Below, one piece after another: positions 1 through 64,000 of a stretch of DNA of 64,000 nucleotides. The translations under genes were made by a program, and so were the position numbers. The stretch is from Nocardioides aurantiacus (lineage in GTDB: Bacteria; Actinomycetota; Actinomycetes; Propionibacteriales; Nocardioidaceae), in contig NZ_RKHO01000001.1 in assembly GCF_003752505.1 (NCBI RefSeq), forward strand, positions 2,418,001-2,482,000, read 5' to 3'. Below the pieces are notes generated by a model that saw only the letters and a program-made list of their open reading frames with translations, ran no database searches and had not been told where the DNA came from. How positions within the stretch are numbered: position 1 is the first letter of the stretch; each line of letters opens with the position of its first letter.

Positions 1-618
1 GGTGTCGACCGGCTCGCACCCTTGGACAAGTTCACCAAGGGCGCCGCAGGGCTCGGTGTCCTCGCCGGGGGCTCCTTGCCGTCGGACCCGACCCCCTCAC
101 GGCTGGACCTGCGCGACAACCTGACCACGAACGCCGGCGGGTTCCCGACCCTGGGAGACGCACCGCCCTCAGGCGGCTCCGACGACAACTCCCTGGACCG
201 CCCGGGCAAACCGTTCGGCGACCCGCGCGACAACCCGATCGACAAGCCGCCGTGGGCTCAACCAGAGGTCGCAGGCCTGCACCCGGACCACGCCGGCCGC
301 GCGCAAGGAGGAGTGGACCTGCTCACCCAAGCCGGGGACGCCGCGCTCACGGTCAAGCGCCTCAACGACTCCGAGTCCAAGCTGTACGACCTGACCCTGG
401 AGGCACACGAGGACGGCGACCGCACCCGCGCACTGCTCCGCATCTACGATGTCGAGGAAGACCTCCAAGCCCCCGACGACGACCCCAAGTTCATCATCAA
501 GAGCTCCTACGGGTGGCTTGACTCCGAGACCGGAACGATCAAGCAGAGGGACTACAACTTCCTCGGCGCACCCGAGAGCGCCGGCCCGAACGCCCGCTAC
601 CACAAGGTGCTGAATTGA
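1..618 (+). CDS. C-terminal part of an unrecognised protein, open at the window edge
   Basis: The frame is open from base 1 to a TGA at 616-618, so the gene starts left of the window and about 205 residues are visible. I do not recognise a family. The first half is a low-complexity stretch rich in Asp, Pro, Gly and Asn that looks like an unstructured linker. The last 110 residues look folded, with the short motifs TVKRLNDSESKLYDL and RALLRIYDVEEDL, and end with a Tyr/Trp-containing block. A linker followed by a compact C-terminal domain, with a lipoprotein gene overlapping the stop, would fit a secreted effector with an inhibitor, but nothing here proves that. The gene lies in the presumed island next to tmRNA. 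Confidence 0.6.
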   Translation, partial: GVDRLAPLDKFTKGAAGLGVLAGGSLPSDPTPSRLDLRDNLTTNAGGFPTLGDAPPSGGSDDNSLDRPGKPFGDPRDNPIDKPPWAQPEVAGLHPDHAGRAQGGVDLLTQAGDAALTVKRLNDSESKLYDLTLEAHEDGDRTRALLRIYDVEEDLQAPDDDPKFIIKSSYGWLDSETGTIKQRDYNFLGAPESAGPNARYHKVLN

Positions 619-1235
619 CTCACCCACGCGCACGTCGTCGCCGCCCACGTCCCGCCGCGGCGGTCTCGGCGTGTCTGCTGGTCGTGCTCACCGGATGCGG
701 AGGCTCTGGCCAGGGGTCAGCGACCGAGACCGGCTCATCGGAGCCCAGCGTCAGCCCCTCGCCGAGCTCGTCGCCCACCCCCACCGACGAGCCGGGTCAG
801 GATGCGTTCCTGAGCGGGCAGACCGACATCGGTAGCCCCGCGGTGTTCGCGCAGCGCGAGATGTGCGTCAACGGCAGCGACTACAACTACGTCCTCGCCG
901 CCTTCACCGGAGCGCAACCTCCGCCGACCAAACCCGACGCAGGGTTCGTTAAGGCCGGCATCGGGAGAGCGCGGAACCTGGCCGCAGCGCTCGCCGGGCA
1001 GCTCCCCGCCGACCAGCGCAGCAACGCCGAGGGGGCCGTGAAGACGTGGACCATCGGCGGGTCGGTGCTGCGCAAGCAGGGCTACGGTGCCGAGGACCTG
1101 GAGGAGTTCTTCGTCAAGGTCGGGCCGCGTGTGGAGGACTACGTGGACGGCAACGCAGCCCTGACGCAGTACCTCACCGCGACCTGCTCGTCCAAGGTGC
1201 CGAACTTCGCCAAGCAACTCGCCCCACCAACATGA
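615..1235 (+). CDS. Predicted lipoprotein of unknown function
   Basis: A 206-residue protein starting with TTG that overlaps the previous stop codon (TTGA), which suggests translational coupling. Residues 1-13 are basic, followed by a hydrophobic stretch and the lipobox LTGC with Cys28 as lipidation site, so it should be anchored on the outer face of the membrane. A Ser/Pro/Thr linker (about residues 32-60) precedes a globular domain with a Cys in 'EMCVNGS' and another near the C-terminus ('TATCSS'), possibly a disulphide. No family recognised. Its coupling to the upstream gene suggests the two products act together. Confidence 0.7.
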   Translation: MTHPRARRRRPRPAAAVSACLLVVLTGCGGSGQGSATETGSSEPSVSPSPSSSPTPTDEPGQDAFLSGQTDIGSPAVFAQREMCVNGSDYNYVLAAFTGAQPPPTKPDAGFVKAGIGRARNLAAALAGQLPADQRSNAEGAVKTWTIGGSVLRKQGYGAEDLEEFFVKVGPRVEDYVDGNAALTQYLTATCSSKVPNFAKQLAPPT

Positions 1236-1316
1236 TCTGACGTTCTCACCGCAAGACCGGTCAGCGCCATCTCTGCAGGACCTGGTGGCCACGGGGAGAC
1301 CCGGCCCCCAGGCTCG

Positions 1317-1353
1317 TCGCTCAGTGCGCTGACCTACACCACTCAGTGAGCGA
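1317..1353 (+). terminator. Possible terminator hairpin after the lipoprotein gene
   Basis: Arms TCGCTCA (1317-1323) and TGAGCGA (1347-1353) are perfect inverted repeats separated by 23 bases, about 80 bases after the lipoprotein stop. There is no T-run, which is common in high-GC actinobacteria. The rest of 1236-1409 shows no gene. Confidence 0.25.
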
Positions 1354-1409
1354 TCAGATGCGTCGACGGAACGGTGCGGGCGCGGTCGCTGGAGGGGAGC
1401 GCTGCTAGC

Positions 1410-2162
1410 TGTACCTGGACATCACGTTGGTAGCAGTCGGTTGATGGGTGGGTGTCCGCCGAGTGCGCTGTGGCGGCGTTGAGTGTTGTAGTGCTCGAGC
1501 CAGGGCGCAAGGGCAGCGCTGCGCTCGTCGTTGCTGAGGAAGACACGGCGGTAGGCCCATTCGCTGAGCAGGGTGCGGTTGAGGCGTTCGACCTTGCCGT
1601 TCTGCCAGGGGCAGTGGGGTCGGATGAAGATCTGGCGGATGCCGCGGGCGGCGCAGAGCTCGCGCAGGGAGTAGCGGTAGGCCCAGGCGTTGTCGGTCAT
1701 CAACTGCTCGACGGTGTCGATGCCGTGGGCGGCGAAGTAGGCCAGGGCGCGTTCGAGGAAGCCAGCGCAGGTGAGGCCTTGTTCGTTGGCCAAGATCTCG
1801 GAGTAGGCCAGGCGGGAGTGGTCGTCGATGAGTGAGTGGACGTAGTCGAAGCCCACTACGGTGTCGCGGCGCCGGCGGGTGCTGCCGACCTGACGCCCGT
1901 GTGCTTTCCAACCACCGCCGTCAGGGATGCGGCCGAGCTTCTTGACATCCATGTGGACCAGCGCGCCGGGCCGCTCGCGTTCGTAGCGCACCGTGGTGGC
2001 TCTGCTGGCCCGGACCTGCTCGCCGGTGATCGGGTCCAGCAATGCCAGGCGAGGCAGGTGGTGCCGTGCGATCACCCGCGTGACCGTCCGCGGGCACACC
2101 CCGAGGCGATGACCGATCTCGTCGGGACCGAGGCGTTCACGCAGGCGGAGCTCGATGATCTG
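1410..2162 (-). mobile_element. Remnant of an IS481-family insertion sequence
   Basis: Holds the 3' two thirds of an IS481-type transposase gene plus the sequence downstream of it. The outer end is probably near 1410, where TGTACCTGGACATCA follows CTAG (1405-1408); CTAG-containing targets are typical for this family. The other end is missing: it is cut at 2162, exactly where the inverted terminal repeat of the IS3-family element begins. It is therefore not autonomous. Confidence 0.7.
1422..2162 (-). pseudogene. IS481-family transposase, 5'-truncated
   Basis: About 246 codons remain of a gene usually near 320 codons. The reading frame runs from the IS3 junction at 2162 to a TGA at 1422-1424. 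The visible part begins with the second half of the helix-turn-helix ('EIGHRLGVCPRTVTRVIA'). It continues through the RNase-H-like DDE core: first Asp in 'LVHMDVKKLG', second in 'LMTDNAWAY', Glu in 'QNGKVERLNR'. The N-terminal HTH and initiation region are absent. An internal GTG at 2097-2099 could start a shorter product, but it would lack the full DNA-binding region. The core is intact, so the truncation may be recent. Confidence 0.8.
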
Positions 2163-2187
2163 GGGTCTGCTGCACGGATAGGTGACA
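2163..2187 (+). repeat. Left inverted terminal repeat of the IS3-family element
   Basis: Begins GGGTCTGCTGCACGGATAGG and ends GGTGACA. Its reverse complement matches 3432-3456 at 22 of 25 bases. The outer 14 bases are identical in both ends. Confidence 0.8.
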
Positions 2188-2231
2188 TCTGATCTGCGTC
2201 GATGTGTGTCGGCGCTGGAAGGATGTGCACT

Positions 2232-2525
2232 ATGCCGAAGGCGTTCCCCAGAGAGTTCCGCGAGGACGTGATCCGGGTCTACCGGGACTCGGATGCGTCG
2301 CTGGCCCAGGTCGCCAAGGACTTCGGCATCTCGCCGTCGTGCCTGAAGCGCTGGGTCACGATCGATGACAAGAAGTCTGCCCGCCCATCCTCAGCCGGCC
2401 GAGCGCCCGTGGAGTCCGACGCGCTGCGCGAAGCGAACAAGCGAATCAGGCTCCTCGAGCAAGAGAACGAGGTTCTGCGCCGCGCCGCTGCGTATCTCTC
2501 TCAGGCCAACCTGCCGGGAAAATGA
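2232..2525 (+). CDS. IS3-family transposase OrfA
   Basis: A 97-residue DNA-binding subunit starting at ATG 2232. It has the Tnp_1 type helix-turn-helix (about residues 8-45: 'DASLAQVAKDFGISPSCLKR') followed by a leucine-zipper segment near the C-terminus ('ANKRIRLLEQENEVLRRAAA'). That is the standard OrfA layout. Its TGA (2523-2525) overlaps the ATG of OrfB at 2522. The sequence GGGAAAATGATG at the junction carries an A4 run, so OrfAB could arise by frameshifting or OrfB by reinitiation; the sequence alone cannot decide. Confidence 0.9.
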   Translation: MPKAFPREFREDVIRVYRDSDASLAQVAKDFGISPSCLKRWVTIDDKKSARPSSAGRAPVESDALREANKRIRLLEQENEVLRRAAAYLSQANLPGK

Positions 2526-3424
2526 TGTACCCGCTCGTCCGCGAGCTGGCCGCCGATGGGGTCCCCGTCGCGGTGACGTGCCGGGTGCTGAAGATCGCTC
2601 GCCAGCCCTACTACCGCTGGCTGGTCAATCCGGTCACCGATGCCGAGCTGACCGCGGCCTACCGGGCGAACGCGTTGTTCGACGCCCACCGCGACGACCC
2701 CGAGTTCGGCTACCGGTTCCTCCTCGACGAAGCCCGCGGCGCAGGTGAGCCGATGGCCGAGCGGACCGCGTGGCGGATCTGCTCCGACCTCGGTTGGTGG
2801 TCGGCGTTCGGGAAGAAGCGCGGCAGGAACGGGAAGAAGCCGGGCCCGCCGGTGCACGACGACCGCTGCGCCGTGGTCGACGACCAAGGCAGGATCCGCC
2901 ACGAGTTCACCGCCACCGGCCCGAACGAGCTGTGGCTGGCCGACATCACCGAGCACTGGACCGGGGAGGGCAAGCTCTACGTCTGCGCGATCAAGGACGT
3001 CTGCTCCAACCGCATCGTCGGCTACTCGATCGACTCACGGATGAAGTCCCGGCTCGCGGTCGCTGCGCTGAACGACGCAGTCGCTCGCCGCGGCAAGGTG
3101 GCCGGTTGTGTCCTGCACACCGACCGAGGATCGCAATTTCGAAGCCGCAAGTTCGTCCACGCGCTCAACCGCCACGACATGGTCGGCTCGATGGGCCGCG
3201 TCGGCGCAGCCGGCGACAACGCAGCCATGGAGAGCTTCTTCTCGCTGCTGCAGAAGAACGTCCTCGACCGCCACCCCTGGGCCACCCGTGAAGAGCTGAG
3301 GATCGCGATCGTCAGGTGGATCGAGAGGACCTACCACCGGCGCCGGAGACAGGCTGCTCTCGGGCGATTGACCCCGGTCGAATACGAGCTGATCATGACT
3401 CCAACCGCCACCCAGGCGGCCTAA
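2522..3424 (+). CDS. IS3-family transposase OrfB (DDE catalytic subunit)
   Basis: A 300-residue integrase-core protein. The N-terminal HTH_21 region ('PEFGYRFLLDEARGAG') precedes the rve domain. The catalytic triad is complete: Asp141 in 'LADITEHW', Asp201 in 'LHTDRGSQF' and Glu237 in 'NAAMESFF', with 35 residues between the last two as in IS3 members. The C-terminal 'YHRRRRQAALG..TPVEYE' motif is also typical. Start overlaps the OrfA stop. Ends 8 bases before the right terminal repeat. Confidence 0.92.
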   Translation: MMYPLVRELAADGVPVAVTCRVLKIARQPYYRWLVNPVTDAELTAAYRANALFDAHRDDPEFGYRFLLDEARGAGEPMAERTAWRICSDLGWWSAFGKKRGRNGKKPGPPVHDDRCAVVDDQGRIRHEFTATGPNELWLADITEHWTGEGKLYVCAIKDVCSNRIVGYSIDSRMKSRLAVAALNDAVARRGKVAGCVLHTDRGSQFRSRKFVHALNRHDMVGSMGRVGAAGDNAAMESFFSLLQKNVLDRHPWATREELRIAIVRWIERTYHRRRRQAALGRLTPVEYELIMTPTATQAA

Positions 3425-3431
3425 CCAAAAC

Positions 3432-3456
3432 TGTCACCCGTTCGTGCAGCAGACCC
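3432..3456 (-). repeat. Right inverted terminal repeat of the IS3-family element
   Basis: TGTCACCCGTTCGTGCAGCA followed by GACCC, the inverted copy of 2163-2187 with three mismatches. The hsdM stub begins at the very next base. Confidence 0.8.
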
Positions 3457-3507
3457 GAACGCGTCCCAGACACGATCGACCTGACCCTTGAGCTCACCCG
3501 TGATCAC
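3457..3507 (-). pseudogene. 5' stub of a type I restriction-modification methyltransferase gene (hsdM)
   Basis: On the minus strand a GTG at 3505-3507 opens a frame reading VITGELKGQVDRVWDAF before it hits the IS3 terminus at 3456. This matches the well conserved N-terminus of HsdM proteins (M-I-T-G-x-L-K-x-x-V-D-x-[IV]-W-D-A-F). The rest of hsdM, and hsdS and hsdR, are not present to the left; the sequence beyond the IS3 element belongs to an IS481 remnant. The stub shows that the island once carried a type I R-M locus transcribed away from tmRNA. It is too short for standard gene callers. Confidence 0.75.
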
Positions 3508-3540
3508 CCCGGCACCCTAGACGTCACCAGGGCTGGACGC

Positions 3541-3579
3541 ACCAGAGCCGCCCCGGCGTGGTGCCGTGACGGCTCTGGT
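3541..3579. repeat. Inverted repeat upstream of the hsdM stub
   Basis: ACCAGAGCCG (3541-3550) and CGGCTCTGGT (3570-3579) form perfect 10-bp arms around a 19-base loop. It lies 33 bases upstream of the hsdM GTG, so it could be an operator for the lost R-M operon, or a hairpin. No T-run follows. Confidence 0.6.
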
Positions 3580-3599
3580 CAAGAGGGCTGTCCTGTTGG

Positions 3600-3636
3600 T
3601 GATTCTGCGAAGACTTCGCGTTGATTCTGCGAAGAC
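3600..3636. repeat. Direct repeat and palindrome beside the tmRNA 3' end
   Basis: TGATTCTGCGAAGAC occurs at 3600-3614 and again at 3622-3636 (22-bp period). The first copy overlaps the palindrome GCGAAG-A-CTTCGC (3607-3619). The pair ends 4 bases before the encoded CCA end of tmRNA. Integrase arm or core sites often look like this and tmRNA 3' ends are common attachment sites, but the duplicated att half is not in the window. Confidence 0.5.
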
Positions 3637-3640
3637 CCCA

Positions 3641-4010
3641 TGGTGGAGCTGGCGGGAATCGAACCCGCGTCCTAGAGCGCCGTGCCAGGTCTTCTCCGGG
3701 TGCAGTTCGTGATGTCGCTTTTCTCGGCCCCGGCGCTCCCACGAACAGGTCGCCGACGGGCCCAGTCAGGAAAAAGTCCCGATCGACCCTCCTGACAGGA
3801 GTCGATCAGCAAGCCCTCTAGATGACGTCAGGGTCCGGGACGAGGGCAGATGCCCGGTCTGACGCTCCGATCACTGCTCAGGCAGCGAGTTCGAAGTCAG
3901 TGCGATTGGAGTCGGCACTTGTGGTTTCCAACGGACGTTTACGAGATGACGTTGGCTTCTCGACCCGCTTCTCCTGGGACTAACGACCCCAGTCGAAACC
4001 AATCAGCCCC
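3641..4010 (-). ncRNA. ssrA: Transfer-messenger RNA (tmRNA)
   Basis: A 370-nt tmRNA read on the minus strand. The 5' GGGGCTG (4010-4004) pairs with the 3' CAGCTCC, followed by an encoded CCA (3643-3641). The T-arm reads GCGGGTTCGATTCCCGC. A GGTTTCGACTGGGG start and a purely tRNA-like 3' end confirm the fold. With SmpB (gene at 6004-6480) it rescues stalled ribosomes and tags the nascent chain. The peptide frame is at 3878-3916. The gene's 3' end also forms the border of the island at 1-3640. Confidence 0.95.
3878..3916 (-). other. tmRNA-encoded proteolysis tag
   Basis: Within tmRNA the resume codon GCC (3916-3914) opens the frame A-D-S-N-R-T-D-F-E-L-A-A and a TGA stop at 3880-3878. The tag ends in LAA as needed for ClpXP. 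The residue before LAA is Glu (codon GAA) rather than the Ala seen in tags such as those ending YALAA or FALAA. The exact resume codon is inferred from position and tag pattern. Confidence 0.85.
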
Positions 4011-4029
4011 TCTTGAGTTGTGCAGCACC

Positions 4030-4035
4030 AGTGTA
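4030..4035 (-). promoter_or_regulatory. Possible -10 element of the tmRNA promoter
   Basis: Minus-strand TACACT lies 19 bases upstream of the mature 5' end of tmRNA. This leaves room for a short leader removed by RNase P. No convincing -35 was seen. Confidence 0.35.
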
Positions 4036-4125
4036 ACCGCGCGGTCCGACATCGGCATTCCCGCGGGGCGGTGGTCCCGACGGGCTCGACCTCGCCCCCC
4101 GACCGCGACGTGCGCCCCGACGGCG

Positions 4126-5055
4126 TCAGGCGCTGGTGCCCGGCGGCGTGGCCGGCGCCCCGAACAGCTCGGCCCCGTTGTGCCACAGCACCCGGCGCAG
4201 CCAGTCCTCCCCCAGCCCCGGGTGACGCTCCCCCAGCGCCAGCAGCCCGTCGAGCTGCTCGCGGTAGGGGTAGGGGATGGTCGGGAAGTCGCTGCCCAGC
4301 AGCACCTTGTCGCCGAGGTCCGCCAGCCGCGGGAGCAGGTCGTCGGGGTAGGGCGCGTCGCCGTCGAAGAAGTCGGTGAACACCATCGTGGTGTCCAGCC
4401 GCACGTGCTCGTGGGTCTCGGCGAGCGCGAGGAACTCGGCGTACTCCGGGGCGCCCATGTGGGCCACCACGACCGGCAGCCGCGGGTGCCGCTCCAGCAG
4501 CCGTCGGAGGTACGCCGGCCCGGTGAACGCGTTGCCGACCGGGCCCGACCCCACGTGGGTCACCACGGGGACCCCCGCGTCCTCGACCAGGCCCCACGCC
4601 TCGTCCAGGAGCGGGTCGTCGAGGGCGAACTCGCCCACCTGGGTGTGCAGCTTGAACACCTCCACACCCGCCTCGATCGACGCGCGGACGTAGTCGGCCA
4701 CGCCCTCCTCGGGGTAGAAGGTCGCCGACCACAGGCACTCCTCGACCTCGGCGGCGAAGTCGCGCGCCCAGTCGTTGAGCCAGGTCGCGACGCCCGGGCG
4801 GTGGGCGTAGGGCAGCGCCGAGAAGCGGCGTACGCCGAAGGCACGCAGCTGGGCGACCCGGTGGGCGTGGGCCTCCCGGTAGCGGATCGGCCAGTCGCGC
4901 CCGATCTTGGGCCCTGCCTGGTCGAAGACCGCCCACACCTTGTCCTGGATCGACTGCGGCAGGAAGTGGACGTGGACGTCGAAGAGCCCCGGGAGCCCGA
5001 GGGCGCGCCACACGGGCGCGACCTCGGGCTCGTCGGGGGCGAAGAGCGCGGTCAC
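4126..5055 (-). CDS. Amidohydrolase family protein (amidohydrolase_2)
   Basis: A 309-residue TIM-barrel metal-dependent hydrolase of the amidohydrolase_2 group. The N-terminal metal site is 'FDVHVHFLP'. A Lys on strand 4 lies in 'EVFKLHTQVG', His residues follow in 'VVTHVGSG' and 'VVAHMGAPEY', and the C-terminal Asp is in 'LLGSDFPTIPY'. These cover the ligands expected for a mononuclear or binuclear site. The substrate cannot be read from the sequence; relatives act as decarboxylases or lactonases. It sits alone between tmRNA and a secreted protease with no sign of an operon. Confidence 0.85.
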   Translation of the reverse strand: MTALFAPDEPEVAPVWRALGLPGLFDVHVHFLPQSIQDKVWAVFDQAGPKIGRDWPIRYREAHAHRVAQLRAFGVRRFSALPYAHRPGVATWLNDWARDFAAEVEECLWSATFYPEEGVADYVRASIEAGVEVFKLHTQVGEFALDDPLLDEAWGLVEDAGVPVVTHVGSGPVGNAFTGPAYLRRLLERHPRLPVVVAHMGAPEYAEFLALAETHEHVRLDTTMVFTDFFDGDAPYPDDLLPRLADLGDKVLLGSDFPTIPYPYREQLDGLLALGERHPGLGEDWLRRVLWHNGAELFGAPATPPGTSA

Positions 5056-5092
5056 GGGACCGAGGGTGCCAGGTCCCGCGGGGGCGGGTCGC

Positions 5093-5962
5093 TCAGACGC
5101 CGAACCAGGCCAGCCAGGTGCGCGCCACCGCGACGTCCACGCGCTGGAAGCCCTGGACCGAGCGGCACTTGTCGCCGCTGCCGTTGCTGTAGCTGGTGAC
5201 GGCCGCGATCGCGCCGCCGAAGTAGACCGGCCCGCCGGAGTCGCCGACGCAGGTCTCGCCGAGCTCGTCGCTGGTGGAGGTGCCGTTGGTCTGGAGCACC
5301 TGCGGGGTCAGCTTCTGGCCGGGCATGTCGACCGTGCGGCGCAGCAGCGGGAAGGTCATCGGCGTGGCCTTCTGCGGGCCCACGAGCGGCTTGCGCACCT
5401 CCGAGCCGTAGCCCACGGCACGGAAGACGGTCGAGGACAGCTGGCTCTTGACGATGGTGTCGAGGCTGCCGATCGGGGCCAGGGGGGCCGGGGCGATGTC
5501 GGTGACGGGCTCGTCGAGGACGACCACGGCCACGTCGTTCCAGCTGTTCAGGTCGGTGAACCCGGAGTACTGCGGGTGCGAGACGGGAGTCCCGCTGCGC
5601 AGGCCGGCGGCCTCCAGCTCGGCGTCGGTGTAGCCGGCGGCGGTGTCGGCGGCGGCCGGGATCGGCAGCGGCGGCTCCTCGGCGACGACGGAGTCGAAGG
5701 TGACCGCGACCTCGCCGGCGGCGTCGTCGAAGCAGTGCGCGGCGCTCAGCACGACGGTCGGCGTGACCAGGGTGCCGCTGCAGCGGACCCGGAAGCCCTC
5801 GGAGTAGAGCACCAGCAGGCCGGTGGCGGGGTGGGCCGCACCGTCGGCGGTGCCGTTGGTGCTCGCCTGGGCGGTGCCACCGGGCGAGGCCACGGCAGCG
5901 GCGGAGGCGGCCACCAGGGCGGTCAGGACGGCGGCGGCACGGCGGCGCAGCTGGGTTCGCAT
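5093..5962 (-). CDS. Secreted trypsin-like serine protease (S1 family)
   Basis: A 289-residue chymotrypsin-fold protease with an N-terminal signal peptide (about residues 1-33, ending near 'AQA'). The catalytic triad is visible: His in 'VLSAAHCFD', Asp in 'NSWNDVAVVVLD' and Ser in 'TCVGDSGGPVYF'. Cys pairs flank the His and Ser motifs, as in exported members. The residue region before GDSGGP does not clearly fix substrate preference. It starts at ATG 5960-5962 and ends 37 bases before the amidohydrolase start. It is likely extracellular. Confidence 0.9.
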   Translation of the reverse strand: MRTQLRRRAAAVLTALVAASAAAVASPGGTAQASTNGTADGAAHPATGLLVLYSEGFRVRCSGTLVTPTVVLSAAHCFDDAAGEVAVTFDSVVAEEPPLPIPAAADTAAGYTDAELEAAGLRSGTPVSHPQYSGFTDLNSWNDVAVVVLDEPVTDIAPAPLAPIGSLDTIVKSQLSSTVFRAVGYGSEVRKPLVGPQKATPMTFPLLRRTVDMPGQKLTPQVLQTNGTSTSDELGETCVGDSGGPVYFGGAIAAVTSYSNGSGDKCRSVQGFQRVDVAVARTWLAWFGV

Positions 5963-6003
5963 GGGCGTAGCGAACCAGAACGTTCAGACCCGCGTGGGCG
6001 TTT

Positions 6004-6480
6004 TCACCCCATGCCCTTCAGTCGCCGACCCACCGCCTCGCGGGCGTCGCGGTCGGCCTGGCGGGCGGCGATCGCGTGGCGCTTGTCGTAGGACTTCTTG
6101 CCGCGCGCGAGCGCCAGCTCGACCTTGGCCCGGCCGTCCTTGAAGTAGAGCGACAGCGGGATCAGCGTGTAGCCGCGCTCGTTGACCCGCCGCTCCAGCT
6201 TGTCGATCTCGGCGCGGTGCAGCAGCAGCTTGCGGACGCGGCGCGGCTCGTGGTTGGTCCAGGTGCCCTGGGTGTACTCCGGGATGTGGACGCCGTGGAG
6301 GTAGGCCTCGCCGTGGTCGACCTCGGCGAACCCGTCGACCAGGGTGGCGCGGCCGGCCCGCAGCGACTTGACCTCCGTGCCGACGAGCACGAGGCCCGCC
6401 TCGAGGGTGTCGTCGATGTGGTAGTCGTAGCGCGCCTTGCGGTTCTGCGCCACGAGCTTGTGACCCTGCTCCTTGACCAT
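6004..6480 (-). CDS. smpB: SsrA-binding protein SmpB
   Basis: A 158-residue tmRNA partner. The OB-fold core contains '[19 protein letters not shown]', '[12 protein letters not shown]' and the '[11 protein letters not shown]' block. The C-terminal tail '[19 protein letters not shown]' enters the decoding centre of the stalled ribosome. Length and motifs are standard. It binds tmRNA, and ssrA itself is 2 kb downstream on the same strand, separated by two unrelated genes. It follows the ftsE-ftsX-M23 cluster, a common actinobacterial order. Confidence 0.97.
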
Positions 6481-6525
6481 CCGACCATCCTCCCAGGTCG
6501 GACCAGCGGGGCGCTGCGGCGTGGG

Positions 6526-7761
6526 TCAGAGGTAGCGCATCGGGTCGACGGGGTTGCCGTCGAGCAGCGCGCTGAAGTGCAGGTGGCAGCCGGTCGACCA
6601 GCCGGTCGAGCCGGAGTAGCCGACGAGCTGGCCGCGGGTGACCTGCTGCCCGGTGCTCACGGCGTAGGAGCTGAGGTGGTTGTAGACGACCGTGAGGTTC
6701 TGGCCGTTGACCTGGCCGAGGTCGAGGTAGAGCCGGTTGCCGTAGACGTCGGACCAGGCCCGCGAGATCACGGTGCCGGTGCCGGCGGCGACGTTGGCGG
6801 TGCCGCAGGAGGCGGAGAAGTCGGTGCCGTCGTGCAGGCCGTAGTAGCCGTAGATCGGGTGCACCCGGTAGCCGTACGGCGAGGTCACGCCCCCGGGCAC
6901 GGGTCGCTGCAGGAAGCTGGCCGCGTCGCCGCTGAAGCCGCCGCGCTGGCGGGCGGCACGGGCCAGAATGAGCTGCCGGATCTTGCGGGCCTGCTGCTCG
7001 GCCGCGCGCAGCTGGGCCGCGTCGGCGACGCGCGCCTGCTGGGCCTCGGCGGTGGCGGCGGCGCGGCCCTTGACCAGGGTGGCCACCTCGGTGCGGGCGG
7101 AGGCGGCCTGCTGCTCGAGGTCCTGGCGCCGGGAGAGGTTGTCGGCCGCGGCGGCGCGCTGCTCGGCGACGACCGCGCGGGCCGCCTCGACCTTCCGCTC
7201 CTCCGCCACCATCGCGGCGCGGGCCTCGCGCAGCACGTCGAGGGTGTTGTCCTGCCGGCTCATCAGGGAGTCGACGGTGTTGAGCTGGCTGGTGGCCTCG
7301 GCGGGGTCCTGGCTGTTGAGCACCACCGCGAGGCCCATCAGCTGCGGGTCGCCGTTGACGTACATGTTGGCGGCCAGCCGGCCGATGTCGGCCCGCTGCC
7401 GGCGTACGCGCTCGCGGGCCTGCTCCAGGGCCGCCTGGGCCCGCTCGAGCCGGATCTCGGCGGCCTCGAGCTGGGCCTGCATCTCCTGGTCGAGCCGCCG
7501 GGCCTCGCCGAGCTGGGACTGGGCCGTCTCGAGCCGGCGCTGCGCGCCGCCGAGGCGCTCGCGCGCGGCCTGGAGCTTGCGGGCCGCCGCGGAGAGCTCG
7601 TCCGAGGACTCCTGGAGGTCGTCCTGGGCCGCCCGGACGCTCCCCTTGGCGTCGCGTTCGCGGTCGCGGAGGTCGTCGGCCGAGGCCAGCGGGACGGTCA
7701 CGGCGAGGCTGGACAGGGCCAGGATCGCGGTGAGGGCCGTCCGGGGAAGAGGACGAGACAC
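6526..7761 (-). CDS. M23 peptidase with N-terminal coiled coil (EnvC-like, FtsEX partner)
   Basis: A 411-residue secreted peptidoglycan hydrolase. A signal peptide (1-28) is followed by about 210 residues of coiled coil rich in Ala, Glu, Arg and Gln heptads. The C-terminal LytM/M23 domain shows the metal ligands 'GLHDGTDF' (His and Asp) and 'GCHLHFSALL' (HxH). A coiled coil plus M23 placed directly downstream of ftsX is the layout of FtsEX-controlled hydrolases such as EnvC or PcsB (mycobacteria use RipC). I infer that FtsEX activates it for daughter-cell separation. All catalytic residues are present, so it is likely an enzyme rather than only an activator. Confidence 0.9.
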   Translation of the reverse strand: MSRPLPRTALTAILALSSLAVTVPLASADDLRDRERDAKGSVRAAQDDLQESSDELSAAARKLQAARERLGGAQRRLETAQSQLGEARRLDQEMQAQLEAAEIRLERAQAALEQARERVRRQRADIGRLAANMYVNGDPQLMGLAVVLNSQDPAEATSQLNTVDSLMSRQDNTLDVLREARAAMVAEERKVEAARAVVAEQRAAAADNLSRRQDLEQQAASARTEVATLVKGRAAATAEAQQARVADAAQLRAAEQQARKIRQLILARAARQRGGFSGDAASFLQRPVPGGVTSPYGYRVHPIYGYYGLHDGTDFSASCGTANVAAGTGTVISRAWSDVYGNRLYLDLGQVNGQNLTVVYNHLSSYAVSTGQQVTRGQLVGYSGSTGWSTGCHLHFSALLDGNPVDPMRYL

Positions 7762-7813
7762 CGGGTTTGCCGATCTTTGGGGAAGTAGGCCCGGTGACCG
7801 TAACCGACCGGGC

Positions 7814-8731
7814 TCAGACCTTGAGGTATTTGCGGGTCATCACGAGTGTCGGCAGCAGCGTGAGCGCCAGTCCGAGCGCCGCCACGCCGCCGATGGCCAG
7901 GAAGGAGTCCTGCCAGTCGACCCACTCCACGATGTTGGAGGTGGGCCGGAGCATCCCGTAGATCACGACGTACATGAAGACCAGGAGCGTGCCGGCCGCC
8001 AGCCCCACCCCGATCAGGGCGGCGACCAGGGTCTCGATGAGGAACGGCAGCGAGATGTAGAGCCGCGAGGCCCCCACCAGCCGCATGATGCCGATCTCCT
8101 TGCGCCGGGCGTACGCCGCCATCCGGATCGTGTTGCCGACCTGCATGATCGCGGCCAGCAGCAGGAACCCGGCGACCGCGATCGCCCCCCACTTCATGAC
8201 CTCCATCCAGAAGTAGATCGGCTTGAGCACCTGCCGCAGGTCGCGCACCGCGGCGACGCCCTGCTGGTCCGAGAGCGCCTGGGAGATGCCCTGGAACTCG
8301 TTGGGGTCCTTGAGCTTGACCCAGTAGGACTCCTGCATGTCCTTGGCCGTGACCGTGGAGTAGATCTCCTGCTCGGACTTGTCCTGCGAGAGGTAGACGC
8401 GCTTCCAGGTCTCGAACGCCTCGGCCTTGGTCTGCAGGTAGTACGACGCCACCTCGGGGTTGGTCTTCACCACCTGCTCGATCGCGGCCTTCTGCTCGGG
8501 CGTCACCTCGCCCTCGCAGGTCGGGACCTGGCTGTTCTGGTTGCACATGAACACGGTGATCTGGAGCTTGGAGCCCCAGAACCGCTCGGCCTTGTCGGCC
8601 TGGGAGTTCAGCAGCAGCCCCATCCCGACCAGGGTGAGCGAGACGAAGATCGTCACGACGAGCGCGATCGACATCGACACGTTGCGGCGCAGGCCGGTGC
8701 GGGTCTCGGAGAAGACGTAGCGGAGGTGCAC
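7814..8731 (-). CDS. ftsX: Cell division protein FtsX
   Basis: A 305-residue permease-like protein of the FtsEX complex. It has a cytoplasmic N-terminus ('HLRYVFSETRTGLRRN'), a first membrane helix (about 21-42), a large extracellular loop with a Cys pair ('VFMCNQ', 'PTCEGE'), and three more helices ending in an FtsX domain with the 'RKEIGIMRLVGAS' motif. The GTG start lies just after ftsE (10-base gap). FtsX transmits ATP-driven changes in FtsE to the periplasmic M23 hydrolase encoded next. Confidence 0.95.
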   Translation of the reverse strand: MHLRYVFSETRTGLRRNVSMSIALVVTIFVSLTLVGMGLLLNSQADKAERFWGSKLQITVFMCNQNSQVPTCEGEVTPEQKAAIEQVVKTNPEVASYYLQTKAEAFETWKRVYLSQDKSEQEIYSTVTAKDMQESYWVKLKDPNEFQGISQALSDQQGVAAVRDLRQVLKPIYFWMEVMKWGAIAVAGFLLLAAIMQVGNTIRMAAYARRKEIGIMRLVGASRLYISLPFLIETLVAALIGVGLAAGTLLVFMYVVIYGMLRPTSNIVEWVDWQDSFLAIGGVAALGLALTLLPTLVMTRKYLKV

Positions 8732-8741
8732 GAGCGGACTC

Positions 8742-9431
<690 letters not shown>

Positions 9432-9525
9432 GGCGGGGGTGGGCCGGTGTCGGGGATGTCAGGGGCACGCAGACGCTGCGTCCGACCGCTGGTAACGCTA
9501 AGTCCTGGGCCCTACGGTTGCCCGC

Positions 9526-10149
9526 ATGTGCGCTTCCTCGGCCCGTCGCGCCGCCGGGGGCGCGCTCCTCGTGCTGGCGCTGCTGCTCGCCGCGGCCTGC
9601 TCGTCGGGGTCGCCGGAGTCCGCGCCCGAGCCCTCGCCCACCCCGATCTCCGACCTGGGGACGGCCTCGGTGGAGCTGCCGCGGATCGCGTTCTGCTCGG
9701 TCGTGCCGAAGGCCGACGTCGCCGCGGCGCTGGGCGGACCGGCCCAGGACGGTGCCTCGTGGGGCAACGGGGACGAGCTCGACCTGACCGCTCCGGGGGC
9801 GTCGGGGTCCGCGACGCCCCAGGTGGTGCAGGAGCTGGGCTGCGCGTGGACCCGCGGCGAGGTGACCGCCCGGGCGTGGGTGTTCGCCCGGCCCGTCACG
9901 CCCGCGCTGGCGCGCGGCGTCGTACGGCAGGCGGGGCGGGAGCGGGGCTGCGAGACGCCGCAGGGTCCAGGCTTCGGGTCACCGTCGCTGCTGCAGGAGT
10001 GCGAGACCGACGCGGGCCGCCGGGTCCGTCACGCAGGCCTGTTCGGCCAGACCTGGCTGACCTGCGAGCTCGCCGGCCCCGAGGTCGAGGACGAGCGGGC
10101 CGAGCAGTGGTGTGTGACGCTCGTCAACTCCCTCGACACCGCGTCCTGA
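9526..10149 (+). CDS. Predicted lipoprotein, DUF3558-like
   Basis: A 207-residue protein with a lipoprotein signal: hydrophobic 'ALLVLALLLAAAC' with the lipid Cys near residue 25, then a Ser/Pro linker. The mature part begins 'ELPRIAFCSVVPKADVAAAL' and contains conserved Cys residues ('LGCAWTR', 'RGCETP', 'LTCEL', 'QWCVTL'). Paired cysteines and an opening of this type resemble DUF3558 lipoproteins, but I hold that assignment loosely. Divergent from ftsE; its function is unknown. Confidence 0.75.
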   Translation: MCASSARRAAGGALLVLALLLAAACSSGSPESAPEPSPTPISDLGTASVELPRIAFCSVVPKADVAAALGGPAQDGASWGNGDELDLTAPGASGSATPQVVQELGCAWTRGEVTARAWVFARPVTPALARGVVRQAGRERGCETPQGPGFGSPSLLQECETDAGRRVRHAGLFGQTWLTCELAGPEVEDERAEQWCVTLVNSLDTAS

Positions 10150-10180
10150 CCGGGCCCCGCCCAGGGGGCATCCTGGGGAG

Positions 10181-11242
10181 ATGACCTCCTCCGACCAGAC
10201 CACCCCGTCCCCCGTCCGCTCCACGCAGGTGCGGCTCGCGCAGCGCCCCGTCGGCGAGCCCGGGGACGACACCTACGACATCGGCCCGGTCGACCTGCCG
10301 GCGCTGGCGGACGGGCAGCTGCTGCTGCGGGTCGTCTACCTCTCGCTCGACCCCTACATGCGCGGTCGGATGAGCGACGCCCCGTCGTACGCCGCCCCGG
10401 TCGCGGTCGGCGACGTCATGGAGGGCGGCACCGTCGTGGTCGTCGAGGAGTCGCGCCACCCCGAGTGGTCGGCCGGCGACGTCGCGCTGTCCTACTCCGG
10501 CTGGCAGACCCACGCCATCAGCGACGGCACCGGCCTGCGCCGGCTCGACCCGTCGCGCGCCCCGATCTCGACCGCGCTGGGCGTGCTCGGGATGCCCGGC
10601 TTCACGGCGTACGCCGGGCTGCTGGAGATCGGCAAGCCGCAGGCCGGCGAGACGGTGGTCGTGGCCGCTGCCACCGGGCCCGTCGGCTCGGCCGTCGGCC
10701 AGGTCGCCCAGGCGCGCGGCGCCCGCTCGGTCGGCATCGCCGGCGGCGAGGCCAAGCGCGCGGCCCTGACCGAGGAGTTCGGCTTCGACGTCGCGCTGGA
10801 CCACCGCTCCCCCGACTTCGCCGCCGAGCTGGCGGCGGCCGTGCCCGACGGGATCGACGTCTACTTCGAGAACGTCGGTGGTCCGGTCACCCGCGAGGTG
10901 CTGCGCCACGTCAACACCTACGCCCGGATCCCGGTCTGCGGGCTGGTCTCCTCCTACAACGCCACGTCCGCCCCCGAGGGCCCCGACCGGCTCCCCGGGT
11001 TCATGGGCCTGGTGCTGCGCAAGAGCCTCACCGTCCGCGGCTTCATCCAGAACGAGTTCACCGCCTCCCACGGTCGCGACTTCGTGCGCGAGATGTCGGG
11101 CTGGGTCGCGGACGGCACCGTGCGCTACCGCGAGGACGTCGTGCAGGGCCTGGAGTCGGCCCCCGAGGCGTTCCGCGGGCTGCTGACCGGCAAGAACTTC
11201 GGCAAGCTCGTGGTGCAGGTCAGCGAGGACCCGACCCGGTGA
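10181..11242 (+). CDS. NADP-dependent oxidoreductase (zinc-independent MDR, LTB4DH/curcumin reductase type)
   Basis: A 353-residue medium-chain reductase. The N-terminal GroES-like domain carries the family phrase 'LSLDPYMRGRM'. The Rossmann fold is marked by 'AATGPVGSAVGQVAQ', with 'GIAGGEAKRAAL' for cofactor phosphate binding and 'DVYFENVGG'. No zinc ligands are present. Relatives reduce alpha,beta-unsaturated carbonyls or quinones with NADPH. Start at ATG 10181. Its stop overlaps the GTG of the next gene, implying coupled expression. Confidence 0.88.
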   Translation: MTSSDQTTPSPVRSTQVRLAQRPVGEPGDDTYDIGPVDLPALADGQLLLRVVYLSLDPYMRGRMSDAPSYAAPVAVGDVMEGGTVVVVEESRHPEWSAGDVALSYSGWQTHAISDGTGLRRLDPSRAPISTALGVLGMPGFTAYAGLLEIGKPQAGETVVVAAATGPVGSAVGQVAQARGARSVGIAGGEAKRAALTEEFGFDVALDHRSPDFAAELAAAVPDGIDVYFENVGGPVTREVLRHVNTYARIPVCGLVSSYNATSAPEGPDRLPGFMGLVLRKSLTVRGFIQNEFTASHGRDFVREMSGWVADGTVRYREDVVQGLESAPEAFRGLLTGKNFGKLVVQVSEDPTR

Positions 11243-11814
11243 GCGAGGTCGCCGGCGCCCTCAACGGGGCGGTGACCGTCTCGATCGTGCGCCACGTCGC
11301 CCCTGAGAACGCCGCCCAGATGGTGGCGTGGGTGCGGGCCGGGTCATCGTTGGCCGAGCGGTTCGAGGGCTTCCTCGGCACCGGCTGGGTGCGATCCGCC
11401 CCCGGGTCGGACGCCTGGCACATGCTCTACCGGTTCGCCGACCACGCCTCGCTGGAGGCGTGGGAGTCCTCGCCGCAGCGGGCCTGGTGGCTCGGCTCCG
11501 CGCAGGGTCTCGTCGGCGAGTCGCGGGTGGAGCGGCGTACGGGCATCGAGGGGTGGTTCGAGGAGCCGGCGTCCCGCGACGTCGAGGACCTCCGACCCGC
11601 CGCCCCCGCCCCGCCGCGGTGGAAGCAGGCCACCGTCATCTGGCTGGCCTTCTTCCCGTTGTCGCTGGTGCTCGGCTCGCTGCTCAGCGCCACCGGCCTC
11701 GAGCTGGCCCTGGTGGTGCGCACCTTCCTGACCACCCTCGTCGCGACGCCGATCATGACCTACGCCCTGCTGCCGTGGATGACCAAGCGGTTCGAGTGGT
11801 GGTTGCACCGCTGA
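11239..11814 (+). CDS. Antibiotic biosynthesis monooxygenase (ABM) domain protein with two membrane helices
   Basis: A 191-residue protein starting with GTG in a GTGA overlap with the oxidoreductase. Residues 10-100 look like an ABM ferredoxin-like fold ('TVSIVRHVAPENAAQMVAWV', then 'RFEGFLGTGWV' and 'WHMLYRFADHASLEAWE'). The C-terminal part has two hydrophobic helices (about 132-155 and 158-180) and the ending 'WMTKRFEWWLHR'. Membrane-anchored ABM proteins of this design are widespread but uncharacterised. Role next to the reductase is unknown. Confidence 0.8.
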   Translation: MSEVAGALNGAVTVSIVRHVAPENAAQMVAWVRAGSSLAERFEGFLGTGWVRSAPGSDAWHMLYRFADHASLEAWESSPQRAWWLGSAQGLVGESRVERRTGIEGWFEEPASRDVEDLRPAAPAPPRWKQATVIWLAFFPLSLVLGSLLSATGLELALVVRTFLTTLVATPIMTYALLPWMTKRFEWWLHR

Positions 11815-11866
11815 CGGGGTACCGCGAGGGCGGACCCTGCGAGTGACACCTGCGAGAGGAGCCGTC

Positions 11867-12190
11867 GTGCCGAAGGCCTGGAGCGACAAGCGCGAGCGTC
11901 AGTACGAGCACATCAAGGAGGGACTCGAGGAGCGCGGCAAGGACGAGTCCACCGCCGAGGAGATCGCGGCCCGCACCGTGAACAAGGAGCGTGCCCGCGC
12001 CGGTGAGTCCGAGGAGGCCAGCCGGACCTCGACCGAGGACATCTCCTCGGGCCGTCGAGGCGGGCTGCGCTCGCACTCCGGCGAGGGCGGGCGCACCAAG
12101 GCCCAGCTCTACGAGGAGGCGCGCAAGAAGAACGTCGAGGGCCGCTCGGGCATGAGCAAGGCCGAGCTCGAGAAGGCGCTCGACGGCTAG
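11867..12190 (+). CDS. Small charged protein with Rho N-terminal-like domain
   Basis: A 107-residue hydrophilic protein. The GTG start at 11867 is preceded by GAGAGGAG, a good ribosome-binding site. The first part ('KAWSDKRERQYEHIKEGLEE') is highly charged. The last 30 residues ('TKAQLYEEARKKNVEGRS', then 'MSKAELEKAL') form the Rho_N/SAP-like fold. Such proteins are often labelled plasmid stabilisation proteins without evidence. A nucleic acid-binding role is an inference from the Rho_N motif. Confidence 0.8.
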   Translation: MPKAWSDKRERQYEHIKEGLEERGKDESTAEEIAARTVNKERARAGESEEASRTSTEDISSGRRGGLRSHSGEGGRTKAQLYEEARKKNVEGRSGMSKAELEKALDG

Positions 12191-12696
12191 GCGGCTCGCT
12201 GCCGCTCTGGACGGCGTACGACGGGCCGCGGCTCGGGCACGACCCGCGCCAGCCCCAGCACCAGCACCGTCGTGGCGAGCACCGCGAGCAGCGCCAGCAG
12301 CGCCCCTCCGGGCGAGGTGACCACGAGCTGCGGCAGCAGGCGGTCGGGCACCGCACTGGCCCCGACCCCCGCGCCGACCAGGCCGAACCAGCTGCCGCGC
12401 ATGTTGCGTCGGTGGGCCTCGACGTTGCCGCGCCAGGCGTGGACGATGCCGAGCGTGACGGTCACCAGCGTCACCGTGGACAGGACGTGCAGCCAGCTCA
12501 GCTGGCCCGCACGGATGTCGCGGATCCAGAACGACGTTACCGCCACGTAGACCATCAGCACCACCCACACCCGACCCGCGAGCCGGTGCAGCCGGTCGCC
12601 CTTGGTCGGCCGGAACAGCTGCACCCCGCCCAGCACCAGCGCGACCGTGGCGGCGAAGGCGTGGGTGCCGACCAGCAGCGTCCAGCCGGCGTTCAC
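12187..12696 (-). CDS. Membrane protein, DUF2306-like
   Basis: A 169-residue protein with four predicted membrane helices. The features 'DRLHRLAGRVWVVLMVYVAV' and 'VEAHRRNMRGSWFGLVGAG' (His residues in helices) resemble DUF2306 proteins. Start is GTG 12694-12696, overlapping the stop of the MarR gene, so both are one transcript under MarR control. The C-terminus ends in a basic tail and overlaps the convergent upstream gene by 4 bases. Histidines in helices suggest haem or metal binding, but this is inferred. Confidence 0.8.
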   Translation of the reverse strand: MNAGWTLLVGTHAFAATVALVLGGVQLFRPTKGDRLHRLAGRVWVVLMVYVAVTSFWIRDIRAGQLSWLHVLSTVTLVTVTLGIVHAWRGNVEAHRRNMRGSWFGLVGAGVGASAVPDRLLPQLVVTSPGGALLALLAVLATTVLVLGLARVVPEPRPVVRRPERQRAA

Positions 12697-13136
12697 CGGG
12701 GGCCCCCGTCCATGGCGGCGAGCAGGCGTCCGACCGGGCCGGCGAGCTCGTCGGGCTCGACGTCGGCCGCCTTCAGCAGCCGCGCGAACGACCCCTCCAG
12801 CAGCTGCAGCGCGAGGTCCACCTGGTCGGACCCGGGCCCGGTGAGCACCAGGCTGCGGCGGTTGCCGGTCCCCGGCTCCTGGCGTACGTCGGTCCAGCCG
12901 GCGTCGCGCAGGGACCCGACCAGCCGGCTCGCGCCCGCCTCGGTCAGCCCGACGGCGTCGGCCAGCGCCCGCTGGGTCACCGGCCCCGCCTCCCCCAGCC
13001 GGCGGACGGTCAGCAGCGCCAGGAACTTCTGGTAGGTCAGGTCGGTCGACTCGCGCAGCCGCTGGTCGGCGTTGCGGTCCAGCCGGCTGACCAGCACGTG
13101 AAGCTGGTGGGCGGGCTCGGCGTCGTACGGGCTCAT
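12693..13136 (-). CDS. MarR-family transcriptional regulator
   Basis: A 147-residue winged-helix regulator. The recognition region is 'TQRALADAVGLTEAGASRLV' followed by the wing 'QEPGTGNRRSLVLTGPG'. N- and C-terminal helices would form the dimer. It is first in a two-gene operon with the DUF2306 protein. A 12-bp palindrome just upstream is a likely binding site, so it probably represses itself and its partner until a small ligand binds. The ligand is unknown. Confidence 0.9.
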   Translation of the reverse strand: MSPYDAEPAHQLHVLVSRLDRNADQRLRESTDLTYQKFLALLTVRRLGEAGPVTQRALADAVGLTEAGASRLVGSLRDAGWTDVRQEPGTGNRRSLVLTGPGSDQVDLALQLLEGSFARLLKAADVEPDELAGPVGRLLAAMDGGPR

Positions 13137-13146
13137 GACTACATAC

Positions 13147-13158
13147 TTGCGTTCGCAA
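13147..13158. promoter_or_regulatory. Candidate MarR operator
   Basis: TTGCGTTCGCAA, a palindrome with arms TTGCG/CGCAA, starts 11 bases upstream of the MarR ATG. On the minus strand it lies between TTGATA and AAGTAT, which could serve as -35 and -10 (17-base gap). That would put the operator inside the promoter and make the mRNA nearly leaderless. Confidence 0.55.
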
Positions 13159-13208
13159 CTTGCTATATCAAGGTCGCGCCTTATGAACGTCGCACCACAT
13201 CAGGGGCT

Positions 13209-13228
13209 GGCCAGATACGAGTCTGGCC
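13209..13228. repeat. Inverted repeat upstream of the secreted protein gene
   Basis: GGCCAGA-TACGAG-TCTGGCC, perfect 7-bp arms, 41 bases before ATG 13269. It could be an operator or a 5' leader hairpin. Confidence 0.4.
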
Positions 13229-13268
13229 GCTACTGTCCCGTCCACATATTGAGACCCGGGGGGATGAC

Positions 13269-14156
13269 ATGACCTTGTTCACGACAACTTCTGCGCGCGC
13301 CGTACTGGTGCTGCTGTCGGCATCGGTGGCGCTGGCGACGACCCAGCTGCCCGCTTCCGCGGCCAGCGACCTGCCGGCCCCCGAGCAGACCACCATCGAC
13401 CAAGCCCTGCGCGAGATGGGTGCCGACGAGGCGGTTCCGAGCGATCTCGTACTCGAACCGCTGACCGGTGACGAGGACGTGCGCATCGCCGCGTCAGTCG
13501 AGAGGTTCGGTTTTGGTCTGCCCGCCACGGGCGGCGGCAGCACCCTCGACGACGGCGTGACGACCCTCTACGACGGTGCCTCCGACGGCACCTCGGTGGC
13601 GGTGCAGCCGGTTGCGACGGGCGCCCGGGCCCTGGTGCTGATCCAGGACGAGTCGGCCACCACGACCTTCGACTTCCCGGTGACCGGGGACACCGACCGG
13701 CTGCAGCTGAGCCCGACCGGTTCCGTCACGGCCCTGGACTCCGAGGGGACGCCCCTGGCCACCGCCGCACCCGCGTGGGCCGTCGACGCCGAGGGCACGC
13801 CGGTGCCGACCCACTTCGAGGTCGATGGCACCACCCTGCGCCAGGTCGTCGACCACGACGCCGCCGCCGACGTGGCCTACCCGGTCACCGCCGACCCGGT
13901 GTGGGCGGTCGTGATCGCCGCCGCCGCCCGACAGTGCGCGGCTGGCGCCCTCTCGGGCATCGCGTCGACAGCCCTCATCGACATCTACAAGGGACGGGCG
14001 TCGTCCAAGCGGGACTACGTGCTCAATGCCATCGCATCCTGCCTGGTGGGCCCGGTCGGCTACTGGGCGTGGAAGGTCCTGCCCGGAGCGACCAAGCGCT
14101 GGCTGGTGCGGCAGGTGCTCTACTTCGTCATCTACGTGATCCGACGCGTGCGATGA
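13269..14156 (+). CDS. Secreted protein of unknown function with C-terminal hydrophobic domain
   Basis: A 295-residue protein starting at ATG 13269 after a G-rich ribosome-binding site. A signal peptide (1-31, 'ATTQLPASAAS') precedes a Thr/Asp-rich beta-type region that ends with 'VAYPVTADPVW'. The last 80 residues hold 'AAARQCAAGALSGIAST', a Cys pair (C in 'RQCAAG' and in 'ASCLVGPVG') and a hydrophobic, basic end 'VLYFVIYVIRRVR'. The phrase DVAYPVTADP occurs in many secreted actinobacterial proteins before a small C-terminal domain. I do not know the function. It is followed by a small membrane protein gene. Confidence 0.75.
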   Translation: MTLFTTTSARAVLVLLSASVALATTQLPASAASDLPAPEQTTIDQALREMGADEAVPSDLVLEPLTGDEDVRIAASVERFGFGLPATGGGSTLDDGVTTLYDGASDGTSVAVQPVATGARALVLIQDESATTTFDFPVTGDTDRLQLSPTGSVTALDSEGTPLATAAPAWAVDAEGTPVPTHFEVDGTTLRQVVDHDAAADVAYPVTADPVWAVVIAAAARQCAAGALSGIASTALIDIYKGRASSKRDYVLNAIASCLVGPVGYWAWKVLPGATKRWLVRQVLYFVIYVIRRVR

Positions 14157-14167
14157 CGGAGGAAAGC

Positions 14168-14380
14168 ATGGCGACCCGAGAGCGGCCGAGCCGCCAGGAC
14201 TACGCCTGGATCGCGTTCGGCTGGCTGCTGGTGCCGGTGACCGCGATCGTCCTGGACGCGGTGGGGCTGATCGAGCTGGACGGGGTGCTGGTGCTGGCCA
14301 CGGCCGTGATGAGCGCGATGGCCGGCGGCGCGGCGCGCGCCTACCGGCAGCAGCTGCGTCGGGAGCGCGACCCCCGCTGA
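14168..14380 (+). CDS. Small membrane protein
   Basis: A 70-residue protein with two hydrophobic helices ('YAWIAFGWLLVPVTAIVLDA' and 'GVLVLATAVMSAMAGGAARA') and a basic C-terminus. The ATG at 14168 has GGAGGA six bases upstream; an in-frame ATG at 14153 overlaps the preceding stop but lacks a site at good distance. Probably cotranscribed with the secreted protein. No family recognised. Confidence 0.65.
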   Translation: MATRERPSRQDYAWIAFGWLLVPVTAIVLDAVGLIELDGVLVLATAVMSAMAGGAARAYRQQLRRERDPR

Positions 14381-14391
14381 GCGGTGGCGCC

Positions 14392-15510
14392 TCAGCTGTT
14401 CTCGGCCTGCTCGGCGCCCCGGCGCCAGCGGATGCCGGCCTCGAGGAAGCCGTCGATGTCGCCGTCGAAGACGGCCTGGGGGTTGCCGACCTCGAACTCC
14501 GTCCGCAGGTCCTTGACCATCTGGTAGGGGTTCAGCACGTAGTTGCGCATCTGGTCGCCCCAGCTCGCCTGCACGTCGCCGCGCAGCGAGTCGAGGTGGG
14601 CCCGTTCCTCGGCCTTCTTCAGCGCCAGGATCTTGGCCTTGAGGATGACCATCGCGCTGGCCTTGTTCTGCAGCTGCGACTTCTCGTTCTGGCAGGACAC
14701 GACGGTGCCGGTCGGGATGTGGGTCAGCCGGACGGCGGAGTCGGTGGTGTTGACCGACTGGCCGCCGGGGCCGCTGGAGCGGTAGACGTCGACGCGGATG
14801 TCCTCGTCGGGGATGTCGATCTCGTCGGTCTGCTCGAGCACCGGCACCACCTCGACGGCGGCGAAGGAGGTCTGGCGACGGCCCTGGTTGTCGAAGGGGC
14901 TGATCCGCACCAGCCGGTGGGTGCCGGCCTCGACGGAGAGGTGGCCGTAGGCGTACGGCGCGTGCACGGCGAAGGTGGCGCTCTTCAGGCCCGCCTCCTC
15001 GGCGTAGGAGGTGTCGAAGACCTCGACGTTGTACTTCTGGCGCTCGGCCCAGCGGGTGTACATCCGCATCAGCATCTCGGCGAAGTCGGCCGCGTCCACG
15101 CCGCCGGCGCCGGAGCGGATCGTCACGAGCGCCTCGCGGACGTCGTACTCCCCGTTGAGCAGGGTGCGGACCTCGAGCGCCTCGACGGACTTGTGGAGCT
15201 TGAGCAGCTCGGCCTCGGCCTCGGCCATCGAGTCGGCGTCACCCTCCTCCTGACCGAGCTCGACGAGGACGCCGAGGTCCTCGATGCGGCTGGACAGGCT
15301 CTCGAAGCGGTCGAGCGTGCCCTGGAGGTGGCTGAGCTTGCCGGTGACCTTCTGGGCGTTGGCCTGGTCGTCCCACAGGTCGGGGGCGGCGACCTGCTCG
15401 CCGAGGTCCTTGATCTCGCGGCGCATCTCGTCGACGTCCAGGACGGAGCCGATGGTCTTCATCGTCGCCTGGAGCTGCTTGATCTCGGAGTCGAAGTCGG
15501 TGGCTGCCAC
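14392..15510 (-). CDS. prfB: Peptide chain release factor 2
   Basis: A 372-residue class I release factor that reads UGA and UAA. The peptidyl-tRNA hydrolysis motif GGQ is in '[20 protein letters not shown]' and the RF2-specific anticodon-like SPF is in '[16 protein letters not shown]'. Length is normal. Start is GTG 15508-15510 ('[14 protein letters not shown]'). The frame is continuous, so the programmed frameshift that controls prfB in many bacteria is absent here, as is usual in actinobacteria. Confidence 0.96.
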
Positions 15511-15521
15511 AGTCCGACAGG

Positions 15522-15797
15522 CTACGGGACGGGTTCGATGTCGGCCGCGGGGAGCCAGCGGGCGACGGTGGCCCAGCCGACGGCGTCGACCCAGACCACC
15601 GAGACGACCCGCCCCTCCCAGCCGCGCTCGGTGCGGCACCACTCCACGAGCAGGCTGGGCTCGCCGTCGACGCGGCAGTGCCGGGCCGGGGTGTGCGGGA
15701 CGGGCGGGTCGGGCACCGCCGCGGGCCCCGGGTCACCCCGACCCGCGACCCGCTCGGCCAGCGTGCCGTGGTCGCCCGATCCGTAGCCGCCTCGCAC
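15522..15797 (-). CDS. Hypothetical small protein upstream of prfB
   Basis: A 91-residue frame ending 11 bases before prfB with a GTG start. The second half reads like a small folded domain ('[20 protein letters not shown]' and '[19 protein letters not shown]'), while the N-terminus is Pro/Gly-rich. No family recognised. Its position suggests cotranscription with prfB. The GTG choice is uncertain and the gene itself is moderately supported. Confidence 0.5.
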
Positions 15798-15911
15798 CGG
15801 ACCATCATGACACCGATTCGAACACGTGTACGACTGTCCACGAGACGGGACTCACGTTGCCGGCCGCCTGCGAGGGGGTAGGACAAGGGCAACCTACCGA
15901 GGAGTCACATC

Positions 15912-16712
15912 GTGAGCGCACGCCCCGCCCGCACCGTCGTCATCACCGGAGCCGCCGCCGGCATCGGCCGTCGTACCGCCCTGACCCTGGCCGGCAACGG
16001 CTGGACGGTCGGCGCCTTCGACCTCGACGAGACCGGGCTGGCGACCCTCGCCGACGAGGCCGGCCGGCTCCCGGGACGCATCCTCACCGGCCACCTCGAC
16101 GTCACCGACGCCGCGGAGTTCGCCGAGCGGGTCGACGGGTTCGTCGCCGAGACCGGGCGGCTCGACGCGATCGTCAACAACGCCGGCATCCTGCTGGCGG
16201 GCCGCTTCGAGGAGATCGACGTGGCCAAGCAGCACCGCGAGATCGACATCAACACCAAGGGCGTCGTCAACGGCCTGCACGCCGCGTTCGCGCACCTCAA
16301 GGCGACGCCCGGCTCGGTGGCGGTCAACCTGGCCTCGGCCTCGGCGATCTACGGCCAGGCCGAGATCGCGAACTACAGCGCGACCAAGTTCTTCGTCCGC
16401 GGTCTCACCGAGGCGCTCGACATCGAGTGGAAGCGCCACGGCATCCGCGTCGCCGCGATCTGGCCGCTCTACGTGCAGACCGCGATGACCGACGACATCA
16501 AGACCGGCACCACCGACCGGCTCGGCATCAAGCTCGGCCCCCAGGACGTCGCCGACGCGATCGTCGGCGCCATCGACCCGCCGCTCCCGCGCCGCCTGGC
16601 CAAGCAGGTGCACTTCACGGTCGGGGCCCAGACCCGCGCGATGGCCCTCGGCTCGCGCTTCTCCCCCGCCTGGCTGACCCGCGCGGTCAACAAGAACCTG
16701 GCCGGTCACTGA
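15912..16712 (+). CDS. Short-chain dehydrogenase/reductase
   Basis: A 266-residue SDR. The cofactor motif 'TGAAAGIGRRTAL' opens the protein, 'IVNNAGI' follows near residue 92, and the catalytic Ser, Tyr and Lys are in 'LASASAIYGQAEIANYSATK'. The Asp in 'GAFDLDETGL' after strand 2 favours NAD(H). The N-terminal GTG/ATG region is preceded by GAGGAG. The substrate is unknown; the C-terminal 'ALGSRFSPAWLTRAVNK' tail resembles SDRs annotated as acting on lipids or alcohols. It appears monocistronic. Confidence 0.88.
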   Translation: MSARPARTVVITGAAAGIGRRTALTLAGNGWTVGAFDLDETGLATLADEAGRLPGRILTGHLDVTDAAEFAERVDGFVAETGRLDAIVNNAGILLAGRFEEIDVAKQHREIDINTKGVVNGLHAAFAHLKATPGSVAVNLASASAIYGQAEIANYSATKFFVRGLTEALDIEWKRHGIRVAAIWPLYVQTAMTDDIKTGTTDRLGIKLGPQDVADAIVGAIDPPLPRRLAKQVHFTVGAQTRAMALGSRFSPAWLTRAVNKNLAGH

Positions 16713-16764
16713 GGCGGACGGCGACGACCGCGCGTGCATCCACGGGGGGTGCGGAGTCGGAAGA

Positions 16765-16800
16765 GACGTCAGGACAGGGAGCCACCGGGCACCTGACGTC
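16765..16800. repeat. Inverted repeat in the fasciclin gene leader
   Basis: GACGTCAGG (16765-16773) and CCTGACGTC (16792-16800) are perfect 9-bp arms around an 18-base loop. The right arm ends directly before the AAAGGA ribosome-binding site of the fasciclin gene, so a hairpin could affect translation; it could also be a regulator site. Confidence 0.5.
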
Positions 16801-16816
16801 GAAAGGAACCTCCGAC

Positions 16817-17458
16817 ATGAGCAAGCTCCTCACCCGGGCAGCAGGGACGGTCGCGGTCGCCCTGCTGGCCACGGGCCTCTCGCCCGCCTCCGCCACGACC
16901 CAGGCCACCGCCGCGGCGCCCTCCGGCAACCGCAGCCTCGCCACCGTGCTCACGTCGGACGGCAACCGCTTCGACCGCAACGCCCATGACTACGACGTCA
17001 CGACCGAGGCCGTGCTGGCCGTGCTCGAGGCCAAGCCGGACAGCGCTGTCGGTGTCCTGGCCGACGGGTCGCAGCCGCTGACCGCGTTCGTGCCGACCGA
17101 CCGCGCCTTCCGTCGGTTGGTCCACGCGCTGACCGGGAAGTGGGTCCGCAGCGAGCGGCACGTCTTCGAGGCCGTGGCCGGTCTCGGCATCGACACGGTC
17201 GAGCAGGTGCTGCTCTACCACGTGGTGCCGGGGAGCACGATCGACCGTCGCGCGGCGCTGGCCTCGGACGGCGCCCGGCTGACGACCGCCGCCGGCCCGA
17301 CCGTCACGGTGGACGTACGCCGCAGCCCGCGACGCGTCGTGCTCCTGGACCGCGACCCGAACGCCTACAACCCGCGCATCGTCCGCTTCGACCTCAACCG
17401 CGGCAACAAGCAGATCGCGCACGCCGTCAACCGGGTCCTCCGCCCCGCCGACCTGTGA
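16817..17458 (+). CDS. Secreted fasciclin-domain protein
   Basis: A 213-residue protein with a signal peptide (1-27) and one fasciclin (FAS1) domain. H1-like motif 'LTAFVPTDRAFRRLV' and H2-like 'VEQVLLYHVVPGSTI' are clear. FAS1 domains mediate adhesion; the mycobacterial Mpt70/Mpt83 proteins are the best-known relatives. ATG 16817 has AAAGGA upstream. The gene lies 46 bases before an ECF sigma/anti-sigma pair, as mpt70/83 lie near sigK/rskA, so regulation by that sigma factor is likely but inferred. Confidence 0.9.
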   Translation: MSKLLTRAAGTVAVALLATGLSPASATTQATAAAPSGNRSLATVLTSDGNRFDRNAHDYDVTTEAVLAVLEAKPDSAVGVLADGSQPLTAFVPTDRAFRRLVHALTGKWVRSERHVFEAVAGLGIDTVEQVLLYHVVPGSTIDRRAALASDGARLTTAAGPTVTVDVRRSPRRVVLLDRDPNAYNPRIVRFDLNRGNKQIAHAVNRVLRPADL

Positions 17459-17504
17459 GTCCGGACCACCACGCGCGCTGCCGCGCGATCGCTACCCTGG
17501 GTCG

Positions 17505-18089
17505 ATGACCGGGAGCGGACTGCGCGGCAGCGCCGTGGTGGACCTGGCGACAGCACTCCGGGACGGTCGCCACGACGCGCTCGAGGAGCTGTTCGACCGG
17601 TGGTCGCCGCTCGTCCACTCGTTGGCGTGGCAGGCGCTGCGCGACCCCCACGAGGCCGACGAGGTCACCCAGCTGGTCTTCGTCTCGGCGTGGCGCTCGC
17701 GCGAGACCCTGCGCCCCTCCGACACCGCCCTGCCCGCGTGGCTGGTCGGCATCTGCCGGCACCGCATCGCCGACCGCTTCGCCGACCGGTCCCGCGAGTC
17801 CCGCCGCCTGGCCCGGATGGCGTCCGAGGAGGACGTGCTGGAGGCCGACCGGGTCGAGGTCCTCGGCACCGAGCAGTTCCTCGAGGCGCTCACCATGGAG
17901 GAGGCCCTCGGCGCCCTCCCCGAACCGCGGCAGACCGTCGTGCGGCTGGCCTTCCTCGAGGACCAGACCCACGCCGAGATCAGCCGCCGGCTCGGCCTGC
18001 CGCTTGGCACGGTCAAGAGCCACGTCCGCCGGGGACTGCTCCAGCTGCGCGACCGGTTGGCGGTGAGCCATGACGACGCACCTCGATGA
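17505..18089 (+). CDS. ECF RNA polymerase sigma factor
   Basis: A 194-residue group IV sigma factor. Region 2 runs through 'ALEELFDRWSPLVHSLAWQA' and 'EADEVTQLVFVSAW'; region 4 is 'LPEPRQTVVRLAFLEDQTHA' through 'LGLPLGTVKSHVRRGLLQL'. The C-terminus overlaps the next gene, an anti-sigma factor, by 20 bases. It resembles SigK/RpoE-type factors controlled by RskA-like anti-sigma proteins. Upstream fasciclin is a likely target. Confidence 0.93.
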   Translation: MTGSGLRGSAVVDLATALRDGRHDALEELFDRWSPLVHSLAWQALRDPHEADEVTQLVFVSAWRSRETLRPSDTALPAWLVGICRHRIADRFADRSRESRRLARMASEEDVLEADRVEVLGTEQFLEALTMEEALGALPEPRQTVVRLAFLEDQTHAEISRRLGLPLGTVKSHVRRGLLQLRDRLAVSHDDAPR

Positions 18090-18798
18090 CGACGACCTGG
18101 CGGCCGTCGCGCTCGGCGACCACGAGACGGAGCTGCCGCCGTCGGCCTGGAGCCACGCCGAGTCCTGTGCGCACTGCGCCACCGAGGTCGAGGCGCTGCA
18201 GGCCGTCGTCCGCCGGGCACGGGCGACCCCCGCCTCCGCCCCGCCGGTCGGCCCGGGCGTGTGGCGCTCCGTGGAGCGCGAGATCGCCGCCGACGACGCA
18301 CCGCCCGCCGCGCCGGCGCCGGGGTCGACCGCCCCGCGACGGCACCACCCACGGCGACGGGGGGCGCTCCGGCTGCTCGCCGGCGCGGCCGCGCTCGTGC
18401 TGGCCGCCGGCGCCGGGCTGGCGTACGGGCGGACCCTCGCGCCCGACCCGCCGCGGGCTCAGGACCAGGTCGTCGCGCGGGCCGACCTCACCACCGTCGA
18501 CGGTGATGCGTCCCGGGGCCGGGCCCAGGTGGTGCGCGCCGACGGCGCGCTGGCGCTGCGGATCTCCGCCGCCGACCTCGGCGACGAGGCCGGGTGGCAC
18601 GAGGTGTGGCTGCTGCACGACGACGGCCGGGGCCTGGTCTCGCTGGGCACGCTCGGCGGCGGCGAGAGCGGCACCTTCCCGCTCCCCGGCGCACTGCTGC
18701 GCGAGGGCTACACCACGGTCGACGTCTCGCTCGAGGACGACGGCGACCCGGCCCACTCCGGGCGGTCCCTGGCGCGAGGACGACTGGGCGACGTCTGA
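18070..18798 (+). CDS. Membrane anti-sigma factor with zinc-binding motif (RskA-like)
   Basis: A 242-residue transmembrane regulator. The cytoplasmic zinc anti-sigma motif is H29-x3-C33-x2-C36 ('SHAESCAHC'). A membrane helix (about 98-120) leads to an extracellular RskA-type C-terminal domain ('GWHEVWLLHDDGRG', 'GTFPLPGALL'). It should hold the overlapping sigma factor inactive until intramembrane cleavage or redox change. The gene overlaps the sigma gene by 20 bases. Signal unknown. Confidence 0.9.
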   Translation: MTTHLDDDDLAAVALGDHETELPPSAWSHAESCAHCATEVEALQAVVRRARATPASAPPVGPGVWRSVEREIAADDAPPAAPAPGSTAPRRHHPRRRGALRLLAGAAALVLAAGAGLAYGRTLAPDPPRAQDQVVARADLTTVDGDASRGRAQVVRADGALALRISAADLGDEAGWHEVWLLHDDGRGLVSLGTLGGGESGTFPLPGALLREGYTTVDVSLEDDGDPAHSGRSLARGRLGDV

Positions 18799-18956
18799 GA
18801 GGCGTACGGGCTGACCGGCCCTACCCCGCTCGCGCACGGCCATGCCTGGCGTTTCGAGACGCTCTAGTCCACCCCCATCCGGTTGCCGGTTCACCCACCT
18901 CGGGCACGTGGGGGGTGCCACGCTCGGCCGGCGACGAGAGGCGGGAGAGAGCAGCG

Positions 18957-19835
18957 ATGACGGCAGCACGGACGGCGAGCCCCCAGGCGACCGACGACGG
19001 GGCCCCGGTCGACGGCGCACCGGGGCGGGGCGCCCCCGCCGACGGCCGGCTGGACTGCGTCCTGCAGGTGCTCGGCGGTGCCTCCGTGGCCGGCGTCGCC
19101 CGGGGCGCGGGCCTGGAGCCGGCCGTGGTCCACCGGTGGGTGCGGCTGTTCACCGACGCCGGCGCCGCCGGCCTCGCCAACCGGCCCGACCCGACCCTGG
19201 CCCAGCAGCGCGACCGCTTCCTGGCCGCGTTCGCCCACGAGATCCGTACGCCGCTCGCGGTCGCCCAGGGCTGGACCGACATCCTCGCCGACGGCGACCT
19301 CCCCGAGGACATGACCGCCTCGACGGTCGGCAAGCTCGGCGCCGCGCTCGCGCTGCTGGCCGAGCGCACCCAGGAGGTGGAGTACCTCGCCGCCGCGTCA
19401 CTGGGGCGGCTGCGGGTGACCCGCCGCGCGGTCTCGGCCCTCGCGCTGGTGCCCGACGGCGAGGCTGCGCCGAGCGGCGACCTCGACGCCCGGGTCGACA
19501 CCGATCCTGGCCTGGCCGCCCGGGTCGTGCGCGACCTGTGGGCGGCCGCGGCGATGGCCCCCCGGCCCACGCGGCGCGAGCTCCAGGTCCGCGACACCGG
19601 GATGTGGGTCGAGCTGCGCGTCGTCCGGACCGGTGAGCCGATCCCCGCCCGCACCCTGCACGCGCTGTTCGAGCCCTTCGACCGCAACGACGACGCCACC
19701 GGCGTCTCCACCGGTCTCTACCTCGCCCGCGCCCTCAGTGTCGCCCTCGGCGGCACCGTCGGGCTCGAGCAGGACTCCGAGCGCGCCGTGTTCTGGGTGC
19801 GTCTCCCCTCCCCCGAACCGAGGACCCTCCGATGA
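18957..19835 (+). CDS. Helix-turn-helix domain fused to a degenerate histidine kinase
   Basis: A 292-residue cytoplasmic protein with no membrane segment. Residues 31-78 form a transposase/homeodomain-type HTH ('GASVAGVARGAGLEPAVVHR'). A dimerisation/phosphoacceptor box follows with His94 in 'AAFAHEIRTPLAVAQGW'. The C-terminal ATPase-like domain ends with 'DATGVSTGLYLARALSVALG', but the N-box Asn and the DxGxG G1 box are not recognisable. ATP binding may be weak or lost. Start at ATG 18957 after GGGAGAG. The stop overlaps the next gene. A DNA-binding kinase without its own response regulator is unusual. Confidence 0.8.
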   Translation: MTAARTASPQATDDGAPVDGAPGRGAPADGRLDCVLQVLGGASVAGVARGAGLEPAVVHRWVRLFTDAGAAGLANRPDPTLAQQRDRFLAAFAHEIRTPLAVAQGWTDILADGDLPEDMTASTVGKLGAALALLAERTQEVEYLAAASLGRLRVTRRAVSALALVPDGEAAPSGDLDARVDTDPGLAARVVRDLWAAAAMAPRPTRRELQVRDTGMWVELRVVRTGEPIPARTLHALFEPFDRNDDATGVSTGLYLARALSVALGGTVGLEQDSERAVFWVRLPSPEPRTLR

Positions 19836-20014
19836 TCTTCCGCCTCGCCTGTGGCGACGTCATGCCCGGCTGCGCCGCCAGCTTCGAGAACACCGACAAG
19901 AGCCTGCTGCTCGAGGAGGTCGCCCGTCACGCGGCCGCCGACCACGGCATCGCCGAGATCACGCCCGAGATGCTCGCGGCCGTGGACGGCAAGATCGTGC
20001 AGGCACCGGCCTAG
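19832..20014 (+). CDS. DUF1059 family small protein
   Basis: A 60-residue protein with the DUF1059 signature: 'RLACGDVMPGCAASFE' (Cys7 and Cys14) and a conserved central His region 'EVARHAAADHGI'. Cys and His suggest metal binding. The ATG overlaps the TGA of the HTH-kinase gene (ATGA), so the two are coupled. It overlaps the convergent esterase gene by 4 bases. No function is known for the family. Confidence 0.88.
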   Translation: MIFRLACGDVMPGCAASFENTDKSLLLEEVARHAAADHGIAEITPEMLAAVDGKIVQAPA

Positions 20015-20949
20015 CGGCTCCCCACCAGCGCGGCGACGACCTCGCGGGTGCCGGTCCGGCCCTCGGGGGTGGGGGTCAGCGGGTGCACGTGGACCGCACC
20101 CGGCACCTCGTGCAGCGTCACCGGCGTACCCACCTCGCGGCAGCGCTCGACCAGCAGCAGCGTGTCCGGGTGGAGCGAGTCGCGGGTGCCGATCCACACC
20201 GTCATCGGCGGCAGCCCGTCGAGCCGACCGAGCAGGGGGCTGACCCGCGGGTCGCGGAGGTCGCCGCCACCCATCCACACCCGGGCCACCTCGCGCGCGC
20301 CCGGCGTCGAGAGCCAGGGGTCGTCGACGCGGTCGATGTCGGGGTTGGTCAGCGTGGCGTCGACCCACGGCGCGACCAGCACCAGCCGCGCGACTCCGAC
20401 GCCCTCGTCGCGCAGCACCTGCGCCAGCCCCAACGCCAGCCCGCCGCCGGCGGAGTCGCCCGCCAGCACCAGTCCTCCCCCGGCGCCGACCGGCACGTCC
20501 TGGTGGGACTCGGGAGACGGTCGCGACTGCCACGGTCTCCCGAGCGCACCCGGATCGGCGGCCAGGTCGCGGCAGAGCCCGACCAGGAAGGCGTAGGCGT
20601 CGTCGCAGGTGTGGTCGGGCGCGAGGCCGTAGAGGGGCACCACGACGCGGCAGCCGGCGTCGACCGCCGCCGAGACCAACGCCCAGTGCTGCGGGGCGAT
20701 CTCGGACAGGTAGGTGCCGCCGTGCAGGTAGACCACCGTGCTCGCCGGCACGCGCTCCGGCTCCACGTAGTAGACCCGGAACCCACCCACCTCGGCCTCG
20801 TGCACGTCGTGGCGGTCCCGGAACCGCTTCGGCGGCGACGGATCGGCCTTGGGCTCGGCGAGCCGCTTCCGGGCTCGGCCCACGGTCGCCATCCGCGGCT
20901 TCCGGGTCACCCGCAGCACCAGTCCCACGCCCCGCATCTGCCAGCTCAT
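20011..20949 (-). CDS. Alpha/beta hydrolase, hormone-sensitive-lipase type esterase
   Basis: A 312-residue esterase. Oxyanion motif 'VVYLHGGTYLS' and nucleophile elbow 'LAGDSAGGGLAL' are typical of the HSL family. The acid is likely the Asp in 'VWIGTRDSLHPDT', and the base is a His in 'VPGAVHVHPL'. The N-terminal 45 residues are basic. It is presumably cytoplasmic and acts on short-chain esters. Separate from the Tad operon upstream by a large inverted repeat. Confidence 0.88.
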   Translation of the reverse strand: MSWQMRGVGLVLRVTRKPRMATVGRARKRLAEPKADPSPPKRFRDRHDVHEAEVGGFRVYYVEPERVPASTVVYLHGGTYLSEIAPQHWALVSAAVDAGCRVVVPLYGLAPDHTCDDAYAFLVGLCRDLAADPGALGRPWQSRPSPESHQDVPVGAGGGLVLAGDSAGGGLALGLAQVLRDEGVGVARLVLVAPWVDATLTNPDIDRVDDPWLSTPGAREVARVWMGGGDLRDPRVSPLLGRLDGLPPMTVWIGTRDSLHPDTLLLVERCREVGTPVTLHEVPGAVHVHPLTPTPEGRTGTREVVAALVGSR

Positions 20950-20990
20950 GGGCGCAGGCTCCCACGGTCCGGTGAGGTGCGGTCGAGCCG

Positions 20991-21079
20991 CACCCGGCCG
21001 ACGATCAGTTCGCGGTCGCCGGGTGTGGGTCCCCGCCTGGGCGTCGGCGCAGGGTGCTGAACTGATCGTCGTTCGGGTG
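20991..21079. repeat. 21-bp inverted repeat between the Tad operon and the esterase gene
   Basis: CACCCGGCCGACGATCAGTT+C (20991-21011) pairs with 21059-21079 at 19 of 21 positions; the inner 13 bases are perfect. The loop is 47 bases. The direct repeat CGGGTGTGGGT also occurs at 21020-21030 and 21074-21084. It may end tad transcription or be a dispersed repeat family; no T-run is seen. Confidence 0.6.
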
Positions 21080-21090
21080 TGGGTGCGGCG

Positions 21091-21525
21091 TCAGTCGGAG
21101 ACCACGACGACCGAGGCGGCCTGGCCGGTGATCCGGACCTGCTCGCCCACGCCAGGCACACGCAGCGGCAGGTCGGTCGGGGCGGCGAGACTGACGATCA
21201 CGGTGTCACCGGTGGTGCGCACCGAGTGGGACAGGCCGGGGAAGCGCTGCGACGCGCCGCTGGCGGCGAGGTAGGTGGCGACGTACTGCCGGGCCGCCTG
21301 CGGGTCGATCTCGGCCCGCCGACCCAGGCCTTGCGTGTAGACCTGCTCGCCCTGCAGCCCGTCGGTGGCCGCGAGGGCCGCGGCGTCGGCGGTGGCGTTG
21401 AGGCCCTGGCGCCGGAGGTACGCCGCGGACGCGTCGACGACCACGGCCACCACCAGCGCGACCACGACCGTGAAGCCGATGATGAGCGGCGTCATCGACC
21501 CGTGCTCGTCGCGGGGCCGGCTCAC
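21091..21525 (-). CDS. TadG/TadE-like pilus assembly protein (last gene of tad operon)
   Basis: A 144-residue protein, start GTG 21523-21525 in a GTGA overlap with the gene before. The N-terminal 'DEHGSMTPLIIGFTVVVALV' is the prepilin-like stretch of Rv3654c/TadG-type proteins: charged residues, a Gly, then a hydrophobic helix. 'RRQGLNATADAAALAATDG' after it is a hallmark of secretion-neighbourhood TadE-like proteins. It is probably a minor pseudopilin or assembly protein in the membrane. Confidence 0.82.
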   Translation of the reverse strand: MSRPRDEHGSMTPLIIGFTVVVALVVAVVVDASAAYLRRQGLNATADAAALAATDGLQGEQVYTQGLGRRAEIDPQAARQYVATYLAASGASQRFPGLSHSVRTTGDTVIVSLAAPTDLPLRVPGVGEQVRITGQAASVVVVSD

Positions 21526-21959
21526 GGCCGCTCCTCGCGGAAGGTGCCGTACGGCGCCTGGTGGTCGGCCTGCAGCCGGATCGCCGGCGTCTGCGACCCG
21601 AACACCGCCGGCAGCAGCGGCAGGTCGACCGAGGAGCGGACCTCCGCGCGGACCACCGACCCGGGGGTGAGGCAGTCGCGGGGTACCGGCCGGCAGGTGA
21701 TCTCCACCCGCGGCGCGTCGGTGAGGCCCTGGTCGGCGTACGCCAGGCGGGCGGCTGCCTGGGCACGGGAGTACGCCGAGGCCTGGTCGGGCGAGGTCAC
21801 GAACGCGCGACCGGCCGAACGGGCCGCGGCCGAGGCGGCGTACGCCGCGCGCTGGGTCTCGAAGACGGTCAGCACGACGTAGAGCAGCGGCACCAGCAGC
21901 AGGATCGCGAGCCAGACGAACTCGATCACCGCGGTCCCCTCCTCGTCGTGCGCCGTCAC
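21522..21959 (-). CDS. TadE-like pseudopilin
   Basis: A 145-residue protein with GTG start overlapping the preceding stop. 'DEEGTAVIEFVWLAILLLVP' is the TadE motif (Gly, then a hydrophobic helix with an acidic residue at +5). 'QRAAYAASAAARSAGRAFV' follows the helix. The C-terminal domain holds a likely disulphide pair ('ITCRPVPRDCLT'). It is part of the tad operon and probably processed by a prepilin peptidase that is not in the window. Confidence 0.84.
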   Translation of the reverse strand: MTAHDEEGTAVIEFVWLAILLLVPLLYVVLTVFETQRAAYAASAAARSAGRAFVTSPDQASAYSRAQAAARLAYADQGLTDAPRVEITCRPVPRDCLTPGSVVRAEVRSSVDLPLLPAVFGSQTPAIRLQADHQAPYGTFREERP

Positions 21960-22387
21960 GGCTGGTCCTGCAGCAGCGGCTCCTGCACCCCGTGGCCCTC
22001 GACGTCGAGCGAGACGCCCGGGCCCCACAACCCGAGCGGAGGCACGACGGCCCGCACCCGGACCTCGACGGTCGGCACTCCCCCGGTCGTCGTACGACGC
22101 GCGGAAACGTCGCGCGCGAACCGGTCGGCGATCGCGCCCCGCACCTGCTGGCGGGTGCGGGCCACGCCGTCGGCCGGACCCCGGTCGAGGGTCGCGCCGT
22201 AGCGGGCACCCTCCGTCGCGGCGGCGGTCAGGGTGTTGCGCACGTGCAGCACCAGCCCGACCTGGACGAGGCCCAGGACGAGCGGCACGAGCACCATGCT
22301 GACCAGGACGAAGTCGACGACGGCGGCGCCGGCCTCGTCGCGGCGCCACCGGTCGGGCTCAGCCCGAGACCGAGGCGAGCGCTTCAC
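21956..22387 (-). CDS. TadE-like pseudopilin
   Basis: A 143-residue paralogue of the next gene. The N-terminus is basic, then 'DEAGAAVVDFVLVSMVLVPL' gives the Gly/Asp prepilin-type motif, followed by 'HVRNTLTAAATEGARYGATL', the typical TadE sequence. GTG start; the first 29 bases overlap the end of the pilin-like gene. Together with the two following genes it likely forms the minor pilin set of the Tad apparatus. Confidence 0.85.
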   Translation of the reverse strand: MKRSPRSRAEPDRWRRDEAGAAVVDFVLVSMVLVPLVLGLVQVGLVLHVRNTLTAAATEGARYGATLDRGPADGVARTRQQVRGAIADRFARDVSARRTTTGGVPTVEVRVRAVVPPLGLWGPGVSLDVEGHGVQEPLLQDQP

Positions 22388-22538
22388 GCAGCATCGCGCC
22401 CAGCTGCGAGCCGGCGATGGCCCAGAGGCCGGCGACCAGACCGGCGGTCATCACGGTGATCAGGACCCAGCCGGGCACGTCGCCGCGCTCGTCGCGCGGG
22501 TGGCGCAGCCGCTGCAGGGGTGAGGGAAGGTGTCGCAC
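22359..22538 (-). CDS. Small Flp-type pilin-like protein, 59 codons
   Basis: A short frame, GTG 22536-22538 to TGA 22361-22359, with a strong ribosome-binding site (GGAGGAACC directly upstream). The protein has a basic start ('RHLPSPLQRLRHPRDERG'), then Gly-Asp and one hydrophobic helix ('GWVLITVMTAGLVAGLWAIA') and ends 'SQLGAMLREALASVSG'. Its size and position between tadC and the TadE genes match the major Flp pilin slot in actinobacterial tad loci. The usual Glu at +5 after the cleavage-site Gly is not obvious, so the pilin role is an inference. Confidence 0.65.
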   Translation of the reverse strand: MRHLPSPLQRLRHPRDERGDVPGWVLITVMTAGLVAGLWAIAGSQLGAMLREALASVSG

Positions 22539-22583
22539 GGTTCCTCCAGGTGGTGGGGTTCTCGGCCAGAAGACGGGGGCGGG

Positions 22584-23510
22584 TCAGGGCACGACCAGGC
22601 GCAGGCCGACCAGGCCCGGCCAGAACGCGAAGACGACGACGGTCGGGAGCACGAGGAAGACGACGGGCACCATCATCAGGACCTCCCGGCGCGCGCCGGT
22701 CTCGATCAGGGCGCGTCGCGAGGCCTCGCGGACGTCGCCGGCCTGGGCGTGCAGGACGTCGGACAGCGGGGTGCCGCGCTCGACCGCGACGGCCACGCCC
22801 TCGGCGAAGCGCGAGACCACGGCCAGACCGGAGCGGGCCGACATCTCGTCGAAGGCGCGGGTGATCGGCGTACCGGTGCGGACGTGGGCGAGGACGCGCG
22901 CCAGCTCGGCGGACAGCTCGCCCGAGGAGCGGCGCACCACGCGGTCGAGCGCCGCGACCGGGCTCTCCCCGGCCGCCACGGCCAGGGCCAGCAGCTCGGC
23001 GACGGTCGGGAACTCCTGCAGGATCTGCCGCTCGCGGGCCGCGACCTGGGCGCTGAGGCGGTTCTCCCGCAGCAGCACGCCGCTGACGAACGCGATGCCG
23101 CAGAACACCAGCAACGGCACCGACCGCTCCGGCGAGGTGGCGGCGACCAGGCCCGAGGGCACCGCGGCGAGGGTGAAGCCGACCAGCCCCCAGACCACCT
23201 GCTCGACGCGGAACTGGGCGACGTCGATCTCCAGGCCGGCCCGCTCGATCCGGCGCCGCACGGACGTCGAGCCGCCCATGACACGCTCGACCGCCCGTCC
23301 CGCGGCCTGCAGCGGCGGTCCGAACACCCCCGCGAAGGCGTTGGACGACGCCGGCGGCGCCGGCAACGACGCCGGGCGCGGGAGGTCGCGCACGTAGGGC
23401 AGCACGCGCACCGCGATCGGCGTACGACGGGCGTCGAGCAGTGCCACGACGACGAGCCAGAGCCCGGCACCGAGGGCGCCGCCGAGCAGGCCTCCGAGGA
23501 GCGGCGTCAC
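22584..23510 (-). CDS. tadC: Tad pilus inner-membrane platform protein TadC
   Basis: A 308-residue type II secretion F-domain protein. Start is GTG 23508-23510 (GTGA overlap with tadB). Two N-terminal helices, the cytoplasmic F-domain ('LQEFPTVAELLALAVAAGES', 'GTPITRAFDEMSARS', 'RGTPLSDVLHAQAGDVRE') and a C-terminal helix pair ('VLMMVPVVFLVLPTVVVFAF') are all visible. With TadB it forms the platform on which the TadA ATPase works. Confidence 0.88.
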   Translation of the reverse strand: MTPLLGGLLGGALGAGLWLVVVALLDARRTPIAVRVLPYVRDLPRPASLPAPPASSNAFAGVFGPPLQAAGRAVERVMGGSTSVRRRIERAGLEIDVAQFRVEQVVWGLVGFTLAAVPSGLVAATSPERSVPLLVFCGIAFVSGVLLRENRLSAQVAARERQILQEFPTVAELLALAVAAGESPVAALDRVVRRSSGELSAELARVLAHVRTGTPITRAFDEMSARSGLAVVSRFAEGVAVAVERGTPLSDVLHAQAGDVREASRRALIETGARREVLMMVPVVFLVLPTVVVFAFWPGLVGLRLVVP

Positions 23511-24352
23511 GACAGGATCCGCCGCTCGACGGGGAGCCGGCCGATCCGCACCATCAGCCGGTACGCCGCGGCGCACAGCAGGCCGCCCGTCGCGAGCACC
23601 ACCACCCCGGCCCCGGTCGCGTAGCGCTGGATGACGTCGGGCTGGAAGCAGAGCAGGAGCAGCACCAGCCACGGGGCGGCAACGGCCAAGCGGGCGCCGT
23701 TGACGGTCCACGACTGCCGCGACTGCAGCTCCGAGCGCGTCCTGGCGTCGTCGCGCAGGTAGCCCGAGAGGCTGCGCAGCAACCGGCCCAGGTCACCGCC
23801 GCCGACCTCGCGGGCCACCCGGAGGCTCTCCACGACCCGGTCGCCGACGGGGTCGGCCAGCCGCTCCTTGAGCCGGTCGAGCGCGACGGCGAAGCGCCCG
23901 CCGACCTGGTAGTCGAGCGCGAACCCGGCGAACGCCCTGCGCAGCGGCTCGGGACCGCGCTCGGCGAGCGCCGCCAGCGCCTCCGGCAGGGACATGCCGG
24001 CCCGCACCGCCGACGCCAGGTTGTCGACCGCCTCGGGCCAGACCTCGGCGAACTCGCGCTGCCGGCGCTCGGCCCGGCCGCGCAGCAGCGCCACGGGCAG
24101 GTAGGCGCCCATGACGCCGAAGGCCAGCGCGACCGGCACCGTCCGCGAGGCCAGCAGCACCACGGTCGTGGCCGCCACGGCGGTCACGACGCACACCACC
24201 ACGAAGCCCGCCGGGCTCACGTCGGGCAGGCCGGCCCGGGCGAGCAGGGGCTGCAGCCGCGGCTGCCGGGTGCGCGCCGGCGCGGCCGGCCAGGTCGAGG
24301 ACCACACCAGCAGCAGCCCGACGCCCAGCACCAGCCCCAGGAGAGCGCCCAT
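23507..24352 (-). CDS. tadB: Tad pilus inner-membrane platform protein TadB
   Basis: A 281-residue type II secretion F-domain protein starting at ATG 24350-24352, which shares one base with the tadA stop. N-terminal helices, then the F-domain ('WPEAVDNLASAVRAGMSLPE', 'REVGGGDLGRLLRSLSGYLR'), then 'GARLAVAAPWLVLLLLCFQP' and a last helix. Standard size for TadB. It belongs to the coupled chain tadA-tadB-tadC. Confidence 0.88.
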   Translation of the reverse strand: MGALLGLVLGVGLLLVWSSTWPAAPARTRQPRLQPLLARAGLPDVSPAGFVVVCVVTAVAATTVVLLASRTVPVALAFGVMGAYLPVALLRGRAERRQREFAEVWPEAVDNLASAVRAGMSLPEALAALAERGPEPLRRAFAGFALDYQVGGRFAVALDRLKERLADPVGDRVVESLRVAREVGGGDLGRLLRSLSGYLRDDARTRSELQSRQSWTVNGARLAVAAPWLVLLLLCFQPDVIQRYATGAGVVVLATGGLLCAAAYRLMVRIGRLPVERRILS

Positions 24353-25671
24353 CAGCCGCCTCCCCCGAGGATGCGGTGGACGTCGACGCCGGCCCGCTCG
24401 AAGGTGTCGAGCCGGGTGGGCATGCCGCCCGCGTGGACCAGCTCGCCGTCGCGGCGGACGAAGATCGGCTCGGTCTCGACGATGTCGTGCTCGACCCTCC
24501 CGGGCACGGCCACGATCTCGTTGACACGACGGGTGCCGCCCAGGTCGATGCCGAGGTGCACCACGAGGTCGACGGAGCTCGCCACGGTGGGCACCACGAA
24601 CCGGGCCGAGATGTTCTCGCCAGCCAGCAGCGGCAGCGTGCAGAGCTTGACCAGCGCCTCCCGGGCGCTGTTGGCGTGGAGCGTCGCCATGCCGGGCAGG
24701 CCGGAGTTGAGCGCGAGCAGCAGGTCGAGGCTCTCCGCCGACCTGACCTCGCCGACGATGATGCGGGTCGGCCGCATCCGCAGCGTCTCGCGGACCAGGT
24801 CGCGCAGCGTCACCGCGCCGTTGCCCTCGAGCCCGACCTGGCGGGTCTGCATCGCGACCCAGTCCGGGTGTCCGAACCGCAGCTCGAAGACCTCCTCGGC
24901 CGACACGATCCGGTCGCCGCCCGGGATGGCCGAGGCCAGGCAGTTGAGCATCGTGGTCTTGCCGGCCTGCGTCGCGCCGGCGACGACGATGTTCTGCCCG
25001 GCCAGCACCGCGGCCTCGAGGAACTGCGCGGCCTGGGCGGTCAGCGACCCCAGCCGCACCAGGTCGGCGAGCCGCGCCGCCCGCAGCACGAACTTGCGGA
25101 TGTTCACGGCCGAGAACTGCCGGCTGATCCCCTCCAGCACCACGTGCAGCCGATGCCCCTGCGGCAGCATCGCGTCCACGAACGGCTGGCTCAGGTCGAT
25201 CCGGCGCCCGCTCGACTTCAGCATCCGCTCGACCAGGTCCTGCACCTCCGCGCGGGTCAGGATCACGTTGGTCAGCTCGTGGCGCCCCCTGCGAGCCACG
25301 AACACCCGCGAGGGCTCGTTGATCCAGATCTCCTCGACCTCCGGATCGTCGAGGAACCGCTGCAGCGGCCCGAACCCCGAGACCCGCGCCACCAGCTCCT
25401 CGACGGTCCCGACCGGGTCGGGCACCGGGGCGACCACGCCGGTCAGGCTGCGGTCGTCGTGCTCGCGCACCACCTGCTCGGCGATCCGGCGCACGTGCCG
25501 CACGTCGAGCTGCGGGTCCACCCCGTCCCGGCGTACGGCGGCCCGCACCAGCTCGTCGAGCGCACCCACCAGGTCCAGGTCGAGACCCGGCTCGACCTGG
25601 GCAGAGCTGGGAGGGACCGCGCGAGGAGCGCCAGCGCCCGAGACGTCCACTGACATGCCCAGCAGCATCAC
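24352..25671 (-). CDS. tadA: Tad pilus assembly ATPase TadA/CpaF
   Basis: A 439-residue secretion ATPase. An N-terminal all-helical region leads to 'GFGPLQRFLDDPEVEEIWIN', typical of CpaF. Walker A is 'VVAGATQAGKTTML' (Gln-Ala where Gly-Ser is usual), the Asp-box Glu is in 'VSAEEVFELRF', Walker B is 'RIIVGEVRSAESLD' and the His box is 'GMATLHANSAREAL'. It powers pilin polymerisation. An ATG at 25654-25656 ('MSVDVSG') is a possible later start. First gene of the operon. Confidence 0.92.
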   Translation of the reverse strand: MMLLGMSVDVSGAGAPRAVPPSSAQVEPGLDLDLVGALDELVRAAVRRDGVDPQLDVRHVRRIAEQVVREHDDRSLTGVVAPVPDPVGTVEELVARVSGFGPLQRFLDDPEVEEIWINEPSRVFVARRGRHELTNVILTRAEVQDLVERMLKSSGRRIDLSQPFVDAMLPQGHRLHVVLEGISRQFSAVNIRKFVLRAARLADLVRLGSLTAQAAQFLEAAVLAGQNIVVAGATQAGKTTMLNCLASAIPGGDRIVSAEEVFELRFGHPDWVAMQTRQVGLEGNGAVTLRDLVRETLRMRPTRIIVGEVRSAESLDLLLALNSGLPGMATLHANSAREALVKLCTLPLLAGENISARFVVPTVASSVDLVVHLGIDLGGTRRVNEIVAVPGRVEHDIVETEPIFVRRDGELVHAGGMPTRLDTFERAGVDVHRILGGGG

Positions 25672-25974
25672 CCCGCCGCTGACCTGGTGAAACCCCCGCC
25701 GACCGATCTGTGGACAACCACGCCACAGCAGTCACACCAGCCCACAGCCGACGCAGAAACGAGACCCACCGGGGGTCGGTGGTGTCGGATGCCCTGGCCC
25801 CGCGGCACCCTCGTCACGTCGGGCGGGGTCAGCTCGGATATCGCGATGGCGCTCCACCTCGTCGCGGTACGCCGGCCGCGAGCTCGCCGAGGCCACCGTC
25901 CGGCAGATCGACCACGTGTGGACGAGACCCGCTGAGGACACGCCCTGTCCGCGGGCGGGTCTAGCGTGCCGGGC
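25672..25974. other. Intergenic region without a supported gene
   Basis: These 303 bases lie between divergent tadA and the VOC gene. Both strands carry short frames of about 80-100 codons, but they have repetitive Arg/Pro compositions, no good ribosome-binding site and overlap one another. The region must hold the tad promoter and the VOC promoter; I could not assign the boxes with confidence. Confidence 0.5.
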
Positions 25975-26337
25975 ATGGCCATCGCCCAGTTCCCCGTGAC
26001 CGTCCTCGACTGCCCCGACCCCCGCGTGCTCGCGGAGTTCTACGGCGCGATGCTCGACTGGGGGGTGCAGGTGGACGAGGACGGCGGCTGGGCGGAGGTC
26101 CGGGCCGACCACGGCCACTCGTTCTGCTTCCAGCGGGTCGACGACTACGCCGCCCCCGACTGGCCCGGCCAGGAGCGACCGCAACAGTTCCACCTCGACG
26201 TCAACGTCGCCGACCTCGACGAGGGAGAGAAGGCCGTGCTCGAGCTGGGCGCGACCAAGCACGAGCACCAGCCGGGCACGACCTTCCGGGTCTTCCTCGA
26301 CCCCGCCGGCCACCCGTTCTGCCTCTGCGTGAGCTGA
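25975..26337 (+). CDS. Glyoxalase/VOC superfamily protein
   Basis: A 120-residue single-subunit VOC protein of the type seen in many actinobacteria. Start is ATG 25975 (a GTG at 25966 is also in frame). Strand-helix repeats are marked by 'VTVLDCPDPRVLAEFYGAML' and 'QFHLDVNVADLDEGEKAVLE', and it ends 'FRVFLDPAGHPFCLCVS'. His in 'QFHLDV' and in 'AGHPFC' could be metal ligands. Relatives are often labelled fosfomycin or bleomycin resistance proteins, but no such role can be read here. Confidence 0.86.
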   Translation: MAIAQFPVTVLDCPDPRVLAEFYGAMLDWGVQVDEDGGWAEVRADHGHSFCFQRVDDYAAPDWPGQERPQQFHLDVNVADLDEGEKAVLELGATKHEHQPGTTFRVFLDPAGHPFCLCVS

Positions 26338-26404
26338 CGCCGCGGTCGCGTCCTGGTCACGGACGCGCCACCGGGCCAGGATGAGCGGGACGAAGGAGAC
26401 CGCC

Positions 26405-28363
26405 GTGACCGCTGCCCCACCCCCGGGCCCCCCGCTCGAGTGCGACCTCGTGATGAAGGGCGGCATCACGAGCGGTGTCGTCTACCCCCTCGCCGTCACC
26501 GCCCTCTCGCGCGTCTACCGGCTCCGCTCCGTGGGCGGCGCGTCGGCCGGCGCCATCGCGGCTGCGGCCGCCGCCTGCGCCGAGCTCGGCCGCACCAGCG
26601 GCGGCTTCGAGAAGCTCACCGCGCTCCCGCGGCTGCTGACCGAGACCGTCGAGCCGGGCCGCAGCCGGCTGTTCACCCTGTTCGCGCCCCAGCCGCGAAT
26701 GCGCCGGCTCTTCGCCCTGGTCACCGCCGGGCTCGGCACGTCCGGCCGCGGTCGCGCCGTGGCGATGGTCGGCACCGCGCTCCGCGCCTGGCTCCCGTAC
26801 GCCGCCGCCGGCGCCGCCCTGGGCGTCGTGCTCGTCGTCCTCGGGTTCGTCCTCGGCGGGCCCGCCGCCTGGGTCTGCCTGGTCGCGGGGCTGCTGCTGG
26901 CCGTCCTCGGCCTGGTGGCCGGCACGGCGTACGGCGCGCTGCGGGACCTCGCCGCCCTGCCCGAGGTCGGCTTCGGGCTCTCCTCGGGCGCGACCCCGCC
27001 CGGGGCGACCACCCCGGCGCTCACGCCCTGGCTCCACGAGACCTTCCAGCACCTGGCGGGCCGCACCCTCGACGACCCGCCCGTGACCTTCGGCGACCTC
27101 GAGACCGTCGGCGTCCGGCTGCAGCTGATGACGACCAACCTCTCGCGGCGCCAGCCGCTGACGATGCCGCTGGCCGACGACGACTACTGGTGGGAGCCGG
27201 CCCACTTCCGCACCCTCTTCCCCGCCGCGGTGGTCGACCGGATGGAGCACGTCGACCCGACGCCCGCCACCCCGCCGGACCGCGAGGACTGGATCCGCGC
27301 CGTGCAGCGGCTGCACGCCGGCGGCCGGGAGCCCCGGCTGCTGCCGTTCCCCGCGCCGAACGACCTCCCGGTCGTCGTGGCGGTCCGGATGAGCCTGAGC
27401 TTCCCCGGGCTGATCGCCGCCGTCCCGCTGCACGCCTACGACGAGCGGCGCTCGGTCAACCGGACCTGCCGCGAGCAGGCGGCCGCCCGCTTCGACGCCG
27501 ACCCGACCTGCTCGCCCGAGGACGCGGTCGCCGACCTGCCGGCCCGCGAGGCGCAGGTCAACTGGTTCTCCGACGGCGGCATCTGCGCCAACCTGCCGCT
27601 GCACTTCTTCGACGCGGCGCTCCCCCGGCGCCCCACGTTCGCCATCAACCTCGCGGAGTTCCCGCCCGAGCGCCCCAAGAGCCCCGACGAGCACCAGAAC
27701 TCCGACCTGCCCGAGGACGACGAGCAGGTCGCCCGCCGCCAGACGGTGTGGGAGGGCTCCGGCCTGGGCCTGCTGCTGACCTTCTTCGGCAGCATCGTGG
27801 AGACGGCGCGCACCTGGGTCGACGAGGCCCAGCTGGCGATGCCCGGCTACCGCGACCGGATCGTCACGGTGCTCCACGACGAGACCGAGGGCGGGCTCAA
27901 CCTCGACATGCCCGAGCCGGTCGTCCTGGCGCTCTCCGAGCGCGGGGCGGGGGCGGCCGAGCGGCTGGTCCGTCGCTACGCCGGCGACCAGCCGGGCGTC
28001 GTACCCGCCCCCGGGTGGGACAGCCACCGCTGGCTGCGGTTCCGCACCGCGGGGGCTGCGTTCTCCGACGTGCTCGGGTCGTTCCGGGCGGGCTACGAGA
28101 CGGTGCTGCCCGGCACCACGCCCTACGCGCACTGGGTCGGCATCGGAGACGACGGCGCGCCGGCCGACGCGCCGCTGCCGTCGTACCCCCTCGACGACGT
28201 ACGCCGGGAGGCGGTCAACCGCCGCACCGAGGGCCTGCTCGACACCGCCGAGGAGTGGCGCACCGAGCCGGCCGACGCCTTCACCCGGGGCGCGCCGGAG
28301 CCACGACCGCAGATGCGACTGGTGCCCAGCGACCGGGCCGGAAAGGCGCCCGGACCGCGCTGA
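26405..28363 (+). CDS. Patatin-like phospholipase with inserted membrane helices
   Basis: A 652-residue protein, start GTG 26405 with AAGGAG eight bases upstream (an ATG eight codons earlier has no site). The oxyanion loop is 'MKGGITSGVVYPLAV', the nucleophile Ser47 is in 'VGGASAGAIAA', and the catalytic Asp is in 'WFSDGGICANLPLHF' far downstream. Between them lie two strongly hydrophobic helices (about residues 130-180), not present in simple patatins. The family hydrolyses membrane lipids. The C-terminal 100 residues are hydrophilic. It stands alone, convergent with the LigD polymerase gene. Confidence 0.85.
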   Translation: MTAAPPPGPPLECDLVMKGGITSGVVYPLAVTALSRVYRLRSVGGASAGAIAAAAAACAELGRTSGGFEKLTALPRLLTETVEPGRSRLFTLFAPQPRMRRLFALVTAGLGTSGRGRAVAMVGTALRAWLPYAAAGAALGVVLVVLGFVLGGPAAWVCLVAGLLLAVLGLVAGTAYGALRDLAALPEVGFGLSSGATPPGATTPALTPWLHETFQHLAGRTLDDPPVTFGDLETVGVRLQLMTTNLSRRQPLTMPLADDDYWWEPAHFRTLFPAAVVDRMEHVDPTPATPPDREDWIRAVQRLHAGGREPRLLPFPAPNDLPVVVAVRMSLSFPGLIAAVPLHAYDERRSVNRTCREQAAARFDADPTCSPEDAVADLPAREAQVNWFSDGGICANLPLHFFDAALPRRPTFAINLAEFPPERPKSPDEHQNSDLPEDDEQVARRQTVWEGSGLGLLLTFFGSIVETARTWVDEAQLAMPGYRDRIVTVLHDETEGGLNLDMPEPVVLALSERGAGAAERLVRRYAGDQPGVVPAPGWDSHRWLRFRTAGAAFSDVLGSFRAGYETVLPGTTPYAHWVGIGDDGAPADAPLPSYPLDDVRREAVNRRTEGLLDTAEEWRTEPADAFTRGAPEPRPQMRLVPSDRAGKAPGPR

Positions 28364-28375
28364 TCGTCCGTCACG

Positions 28376-28390
28376 TCCGGTTTGACCGGA
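28376..28390. terminator. Hairpin between convergent genes
   Basis: TCCGGT-TTG-ACCGGA, a 6-bp stem with a 3-base loop, 13 bases after the patatin stop and before the convergent LigD polymerase gene ends. It could end transcription from both sides. Confidence 0.4.
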
Positions 28391-28489
28391 TCTGCGATGG
28401 GGCATGCTGAGGGCCGGGCAGGATCGACCGCCGTGTCCCGGGGGTGGCGGAGATCCAGCCCTCTCGGGCCCCGCTCCTCCCGGCGGCAC

Positions 28490-29398
28490 TCAGGCGCTGA
28501 ACAGGTCGCCGTCCTCGGCGATCCGGGCCAGCACCTCGTCGTAGCGCAGGTGCTCCAGCCCGAGCACGTCCTCGGCGCCGGCCTCGACCTCCTCCCAGGT
28601 CCGCGGCGCGGCCACGGTGGGCGTCTCGCGGCCGCGCAGGGAGTACGGCGCGATGGTGGTCTTCGAGCCGGTGTTCTGCGACCAGTCGAGGAACACCTTG
28701 CCGCCGCGCCGGGCCTTGGTCATCTGGCTGACCACGAGCGACCGGTGCGACCGCTCGAGGTCCTCGGCGACCTCCTTGGCGTAGTCGCGGACCTCGTCGG
28801 CCGACAGGTCGCCGGCGAGACCGGCGTACAGGTGGAGGCCCTTGGACCCGCTGGTCACCGGGACCGTCTCCAGGCCGTCCTCGGCCAGTCGCTCCCGGAC
28901 CAGCAGCGCGACCTGCGCGCACTCCATCAGCCCGGCGGGCTCGCCCGGGTCGAGGTCGATCACGAGCCGGTCGGGGTGGCGGGGCCGCCCGGTGCGGGTG
29001 ACCGTCCACTGGTGGACGTGCAGCTCGAGCGCGGCCAGGTTGACCAGCCAGGTCAGCGTGGCCAGGGAGTCCACCACCGGGAAGCGCAGCTCCCCGTCCT
29101 CCCCCGACGCGGACCGCGACCCGGTCGTCGGCACCGCCACGGTGCGCACCCACGACGGCGTGCCCGACGGGGCGTTCTTCTCGAAGAAGCTCGCGTCGCC
29201 GGTGCCGTGGGGCCAGCGGATCCGGGTCACGGCGCGGTCGGCGAGGTGCGGCAGCATCACCGGCGCGACCTGGGCGTAGTAGTGGAGGACCTCGGCCTTG
29301 GTGGTGCCGGTGCGGGGATACATCACCTTCTCGAGGTTGACGAGCGTCAGCACCCGCCCGTCGACCTCGACGCGGGTCTCGGTGCGCGGTGGGCTCAC
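28490..29398 (-). CDS. ligD: LigD-type polymerase/primase domain protein (NHEJ)
   Basis: A 302-residue stand-alone polymerase domain of the AEP superfamily. 'VNLEKVMYPRTGTTKAEVL' opens the fold; catalytic carboxylates are in 'RLVIDLDPGEPAG', with 'VPVTSGSKGLHLY' and 'KVFLDWSQNTGSKTTIAPYS' as further family motifs. It fills gaps with ribo- or deoxynucleotides at double-strand break ends. It is separate from the ligase gene that precedes it by 9 bases on the same strand, and both are divergent from ku. Confidence 0.92.
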   Translation of the reverse strand: MSPPRTETRVEVDGRVLTLVNLEKVMYPRTGTTKAEVLHYYAQVAPVMLPHLADRAVTRIRWPHGTGDASFFEKNAPSGTPSWVRTVAVPTTGSRSASGEDGELRFPVVDSLATLTWLVNLAALELHVHQWTVTRTGRPRHPDRLVIDLDPGEPAGLMECAQVALLVRERLAEDGLETVPVTSGSKGLHLYAGLAGDLSADEVRDYAKEVAEDLERSHRSLVVSQMTKARRGGKVFLDWSQNTGSKTTIAPYSLRGRETPTVAAPRTWEEVEAGAEDVLGLEHLRYDEVLARIAEDGDLFSA

Positions 29399-29407
29399 GG
29401 GGCCACG

Positions 29408-30340
29408 CTACGCACCGAGCAGGTCGTCCGGGTCGAGGTCCGTGCGCACCCCGCGGTACGCCGGCTGCCGCAGCCGGCCGTCGCTGGTCAGCGCGAGGTG
29501 CTGCACGTCGACCACCACCCGCGGCTCCACCCACACCGTGTCCTGACGGTCGAGGCGCGGGAGCTCGGCGGAGAACGGCGAGGCGTCCGTGCGCATCGGC
29601 CCGAGCAGGCCGGCCAGCACCACCCCGGCCTTCCCGGCGATGCCGCTGCCCACCCGCCCGCGGAACCGCAGCCCGTCGCTGCCGGGCTCGCCGACGAGAA
29701 CCGCACCGAGGCGGTGGTCGGAGCCGGTCTCCCAGCGGAACCCGCCGACGACGTAGGACGCGGTGGGGCGGATCGGGAACTTCAGCCAGTCCCTGCTGCG
29801 CCGCCCGGGGTGGTAGCGCGAGCCCAGCCGCTTGCTGACGATCCCCTCGAGCCCCTGCTGCTCCGCCGCGTCGAGCAGCACCGCGCCGTCGGCGTACGTC
29901 GGGGGCACCTGCCACGCCGCACCGTCGAGCCCGAGGTCCTCGAGGCGCGCACGTCGCTGCGACAGCGGCCGGTCGAGCAGCTCCTCGCCGTCGGCGGCGA
30001 GCAGGTCGAAGACGATCAGCGTGACCGGGTTGCGCTCGGCGAGCCGCTGCGCCCGGGCGGCGTCGCGCACGTGCATCCGGTCGGCCAGGGCGCCGAACGA
30101 CGGCACCCCCTCCCCCAGCGCCACGACCTCGCCGTCGAGCAGCACGTCGGGCAGGCCGAGCGACGCCAGCCCCTGCAGCTCGGGGAACGACACCGTCACG
30201 TCGTTCTCGTTGCGCGACCACACCCGGACGCCGGAGCGGCGTACGTCGACCAGGACCCGCATCCCGTCCCACTTGACCTCGTGCGCCCAGCCCTCCGCGG
30301 CGGGCACGTGGTCCCCCTTGGTCGCGAGCATCGGCAGCAC
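29408..30340 (-). CDS. ATP-dependent DNA ligase (LigD ligase domain type)
   Basis: A 310-residue ligase; start GTG 30338-30340 gives 'VLPMLATKGDHVP'. Adenylation motif I is 'HEVKWDGMRVLV' with Lys23 as nucleophile. Motifs III-V appear in 'LLDGEVVALG', 'EGIVSKRLGSRYHPG' and 'DWLKFP'. The OB-fold follows ('YVVGGFRWETGSDHRLGAVL') and ends 'QHLALTSDGRLRQPAYRGVR'. It seals nicks in NHEJ with Ku and the polymerase encoded downstream. ATG 30331 is an alternative start. Confidence 0.9.
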   Translation of the reverse strand: MLPMLATKGDHVPAAEGWAHEVKWDGMRVLVDVRRSGVRVWSRNENDVTVSFPELQGLASLGLPDVLLDGEVVALGEGVPSFGALADRMHVRDAARAQRLAERNPVTLIVFDLLAADGEELLDRPLSQRRARLEDLGLDGAAWQVPPTYADGAVLLDAAEQQGLEGIVSKRLGSRYHPGRRSRDWLKFPIRPTASYVVGGFRWETGSDHRLGAVLVGEPGSDGLRFRGRVGSGIAGKAGVVLAGLLGPMRTDASPFSAELPRLDRQDTVWVEPRVVVDVQHLALTSDGRLRQPAYRGVRTDLDPDDLLGA

Positions 30341-30386
30341 CCGGCCAGTCTGGCGCACCTCCCCCGGCACGGGGCATCCTGGACCC

Positions 30387-31364
30387 ATGCGTGCGATCTG
30401 GAAGGGTGCGGTCTCCTTCGGGCTGGTCAGCGTCCCGGTGAAGCTATACTCCGCGACCGAGAGCAAGGACGTCACCTTCCGGCAGGTCCACGCCAAGGAC
30501 GGCGGCCGCATCAAGTACCAGCGCGTCTGCAGCCTCGACGGCGAGGAGGTGGAGTACGCCGACATCGCCAAGGGCTACCAGACCGAGGACGGCGAGATGG
30601 TCATCCTCACCGACGAGGACATGGCCGACCTGCCGGCCAGCAGCAGCCGCGAGATCAGCGTCGAGAAGTTCGTGCCGAGCGAGCAGATCGACCCGATGCT
30701 GTTCGAGAAGTCCTACTACCTCGAGCCGGAGAAGTCGGGGGCCAAGCCCTACGCCCTGCTGCGCGAGGCCCTCGAGGCCGCCGACCGGATGGCGCTGGTG
30801 ACGGTCTCGCTGCGCAACCGGATGTCGCTGGCCGTGCTGCGGGTGCGCGACGACGTCATCGTGATGCAGACGATGATGTGGCCCGACGAGATCCGCAAGG
30901 CCGACTTCGGCTCGGTCGACACCAGCGAGGCCAAGCCCGCCGAGGTCAAGATGGCGCAGATGCTGGTCGAGACCCTCGCCGGCGACTTCGACGCCGACGA
31001 CTACGAGGACGACTACCGCGAGGCGCTCGAGGCGCTCGTCACGGCGAAGATCGAGGGCGGCGAGGTCAAGCGCACCCCCGAGACCCGCAAGTCCTCCGGC
31101 GAGGTCGTCGACCTGCTCGCCGCCCTGCAGCGCAGCGTCGACGCGGCCCGCACCTCCCGCGGCGAGAAGCCGTCCTCCGACGACGCCGACGAGGCGCCCG
31201 AGGCCGACGCGACCACGTCGGCGAAGCCCCCCGCGAAGAAGCCGACGAAGAAGCCGGCCGCCAAGAAGTCGACCGCCGCGAAGGCCCCGGCCAAGAAGGC
31301 CGCGGCGAAGAAGAGCGCGGCCACGAAGGCGCCCGCGAAGAAGCAGGCCAAGAAGGCCAGCTGA
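30387..31364 (+). CDS. ku: DNA end-binding protein Ku
   Basis: A 325-residue bacterial Ku. 'RAIWKGAVSFGLVSVPVKLY' is the conserved start, and 'KYQRVCSLDGEEVEYADIAK' and 'EKSYYLEPEKSGAKPYALLR' mark the beta-barrel core. Residues from about 275 on form a Lys/Ala/Pro tail ('KKPTKKPAAKKSTAAKAPAK') that binds DNA non-specifically. It encircles broken ends and recruits the ligase and polymerase. A 46-base gap to the divergent ligase gene must hold both promoters. Confidence 0.96.
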   Translation: MRAIWKGAVSFGLVSVPVKLYSATESKDVTFRQVHAKDGGRIKYQRVCSLDGEEVEYADIAKGYQTEDGEMVILTDEDMADLPASSSREISVEKFVPSEQIDPMLFEKSYYLEPEKSGAKPYALLREALEAADRMALVTVSLRNRMSLAVLRVRDDVIVMQTMMWPDEIRKADFGSVDTSEAKPAEVKMAQMLVETLAGDFDADDYEDDYREALEALVTAKIEGGEVKRTPETRKSSGEVVDLLAALQRSVDAARTSRGEKPSSDDADEAPEADATTSAKPPAKKPTKKPAAKKSTAAKAPAKKAAAKKSAATKAPAKKQAKKAS

Positions 31365-31443
31365 GGCGTAACCCCGGGCCGCCTGGTCCGTTGTCCCCCT
31401 CGTACGCCACCGGGGCGTGCCCTGGGGGAGGGAATCCATCAGC

Positions 31444-32700
31444 ATGACCCGCACCAGCACGCGCCTGCTCGCCGCCAGTGGCGCCGTCGTCCTCACCGCC
31501 CTCGCCGCCGCGCCGGCCACCGCCGCGGCCGTGGTCTCGCGCGCGGACGCCAACGCCCTCACCGTGTCGATCGCCGGCAACGGCCAGGGCACCGGCACGG
31601 CCGGGGCGACGTACGACGGCCAGGAGACGCGCACCGGCGAGACCCAGCCCTCGCCGGCGCCGTTCTCGCAGGACTTCGTCGACCTGGGCGTGCTGACCCA
31701 GCAGGCCACCGCCGGTGACGGGTTCTCGGCCGCCTGCGCCGGCGTGGCCGGAGCGGGTGGCGGCATCGTCCAGATCGGCGACGGCTCGTGCCTCACCCCG
31801 GGCGACACCGTCTCGGGCTCGCTCAGCGACATCGGCCTCGACGCGATCGGCCTCGAGGCGCCCACCGACCTCCCCGCTCAGCTGCCGGCCGAGCTGCAGC
31901 GCATCATCGACGTGCTCCCCGGCGGCAGCGAGGAGCTCGACACGATCCTCGGCCAGGTCATCGGGGCCGTCGACGACGAGCTCGGCCCCCTGGGGCTCAC
32001 GGCCCGCTTCGACGCCATCGAGGGTCGCTGCCGGGTCGAGGACGGGTCCCCCACCGGCTCGGCGAGCCTCACCAACGCCGAGCTCGTCCTCAGCGGCGGC
32101 GGTCAGCAGATCGACGTCGTCGACCTCCCGGCCAACCCCGCGCCGAACACCGAGGTCACCACCGACCTCAGCAAGGTCGCCGACACCCTGCTCGGCGCGG
32201 TGTCGACCCAGTTCGAGCAGGGCCTGAACGGCGCGACCGGCCCCCTCGCCGAGTTGACCGACCAGGCCCGCACCGAGCTGGTCACGGCGTTCCGGGAGAA
32301 CATCGACGGGCAGCTCGCCCCCCTGCGCGACAACCTGCTGAGCGTCGTGCTCAACGAGCAGAGCCGCCCCACCGACGACTCCATCCGCGTGACCGCCCTG
32401 CACGCCCAGGTGCTGCCCGCCGCGGCCGACGCCGTCGGCGCGAGCCTCGCCGACGTCCAGGTCGGCAACGCCAACTGCGGCCCCGCCGACCGGGTCCCGA
32501 CCGAGGCCGCTCCCCCGGCCACGCCGAAGAAGGCGCTCCCCAAGCTCCCGACCGCGGTGTCCGCCGGTGTCGAGGGCGCGCCCGCCACGACGACCCTGTC
32601 GACGCGGCTCGCCGAGGCGGCCCCGCTGACCGGCGTCGCCCTCGGTGGCCTGCTGATCGCGCTCGCGGGCGTGCTCGGCATCCGTCGCCACCTCGGCTGA
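31444..32700 (+). CDS. Secreted surface protein with a sortase-like C-terminal signal
   Basis: A 418-residue protein. The signal peptide (1-28, 'AAAPATAAA') is followed by a Ser/Thr/Gly-rich beta-type domain and a helical middle part. The C-terminus has the layout of a sorting signal: 'AEAAPLTG', a hydrophobic stretch ('VALGGLLIALAGVLG') and 'IRRHLG'. APLTG fits LPxTG with Ala in place of Leu. A sortase gene follows 10 bases after the stop, so this protein is the likely substrate. Start at ATG 31444 rather than the in-frame GTG/ATG upstream. Choice-of-anchor type proteins of this kind are common but uncharacterised. Confidence 0.8.
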   Translation: MTRTSTRLLAASGAVVLTALAAAPATAAAVVSRADANALTVSIAGNGQGTGTAGATYDGQETRTGETQPSPAPFSQDFVDLGVLTQQATAGDGFSAACAGVAGAGGGIVQIGDGSCLTPGDTVSGSLSDIGLDAIGLEAPTDLPAQLPAELQRIIDVLPGGSEELDTILGQVIGAVDDELGPLGLTARFDAIEGRCRVEDGSPTGSASLTNAELVLSGGGQQIDVVDLPANPAPNTEVTTDLSKVADTLLGAVSTQFEQGLNGATGPLAELTDQARTELVTAFRENIDGQLAPLRDNLLSVVLNEQSRPTDDSIRVTALHAQVLPAAADAVGASLADVQVGNANCGPADRVPTEAAPPATPKKALPKLPTAVSAGVEGAPATTTLSTRLAEAAPLTGVALGGLLIALAGVLGIRRHLG

Positions 32701-32710
32701 GGCGGCAACC

Positions 32711-33298
32711 ATGAGCCTCATCGACCACGCACTCACCCGTCTCACCAGCGTGCTGCTCGTCCTGGCCGTCGGGCTGATCGGCTTCGGCGCGGTGCTCCCC
32801 TCCCAGGCGGAGGAGACGCCCGGCGAGTTCCGGCCGCTGTCGGCGCCGTCCGATCCCACGCGGCTCGTGGTCCCGGCGCTGGGCGTCCGGGCACCGATCA
32901 CCCCCATCGAGGTCAGCCCGTCGGGCGTGCTCGACCCGCCCGAGGACGTGGACGTCGTCGGCTGGTGGAAGCGCAGCGTGCGCCCCGGCGCGACCCGCGG
33001 CCAGACCGTCCTCACCGGGCACACCGTGCACACCGGCGGCGGCGTGCTCGACAAGCTCGGCAAGCTCCGTCCGGGCCAGGTGGTCCGGGTCGTCACGCCC
33101 CGTGGCGCGATGGTCTACCGCACCACCCGCGTGGAGACGCTGAGCAAGGCCGAGCTCGCCGAGCGATCGACGTCCCTCTTCGGCCAGGACCGGCAGCGCA
33201 CCCGGCTGGTGCTGATCACCTGCACCGACTGGAACGGCTCGGACTTCGAGAGCAACATCGTCGCCTTCGCCCGGCCCCTCGGAGTGCGCCAGCGCTAA
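32711..33298 (+). CDS. Sortase (class E/F-like)
   Basis: A 195-residue transpeptidase with an N-terminal membrane anchor (about 12-30). The catalytic His is in 'VLTGHTVHTGGGV' and Cys in 'LVLITCTDWNGSDFESN'; a downstream Arg is present in the C-terminal 'FARPLGVRQR' segment. The compact size matches housekeeping actinobacterial sortases without extra domains. The preceding gene encodes a protein with an APLTG sorting signal. The stop overlaps that of the convergent endonuclease gene by 3 bases. Confidence 0.9.
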   Translation: MSLIDHALTRLTSVLLVLAVGLIGFGAVLPSQAEETPGEFRPLSAPSDPTRLVVPALGVRAPITPIEVSPSGVLDPPEDVDVVGWWKRSVRPGATRGQTVLTGHTVHTGGGVLDKLGKLRPGQVVRVVTPRGAMVYRTTRVETLSKAELAERSTSLFGQDRQRTRLVLITCTDWNGSDFESNIVAFARPLGVRQR

Positions 33299-34119
33299 CG
33301 GCGGCCGGCGCGCGAGGCGGGCACGGGGCCCGGCTGGCAGGTCGGGCACCACCACGTACGCCGCTGCTCGGGGTCGCCTGCGACCTCCTCGACCATCTGC
33401 ACCGTCGTCCCGCAGCGCAGGCAGGGTCGGCGCTGCCGCCCCGAGACCCAGTGGGTCTCGCCGCGGGCGGTGTTGCCGGTCGTGACCTGGTAGGCGCCCT
33501 CGACGGTGGCCGACCGGTGCAGCGCGAGCGCCGCCCGGTCGACGAGGCGGGCGAGGTCGACCTCGCCCACCGGCGTCCACGGGCTGACGCCGGTGAGGAA
33601 GGCCAGCTCGTTGACCCACAGGTTGCCCAGGCCGGCCACCAGCCGCTGGTCGAGCAGGGCCGCGACCAGGGGCCGCCCGGGCTCGGCGCCGAGGCGGCGT
33701 ACGGCCTCGCTCGCGTCCCAGTCCTCGTGGAGCGGGTCCGGGCCCAGGCGGCCGGTGATGCGGTGCTCGTCGCGGGTGCGGACGATCTCGAGCTGGTGCA
33801 GGCGCAGCCCCCAGGCAGTGGTGCGCTCCCCCGTCTCCAGGACCAGCCGCACGTCGCGCATCATCCGGCCCGGCAGCCGCTTCCCGGGCCCGGTCACGCT
33901 CCACGCGCCGTCCATGAGCAGGTGGCTGTGCAGCGTCAGCCCGTCGTCGAACCGGGTCAGCAGGTGCTTGCCGTGGGTGGCGTGCTCGGTGATGGTGCGA
34001 CCGGCCAGGTCACGGGTCGCCAGGCGCGGCGTACGGAAGTCGGAACGGACCACCTCGCGTCCCAACAGCTGCCGGTCGAGGCGCCGCGCGAGCTTCCAGA
34101 CGCTGTCTCCCTCGGGCAC
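33295..34119 (-). CDS. Endonuclease VIII-like DNA glycosylase (Fpg/Nei family)
   Basis: A 274-residue bifunctional glycosylase/lyase. With GTG 34117-34119 as start, the processed N-terminus is Pro-Glu-Gly-Asp ('PEGDSVWKL'), the Nei catalytic residues. The H2TH region has 'LLDQRLVAGLGNLWVNEL'. The C-terminal zinc finger is C4 ('CLRCGTTVQ' and 'WWCPTCQPG'). It removes oxidised pyrimidines. Actinobacterial Nei2 is the closest type. Confidence 0.93.
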   Translation of the reverse strand: MPEGDSVWKLARRLDRQLLGREVVRSDFRTPRLATRDLAGRTITEHATHGKHLLTRFDDGLTLHSHLLMDGAWSVTGPGKRLPGRMMRDVRLVLETGERTTAWGLRLHQLEIVRTRDEHRITGRLGPDPLHEDWDASEAVRRLGAEPGRPLVAALLDQRLVAGLGNLWVNELAFLTGVSPWTPVGEVDLARLVDRAALALHRSATVEGAYQVTTGNTARGETHWVSGRQRRPCLRCGTTVQMVEEVAGDPEQRRTWWCPTCQPGPVPASRAGRR

Positions 34120-34127
34120 CGCTCCAT

Positions 34128-35027
34128 CTAAGCCGACCGGTCGGCACCGACCCGCGCGGCCTCGGAGTCCGGCACCCGGGCGGCGGCCCAGCCCCACCCG
34201 GCGTCGCTGAGCCGGGGAGCGACCAGGTTGAGCACCTCGCCGACCCGGCCGGCCACCGTGGAGACGGTCACGGGCCGGTCCTCCAGCGCCCGGACCACCA
34301 TCGCGGCGGCCTGCTGCGGCGACTTCGCGGGCGCGCGGCGGTAGGCGTCGGTCGCCGCGATCATGTCGGTGCGCACCAGGTCGAGCCGCACGTTGGTGAA
34401 GGTCACCCCGTCGGCCCAGGTCTCGCGGCCGGCGATGCGGGCGAAGCTGTCGAGCGCGGTCTTGGAGGCGATGTACGCCGCGAACTTGGGCGCCTTGAGC
34501 TGCACGCCCCACGTGACCACGTTGACGACGTGGCCGTGGCCGCGACGTCGCATCCCCGGCAGCAGGCCCAGGGTGAGCCGGACGGGGCCGAAGTAGTTCA
34601 CCGCCATGGTCCGCTCGAAGTCGTGGACGCGGTCGTAGGACAGCTCGAGCGAGCGCCGGATCGAGCGCCCGGCGTTGTTGACCAGCAGGTCGACCCGGCC
34701 GTGCTCGGCCTCGACCTGCTGCACCAGGGCGTCGACCGCCGACGCGTCGGTCAGGTCACAGGTGTAGCCGTGCGCCTCGCCGCCCTCCGACCGCACCTCG
34801 GCGACCACCCGGTCGAGCTCGGCGCGACGACGTGCCACGCACAGCACGGTGGCACCGCGGCGGGCGACCTCGAGCGCGGTGGCCTCGCCCACGCCGGAGG
34901 AGGAGCCGGTGACCAGGACGACCTGGCCGCGCAGCGGGCTGGGCAGGGGACGCCCCGCCGCGGCCGCGAGCGGGGCGAGGAGGTGGCGGCGCAGCAGCGC
35001 CCGGGGCGTGAGCAGCAGGTCGGTCAC
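34128..35027 (-). CDS. Short-chain dehydrogenase/reductase
   Basis: A 299-residue SDR, GTG start overlapping the stop of the amidase (GTGA). The cofactor motif is 'VLVTGSSSGVGEATAL', Arg-Arg after strand 2 ('CVARRRAELD') favours NADP, and 'LLVNNAGRSI' is present. The active site 'FAAYIASKTALDS' has Tyr and Lys; the usual Ser lies in a 'VNVVTWGVQ' segment and appears replaced by Thr. The 36-residue N-terminal extension may help membrane association. Probably coexpressed with the amidase. Confidence 0.86.
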   Translation of the reverse strand: MTDLLLTPRALLRRHLLAPLAAAAGRPLPSPLRGQVVLVTGSSSGVGEATALEVARRGATVLCVARRRAELDRVVAEVRSEGGEAHGYTCDLTDASAVDALVQQVEAEHGRVDLLVNNAGRSIRRSLELSYDRVHDFERTMAVNYFGPVRLTLGLLPGMRRRGHGHVVNVVTWGVQLKAPKFAAYIASKTALDSFARIAGRETWADGVTFTNVRLDLVRTDMIAATDAYRRAPAKSPQQAAAMVVRALEDRPVTVSTVAGRVGEVLNLVAPRLSDAGWGWAAARVPDSEAARVGADRSA

Positions 35028-36475
35028 GCGTCCGCCCACCGGGTCTGCTCGGGCATGGTCCACGGCCGGGCCGTCTCGAGCTGGGCCGAGAGCGAGAGGA
35101 GCGTGGTCTCGGCACCGGTGCGCCCGACCAGCTGGACCGAGAGGGGCAGCCCGTCGGGCGCCAGCCCGGCCGGCACCGCGGCCGCGGGCTGACCGGTGAG
35201 GTTCCACAGCGCGCAGTGGGCGATCATCGGCTGTGCGACCCACATCGCCCGCACGGCGCCGAGGCCGTCGAGCACCCCCGCCCGGGGCGGCCGCTGCCCG
35301 AGCGTCGGGGTCAGCAGCACGTCGATGCCGGCGTCGTCGAAGATGCGGTCGGCCTTCTCCCGCAGCCGCTCCCCCGCCCGCAGGCCGCGCTCGACCGCGC
35401 GGCGCGAGGCCCACCGTCCGAGCCGCAGCGTCTGGCGCGTACGCCGCTCCAGCCGGTCCGGGTGCTCGACCTGCTCGGCCTCGTCACGGACGCCGCCGAA
35501 GAACTGCGGCAGGAACGCCGCGGTGGCGTCGGGGTAGCGCGGCTGCACCTCACGCACGTCGTGGCCGAGGTCGCTCAGCAGCGCCGCGGTGTCCCGGACG
35601 GCGGCGGCATCGACCGCGGCGGGGTGGCGCAGCGGCAGCTGCGATCGGGTCGACCAGCCGATCCGCAGCCTCCCGGGCTCGGCGGCCGCCGCCTCGACGA
35701 ACGACGTCGCCGGCTCGGCCGCGGTGAAGCGGTCGGCGTGCGTCGTACCGCGCAGGACGTCGTAGACCAGTGCGGAGTCCCGCACGGAGCGGGCCAGCGG
35801 CCCCACGGTGCCCAGACCCCACCACAGGTGCGGGTGCGGCGCGGTGCTCACCCGGCCGCGCTGCGGCTTCAGGCCGTAGAGACCGCAGCAGGCCGACGGG
35901 ATCCGGATCGAGCCGCCCCCGTCGCCGCCGATCGCCACGGGCACCATCCCGGCGGCCACCGCGACGGCCGTGCCGCCGCTGGAGCCGCCCGGGGTGTGCC
36001 GCGGGTCCCACGGGTTGAGGGTGCGGCCCCCGTCGACGGACTCGGTGAACGGCCACTGCCCGAACTCCGGCATCCGCGTCTTGCCCACCACGACCGCGCC
36101 CGCCCGGCGCAGCCGTGCGACCACCTCGGAGTCGGCCGCGACCGGGGTGCTGTTGGCGCGCCCGCCGAAGGTGGTCACGCAACCCGCGACGTCGAGCTCC
36201 TCCTTGATCGCCACGGGCACGCCGTGCAGCGGGCCGGTGGCCTCCCCGCGCTCGCGGGCAGCGTCGCGCTCCGCGGCCTCCGCGCGCGCGACGTCGGCCA
36301 GCACGACGGAGAAGGCGTTCAGGGCCGGGTCGCGCTCGGCGATCCGCGCCAGCGAGGCCTCGACGAGCGCAGCCGCCGACACCTCCCCCGCGGTGGTACG
36401 GCGCGCCAGCTCGGCCGCCTCCAGGTCCATCAGGCCGGTGTCGGGAGGGATCACGCGCCCGAGGCTAGTCGTCAC
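35024..36475 (-). CDS. Amidase (amidase signature family)
   Basis: A 483-residue enzyme with the Ser-cisSer-Lys triad: Lys in '[14 protein letters not shown]' and the serines in '[17 protein letters not shown]', followed by '[20 protein letters not shown]'. I chose GTG 36475 because GGAG lies seven bases upstream; GTG 36454 and ATG 36430 ('[12 protein letters not shown]') are alternatives. It hydrolyses carboxamides; the specific substrate is not readable. First of a two-gene unit with the SDR. Confidence 0.88.
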
Positions 36476-36588
36476 GGCTCGGCTCCAGCCGCGGGGTGCC
36501 GGGTCGCCCTCCCCGGCGTACGCAGACCCCGCCGGCCACTGCGCCGGAAGAACTGCCACACCGCCGGGACCCCAGACCATCCCCAGAC

Positions 36589-39500
36589 CTACAACAGGCT
36601 CCGCACCACCCGGAGCGCGACCGAGACGCGGGCGAGGTCGGCCTCGTCGTCGGAGCAGATCTCGGCGAGGCTGGCCACGGCCTGCTCCCCGTCGCGCTCA
36701 GGAGGCGGGTCGCCGGCCAGCGCGTTGGCCGTCAGCCGGGCGTGGACGGCGTGCAGGTCGTCGCGCAGCGCGGCCCGGGCCATCGACTGCCAGCGGTCCT
36801 CGCGCGGGAGCCGCAGGATCAGCGACAGCAGCCGCGGCAGCCCGAGGTGGGCGCCGACCTCCATGTGGGTGCGGGCCACCTCGAGCGGGTCGCGCTCCTC
36901 CCGCACCGCGGTCTCGACCACGCCGAGCAGCATCGCGGCGGGCGGGCAGACCGCGACGCGGGCGGCCAGCGGCTCGGGCACGCCGAGCCCCACCAGCTCG
37001 TCGCGCCGGGCCTCGAACGCCTCGAGCTCCTCGCCCTGCAGCAGTGTCGCGAGCTCGGCCATGACCTGCTCGACGACGACCTCGTAGGTGTCGACGAGGT
37101 TGTCGGTCTCCGCCTCGATGCGGCGGCCGTCGAGCAGCCAGCGCGCACCGCGCTCGACCAGGGTCCGCACCTCCAGCCGCATCCGCGTCTGCACCGCCGC
37201 GTCGACCTGGTGGTCGAGCCCGGCGATGTCGGCCCGCAGCCGGTCGGCGCCGAAGATCTCGCGGGCCACGAAGTGGGCCTTGGTGAGGTCGGCGGTGCTG
37301 GCCCCGGCCTCGGCCGAGAGCCGGTGGGCGTAGGTGATGCCCGCGGCGTTGACCAGCTGGTTGACGACCTGCGTCACCACGATCTCGCGACGCAGCTGGT
37401 GGGCCTCCATCTGCGCGCGGTAGTCCTGCCGCATGCCGGAGGGGAAGTAGCCGAACAGCTCGCCGCGCCAGTAGGGGTCGTCGGGCAGGTCGCTGGCGAG
37501 CAGCTGCTCGGCCAGCACGATCTTGGTCCACGACATCAGCACCGCCAGCTCGGGCGCGGTCAGCCCCAGGCCGCGCTCGCGCAGCCGGGCCACGGCCCGG
37601 CGGCTGGGCAGGCCCTCGAGCTCGCGGTCGAGCACGCCGGCCTTCTCGAGCGTGCGCATCCAGTCCTCGTGGACGTGCAGCAGCGCCGGCGCGAGCGACT
37701 CGGCGTTGGCGAGCGCGAGGTTCTGCTCGTAGTTGTCCGCCAGCACCAGCTGCGCCACCTGGTCGGTCATCGAGGCCAGCAGCGTGCCCCGCTGCTTGCC
37801 GGTCAGGTCACCCTCGCTCACCACGCGGTCGAGCAGGATCTTGATGTTGACCTCGTGGTCGGAGGTGTCGACGCCGGCGGAGTTGTCGATGAAGTCGGTG
37901 TCGATGCGGCCCCCGTCCCCGTCGGGACCGCCCTCCCGGGCGTACTCGATGCGCCCGAGCTGGGTGAGACCGAGGTTGCCGCCCTCGCCGACGCAGCGCA
38001 CCCGCAGCTCGGCGCCGTCGACCCGGATGGCGTCGTTGGCCTTGTCGCCGGCCTCGGCGTGGCTCTCGGCGGCGGACTTGACGTAGGTGCCGATACCGCC
38101 GTTCCACAGCAGGTCGACCGGTGCCAGCAGGATCGCGCGCTGCAGCTCGGCCGGTGTCATCCGCACCGTGCCGTCGGGCAGGCCGAGCGCCGTACGCATC
38201 TCGGCGCTGACCGGGATCGACTTGGCGCTGCGCGGCCACACCCCGCCGCCCGTGCTGATCAGCGAGGTGTCGTAGTCCTGCCAGGACGAGCGGGGCAGGT
38301 CGAAGAGCCGCCTGCGCTCGGCGTACGACGTGGCCGCGTCGGGGTCGGGGTCGACGAACACGTCGCGGTGGTCGAACGCCGCGACCAGCCGGATGTGCTC
38401 CGAGCAGAGCATCCCGTTGCCGAACACGTCGCCCGACATGTCGCCGACGCCGACCGCGGTGACGTCCTCGCGCTGGCAGTCGACGCCCATCTCCCGGAAG
38501 TGCCGACGCACCGAGACCCAGGCGCCGCGCGCCGTGATGCCCATCGCCTTGTGGTCGTAGCCCACCGAGCCGCCCGAGGCGAACGCGTCGCCGAGCCAGA
38601 AGCCGTACTGCTGCGAGACGCCGTTGGCGATGTCGCTGAAGGTCGCGGTGCCCTTGTCCGCGGCGACGACCAGGTAGGGGTCGTCGTCGTCGTGCCGGAC
38701 CACCCGGGCGGGCGGCACGACCTCGCGGCCGTCCGGCCCGTCGACGAGGTTGTCGGTGAGGTCGAGCAGCCCCGAGATGAAGGAGGTGTACGCCGCGACG
38801 CCCTCAGCCAGCCACGCCTCCCGGTCGCCCGGGTCGGGCAGCCGCTTGGCGAAGAAGCCGCCCTTGGCGCCGACCGGCACGATCACGGTGTTCTTGACCA
38901 TCTGCGCCTTGACCAGCCCGAGCACCTCGGTGCGGAAGTCGTCGCGCCGGTCGGACCAGCGCAGGCCGCCGCGCGCGACGGCTCCGAAGCGCAGGTGCAC
39001 GCCCTCGACGCGGGGCGAGTAGACGAAGATCTCGAACTTGGGCCGCGGGGCCGGCAGGTCGGGGATCGCCGCCGGGTCGAGCTTGAACGAGAGCCGGTCC
39101 AGCGGTCGACCGTCGGCGTCGGTGACGTAGTAGCTGGTGCGCAGCGTGGCCTTCACCATCGCCAGGTAGGAGCGCAGGATCCGGTCGTGGTCGAGGCTGG
39201 TGACCTCCTCGAGCGCCCGCGTGATGCGCTCCTCGATCTCGGTGCAGCGCGCGACCCGCGCCCCGCCGGCCGCGGGGATCTCGTGGCGCGTGCCGGGGTC
39301 GAAGCGCGCCTCGAACAGCGCGACCAGCGCGCGGGTGATGTCGACGTTGCCCTGCAGCGCGCCCTCGATGTAGTCCTGGGCGAACGGCGTGCCGCCCTGG
39401 CGCAGGTGCTTGGCGTAGGCGCGCAGCACGGTGGCCTGGCGCCAGGTCAGCCCGGCGGTCAGCACCAGGGCGTTGAACCCGTCGCTCTCGTTGCGGCCGT

Positions 39501-41412
39501 CCCAGACCGCCGCCACCGTGTCCTGGAAGCGCTCGCGGACCTGGTCGGGCCAGGGCCGGTGGTAGCGCAGCCCGAAGTCGTAGATGAACGACTCCCGCGG
39601 CAGCCCCTCGAGCTCGTAGGGTCGCTCGTCGACGACCTCGACGCCCATCGTGGACAGGATCGGCAACACCTGCGACAGCGAGAGCCGCGAGCCGACGCGG
39701 AACACCTTCAGCCGCGCCTCGCCTGCGGGGGCGGCCACGTCCTGGTAGAGCGAGAGGCCCAGCCCGTCGTCGCCCGCGACCTGCTCCAGCCGGCCGAGGT
39801 CGTTGGCCCCGGTGACCGGGAGGTAGTCCTCCTTGTAGGCCTCGGGGAACGACCCGGCGTAGGTCCGGGCGAGGCGGCTGCCCTGCTCCTCGCCGTACGC
39901 CGCCACGACGGCGTGGACGAAGTCGTCGCGCCAGGACCGGGCCGCCTCGGCGCAGCGACGCTCCAGGTCGGCGACGTCGACGTCGGCGAGCGCCTCGCCC
40001 TCGGCGGGACGCACCACGAAGTGGAGCCGGGCGGCGAAGGACTCGCCCACGTGGGCGGTGTACTCGATGCTGTCGCCGTGCAGCCGCTCGGTGAGGATCG
40101 CGGCGATCCGCTCCCGCACGGCGGTGTTGTAGCGGTCGCGCGGCAGGTAGACCAGGCAGGAGTGGAAGCGGGCGTAGCGGTCGCGGCGCACGAACAGCCG
40201 CAGCTGCCGGCGCTCGCGGGTCAGCATCACCTGCGAGGCGATCGGGACGAGGTCCTCCAGCGGCGTCTGGAACAGCTCGTCGCGGGGGTAGGTCTCCAGC
40301 ACGTCCATCAGCGCCTTGCCGGCGTGGCTGGTGGGGTCCAGGCCGACCTCGTCGATGACCGCGGCCGCCTTCTCGCGCAGCACCGGGATCCGGCGTACGG
40401 ACTCGGTGTAGGCCGCGGAGGAGAACAGGCCCAGGAACCGCTGCTCCCCCACGACCGCGCCGGACTCGTCGAACACCTTCACGCCGACGTAGTCGAGAAA
40501 CACCGGGCGGTGCACGGTGGCCCGCGAGTTGGCCTTGGCCAGGACGAGCAGGTGGGGGTCGCGGGCGTGACGGGCCACGGGGCCGGGCAGCGGCCGCGGC
40601 GTGGCGGGGTCGGCCCGCAGGATGCCGAATCCGGTGCCGGGCACGCTGACCAGGACGTCGCCCTCGTCGGTGGCGCGCAGGGTGTACTCGCGGTAGCCGA
40701 GGAAGGTGAAGTGGTCCTCGGCCAGCCACTCCAGCAGCGAGGCGCCCTGGGCCAGCTCGGCCTCGGGCAGCGGCGGCGGGTCGGAGCGCAGCCGCTCCAC
40801 GATGCGGCCGGCCTGGGCGTGCATCCGCGACCAGTCCTCCACGGCGTCGCGGACGTCCTGGAGCACCTTGGTCAGCTGCTCGGTGATCGCCGGCAGGTCC
40901 TCGTCGGGCACCCGGTCGATCTCGACGTGCATCCACGACTCCCGGGCCACGTCGTGGTCCTCGGTGCTGCTCTGCTCGTCGAGCACCCCCTGCAACGTGC
41001 CGGTCAGGTCGCGTCGTACGACGACCTGCGGGTGCACCACGAGGTGCACGTCGTGCTCGGAGCGGTCCAGCGCCATCGACACCGAGTCGACGAGGAACGG
41101 CATGTCGTCGGTGACCACCTCGACCACGGTGTGCCCGCTCGCCGACCAGCCGTTGACCGAGACCGTCGGGGTGGACACCTTGACCGCGGCCGTCCCCTGG
41201 GGTCGCTCACGGGCGAGCCGCAGCTGCGCCATGACCGCGCCGTAGAGGTCCTGCGGGTCGCGCTCGAGCAGGTCCTCGGCCGCCACGTGGCGGTAGAAGG
41301 CCGTCATCACCTCGGTGACGTCGACGCCGGCGGGTGCGGCTCCGGCCGCGCCCCGTGCGACGTCGCACACCCGGTCGATCAGCTCGGACTTGTCCTGCTC
41401 CAGCGCCGTCAC
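36589..41412 (-). CDS. gdh: NAD-dependent glutamate dehydrogenase, large (about 180 kDa) type
   Basis: A 1607-residue protein of the NAD-GDH family. The N-terminal half contains regulatory ACT-like and other domains; the C-terminal catalytic half has '[18 protein letters not shown]', '[17 protein letters not shown]' (substrate Lys), '[12 protein letters not shown]' and '[13 protein letters not shown]'. It converts glutamate to 2-oxoglutarate and feeds carbon from amino acid breakdown into the citric acid cycle. The family's full length is present, with no frameshift. The GTG start is at 41410-41412. Close to kynA and pruA, which also serve amino acid catabolism. Confidence 0.95.
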
Positions 41413-41479
41413 CCTCCGAGGTTAGGACGAGGTGAGCCAGGTCACCAACCGGGCCGCGCCCGGGGCGCCACGACGGCCT

Positions 41480-42337
41480 TCACAGCGCCGAGCGCAGCTC
41501 CCACAGCAGCGGGTAGTACTTCAGGTCCAGGCGGCTGCGCAGGTACCTCGCCCCGGTCGACCCGCCGGTGCCGGTGCGCGAGCCGATCATCCGCTCGACC
41601 ATCACCACGTGACGCGCCCGCCAGGCCGCCGCCAGCTCGTCGTGGAGCACCAGCGCCTCCGCCAGCGCCCACACCTCGCCGTGGGTGCCGCGGTCGTGCG
41701 CGACCGTGCGCAGCGAGGCCACCAGGGTCGCGTCGTCGTCGACGGGAAGGCCGCGAGCGGCGACGAGGTCGACGAAGACGTCCCACAGCGACGGCTCGGC
41801 CAGCCGGCGGTCGAGCCGCGCCCGCTCGGCCTCGGTGATGCCCCGGAACCGCTCGAGGTAGCCCGGGTCCTTGGCGCCGGAGAGGAACTCCAGCTCGCGG
41901 AACTGCACCGACTGGAAGCCGCTGGCCGGGGCGAGGCGCTGGCGGAACTCCAGGAAGTCCTGGGGCGTCATCGTCTCCAGCACGTCGACCTGCTGCACCA
42001 GCACCCGCTCGATGACGTGCACGCGGTTCATCAGGTGCCGGGCCCACCACGCCCGGTCCCCGCTCCCGGCGGGGCCCGCCGCGAGCGCGTCGCGGACCGC
42101 CTCGACCTCGTGCAGCAGCTGCTGGAACCACAGCTCATAGACCTGGTGGACGGTGACGAAGAGCAGCTCGTCGTGGGCCGGCGGGTCGGACTCCAGGTGC
42201 TGGGCGTCGAGGAGCTGGTCGAGACGGAGGTAGCTGCCGTAGGTCAGCTGGCGGTCGCGCTGCCCCTCGGCCACCGCCTCCTCACCGAAGCTGACGAACG
42301 TCTCCTCCGTGGGCTCTGCCGGTGTCATGGCTGACAT
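41480..42337 (-). CDS. kynA: Tryptophan 2,3-dioxygenase
   Basis: A 285-residue haem dioxygenase that opens the indole ring of tryptophan to N-formylkynurenine. Family motifs are 'LTYGSYLRLDQLLDAQ', 'DELLFVTVHQVYELWFQQLL', 'ASGFQSVQFRELEFLSGAK' and 'RHVVMVERMIGSRTGTGGST', the last containing the axial His. ATG 42337 is one base from the start of the divergent DUF2505 gene; ATG 42328 is an alternative. Kynureninase is not in the window. Confidence 0.95.
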   Translation of the reverse strand: MSAMTPAEPTEETFVSFGEEAVAEGQRDRQLTYGSYLRLDQLLDAQHLESDPPAHDELLFVTVHQVYELWFQQLLHEVEAVRDALAAGPAGSGDRAWWARHLMNRVHVIERVLVQQVDVLETMTPQDFLEFRQRLAPASGFQSVQFRELEFLSGAKDPGYLERFRGITEAERARLDRRLAEPSLWDVFVDLVAARGLPVDDDATLVASLRTVAHDRGTHGEVWALAEALVLHDELAAAWRARHVVMVERMIGSRTGTGGSTGARYLRSRLDLKYYPLLWELRSAL

Positions 42338-42338
42338 G

Positions 42339-42842
42339 ATGCGCCCCGTGCAGCTCCGTCACGAGATCACCTACCGCGCCTCGCCCGACGAGGTCTTCGC
42401 CATGCTCGCCGACGAGGCCTTCCGTCGCCGTTCCGCGGTCGCCCAGGGGGTGCTGACCGCCGACGTGTCGATCGTGCGCGGTGGACGCTCCGAGGAGGGC
42501 ATCAGCGTGCGCATCGACCAGCTGCAGCCGACCCGCGGCGTCCCCGACGTCGCCCGGCGCTTCGTCAGCGAGACGGTGCGGCTGGTGCAGCTCGAGGAGT
42601 GGTCCGACGCCGCCGGCGGCACGGTCGTGGTCGAGCTGCCCGGGCTGCCCGTCACGGTCACCGGCAAGGTCGGTCTCGAGGCCGACGGCGAGCTGACGCG
42701 GCAGCACGTGGAGGCCGACGTCGAGGTCCGGGTCCCGCTGGTCGGCGCCCGCCTGGCAGGCTTCATCGGCGGGCTGGTCGCGGCCGGCATGGACACCGAG
42801 CAGCAGGTCGGCGAGGCCTGGCTGAGAGGAGAGCGTGGATGA
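42339..42842 (+). CDS. DUF2505 family protein (first of a tandem pair)
   Basis: A 167-residue protein with an SRPBCC-like (START/Bet v1) pattern: 'RHEITYRASPDEVFAMLADE', a central beta region and C-terminal helix. It belongs to DUF2505. The most likely start is ATG 42339 ('MRPVQLRHE'). The stop overlaps the next gene (ATGA), a paralogue. Its start abuts kynA, so promoters of each lie inside the other's leader. Lipid or hydrophobic ligand binding is possible from the fold only. Confidence 0.85.
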   Translation: MRPVQLRHEITYRASPDEVFAMLADEAFRRRSAVAQGVLTADVSIVRGGRSEEGISVRIDQLQPTRGVPDVARRFVSETVRLVQLEEWSDAAGGTVVVELPGLPVTVTGKVGLEADGELTRQHVEADVEVRVPLVGARLAGFIGGLVAAGMDTEQQVGEAWLRGERG

Positions 42843-43324
42843 AGAAGGTCACCGAGGAGCTCCGCTACGACGGCGCCACCCTCGAGCAGGTGCACGAGAT
42901 GCTCGCGGACCCCGCGTTCCGTGAGCGGGTGTGCGACTTCCAGGGCGTGAAGCAGCGCACCGTCAGCGTCGACCGGCAGGGCGAGCGGATGGGCGTCACC
43001 ATCGACCAGGTGCAGGCGGCCCAGGGCATCCCCGGCTTCGCCAAGAAGTTCGTCGGCGACGAGATCAACATCGTGCAGACCGAGGACTGGCTCAGCCCGG
43101 CCAAGGGCGACATCCACGTCGCCATCCCCGGCAAGCCCGGTGAGATGAGCGGCACCGCGCTGCTCACCGAGGACCCCGACGGTGTCACCGAGACCGTCAA
43201 CCTGGCCGTCAAGGTCAACATCCCGCTGGCCGGCGGCAAGATCGAGAGCCTGATCGCCGACATGCTGTCCAAGGCGCTGCGCGCCGAGAACAAGGTCGGG
43301 CGCGACTACCTCTCCGGAGCCTGA
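42839..43324 (+). CDS. DUF2505 family protein (second of a tandem pair)
   Basis: A 161-residue paralogue of the upstream gene ('ELRYDGATLEQVHEMLADPA', 'GIPGFAKKFVGDEINIVQ', 'LAGGKIESLIADMLSKALRA'). ATG lies inside the upstream stop and AGGAGAG is upstream. Clear duplication followed by divergence. The 3' end overlaps the convergent small membrane protein gene by 19 bases. Confidence 0.87.
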   Translation: MKKVTEELRYDGATLEQVHEMLADPAFRERVCDFQGVKQRTVSVDRQGERMGVTIDQVQAAQGIPGFAKKFVGDEINIVQTEDWLSPAKGDIHVAIPGKPGEMSGTALLTEDPDGVTETVNLAVKVNIPLAGGKIESLIADMLSKALRAENKVGRDYLSGA

Positions 43325-43527
43325 CCCACGGGCCCGACCCCGGGTCCGCCGGTCCCCGGACCGTCCGGTGCGCCCGGGAGGACGTCGTCCTCCCGGGCGT
43401 CACGACGTCGGCTGAGCCAGATCGTCACGCCGAGCAGCACGAACGGCCCGAAGGCGAGCAGCAGCGTCAGCAGCTGCTCGGCCGGGTGCAGCGGGCCCAG
43501 GTGCAGGGGGGCGGTCAGGACGGTCAC
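43306..43527 (-). CDS. Small membrane protein downstream of pruA
   Basis: A 73-residue frame with GTG start 5 bases after the pruA stop. It has a hydrophobic helix ('LLTLLLAFGPFVLLGVTIWL'), then 'SRRRDAREDD' and a Pro/Gly-rich tail. No family recognised; the close spacing to pruA and the clear helix support a real gene. Confidence 0.6.
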   Translation of the reverse strand: MTVLTAPLHLGPLHPAEQLLTLLLAFGPFVLLGVTIWLSRRRDAREDDVLPGAPDGPGTGGPGVGPVGQAPER

Positions 43528-43532
43528 CGCGC

Positions 43533-45161
43533 TCAGCCCAGGTGGGGGTAGCGGTGGTCCTTGGGCGGCACGAACGTCTCCTTGATCGAGCGCGGCGAGG
43601 TCCAGCGCAACAGGTTGACCGGCGCCCCCGCCTTGTCGTTGGTGCCCGAGGCACGACCGCCGCCGAAGGGCTGCTGGCCCACCACGGCACCGGTCGGCTT
43701 GTCGTTGACGTAGAAGTTGCCCGCGGCGAAGCGCAGCCGCTCGCTCGCCCAGGCCACGGCCTGGCGGTCCTGGCTGATCACCGCGCCCGTGAGGGCGTAC
43801 GACGCCACCGACTCCATCTGGTCCACGACGGTCTCGAACCGGTCGTCGTCGTAGACGTGGACGGCGAGGATGGGGCCGAAGTACTCCTCGGAGAACATCG
43901 CGTCCTCGGGGTCGCTCGCCTCGATGATCGTGGGCCGCACGAAGTAGCCCACCGAGTCGTCGGTCTGGCCGCCGGCCACGACCTCGAGCTTGGAGGACCG
44001 CTGGGCGCGGCCGATCGCCTTCTCGTGCTTGGCGAACGCCCGGTCGTCGATGACGGCGCCCATGAAGTTGGACAGGTCGGTGGTGTCGCCCATGGTGAGG
44101 TTCTCGGTGTCCGCGACGAGCTGGTCCTTGAGCCGTGACCAGACGCTGCGTGGCACGTAGGCGCGCGAGGCGGCCGAGCACTTCTGGCCCTGGAACTCGA
44201 AGGCGCCGCGGATCATCGCCACGCGCAGCACGTCGACGTCGGCCGAGGGGTGGGCGACGATGAAGTCCTTGCCGCCGGTCTCCCCCACGATGCGCGGGTA
44301 GGTGCGGTAGCCGGTCAGGTTGGCGCCGACCGTGCCCCACAGCGACTGGAAGGTGGGCGTGGAACCGGTGAAGTGGATGCCGGCCAGGTCGGGGTGGGCC
44401 AGGGCGACCTCGGAGACGGCGAGACCGTCGCCGGGCACCATGTTGATCACGCCCGGGGGCAGCCCGGCCTCCTCGAGCAGCTCCATCGTCAGGCTGGCCG
44501 CCAGCTGCTGGGTCGGCGACGGCTTCCAGACCACGGTGTTGCCCATCAGCGCCGGGGCGGTGGGCAGGTTGCCGGCGATCGCGGTGAAGTTGAACGGCGT
44601 GATCGCGTAGACGAAGCCCTCGAGCGGGCGGTGGTCGGTGCGGTTCCACACGCCGGGCGCGTTGGCCGGCGGCTGCTCCTCCAGGATCTGCCGGGCGTAG
44701 TGCACGTTGAAGCGCCAGAAGTCGATCAGCTCGCACGCCGCGTCGATATCGGCCTGCCAGACCGACTTGGACTGGCCCAGCATCGTCGCGGCGTTGAGCG
44801 TCGCGCGCCAGGGGCCGGCGAGCAGGTCGGCGGCCTTGAGGATGATCGAGGCGCGGTCGTCGAAGGACATCGCCCGCCAGGCCGGGGCGGCGTCGGCGGC
44901 GGCCTGCACGGCGGCCCGGGCGTCGGCCGTGGTGCTGTTCTTCAGGACGCCGAGCACCTTGGCGTGGGCGTGCGGCTGCACGACGGGGATCTCGGCCCCG
45001 CCCCCCATGACGGCCTCGCCGCCGATGTGGGCCGGGAGGTCGCGCGGTGCGGCCCCCAGGTGGGCCAGCGCCGCCTCGACCTCCACCCGCTCGGCGGAGC
45101 CCGGCGCGTAGTGGAGCGTGGGCTCGTTGACCGGGGCGGGCGGCGTGGTGATGGCGTCCAT
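43533..45161 (-). CDS. pruA: 1-pyrroline-5-carboxylate dehydrogenase
   Basis: A 542-residue aldehyde dehydrogenase that oxidises glutamate semialdehyde to glutamate in proline breakdown. Cofactor and catalytic motifs: 'ITPFNFTAIAGNLPTAPALM', 'GIHFTGSTPTF', Glu in 'RIVGETGGKDF', catalytic Cys in 'FEFQGQKCSAASR' and 'EEYFGPILAVHVYDDD'. Length fits the group 1 P5CDH of actinobacteria. Proline dehydrogenase is not adjacent. Product glutamate is used by the dehydrogenase encoded at 36.6-41.4 kb. Confidence 0.95.
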   Translation of the reverse strand: MDAITTPPAPVNEPTLHYAPGSAERVEVEAALAHLGAAPRDLPAHIGGEAVMGGGAEIPVVQPHAHAKVLGVLKNSTTADARAAVQAAADAAPAWRAMSFDDRASIILKAADLLAGPWRATLNAATMLGQSKSVWQADIDAACELIDFWRFNVHYARQILEEQPPANAPGVWNRTDHRPLEGFVYAITPFNFTAIAGNLPTAPALMGNTVVWKPSPTQQLAASLTMELLEEAGLPPGVINMVPGDGLAVSEVALAHPDLAGIHFTGSTPTFQSLWGTVGANLTGYRTYPRIVGETGGKDFIVAHPSADVDVLRVAMIRGAFEFQGQKCSAASRAYVPRSVWSRLKDQLVADTENLTMGDTTDLSNFMGAVIDDRAFAKHEKAIGRAQRSSKLEVVAGGQTDDSVGYFVRPTIIEASDPEDAMFSEEYFGPILAVHVYDDDRFETVVDQMESVASYALTGAVISQDRQAVAWASERLRFAAGNFYVNDKPTGAVVGQQPFGGGRASGTNDKAGAPVNLLRWTSPRSIKETFVPPKDHRYPHLG

Positions 45162-45232
45162 GCTCGCGATCGTCTCAGACGCGTCGTACGCCGACCAACC
45201 GCACCGGTCCCGCCGGGCGCCCGTCCGCGGGC

Positions 45233-48136
45233 TCAGCGCATCCGCACCAGCCGCGTAGCCGAGGTGCTGCCGAAGTAGGCGCCCGAGGGCTTGACCACGA
45301 CCCGGTAGCCGGTGGCACGGGTCTGCTTGACCAACCAGGCCTTCGCACCCGTCGACCCCGTCGTCCCGGTGCCGACCGTGGACCAGGTGCGGGCGCCCGA
45401 GGCCTTGCGCTGGAGCACGACCGGGCGACCGGGCAGCACGGTGGAGGTCCCGCGTGCGGTGACCCGCCCGGTGACGGTGAAGGTGCGACCGGACCTCGCG
45501 CGGGCCACCGAGGCGGTGACCGTGGCCGTCGTCGGGGTGAACACGGCCGTCGCAGCGCCGCCGGCCGCGCCGTCCCGGCCCAGCGCGGTGACCACGACAC
45601 GACCCGTCACGCGCGGGTCCACGCCCGTGACGGTGACGCTCCGGGCCGACGCCGGCAGGTCGGTCGTGGTGCCGTCGGGCCGGGTGACGCGCCAGCCGCT
45701 CAGGCCCTGGCCGGCGAAGCCGGCGGCCCAGGTGACGGTGGCCGAGGTGGCGCCCGCGGTGCGACCGGTCACGCGCGGCGCGCCCGGCAGGACGCTGTCG
45801 CAGGTGTAGAGACGGACGTCGTCGACGAACCACCCCGTGGCCCTGTCGGACTCGTCCCCGAACGCGCGGAACGCGATCGTGACCGTCCTGCCCGCCAGCG
45901 GGCCCAGGTCCAGCTGGCTCGAGCCGTAGCCACGGCTGTCGCCGCCCCAGCCGGTGACGCCGGACGCGGTGTCGCCCATGATCCTGCGGTTCGGCCCGTT
46001 GACCCACGACAGGCCGGTGACGCGCCGCCAGCTCGTGCCCACCTTCTCGCTCACCACGACCTCGCCGCCGTCGTAGTAGGTGCCACCGAAGGCCTCGAAG
46101 TCGTAGGCGTGGTCGAAGTGGAAGTAGCTGCTGCCCGTGGTCGTGGGCACGGTGAAGGGCGCCGAGACGAGCGTGGCGCTGGTGGCCGAGCCGCCGCTGC
46201 CGTCGGGGTCGGGGCTGGCACCGAACAGGGACTCCCGGCCGCTGGAGGCGAAGGCCGGGACGTCATCGCTCGGCACCCGGCTCCACAGGGCCGAGGTGCT
46301 GTCGAAGCCGAAGCCGTCGATGCCGTCGTCGTCGCGACGCACGGCGTCGTCGGTCATGGTCGCGCCGGCGGGGCAGGCGACCGGGACCGTCGGGGCGGCG
46401 GCGCCCTTGCGCGGCGCCTCGGCCAGCTCGGTGGCCGTCACCGCGGCCCGCACCGAGGCGCAGTCCTCGGCTCTCAGCCCGGCCGCGGAGGTGGCGGCCA
46501 GCTCGTCGCAGGTGGCGACGAGGGTGCGACCCAGGGCGGCGTAGTCGGCGCCGGAGGTCAGCCGCGGGATGGTCTCGAGGTAGAGCGTGCCGGTCTTGGC
46601 CAGGCCGGCGTCGCCGGCGTCGATGCCGCGGACGGTCTGCCCGTTGAAGGTGCCGCCCTGCGAGATCAGGTAGGCCGTCTTGTTGCCCACCCCGCCGTTG
46701 GTGTGGACGTCCTCGACGTCGGTGCTGAAGGTCGCGCTGGTCATCCGGTCGGGCTGGTCGGACCGGGTGGGGTCGGCCAGGTCCCGGCGCAGGTCGGCGT
46801 CGGGCAGGTCCTCGCCGATCGTCCAGGCCGAGTCGTCCTGGGTCGACAGCGGGTTGCGGTGGTCCACGACCTCGCCCACCACGTCGGAGAGCGACTCGTT
46901 GATCGACCCGGACTGGTAGAGGTAGAACAACCCCGACGTGCGCTCCACGAAGGCGTGCGTCAGCTCGTGCCCGACCACGTCGTCGGCCCGGCTGAAGCCC
47001 GCGCCGAGCACCACCTGGCGGCCGTCCCAGTAGGCGTTGTCGTAGGGGCACGGACCGGCCCCCTCGGGGCCGTCGAAGCAGATGCGCACCGTCGTGAGCA
47101 GCGCGTCGCTGCCCGAGATCTCGGTGCCCACCAACGACGTGAGGTCCGCAGCGGCGAGGTCGTCGTAGGTCCGGGAGGTGGCACCGACCGAGTCGTAGGC
47201 GGCGTCGACGTCGGCGAGGCCTGAGGCGGCACCGCCCTCGCGCCGCGCCGGGGAGACGCACGTGCCGAGGGTCGCGAACGGGTCGGCGGTGCGCCGGTTG
47301 CGGTGGTCGCACACGACGCGGTTGAGCGCCGGGGTCGCGTCGAAGTGCAGCGCCACCTCGCCGCGTCCGGTGCCCACGAGCACGGTCTCGCGGACGGCAC
47401 CGCCGTCGGTGACCTCGAAGTGCCACACCGGGCGGACACCGGCCGCGTCGGTGGCGCCCACGAGCGCCGGGTCGTAGAGCTCGCGACCCAGGTCGCGCAC
47501 GCGGAGCCGGTCGGTGGTGGTGGCGTGCCACTTGGCCACGCCGGTCAGGGCGGTGCGTCGGGCGCGGTCCTCACCGACCTCCGTCGCCGTGACCGCGGTC
47601 GCCGTCGTGGTCGCTCCCTGGAGCGCCGTCACGGCCTCGTCCTCGTCGAGGCTCACCACGACCTGGCCGCCGAAGACCGGCACCCCGTCGACGCGCTGCT
47701 CGGCGCGGACGACGGTGCCGCCGGTGGCCGAGGGCAGGGTCTGGGTCACCCGGGCGGTGGAGTCGTCGCCGTCGATGCCGAAGACCTCGCCGTGGTCTGC
47801 CAGCTGCTCGACCGCGGCGGCACGGGGCGTGGTCGCCGCCGAGCCGACCAGCGCCTCGCCGTCGGCGGACCGCACCTGCGCGACGCGGCCGTCGGCGTCG
47901 CGGTCCACGCGGACGCCGCCGTCGGCCTCGGCCCGCAGCTCGCGCAGCGCGGCCTCGGCCCCGGGGTCGGAGCCGGGGTCGGAGCCGGGGTCGGAGCCGG
48001 GGTCGGCGGCGCGGGCGAGCGCCGGGCGGGTCGTGGTGGCGGTGGCGGGCTGGGTGCCACCCGCGACGAGCGCGAACGGCAGGCCGAGCGCGACGGCGCT
48101 CACGAGCAGGGACGTACGACGGCGCAGCTGGTGCAT
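45233..48136 (-). CDS. Secreted M4 (thermolysin-type) metalloprotease with C-terminal accessory domains
   Basis: A 967-residue exported protease. Signal peptide (1-34), a short DPGS repeat, an FTP/PepSY propeptide ('RVDGVPVFGGQVVVSLDEDE'), then the M4 domain: zinc ligands in 'DDVVGHELTHAFVE' and Glu in 'GSINESLSDVVGEV'. Beyond it come a beta-sandwich resembling a MAM-type domain ('SYFHFDHAYDFEAFGGTYYD') and an FN3/Ig-like region, ending 'AYFGSTSATRLVRMR'. It probably degrades extracellular protein. Propeptide implies autoactivation outside the cell. Confidence 0.9.
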   Translation of the reverse strand: MHQLRRRTSLLVSAVALGLPFALVAGGTQPATATTTRPALARAADPGSDPGSDPGSDPGAEAALRELRAEADGGVRVDRDADGRVAQVRSADGEALVGSAATTPRAAAVEQLADHGEVFGIDGDDSTARVTQTLPSATGGTVVRAEQRVDGVPVFGGQVVVSLDEDEAVTALQGATTTATAVTATEVGEDRARRTALTGVAKWHATTTDRLRVRDLGRELYDPALVGATDAAGVRPVWHFEVTDGGAVRETVLVGTGRGEVALHFDATPALNRVVCDHRNRRTADPFATLGTCVSPARREGGAASGLADVDAAYDSVGATSRTYDDLAAADLTSLVGTEISGSDALLTTVRICFDGPEGAGPCPYDNAYWDGRQVVLGAGFSRADDVVGHELTHAFVERTSGLFYLYQSGSINESLSDVVGEVVDHRNPLSTQDDSAWTIGEDLPDADLRRDLADPTRSDQPDRMTSATFSTDVEDVHTNGGVGNKTAYLISQGGTFNGQTVRGIDAGDAGLAKTGTLYLETIPRLTSGADYAALGRTLVATCDELAATSAAGLRAEDCASVRAAVTATELAEAPRKGAAAPTVPVACPAGATMTDDAVRRDDDGIDGFGFDSTSALWSRVPSDDVPAFASSGRESLFGASPDPDGSGGSATSATLVSAPFTVPTTTGSSYFHFDHAYDFEAFGGTYYDGGEVVVSEKVGTSWRRVTGLSWVNGPNRRIMGDTASGVTGWGGDSRGYGSSQLDLGPLAGRTVTIAFRAFGDESDRATGWFVDDVRLYTCDSVLPGAPRVTGRTAGATSATVTWAAGFAGQGLSGWRVTRPDGTTTDLPASARSVTVTGVDPRVTGRVVVTALGRDGAAGGAATAVFTPTTATVTASVARARSGRTFTVTGRVTARGTSTVLPGRPVVLQRKASGARTWSTVGTGTTGSTGAKAWLVKQTRATGYRVVVKPSGAYFGSTSATRLVRMR
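47963..48006. repeat. 12-bp tandem repeat inside the M4 protease gene
   Basis: GGGGTCGGAGCC is repeated 3.7 times and encodes Asp-Pro-Gly-Ser units just after the signal peptide. Slippage here would only change linker length. Confidence 0.8.
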
Positions 48137-48235
48137 CTGGTGGCTCCCGAGACTGGTGGTGAGCCGGAGTGTAGGGACGCCACATCCGTCGCGACGGAGG
48201 TTCCGCGTTCGGTCTATACCACTAGTGCACGAGCA

Positions 48236-48559
48236 TCATCGGAGCAGTGCGGGGATCTCCTGCGTGGCGAACCACGCCAGCTCGCCGTCGGGCCCGGCGC
48301 CCTCGGGGTCGGCGTGCACCGCGACCACCCGGCGCAGCGGGACCGGGTCGCCCTCGCGGCCGACCTCGGCGACGACCACCACCCGGCGCGCGCCCGCGGG
48401 CTGCAGGTCGGCCGAGGCGTCGGCGGCGGCCATGAGCGCGTCGTACTCCGACTCCTCGTCCTCGTCGGCGGCGACGAACGGCTCGTCGTAGTCACGGACC
48501 TCCCCCGCCGCGGCGTACGACGCCAGCTGCTCGAGGGTGCTGGGGAGGTAGATCCTCAC
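48236..48559 (-). CDS. DUF6912-like small protein
   Basis: A 107-residue protein starting 'VRIYLPSTLEQLASYAAAGE' (GTG 48557-48559). This opening is typical of a small conserved actinobacterial family. Acidic middle ('DEDEESEYDALMAAADAS') and 'RRVVVVAEVG' strand are seen. It overlaps the acyltransferase gene upstream by 4 bases. Function is unknown. Confidence 0.75.
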   Translation of the reverse strand: MRIYLPSTLEQLASYAAAGEVRDYDEPFVAADEDEESEYDALMAAADASADLQPAGARRVVVVAEVGREGDPVPLRRVVAVHADPEGAGPDGELAWFATQEIPALLR

Positions 48560-50013
48560 GGCTGCTCGGGACGTCGGGAGCCGCGTCCACGGGGTGCCCG
48601 GGGACGGGTCTCGCTCGCGCTGTCGACCAGCTCGTCGAGGGCCTCGCGCACGCACTGGCCCAGCACCTCGATGTCGGGCAGCGCGTCGCGGTCGGCGGTG
48701 ATGCCGTAGTAGACGGCGCCGTCGTAGGAGGTCACGCCCACCGAGAGCGAGAAGCCCGGCAGGAGCGGCGGCACGGGGTAGGTCTGCACCATCTCGGCGC
48801 CGGCGAGGTACATCGGGAACTGCGGGCCCGGGACGTTGGTGACCACGAGGTTGACCTGCTGGCGGGCCTCGGTGAACGCCACCCGCGACCCGAGCGCGTG
48901 GAAGGTGGTGGGCGCGAAGCCCGCGACCCCGGCGATCCGGTCGGCAGCCACGGCCCTGCCGGTCTCGCTGTGGGCGCGCAGGGCGTAGGAGACCTGGTGC
49001 AGCCGCAGCACCGGCGACCCCTCCCCGATCGGGAGGTCGACGAGGTGGCCCACGACCTGCGAGCCCAGCGAGGTCGGCTCCAGCTCCTCGTCGATCACGC
49101 TCATCGGCACCAACGACCGCAGCCGGCGGCCGGCGCCCACGGGCTCGGCCCGGGTCATCAGCCAGGCCCGGATCGCCCCGGTCAGAGTGGCCAGGACGAC
49201 GTCGTTGACGGTGCCGCCGTGGACACGGCGGACCTTGCGGTAGTCCTTGAGCGAGGTCCGCACGCACACCAGCCGGCGCTGCGCGGAGGGCTCCTGGTTG
49301 AACGGCGTCTCCGGGACCGTACGCCGCCCCGCCAGCCCGCCCGAGACGCCGGAGGCGACCTGGCCGGCCCGGGACAGCGTGCCGCCGACGGCGCGGCCCA
49401 CGGCCTCGGCGTTGCTGCGCGCCGTGGCCGCCGCGACCCGCGGGTCGCGCACCGACTCGGTGAGCGCGCCGAGCAGCAGCGAGGTCTGGCTCGGCTCGTG
49501 GGAGGGCACCCAGCCCTCCTGCACCAGCGGGCGCGGACCGGGGTCGACGTCGAGCAGCACCTGGCCGAGGTCGACCGTGGAGATGCCGTCGACCAGGATC
49601 TGGTGCGACTTGGACAGCAGCGCCACGCGGCCGCCCTCGAGGCCCTCCACGAAGTACATCTCCCACAGCGGTCGAGCCACGTCGAGGCGGCGCGACATGA
49701 TGCGGGCGGTCAGCTCGCCGAGCTGCTCGAGGTTGCCCGGACGGGGCAGTGCCGAGCGGCGTACGTGGTAGTTGAGGTCGAAGTCCTCGTCGTCGACCCA
49801 CACCGGGTTGGCCACACGCCCCGGCACCCAGCGCACCCGCTGGCGGTAGCGCGGCACGAACGCGATCCGGTCGTCGATGTGCGCGAGCAGGGCGTCGAAG
49901 TCGAAGCCGGAGTCCAGCGGGTCGAAGATCTCGATGGTGCCGTTGTGCAGCGGGGTCCGCTCGGTCTCCTCCGCCAGGAGCGCCAGGTCGCTGGCGCGCA
50001 GCCGCTCGCTCAT
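48556..50013 (-). CDS. Wax ester synthase/diacylglycerol acyltransferase family protein with altered active site
   Basis: A 485-residue protein of the WS/DGAT family; start ATG 50011-50013 ('MSERLRASDLALLAEE'). The N-terminal condensation-type domain, 'RPLWEMYFVEGLEGGRVAL', the 'NDVVLATLTGAIRAWL' motif and 'VVTNVPGPQFPMYLAG' in the C-terminal half are family features. The active-site HHxxxDG reads HQILVDG ('SKSHQILVDGIS'): the second, catalytic His is Gln. So storage-lipid synthesis is uncertain; it may be inactive or use other chemistry. Confidence 0.85.
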   Translation of the reverse strand: MSERLRASDLALLAEETERTPLHNGTIEIFDPLDSGFDFDALLAHIDDRIAFVPRYRQRVRWVPGRVANPVWVDDEDFDLNYHVRRSALPRPGNLEQLGELTARIMSRRLDVARPLWEMYFVEGLEGGRVALLSKSHQILVDGISTVDLGQVLLDVDPGPRPLVQEGWVPSHEPSQTSLLLGALTESVRDPRVAAATARSNAEAVGRAVGGTLSRAGQVASGVSGGLAGRRTVPETPFNQEPSAQRRLVCVRTSLKDYRKVRRVHGGTVNDVVLATLTGAIRAWLMTRAEPVGAGRRLRSLVPMSVIDEELEPTSLGSQVVGHLVDLPIGEGSPVLRLHQVSYALRAHSETGRAVAADRIAGVAGFAPTTFHALGSRVAFTEARQQVNLVVTNVPGPQFPMYLAGAEMVQTYPVPPLLPGFSLSVGVTSYDGAVYYGITADRDALPDIEVLGQCVREALDELVDSASETRPRAPRGRGSRRPEQP

Positions 50014-50154
50014 CGTCGCCTCTCGCTCAGGTGTGGCATCGGTCTCACCACCGGTGGGGCAGGGCCGCAGGACTTGGGTCGGCCGGGGGCACATGGGAGT
50101 CTGGCAGAGACTCCGCAGCGAGACAGCACGACGTCCACCACGAGAGGTTGTCCC

Positions 50155-50628
50155 ATGTCATCCGCCCTCGGTCGGCTGCTCCGGCCGACCGCCCTGACCG
50201 TGTCGACCCTGGTGCTGCTCGCCGGGTGCGGTTCCTCGCAGGACCCGGCGTCGGGCTCGCCGTCGGGCTCCGGGAGCGCCGCCGCCTCCTCCGCAGCCTC
50301 CTCCGAGGCGTCCCCGGAGGCCTCGGGGTCCTCGAGCCCGTCGGCGTCCGCCGAGACGGAGGCCGCGGGCACCGTCGTGGCGATCACCATCGCCGACGGC
50401 ACCGCCTCCCCGCAGGGCAAGGCCATGCAGGTCGCGATCGGCGAGCGGGTCACGCTGCGCGTGGAGTCCGACGCCCCGGGCGAGCTGCACATCCACTCCA
50501 CCCCCGAGCAGGAGCTGTCCTTCGAGGCCGGGACCACCGAGGAAGAGCTCACCTTCGACCGTCCCGGCGTGGTCGACGTCGAGTCGCACGACCTCGACCA
50601 GCTGCTCGTCCGGCTCGAGGTGCGCTGA
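50155..50628 (+). CDS. Cupredoxin-like lipoprotein
   Basis: A 157-residue protein. Lipobox 'VLLAGC' (Cys near 25), then a Ser/Ala-rich linker of about 45 residues, then a beta domain ('VVAITIADGTASPQ', 'GERVTLRVESDAPGELHIHS', 'FDRPGVVDVESHDLDQLLV'). His residues occur where cupredoxins bind copper, but no Cys or Met ligand is evident, so metal binding is open. ATG 50155 has GAGAGG upstream. The membrane protein gene starts 4 bases after its stop, so the two are coexpressed. Confidence 0.8.
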   Translation: MSSALGRLLRPTALTVSTLVLLAGCGSSQDPASGSPSGSGSAAASSAASSEASPEASGSSSPSASAETEAAGTVVAITIADGTASPQGKAMQVAIGERVTLRVESDAPGELHIHSTPEQELSFEAGTTEEELTFDRPGVVDVESHDLDQLLVRLEVR

Positions 50629-50631
50629 GCG

Positions 50632-51975
50632 GTGCTGCTCCCCCAGGTGCTGGTCCCCCAGCACGGCCTCGGTGGCGCCCAGAACCTGCCGCTGCCGCTG
50701 CCGCTGGCCGTCAGCGGCGCCGTGGCGGCGCTGGTCGTCTCCTTCTGCGTGCTCGCCCTGGCCTGGCGCCGACCGCGCTACGTCGACGGCCACCCGTCCC
50801 GGCCCGCCCCGACGGCGCTGGCCCGCCTCGTCGACCACCCGGCGTGGACGTGGGGCTGGCGGGTCGTGGGGCTGCTGTTCTTCGGCTACCTCGTCTGGCC
50901 GCTGGTGTGGGGACCCGACCTGGTTACCAACCCGGTGCTGGGCACCTTCTACGTCCTGGTGTGGGTCGGCGTGGTGCCGCTGTCGCTGCTCCTCGGCCGG
51001 GTGGCGCGCGCCGTCAGCCCGGTGCGGACGCTCAACGCCCTGCTCGCCCGCGCCACCGGCGGCGACCCGGCGACCGGCATGGCGCAGTACCCCGCGCGGT
51101 GGGGCTACTGGCCGGCCGCGATCGGGCTGTTCGGCTTCGTCTGGCAGGAGCTGGTCAACCCCACCAGCGCCTACCTGAGCTCGGTGCGTGTCTGGCTCGC
51201 GGTCTACCTCGCCGTGATGCTCGTCGGGGCCGCGGTCTTCGGCGACACCTGGCTCTCGCGCGCCGACCCCTTCGAGGTGTGGTCCGACCTCCTGGCGCGG
51301 CTCTCCCCCTGGGGCCGCGACGACGCCGGGCGGCTGGTGGTGCGCAGCCCGCTGGCCAACCTGGCCACGGTCACGCCGCGGCCGGGCCTGCTCGCGGTCG
51401 TCGCGGTGCTGTTCGGCTCGACGGCCTTCGACAGCTACGCCGACACCCTGTTCTGGCAGCGGGTGGTCCGCGACTCGGGCCTGCCGGAGGTGCCGCTCGA
51501 CACCGTCGCGCTGCTCGTGTTCTGCCTGGTGGTGGGTGTCAGCTTCACCGTCGCGGCGAGGCTCACCCAGGTCGACGAGCGGCCGGGCGGCGTACGACGT
51601 CGGGAGCTGCCGCTGCTGCTGGCCCACTCGGTCGTGCCGATCGTCGTCGGCTACCTCACCGCGCACTACCTGACCTACCTCGTCGAGCAGGGGCAGACGA
51701 CGCTGATCCAGCTCAGCGACCCGCTGGTGCGCGGCGACGACCTCCTGGGCACCGGCGACTGGTCGGTGAACTACTTCCTGTCCTTCCACCCGACGTTGCT
51801 CGCCGTGCTCAAGGTGCTGGCGATCGTGCTCGGGCACGTCGTCGGCGTGGTCGCGGCCCACGACCGTGCCATCGCGCTGCTCCCCGCCCGTCGCCACGTG
51901 ACCGGCCAGCTGGCGATGCTCGTGATCATGGTCGTCTACACCGCCACCGGCCTCTACCTGCTGATGAGCGCTTGA
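50632..51975 (+). CDS. Polytopic membrane protein of unknown function
   Basis: A 447-residue protein, GTG start, with about ten hydrophobic helices. Notable segments are 'WRVVGLLFFGYLVWPLVWGP', 'RWGYWPAAIGLFGFVWQELV', 'ADPFEVWSDLLARLSPWGRD' and 'HDRAIALLPARRHVTGQLAM'. Scattered His and Asp in helices suggest ion or metal transport, but I recognise no family. It directly follows the cupredoxin-like lipoprotein. Its 3' end overlaps the convergent tadZ-like gene by 50 bases. Confidence 0.8.
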   Translation: MLLPQVLVPQHGLGGAQNLPLPLPLAVSGAVAALVVSFCVLALAWRRPRYVDGHPSRPAPTALARLVDHPAWTWGWRVVGLLFFGYLVWPLVWGPDLVTNPVLGTFYVLVWVGVVPLSLLLGRVARAVSPVRTLNALLARATGGDPATGMAQYPARWGYWPAAIGLFGFVWQELVNPTSAYLSSVRVWLAVYLAVMLVGAAVFGDTWLSRADPFEVWSDLLARLSPWGRDDAGRLVVRSPLANLATVTPRPGLLAVVAVLFGSTAFDSYADTLFWQRVVRDSGLPEVPLDTVALLVFCLVVGVSFTVAARLTQVDERPGGVRRRELPLLLAHSVVPIVVGYLTAHYLTYLVEQGQTTLIQLSDPLVRGDDLLGTGDWSVNYFLSFHPTLLAVLKVLAIVLGHVVGVVAAHDRAIALLPARRHVTGQLAMLVIMVVYTATGLYLLMSA

Positions 51976-53179
51976 CCGGCTGACCGGCCCCGCCGAGGAC
52001 CGCCTCGTGCAGCTCGGCCACGGCCGAGGCCAGCGGTGAGGCGCCCGCCTCCACCACCGAGCGTCCGGCGACGAGCGCGCGGTCCGCGGCGGCACGGTCG
52101 TCGGGCACGAAGACCACCCCGGCGGGCCGCACGTAGCCCTCGACCATGCCGAGGATGTCGCGCCGGCTCCAGCCCAGGCTGTCGCGCATCCGGTTGACGA
52201 CCACCGTGACCGGGACGGGTGCGAGGTCGCGGAGGTCGACCAGGGTGCGCGCCAGCCGTGCCAGACCGACCGGCTCGGCCGACCCGACGGCCACGACGTG
52301 GTCGGCCGCGGCCACCGCGTCCAGCGTGAGCTGGTTGCGGACCAGCCCGCGCCCGAGGTCGGCGTCGTCCTCGAGGCTGAAGCCGGTGTCGACGACCACG
52401 TCGCCCACCTCGCTCGCGCGCTCGAGCACGGCGTCGAGGACGCCCGGCCGCGCCTCGACCCACCGGTCGGGCCGCGGCAGCCCGGTCAGCACCTCCAGGC
52501 CCGGCGTCACCTCGCGGCGGCACCGGGCGAACGAGCGGGCGTCGAGCCCGCCGGCGTTGACCAGCCGAGCGGCCGCCAGCAGGCCGCTCACCTCGTCGAG
52601 CACGACGAGGTGCTGCGCCACGGCGCCGCCGTGCGGGTCGGCGTCGACCAGCACGGTCGGCGCGCCCCGGCGGGCGTGCTCGGCCGCCAGCCCCGTCGCC
52701 AGGAGCGTGCGCCCCGGCGCCCCCGCGGGGCCGTGCACGACGACGGTGCGACCCCGGTCGGCCCGCACCTCCAGCCGGCTCTCGGGCCCGGGCTCGGGGT
52801 CGAGCACCAGGTCCTGGCGCACGGCGCGCCGCACCGCGTCGGGCAGCCCGGCGGGGTCGTCGACCGGATGCACCTCCACCACCCCGAGGCGGCCCAGCGC
52901 CTCGGCGTCCCCACCGACCGCGACGCACCGGACGTCGACCCGGAGCAGCTGCATCACCGCGTCGGCGTCGAGCCCGGCCAGCTCGCCGCTGACCAGCACC
53001 ACGCCGACGGTGCCGGCCGAGGCACTGGCCAGCAGGTCGGTCAGGTCCACGCACCGCTTGAGCACGACCACCGAGGCCTCGGCCAGCGCACGCAGCGCCG
53101 GGGCCTCCCACGTCTCGCCCCCCGCCGCGACGAGGACCGGCACCCGGTCGCGCACCGAGGGTGCTCCTGCCGCTGCCAC
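51926..53179 (-). CDS. TadZ/CpaE-like pilus assembly ATPase
   Basis: A 417-residue MinD-like protein. An N-terminal receiver-like region (about 1-110) precedes the P-loop domain 'VVHGPAGAPGRTLLATGLAA'; the Lys of a normal Walker A is missing. 'PTVLVDADPHGGAVAQHL' and 'GDVVVDTGFSLEDDADLG' are further SIMIBI motifs. TadZ proteins localise the Tad apparatus and often have atypical P-loops. It lies 3 bases after cpaB, 26 kb from the tadABC operon on the same strand. GTG start. Confidence 0.8.
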   Translation of the reverse strand: MAAAGAPSVRDRVPVLVAAGGETWEAPALRALAEASVVVLKRCVDLTDLLASASAGTVGVVLVSGELAGLDADAVMQLLRVDVRCVAVGGDAEALGRLGVVEVHPVDDPAGLPDAVRRAVRQDLVLDPEPGPESRLEVRADRGRTVVVHGPAGAPGRTLLATGLAAEHARRGAPTVLVDADPHGGAVAQHLVVLDEVSGLLAAARLVNAGGLDARSFARCRREVTPGLEVLTGLPRPDRWVEARPGVLDAVLERASEVGDVVVDTGFSLEDDADLGRGLVRNQLTLDAVAAADHVVAVGSAEPVGLARLARTLVDLRDLAPVPVTVVVNRMRDSLGWSRRDILGMVEGYVRPAGVVFVPDDRAAADRALVAGRSVVEAGASPLASAVAELHEAVLGGAGQPVKRSSAGRGRWRCRRP

Positions 53180-53182
53180 CGG

Positions 53183-53899
53183 TCAGCCCTTCCGGGTGAG
53201 GACCACGCGACCCTCGGCGAGGCCGCCCAGGGCGGCCGCGACCTCGTCGGAGCGGTCGGTCGGGACGCCGAGGACGACCTGGCGCGTCGTCTCGGGCGCC
53301 AGGCTGTCCTGGGTGCCGGGGACGGCGACCACGGTCACGTCCTCGAGGACCCGGCGGGCCTCGGCGGCGCGCTGCTCGCCCGACGCCGTCGTGGCGCCGC
53401 CACCCGCGGCCGAGGGAGCGACCCAGACGTCGACCACCGAGCCCTGCCGGACGGTCGCGGGCAGGTCGTCGGAGGCGACGCCGAGCGGGAGCTCGACCAG
53501 CTCGGCGCGCTCGCGCGGGGCGACGGCGGCGCGGGGCAGCAGCTCCCCGGCGCCCACGCGACGGTCGAGCACGGCACCGACGGGCGGCGCCTGCTCGGCG
53601 GAGAGGTAGCCGTCGGCGGCCTCCTGGTCGGGGAACCGCACCCGCTCGCGGCCGAGGTCGGCCTCGGCGAGCGTCGCCCCGTCCGGCAGGTCGCGGGTGG
53701 AGGTCCAGACGGCGACCGTGTCGTCGGCGCTCGCCAGCAGCCGGGCGCCACCAAGCACCGAGGCGGCCACGAGGAGCAGCCCGAGCAGCAGCCGGGGGTT
53801 GCGCCACCCGGGTCGGCGGCTCCGGGTCACCGGTGGGGCGGGCTCGACGGCGGCGTCCTCGGGAGTCGGGAGGTGTCGACGGTGGCGGGTGGTGGTCAT
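53183..53899 (-). CDS. CpaB/RcpC-like pilus assembly protein with SAF domain
   Basis: A 238-residue protein with a basic N-terminus, a membrane helix (about 36-56, 'LLLGLLLVAASVLGGARLLA'), an SAF domain ('DLPDGATLAEADLGRERVRF', 'GAVLDRRVGAGELLPRAAV') and a beta domain. This is the CpaB/RcpC layout found in Tad systems. ATG 53897-53899. It forms an operon with the tadZ-like gene. Confidence 0.85.
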   Translation of the reverse strand: MTTTRHRRHLPTPEDAAVEPAPPVTRSRRPGWRNPRLLLGLLLVAASVLGGARLLASADDTVAVWTSTRDLPDGATLAEADLGRERVRFPDQEAADGYLSAEQAPPVGAVLDRRVGAGELLPRAAVAPRERAELVELPLGVASDDLPATVRQGSVVDVWVAPSAAGGGATTASGEQRAAEARRVLEDVTVVAVPGTQDSLAPETTRQVVLGVPTDRSDEVAAALGGLAEGRVVLTRKG

Positions 53900-54018
53900 G
53901 GTGTGTCTCCGGTGGTGGTGCGGCGGGTCTGCTGGGGCGGGGAGGCTCGACGGGGCGTCCACAGGTCGCCGGGGGCACCTGCTCGCCGCCGGACGCGACC
54001 GGTGGCAGAGTGACGCGT

Positions 54019-54261
54019 GTGAACGCGACCCCACGGTTCCTGCAGCTGGCTGACGTGGCCGAGATCCTCAACATCTCGGGAGCGCAGGTCTACGCGCTGG
54101 TGCGGCGCCAGGACCTCAAGGCGATCAAGATCGGTGGCCGGGGCCAGTGGCGGGTCGAGGCGAGCGAGCTCGAGGCCTACATCCAGCGGGCGTACGCCGA
54201 GGCCGACCAGTTCGTGCGCGAGCACCCGTTCGCCGAGGGCGGTCCGGCGCCGAAGGACTGA
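54019..54261 (+). CDS. Excisionase-type helix-turn-helix DNA-binding protein
   Basis: An 80-residue protein: 'RFLQLADVAEILNISGAQVY' is the HTH and 'LKAIKIGGRGQWRVEASELE' the wing typical of excisionase/MerR-like (HTH_17) domains, then an acidic helix. GTG start 54019. Many actinobacteria carry a chromosomal copy of this small regulator without a phage nearby; no integrase is seen here. Divergent from cpaB, so it may regulate the pilus genes. Confidence 0.85.
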   Translation: MNATPRFLQLADVAEILNISGAQVYALVRRQDLKAIKIGGRGQWRVEASELEAYIQRAYAEADQFVREHPFAEGGPAPKD

Positions 54262-54281
54262 GCCCGGGCCGCGTCCGAGGA

Positions 54282-54839
54282 TCACGACCCGCCCCGCAGG
54301 GCGGCGACCGCGCCGAGGGGCACCAGCACCGTCGCGGTGCGGGCCCGCTCACCGGGGGCCGGGTCACCGGCCACGAGCTCGAGGAAGTCGCTCCCGACCC
54401 GGAGCACCGCCCCGGTCGTCGACGAGCCGTCGGCGAGGTGGAGCCGGCAGCGGGGGTCGGACTCGGCCGTCCGGCGCACCAGCGCCCGGAACGGCAGCCG
54501 GTCGACCACCGACCAGCTCTGCGTGTCGTCCGCGCGGGGTGAGAGGCCCGAGACCGAGACGACGCCCACGAGCGGCACCAGCCACGACGTGCCGGCGGCC
54601 TCCACCAGGAGCCAGTCGGTCCCGCTGCGCACCAGCGTGCCGGTGAGCACGAGCCCACCGACCGACCGCACCACCAGCAGCGCACCGCGGGAGGCGTGCG
54701 CACGCTCGGCCAGCGCGACCTCGGTGTAGGCGGCTGCGGCGAGGTCGGCGACCTCCGCGTCACGGTCGACCAGCCGCAGCCCCGCAGCCTGCTGCTCGAG
54801 GTCCTCGAACACGTCCAGCAGTGCTGCTTCCCAGCTCAT
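54282..54839 (-). CDS. Conserved hypothetical protein with beta-rich domain
   Basis: A 185-residue cytoplasmic protein. The first 45 residues are helical ('AALLDVFEDLEQQAAGLRLV'), the rest alternates short strands and Gly ('GLVLTGTLVRSGTDWLLVEA', 'VLRVGSDFLELVAGDPAPGE'). The pattern recalls SH3-like or Lsm-like barrels in duplicate. I do not recognise a family. ATG 54837-54839. It is convergent with the HTH gene. Confidence 0.7.
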   Translation of the reverse strand: MSWEAALLDVFEDLEQQAAGLRLVDRDAEVADLAAAAYTEVALAERAHASRGALLVVRSVGGLVLTGTLVRSGTDWLLVEAAGTSWLVPLVGVVSVSGLSPRADDTQSWSVVDRLPFRALVRRTAESDPRCRLHLADGSSTTGAVLRVGSDFLELVAGDPAPGERARTATVLVPLGAVAALRGGS

Positions 54840-54980
54840 CGCTCGTCCCCCGTCCGGGGCCCCGCCGGTCGCGTGGCCCGATCCACGCAGGGCAGATGCC
54901 CGGCGGGGTGCGGGGCCAAACCGGCCGGCTCAGGCTGTGGACGCGTGGTTGACACCCGACGATCCTGGACGTTGTCTGAG

Positions 54981-55002
54981 GCAAACGCAAGCAAACGAAA
55001 GC
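54981..55002. repeat. Short direct repeat upstream of the LysM gene
   Basis: GCAAACGCAA (54981-54990) is followed directly by GCAAACGAAA (54991-55000) and GC, an AT-richer pair just 10 bases before the GTG at 55011. It could be a binding site for the HTH protein encoded at 54019. Confidence 0.35.
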
Positions 55003-55010
55003 ATCGAGAC

Positions 55011-55643
55011 GTGACCAGCACCTCCTACCGCGACGGACCCGCCTTCGACGCCCTCCTCGAGACGGCGGCGACCTGGGTCCTGGTCGCGACGCTGCTCTGG
55101 GGCGCGGCCCTGGTCCTGGCCGCGCTGCTCGAGCGGGCCAGCCACGGGCGGCTGCCGGCGCTGCACTGGGTCGGCTGCCCCCGCCGCGCCCGCCCCCTGC
55201 TGCTGGCGGTGGCCGGCCTCGCCGTGGTCGTCCCGGGCTCGGCCCACGCAGCCACCGGCGCCACCGGCGCCACGGACGGTCCGCGTCCCGGCAGCGGCAC
55301 CCTCCCCGTCCCGACGCGACCCACCGACATGGGCACGGCCCCCTCCCTCCCGCGTCAGGGGACCCACCCGGCGCCCCACCCGGCACCCCGTCCCGCGGCG
55401 GCAGCCGGCGCCGAGCGCGACGCGGGCGTCGTGGTGCGACCCGGCGACTCGCTGTGGGGCCTCGCCTCCGACCGTCTCGGACCCGGCGCGGAGGTCCCGC
55501 AGGTCGCCGCCCTCGTCGAGCGGCTGCACCGACGCAACCTCGCCGTCGTGGGCCCCGACCCCGACCTCCTGCGACCCGGGCAGCAGCTCCGCTTCCCGGC
55601 CACCACGCTCCCGACCCCACCACCACCCACGGAGGCACCATGA
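55011..55643 (+). CDS. Membrane protein with C-terminal LysM domain
   Basis: A 210-residue protein, GTG 55011. Two hydrophobic helices (about 18-38 and 60-80), a Pro/Thr-rich linker, then a LysM domain ('VVVRPGDSLWGLASDRLGPG' with 'PDLLRPGQQLRFP'). LysM binds peptidoglycan, so the linker and LysM should be outside. The ATGA overlap with the next gene shows coupling. Similar LysM proteins lie beside Rv3235-type genes in relatives. Confidence 0.85.
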   Translation: MTSTSYRDGPAFDALLETAATWVLVATLLWGAALVLAALLERASHGRLPALHWVGCPRRARPLLLAVAGLAVVVPGSAHAATGATGATDGPRPGSGTLPVPTRPTDMGTAPSLPRQGTHPAPHPAPRPAAAAGAERDAGVVVRPGDSLWGLASDRLGPGAEVPQVAALVERLHRRNLAVVGPDPDLLRPGQQLRFPATTLPTPPPPTEAP

Positions 55644-56158
55644 GTCCCACGACCGTCCCCACCGCGCCGCACCGTGCCCACGCAGGTCCCGGCCGGCCGC
55701 CCCGCCGCCGCGTCCCGGTGGCCAGTGTCCAGGGCACCCTCGCGCTCGACCTGGGCCGCGGCGGCGGGACCCCGTCCGACGACCGTGGCCTCCCGAGCCC
55801 GTTGGCGCTGCTGCCCGGGGGCCGGGCCGAGCTCGACGCCTTCGCCCAACGCTTCGCCGCCGCCGTCGTGGAGGTCGTGGGCGGCGACCGGGGGCCGAGC
55901 CAGCTGCTGCGCTGGACCAGCCCGGAGGTCTACGCCGACCTGCAGCGTCGGTCCGCGCTGATGAACCGCACCGTCCCGGGCGACCGACGGGTGCGCCGGC
56001 TGCGCAGCCAGGTCCGCAGCGTCCACCTCAGCTGCCCCGCGCCCGGAGCCGTCGAGCTCAGCATCCACGTCCGCCGGGGCGATCGCTCACGTGCCGTCGC
56101 GGCCCGCCTCGTGCAGCGCGAGGGCCGCTGGTGCTGCACCGCCCTGGAGTTCGGCTGA
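55640..56158 (+). CDS. Rv3235 family protein
   Basis: A 172-residue protein starting at ATG 55640 inside the LysM gene stop. After an unstructured 60-residue start, the folded part has 'ELDAFAQRFAAAVVEVVGGD', 'QLLRWTSPEVYADLQRRSAL' and ends 'RLVQREGRWCCTALEFG'. This matches the Rv3235 family, encoded near secA in Mycobacterium as here. Function is unknown; position suggests a role in cell envelope work with the LysM protein. Confidence 0.8.
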   Translation: MSPTTVPTAPHRAHAGPGRPPRRRVPVASVQGTLALDLGRGGGTPSDDRGLPSPLALLPGGRAELDAFAQRFAAAVVEVVGGDRGPSQLLRWTSPEVYADLQRRSALMNRTVPGDRRVRRLRSQVRSVHLSCPAPGAVELSIHVRRGDRSRAVAARLVQREGRWCCTALEFG

Positions 56159-56189
56159 GCCCCCTGAGTCCTCTCAGCCCGGGGCGGGC

Positions 56190-57284
56190 TCAGCCCCCGA
56201 TCCAGCGGTACGCCGCCTCGGCGGGCCCGATCCCGAAGCGCCGGTGCCACCACCACGCGGCGACGACGGCCACCAGCCAGAAGCCGGCCGCCAGCAGCAG
56301 GGCCGGCGCCAGCCCGGTCAGCGGCACCACGCCGAGACCGTCGACGAGCAGCCGGAAGACCACGATGTGCGCGAGGTAGATCGTCAGCGACATCGCGCCC
56401 GCCCGCCGCAGCACGTCGACCACCGGGCTGCGGGGTGCCCGCTCGGCCAGCCACGACACCAGGGCGAAGGCCAGCAGCGCCGAGCCGAGCGCACCGGCGG
56501 TGTAGACGAGGCTGCGGGTCGAGGGCACCGCGCTGGTCGCGAGCTCGAGCCGCAACGAGCCGGTCGCGGCGAGCTTGGACACGGCCGTCGCGCCGCCCAG
56601 CAGCACGAGTCCCAGCCCGACCGTGGTCGGTCGCCACCCGGGCCGGGACAGCGCCCGTCCCAGCAGCACCCCCGCGCAGAAGAACGCCAGCCACGGCAGC
56701 AGCGGGTGGGTGCCGTTGACGACCGTGTCGAGGAGCAGTCCCTGCGGCGTCCAGTGCGGCGGGTCGGTGAGCCAGACCACCGAGCCCCCGTCCAGGCGCC
56801 GCTCCAGGGACCACGACGAGAGCCCCGCCGCCGCGAGCGCCGCGAGGGCACCGACGACCACCAGACCGCGCGAGGACAGCACGACCAGCAGTGCGGCCAC
56901 GGCGAACATCGCGCCGTAGTAGGGCAGGATCGTCCCCTCCCAGGCGAGGTCGACCAGCCAGCCGACCACGAACAGCGCCAGTCCCCGCCGCAGCAGCACC
57001 ACCCGCCGACGGCGCAGCTCGGCACCCTCGGCACTGCGCGTCATCAGGGTCGCCCCCACCCCCGCCACCAGGACGAACGTCGCGGCGAACCGCGTCGCCA
57101 GCGGCCCGGTGGCCGGGTCGAACACCTCCCCCGGCGTGCCGGGCTCCCGCGGGGAGCCCGCCAGGACGAGGTAGCCGTAGTAGTTCATCACCACCACGCC
57201 GACCAGGGCGACCGCTCGGACCACGTCGGGTCCGACCAGCCGCCCCCCGGTCACCGCGGGCGCGCCGGCCCCTGCGGTCGCCAC
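56190..57284 (-). CDS. DUF418/HGSNAT-like membrane protein
   Basis: A 364-residue protein with about ten membrane helices. 'RLVGPDVVRAVALVGVVVMN' at the start and 'GIGPAEAAYRWIGG' at the end are the DUF418 signature ends; 'RRAGAMSLTIYLAHIVVFRL' is the typical late motif. These proteins resemble acyltransferases that modify cell envelope sugars, but activity is not proven. GTG start, 44 bases after the secA stop; possibly cotranscribed with secA. Confidence 0.82.
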   Translation of the reverse strand: MATAGAGAPAVTGGRLVGPDVVRAVALVGVVVMNYYGYLVLAGSPREPGTPGEVFDPATGPLATRFAATFVLVAGVGATLMTRSAEGAELRRRRVVLLRRGLALFVVGWLVDLAWEGTILPYYGAMFAVAALLVVLSSRGLVVVGALAALAAAGLSSWSLERRLDGGSVVWLTDPPHWTPQGLLLDTVVNGTHPLLPWLAFFCAGVLLGRALSRPGWRPTTVGLGLVLLGGATAVSKLAATGSLRLELATSAVPSTRSLVYTAGALGSALLAFALVSWLAERAPRSPVVDVLRRAGAMSLTIYLAHIVVFRLLVDGLGVVPLTGLAPALLLAAGFWLVAVVAAWWWHRRFGIGPAEAAYRWIGG

Positions 57285-57327
57285 CCGTCGGGCCGCCCCG
57301 CCGTGTCCGTCGTCCCCGCCGAGCCGG

Positions 57328-60117
<2,790 letters not shown>

Positions 60118-60154
60118 GCTGGACATCTCCTAGGGAGGGGAACGGGGAGGGAAC

Positions 60155-60170
60155 GGGCACGGCTGTGCCC
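60155..60170. repeat. Hairpin in the secA leader
   Basis: GGGCAC-GGCT-GTGCCC, a 6-bp stem with 4-base loop, 38 bases upstream of the secA GTG. It could be a leader hairpin or a terminator for the upstream gene. Confidence 0.35.
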
Positions 60171-60241
60171 CGCAACCCGTCAGCCATCGTAACGGCCGGG
60201 GCCCCTCCGGAGTTTCGAGACCGGGGACTCGGCGTGGGGTC

Positions 60242-61462
60242 TCAGCGCACGACGGCGGCCAGCGCGGGCTCGAGGTCGCCGCGGTCGCGCACCACGACGT
60301 CGGCCAGGCCCAGCCAGTCGGCCATCCGGCGCAGCTCGGCGGCCAGCTCCGGGGCGGTGTCGGGCGGGGCACCCGGCTCGGCGTACGCCGCCTGCACGAG
60401 CAGCCGCCCGCCGGGTCGGTCGGCCTTGAGGTCGACCCGACCGACGATCCGGTCGCCCAGCACGAACGGGAGCACGTAGTAGCCGTGGCGCCGCAGGTGC
60501 TGCGGCACGTAGATCTCGATGCGGTAGTGGAAGTCGAAGAGCCGCTCGGTGCGCTCGCGCTCCCAGACCAGCGGGTCGAACGGGCTGACCAGCGACCGCA
60601 CGTGGACGCGCCGCGGCAGCACGGCGTCGCGGTGGAGGTACGCCGGCCGCGCCCAGCCCTCCACCCGGGCCGGGAGCAGCTCGCCCGACTCGACGAGCTC
60701 GGCCACCGCCCGCTGGGTCGCCGCCTGGCCGGGCCCGCCCATGCTGGCCTGGAGGCGGTAGTAGTCGGACAGGCAGCGCACCGTGGCGACGCCGTGGCTG
60801 CGGGCCGCGCGCCGCACGAGCTCGCGCGTGGCGTCCTCGGGGCTCGGCGTGGGGACGGCGAGGACCGCCGCGGGCAGCACCCGCTCGGGCACGTCGTAGA
60901 CGCACTCGAACGACGGCGTGCGCCCGGCGATGGCCAGCTCGCCGACCAGGTAGAGCCAGTCGAGCGCCTTGCGCGCCTCCGACCAGTTCCAGCCCCAGTG
61001 CTCCGTGCTGCGCGGCGCCCCGTCGTCGAGGTCGCGGGCCGTGCTCGGCCCGCGGGCGGCGACGTCCTCGCGCACCCGGTCGACCAGGCCGGGGTTGGTG
61101 GCCAGCCAGCCGCCCCACCGCGGGTTGGTGCGGAACCCCGCCATCCGGTGCTGCATCACCGGCCACAGGTCGACCGGCATGAAGGCCTGCACGTGGGCCC
61201 AGTACTCCACCATCCGCCGGGGCCGCTGCTCCGAGGCCCGGCGGAGCAGGTCCGGGTCGTAGGGACCCATCCGTGAGTAGAGCGGGAGGTAGTGGGCGCG
61301 CTGGAGGACGTTGACGGAGTCCACCTGGAGCACGCCGGTGCGCTCCAGGGTGCGACCGAAGGTGCGCATCGTGGGCGGCTGGTGGACCGGGTCGCGGAAG
61401 CCCTGCGCGACCAGGGCCACCCGCCGCGCCTGGGCCGCGGAGAGGGCGGTCTCGTCCGTCAC
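60242..61462 (-). CDS. YcaQ-family DNA glycosylase (crosslink repair type)
   Basis: A 406-residue winged-helix protein of the HTH_42/YcaQ family. The catalytic-type QxD motif lies in '[20 protein letters not shown]' and 'SRMGPYD' follows. Winged-helix repeats ('[20 protein letters not shown]', '[19 protein letters not shown]') and the end '[20 protein letters not shown]' are typical. E. coli YcaQ unhooks interstrand crosslinks. The GTG start overlaps the stop of the response regulator gene (GTGA). Confidence 0.9.
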
Positions 61463-62160
61463 GGGATGTCGAGCAGCTTGGTGCGCACGGCGTACATGAC
61501 CGCCTCCATGCGCGAGTGCAGCTGGAGCTTCTCCAAGATGTTGCGCACGTGGTTCTTCACGGTGTTCTCGCTGATGAACAGCTCGCGCGCGGCGTCGCGG
61601 TTGTTCAGGCCCCGGGCGACGAGCCGCAGCACCTCGAGCTCGCGCTCGGTCAGCCGCGGCGTCGGCACCTGCTCGCGCTCGGCGCGCGACATCTCCTTGA
61701 ACTCGTCGATCAGCTTGACCGCCATCGACGGACTGATCAGCGACTGCCCTTCGGCCACCACGCGGACCGCCTGGGCGACCTCGTCGATGGAGGAGTCCTT
61801 GAGCAGGTAGCCGGACGCGCCGTTCTTGACCGACTCGTAGAGGTCGCCCTCCTCGTCGCTGACGGTGAGCATGATGATCTTGACGCTCGGCACGAGCTCC
61901 TTGATCTTCATGCAGGCCTGCAGGCCCGAGCGCTTGGGCATGCGTACGTCGAGCAGCACCACGTCGGGCACCGTCGCCACCACGACGTCGGTGGCCGCGA
62001 TGCCGTCCCCGGCCTCGCCGACCACCTCCAGGCCGGGCTCGACGCCCAGCAGCATGGTCAGGCCGCGACGGAACAGCTCCTGGTCGTCGACCACCACCAC
62101 GCGGATCGGCTCTGCGCCGTCGGCACCTGCAGGACCCGAACCCGAGTCGTCGTCGTCCAT
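61459..62160 (-). CDS. NarL/LuxR-type response regulator
   Basis: A 233-residue two-component regulator. Receiver: acidic pair in '[12 protein letters not shown]', phospho-Asp in '[12 protein letters not shown]', Thr in '[12 protein letters not shown]', Lys in '[11 protein letters not shown]'. DNA-binding HTH: '[20 protein letters not shown]' and '[17 protein letters not shown]'. ATG 62160 ('MDDDDSG') is chosen over the GTG at 62169. No histidine kinase gene is adjacent, so it is an orphan. It sits between hpf and the glycosylase. Confidence 0.93.
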
Positions 62161-62233
62161 GGGCGCCACTATGGCAGAGCGCCGCCGTCCCGGGGCACGA
62201 GTCGGTGCCCCTGCCCCGGGACGGTCGGAAGGG

Positions 62234-62851
62234 TCAGCTCAGCTGCAGCGCGATCACGCCGTAGTCGTAGCCGCGGCGGCGGTAGACCACCGACGGCTGC
62301 TCGGACTCCTTGTCGACGAACAGGTAGAAGTCGTGGCCCACGAGCTCCATCTCGTAGAGCGCCTGGTCCAGGGTCATCGGCGAGGCCGGGTGGGTCTTCT
62401 CGCGCACCACCAGCGGCCCGTCGCCGGTCACCGTCATCGGTCCGACCTTGCGCTCCACCACGGCGTCCTCGTCGACCTCGCCCGCCTGCTCCGCGGGCAG
62501 GCTGCGGGCCATGGCCGAGCGCAGCGACTCGGGGGTGGCGTGGCCGCGGTGCACCTTGCGGCGGTCCGCGGCGCGGCGCATCTGGGAGGCCATCTTGTCC
62601 AGCGCGAGGTCGAGGGCCGCCATCTTGTCCTCGGCCGCGGCCTCGGCCCGCACGATGGGGCCCTTGGAGCGGGCGGTGAGCTCCACGCGCACCGCCCGTT
62701 CGGGATCCCGGGGCCGGGGCTCCTTGTCGACGGTCACGTCCACGCGGATGATGCGGTGGTCGTGCTTCTCCAGACGTCCGAGCTTGTCCTCGACGTGCTC
62801 GCGGAACCGGTCCGTCACCTCGCAGTGACGGGCGCTGACGACGACATCCAC
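62234..62851 (-). CDS. hpf: Long-form ribosome hibernation promoting factor
   Basis: A 205-residue protein with an N-terminal HPF/RaiA domain ('[20 protein letters not shown]', '[20 protein letters not shown]') and the C-terminal dimerisation domain ('[20 protein letters not shown]', '[19 protein letters not shown]'). The long form joins two 70S ribosomes into inactive 100S particles in stationary phase. GTG 62851 is fixed by AGGAGG five bases upstream; longer frames upstream lack such a site. Confidence 0.95.
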
Positions 62852-62912
62852 CTGTACCTCCTGTCCCCGGACGCGCCCCGCCTCTCGACGACGCGCGCCT
62901 GAAATGAGTCGG

Positions 62913-62941
62913 TTACCCGTTGACTCCCGTCCTTGGACACC
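62913..62941 (-). promoter_or_regulatory. Candidate stress-sigma promoter of hpf
   Basis: On the minus strand GGTGT (62941-62937) and GGGTAA (62918-62913) are separated by 18 bases. They resemble SigF/SigB-type boxes (GGTTT and GGGTA). The hairpin CCCGTCC/GGACGGG (62926-62948) overlaps it. A stress promoter would suit hibernation factor expression. Confidence 0.4.
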
Positions 62942-63050
62942 GGACGGGCAGGAACCCCGGGCGGACCGCTCCGACGACGCGGACGGTGCTCCGGGGCTCC
63001 ATGTGGAGACGCTAGTCCCCCGGCGGGCAGACCGGTAGGGCACGTTGGTG

Positions 63051-63764
63051 CTACTCGGCGCGTCCGAGCAGCCGGCGGCGGGTGGCGGCCACCGTGGCGA
63101 CACCCGCCACGGGGACCCCGCTCACCTCCAGCGCGCGCTGCGCCTCCCGGACGGTCGCCCCCGTGGTCAGCACGTCGTCGACGACGAGCACGCGGACCGG
63201 CACCCCGGCACGCGCCAGCGCCGCCCGCGACCGCGGCCGGACCGCGAGCGTGCCCTCGCGGTTGCGACGCCGGGCGCCGGAGTCCAGGCCCGCCTGGTCG
63301 GCCACCGGCAGCCGGGTGGTCAGCAGCGGGGCCACCACGACCGCCCCGCCCGCGGGTCCGCGTCGCAGCCGACCGGCCGCGCGCCGGGCCAGCCGCAGCA
63401 CCGGGTCGTGCCCGCGGCCGCGGACCACGGCCCTCGGGCTGGGGACGGGCACCAGCAGGGTCCGGACCGGCGCACCGGGACCCGCGTCGAGGAACGGCTC
63501 GACGGCTGCGGCCAGGCAGCCGCCGAGCGGGGCGGCGAGCGCGAGCACCGCGTGCTCCTTGTGGGCGAGCACCATGGCGCGCAGCAGGCCGTCGTACTCC
63601 CCCGCGGTGGAGCAGGCGACCAGGCCCGCCGGGCAGGGCGTCGGCCGGGCCGGTCGGCCCCGGGCCGGGAGCGTGGCCGCGCAGTCACGGCACAGCGACC
63701 GGCCGGCGCGGCCGCAGCCCACGCAGCAGCCCCCGTGCACCAGGTCCAGCCACGTGTCGCGCAC
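63051..63764 (-). CDS. ComF family phosphoribosyltransferase-like protein
   Basis: A 237-residue protein. An N-terminal zinc-ribbon ('HGGCCVGCGRAGRSLCRDC') precedes the PRTase fold with 'GVPVRVLVVDDVLTTGATVR', the PRPP-binding loop. ComF supports DNA uptake in competent bacteria; in actinobacteria its role is less clear. It is between lpqB and hpf, the same order as Rv3242c-Rv3241c in Mycobacterium. Confidence 0.92.
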   Translation of the reverse strand: MRDTWLDLVHGGCCVGCGRAGRSLCRDCAATLPARGRPARPTPCPAGLVACSTAGEYDGLLRAMVLAHKEHAVLALAAPLGGCLAAAVEPFLDAGPGAPVRTLLVPVPSPRAVVRGRGHDPVLRLARRAAGRLRRGPAGGAVVVAPLLTTRLPVADQAGLDSGARRRNREGTLAVRPRSRAALARAGVPVRVLVVDDVLTTGATVREAQRALEVSGVPVAGVATVAATRRRLLGRAE

Positions 63765-63829
63765 GCCCCCAGCGTCACCGCCGTGGGCGGCCCGGGCCAG
63801 CGCCGCGGGCGTGCCTGTGGACGCCGCCC

Positions 63830-64000
63830 TCAGGGGGAGTACGTCGCCGCGACCAGGTCCGAGGCCGTGCGCGGCCAGCTGCCGCCCGCGGCCAGGGTGA
63901 ACAGGCGCTCGTCGGCGGTCACCAGGCGCAGCGGGACGTCGGCCTGCGGCGAGACCACCAGCGCGGTGGCGTCGTCGCGGAACAGGCTCGGCTCGACCAG
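63830..64000 (-). CDS. lpqB: 3' end of an LpqB-like lipoprotein gene
   Basis: A minus-strand frame enters from the right edge and stops at TGA 63832-63830. The visible 56 residues include 'PLRLVTADERLFTLAAGGSW' and end 'VAATYSP'. A beta-propeller-like ending plus its position directly upstream of comF match lpqB of the mtrA-mtrB-lpqB operon. The assignment rests on position more than on sequence. Confidence 0.6.
   Translation of the reverse strand: MVEPSLFRDDATALVVSPQADVPLRLVTADERLFTLAAGGSWPRTASDLVAATYSP

Follow-up and report, generated by a model that had tools for sequence, protein, structure and literature searches.

A helix-turn-helix protein with a degenerate histidine kinase core, constantly paired with a DUF1059 protein, as a candidate DNA-binding pseudo-histidine-kinase

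What can a histidine kinase core do when it sits behind a helix-turn-helix (HTH) domain in a single protein, carries a damaged ATPase domain, and is encoded far from any receiver domain? The question is raised by a two-gene unit in the window, our term for the whole 64,000-nucleotide stretch of DNA that was analyzed, which is part of a 4.06-Mb single-contig genome. Among named relatives, Marmoricola sp. Leaf446 comes closest, at 97% identity, and Marmoricola belongs to the Nocardioidaceae within the Propionibacteriales. The two genes of the unit encode a long, kinase-like protein of 292 amino acids (aa) and a DUF1059 protein of 60 aa (Table 1). A preliminary description of this DNA had placed an HTH, a HisKA stretch, and a defective ATPase within one soluble protein and had proposed that its translation is coupled to that of DUF1059. 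Pfam searches and an alignment of homologues bear out the domain composition, and the coupling is borne out by an ATGA in which the stop of the long reading frame overlaps the start of the short one by 4 nt. The HisKA and HATPase_c scores both lie above the curated Pfam cut-offs, as does the DUF1059 match (57.5 bits versus a cut-off of 21.1), and the HTH matches (HTH_29 at residues 31 to 77, E 6e-4; HTH_Tnp_1, E 4e-3) lie below theirs. No NCBIfam model matched either protein at cut-off. Overall, the observation made in the preliminary description is confirmed and its interpretation is partly supported. The reading that we prefer, with about an even chance of being right, is a DNA-binding pseudo-histidine-kinase that would receive its signal in trans and would work together with a small, metal-finger-like DUF1059 partner.

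Table 1. Features of the two-gene unit and its upstream region (nucleotide positions in the window; residues of the respective protein)
Feature	Position	Strand	Evidence
HTH-HisKA-degenerate HATPase_c protein, 292 aa, predicted soluble	18957..19835	+	ORF and Pfam
DUF1059 protein, 60 aa	19832..20014	+	PF06348, E 1.7e-15; paired in 25/25
HTH domain, residues 31-77	19047..19187	+	HTH_29 and HTH_Tnp_1 matches; R60, W61 in 25/25
HisKA (DHp) stretch, residues 84-118	19206..19310	+	PF00512, E 1.6e-7
Putative phosphoacceptor His94, H-box	19236..19238	+	H94, R97, P99 in 25/25; E95 in 23/25
Degenerate HATPase_c (CA) domain, residues 184-286	19506..19814	+	PF02518, E 1.3e-9
Replaced N-box DLWAAA (NLLxNA expected), residues 193-198	19533..19550	+	D193, L194, W195 in 25/25
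Replaced G1 box RTGEPI (DxGxGI expected), residues 224-229	19626..19643	+	R224, P228 in 25/25
Altered G2 box GVSTGL, residues 249-254, middle Gly replaced	19701..19718	+	Residue 251 is S (5) or T (20)
Putative metal site C7-x6-C14-x18-H33-x4-H38 of the DUF1059 protein	19850..19945	+	Pattern in 25/25 paired copies
CTAG, possibly in a -10-like element upstream of the 292-aa gene	18864..18867	+	Weak evidence

GHKL ATPases bind Mg and adenine through the N-box Asn and the G1 Asp. Both residues are lost from all 25 full-length copies of the long protein. The N-box reads D-L-W-x-(A/T)-(A/G) throughout, with Ala (18 copies) or Thr (7 copies) at the position of the second Asn; the G1 box reads Rx(G/A)xP(I/V), with Arg in place of Asp and Pro in place of the second Gly; and the middle Gly of the G2 box is always Ser or Thr. 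The earlier claim that the N and G1 boxes are lacking is therefore right in substance, and these replacements dispose of the possibility that the ATPase is normal. A single loss would prove little, since the G1 Asp is also absent, as aligned, from the two best PDB matches, 9eut (a bacteriophytochrome) and 7zp0 (a sensor protein), as well as from two homologues in another class of the same phylum (L082 and L083). The G1 box of 7zp0 is NPGTPI and has GxPI in common with the 292-aa protein, whose G1 loop is partly preserved, with the Asp as the missing element. What stands out in the alignment is that the N-box Asn and the G1 Asp are missing together. As a control, both residues are present in each of the 29 further ATPase-bearing HisKA proteins that were examined from the genome; the G1 Asp was identified by pattern, and the Asn at the second N-box position by strict pattern in 26 and by eye in 3. 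HisKA matches in this genome number 34 including the 292-aa protein; 30 of the others were examined and three were left out, and one of the 30 (L145) has a reading frame that contains no ATPase. In the 292-aa protein the ATP site has very probably lost its function, and as the protein is unlikely to phosphorylate itself from ATP, it is better called a "pseudokinase or phosphotransfer-type protein."

The joint loss in 25/25 homologues, compared with 0/29 of the other kinases examined, speaks against an atypical but active histidine kinase, which would bind ATP in another geometry, autophosphorylate, act on a distant response regulator, and use the HTH as a small input domain. So does the comparison with L082 and L083, in which the N-box is kept and the HATPase_c scores are 82 and 74 bits, respectively, versus 39 bits for the 292-aa protein. 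We regard such an enzyme as quite improbable, although the F-box and part of the G2 box are kept in 25/25 copies (P240 and F241; G253 and L254), the H-box is nearly intact, 7zp0 is named a sensor protein with its G1 box NPGTPI, and 28 receiver domains are encoded elsewhere in the genome.

The ATPase domain of the pseudokinase looks reused rather than decaying, since the replaced residues vary no more than the phosphoacceptor His and dN/dS is below 1 in all five pairs compared (two close pairs gave 0.13 and 0.09, and three more distant ones 0.28, 0.34, and 0.35). Purifying selection acts on the kinase-like protein. For DUF1059, dN/dS over the same five pairs ranges from 0.06 to 0.69 and is noisy, being drawn from few sites. 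In the H-box, His94, Arg97, and Pro99 are invariant across the 25 copies, whose identity to the 292-aa protein goes down to 43%, and the Glu is present in 23. Gly substitutes for this Glu, directly after the phosphoacceptor His, in L056 and L087, so the constraint on the H-box is not full everywhere. The AlphaFold model of the 292-aa protein (mean pLDDT 42) is too poor for use, with helices at the HTH and HisKA positions.

The N-terminal domain carries the DNA-binding part of our preferred reading. When the N-terminal 60-residue stretches of the 25 homologues were searched alone at E<=0.01, HTH_Tnp_1 was found in 21, HTH_29 in 14, HTH_28 in 12, and HTH_23 in 8, with a best E of 3e-6; scans of full-length proteins found these families in 11, 5, 4, and 2 of 20, respectively. 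R60 and W61, which fall in the putative recognition helix, are the same in every copy. The HTH match ends at residue 77 and the HisKA match starts at residue 84, leaving no sensor domain in between. That the HTH is a mere dimerisation helix, which the preliminary description had considered, is less likely in the light of these family matches, and the 292-aa protein is probably DNA-binding. A profile of the HTH found nothing significant among PDB sequences: the best match, at E 0.024, is a ketosynthase, and the DNA-binding RacA appears at 0.92. Among 23 upstream stretches (the near-duplicates L010 and L019 having been removed), no shared operator-like dyad or k-mer rose above shuffled controls. 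The tetranucleotide CTAG occurs in 13 of these 23 stretches (9 when a shorter region is taken, 14 with a longer one) and in 12 of 61 upstreams of other, roughly called genes, a comparison in which the regions are differently defined and the controls may contain some of the same loci. The upstream CTAG is at most a -10 element.

A DUF1059 gene lies next downstream on the same strand in 25/25 full-length homologues, which come from 24 genomes of two families in one order. The preliminary description had counted a lack of conservation of this HTH-HisKA and DUF1059 pair among three possible refutations of its proposal, and no unpaired copy was found among the 25. The gap between the genes is estimated at -31 to 101 nt, with start codons chosen by script, and the genes overlap in 13 of the 25 loci. 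A search of the window's own genome with DUF1059 gave a single match. Within the genus, 11 of 24 genomes carry 12 copies of the kinase at E<=1e-15, and the strong DUF1059 genes (12, with at least 50 bits) occur only in the same 11 genomes, with 6 weak ones of 22 to 25 bits elsewhere. Among 197 genomes of the family, the kinase is present in 19 (20 copies, E<=1e-30) and DUF1059 at E<=1e-6 in 39, at 45 places, 20 of which adjoin the kinase and 25 of which do not. All 19 kinase genomes are among the 39 DUF1059 genomes, with a hypergeometric probability of 5e-16 that ignores kinship.

Searches at higher ranks extended this picture. The order search gave matches at E<=1e-20 in 31 of 293 genomes; the 19 with full-length matches (E<=1e-100) were taken in, and 12 with weak matches only were left out together with a second weak match in G008. 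This search added five copies, all paired, two of them from another family. Of the 13 weak matches, 12 begin no earlier than model position 61, and the remaining one (G322) begins at position 26. The class search (394 genomes) returned five matches, all of them previously found copies. The phylum search (396 genomes) gave matches in 19 genomes; apart from the window's own, only two homologues, in G636 and G541 (refetched as L082 and L083), came near E 1e-49, and a further 17 matches had E values of 1e-20 to 1e-24. Two of the weak phylum matches were read by eye, one having a receiver-like N-terminus (L084) and the other being KdpD-like (L090). L082 and L083 are likewise HTH-HisKA-HATPase proteins that align over the HTH and the rest of the protein (E 7e-50 and 4e-49), but they differ in keeping the N-box Asn, in having Ser for the G1 Asp, and in the lack of DUF1059 in their fetched flanks. 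Both adjoin PhoH and PhoU genes. Conversely, the 1.5- to 3-kb flanks of the fetched stand-alone DUF1059 genes (34 domain rows) contain no kinase of this family. Because DUF1059 is missing beside the homologues that keep the N-box and also stands alone without the kinase, it probably joined later, being added to an HTH-kinase ancestor whose ATPase subsequently degenerated, an order of events that we infer. In two genomes from another genus of the family (L102 and L104), two DUF1059 genes lie about 1.2 kb apart, and the fetched flanks do not include any member of this kinase family.

Apart from the pair, the wider neighborhood is variable across the 17 paired loci that were compared. These 17 of the 25 (the window, L085 to L089, and L091 to L101, with 5-kb flanks where available) were set beside L082 and L083; neighbor clusters were counted only if found in at least three loci, and domain scans covered some neighbors of six loci. 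L091 and L093 have many neighbors in common with the window, and L088 has one reading frame. In these three loci of one genus (window positions 14392-24800, L091, and L093), the pair lies, as judged by eye, between prfB-like and pilus-assembly-like genes, and the window has extra genes between these landmarks compared with the other two. Directly upstream of the unit, on the forward strand, are genes for an ECF sigma factor and an RskA-type anti-sigma factor (17505-18798); they were not counted as part of the module, being absent from the neighbors common to at least three loci. On the reverse strand, a convergent gene for an alpha/beta hydrolase (Abhydrolase_3, hormone-sensitive-lipase-like; 20011-20949) overlaps the DUF1059 stop by 4 nt.

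A mobile or defense element was also considered and rejected. PADLOC gave no match, 31 plasmid records match the kinase with none covering 80% of its length, DUF1059 has no plasmid match, and a pattern scan of viral contigs found no DUF1059 relatives. In PHROGs, the long protein has two kinase-like matches and DUF1059 has none.

Besides its presence in every paired copy of the DUF1059 protein, the C-x6-C-x18-H-x4-H pattern has its Cys and His columns conserved in at least 70% of 34 stand-alone DUF1059 rows, and a Cys2His2 metal site is likely. An AlphaFold model built on two near-identical sequences consists of a strand, a short helix, a strand, a long helix, and a helix, with a mean pLDDT of 69; set beside the beta-beta-alpha fold of Cys2His2 zinc fingers, it reads as strand-strand-helix. 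Fold searches with the model returned no match at E<=0.001 (Foldseek best E 4.3; VIA best Z 3.4), and among PDB sequences only a weak match was found (E 0.046, a protein named HeliScrew4). Roles as a sensor, a co-regulator, or an anti-regulator fit the protein equally well. In the literature searched, which included few subscription journals, DUF1059 is named in only two papers, in a 1m [NiFe]-hydrogenase cluster (PMC9561532) and in a gene table (PMC12470103).

How, then, would a protein with a dead ATP site and a kept phosphoacceptor His be switched? A genome scan found no receiver domain within 41 kb of the pair, and the nearest of the 28 in the genome lies about 42 kb off, in agreement with the earlier statement that there is no response regulator nearby. 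The lost ATP site, the kept His, and this distance together favor a signal that arrives in trans. Under the pseudo-histidine-kinase reading, the DHp helices would dimerize two HTH domains, as is expected from the family, and the CA domain, which the joint loss of N-box Asn and G1 Asp strongly suggests is unable to bind or use ATP normally, would not support self-phosphorylation. A response regulator or another kinase could phosphorylate His94 or dock on the DHp face, and this event may alter DNA binding by the paired HTH domains. The co-translated DUF1059, likely a Cys2His2 mini-domain, would bind the complex, perhaps at the remodeled CA face, as an obligate co-regulator or as a metal- or redox-responsive partner.

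One alternative is a pure pseudokinase transcription factor, in which the DHp and CA domains form a dimerisation scaffold, DUF1059 or a ligand of the CA pocket is the signal, and His94 is never phosphorylated. It would be consistent with the invariant R224, D193-L-W, and P228 of the pocket (25/25), which point to a surface for a new ligand or partner, and with the constant DUF1059 pairing, the empty 41 kb, and the two copies that have lost the H-box Glu. Such a scaffold has no need for His94, Arg97, and Pro99, yet these are invariant in 25 copies down to 43% identity, and we consider it unlikely. The kept His with a dead CA domain is also what one would expect if the protein were the substrate partner in a heterodimer, in which the CA domain of an active kinase would phosphorylate His94 across the dimer and DUF1059 would regulate the complex. 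The genome encodes at least 29 further HisKA proteins that have both the N-box Asn and the G1 Asp. A search of the genome showed no paralogue with this HTH-DHp arrangement (the next match to the 292-aa protein is at only E 1e-9), and an adaptor of this kind is improbable.

A pseudo-histidine-kinase that is signaled in trans, as we propose, has partial counterparts. Most of what is known about pseudo-histidine-kinases comes from a few model systems. Spo0B has a degenerate CA-like domain; it is not known to carry an HTH, and it is likened to the 292-aa protein by description only. A kept His with a lost ATP site, as in ChpT/Spo0B-type phosphotransferases, is found here in 25/25 copies, and in the PDB a kinase-family profile found the DivL structure 4q20 among its chains (E 1.6e-12). 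ChpT (phosphotransfer) and DivL (docking) could serve as the two models for the signal in trans. In Spo0B, helical hairpins from two subunits build a four-helix bundle (PMC3433190). ChpT, a histidine phosphotransferase of Caulobacter, resembles the 292-aa protein in its kinase-like dimer plan, its phosphate-shuttling His, which becomes a phospho-His, and its CA-like domain, in which no ATP was bound, but its ATP lid is replaced by a helix, the likeness is by description only, and neither an HTH nor a DUF1059 partner is described in the excerpts of that paper (PMC3433190). DivL is a pseudokinase with a degenerate core that acts by docking, and thereby reading, a response regulator; unlike the 292-aa protein it has Tyr instead of the His, carries PAS domains, and has no HTH or DUF1059, according to the excerpted text (PMC4211667). 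In the literature searched, with few subscription journals, there is no description of an HTH-HisKA pseudokinase fusion or of its pairing with DUF1059.

With its DNA binding, its partner, and its signal all putative, we rate this family, on its sequence features, as a probable variant of the pseudo-histidine-kinases rather than a proven separate category. More tentatively, and with somewhat less than an even chance, it could represent an undescribed class of regulator, a dead histidine kinase used as a transcription factor, with the HTH in the place of the sensor, whose core receives the signal and whose obligate 60-residue metal-finger partner reads metal or redox state. If so, the usual flow of information would be reversed, with phosphate or partner state entering the kinase core and DNA binding coming out, with no response-regulator output. 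Having a partner gene that is constant in one lineage makes the function of DUF1059 testable. A family that is spread over two bacterial families and joins a probable DNA-binding domain to a kinase core with an intact His and a dead ATP site would show that such cores can be reused as regulated DNA-binding dimers.
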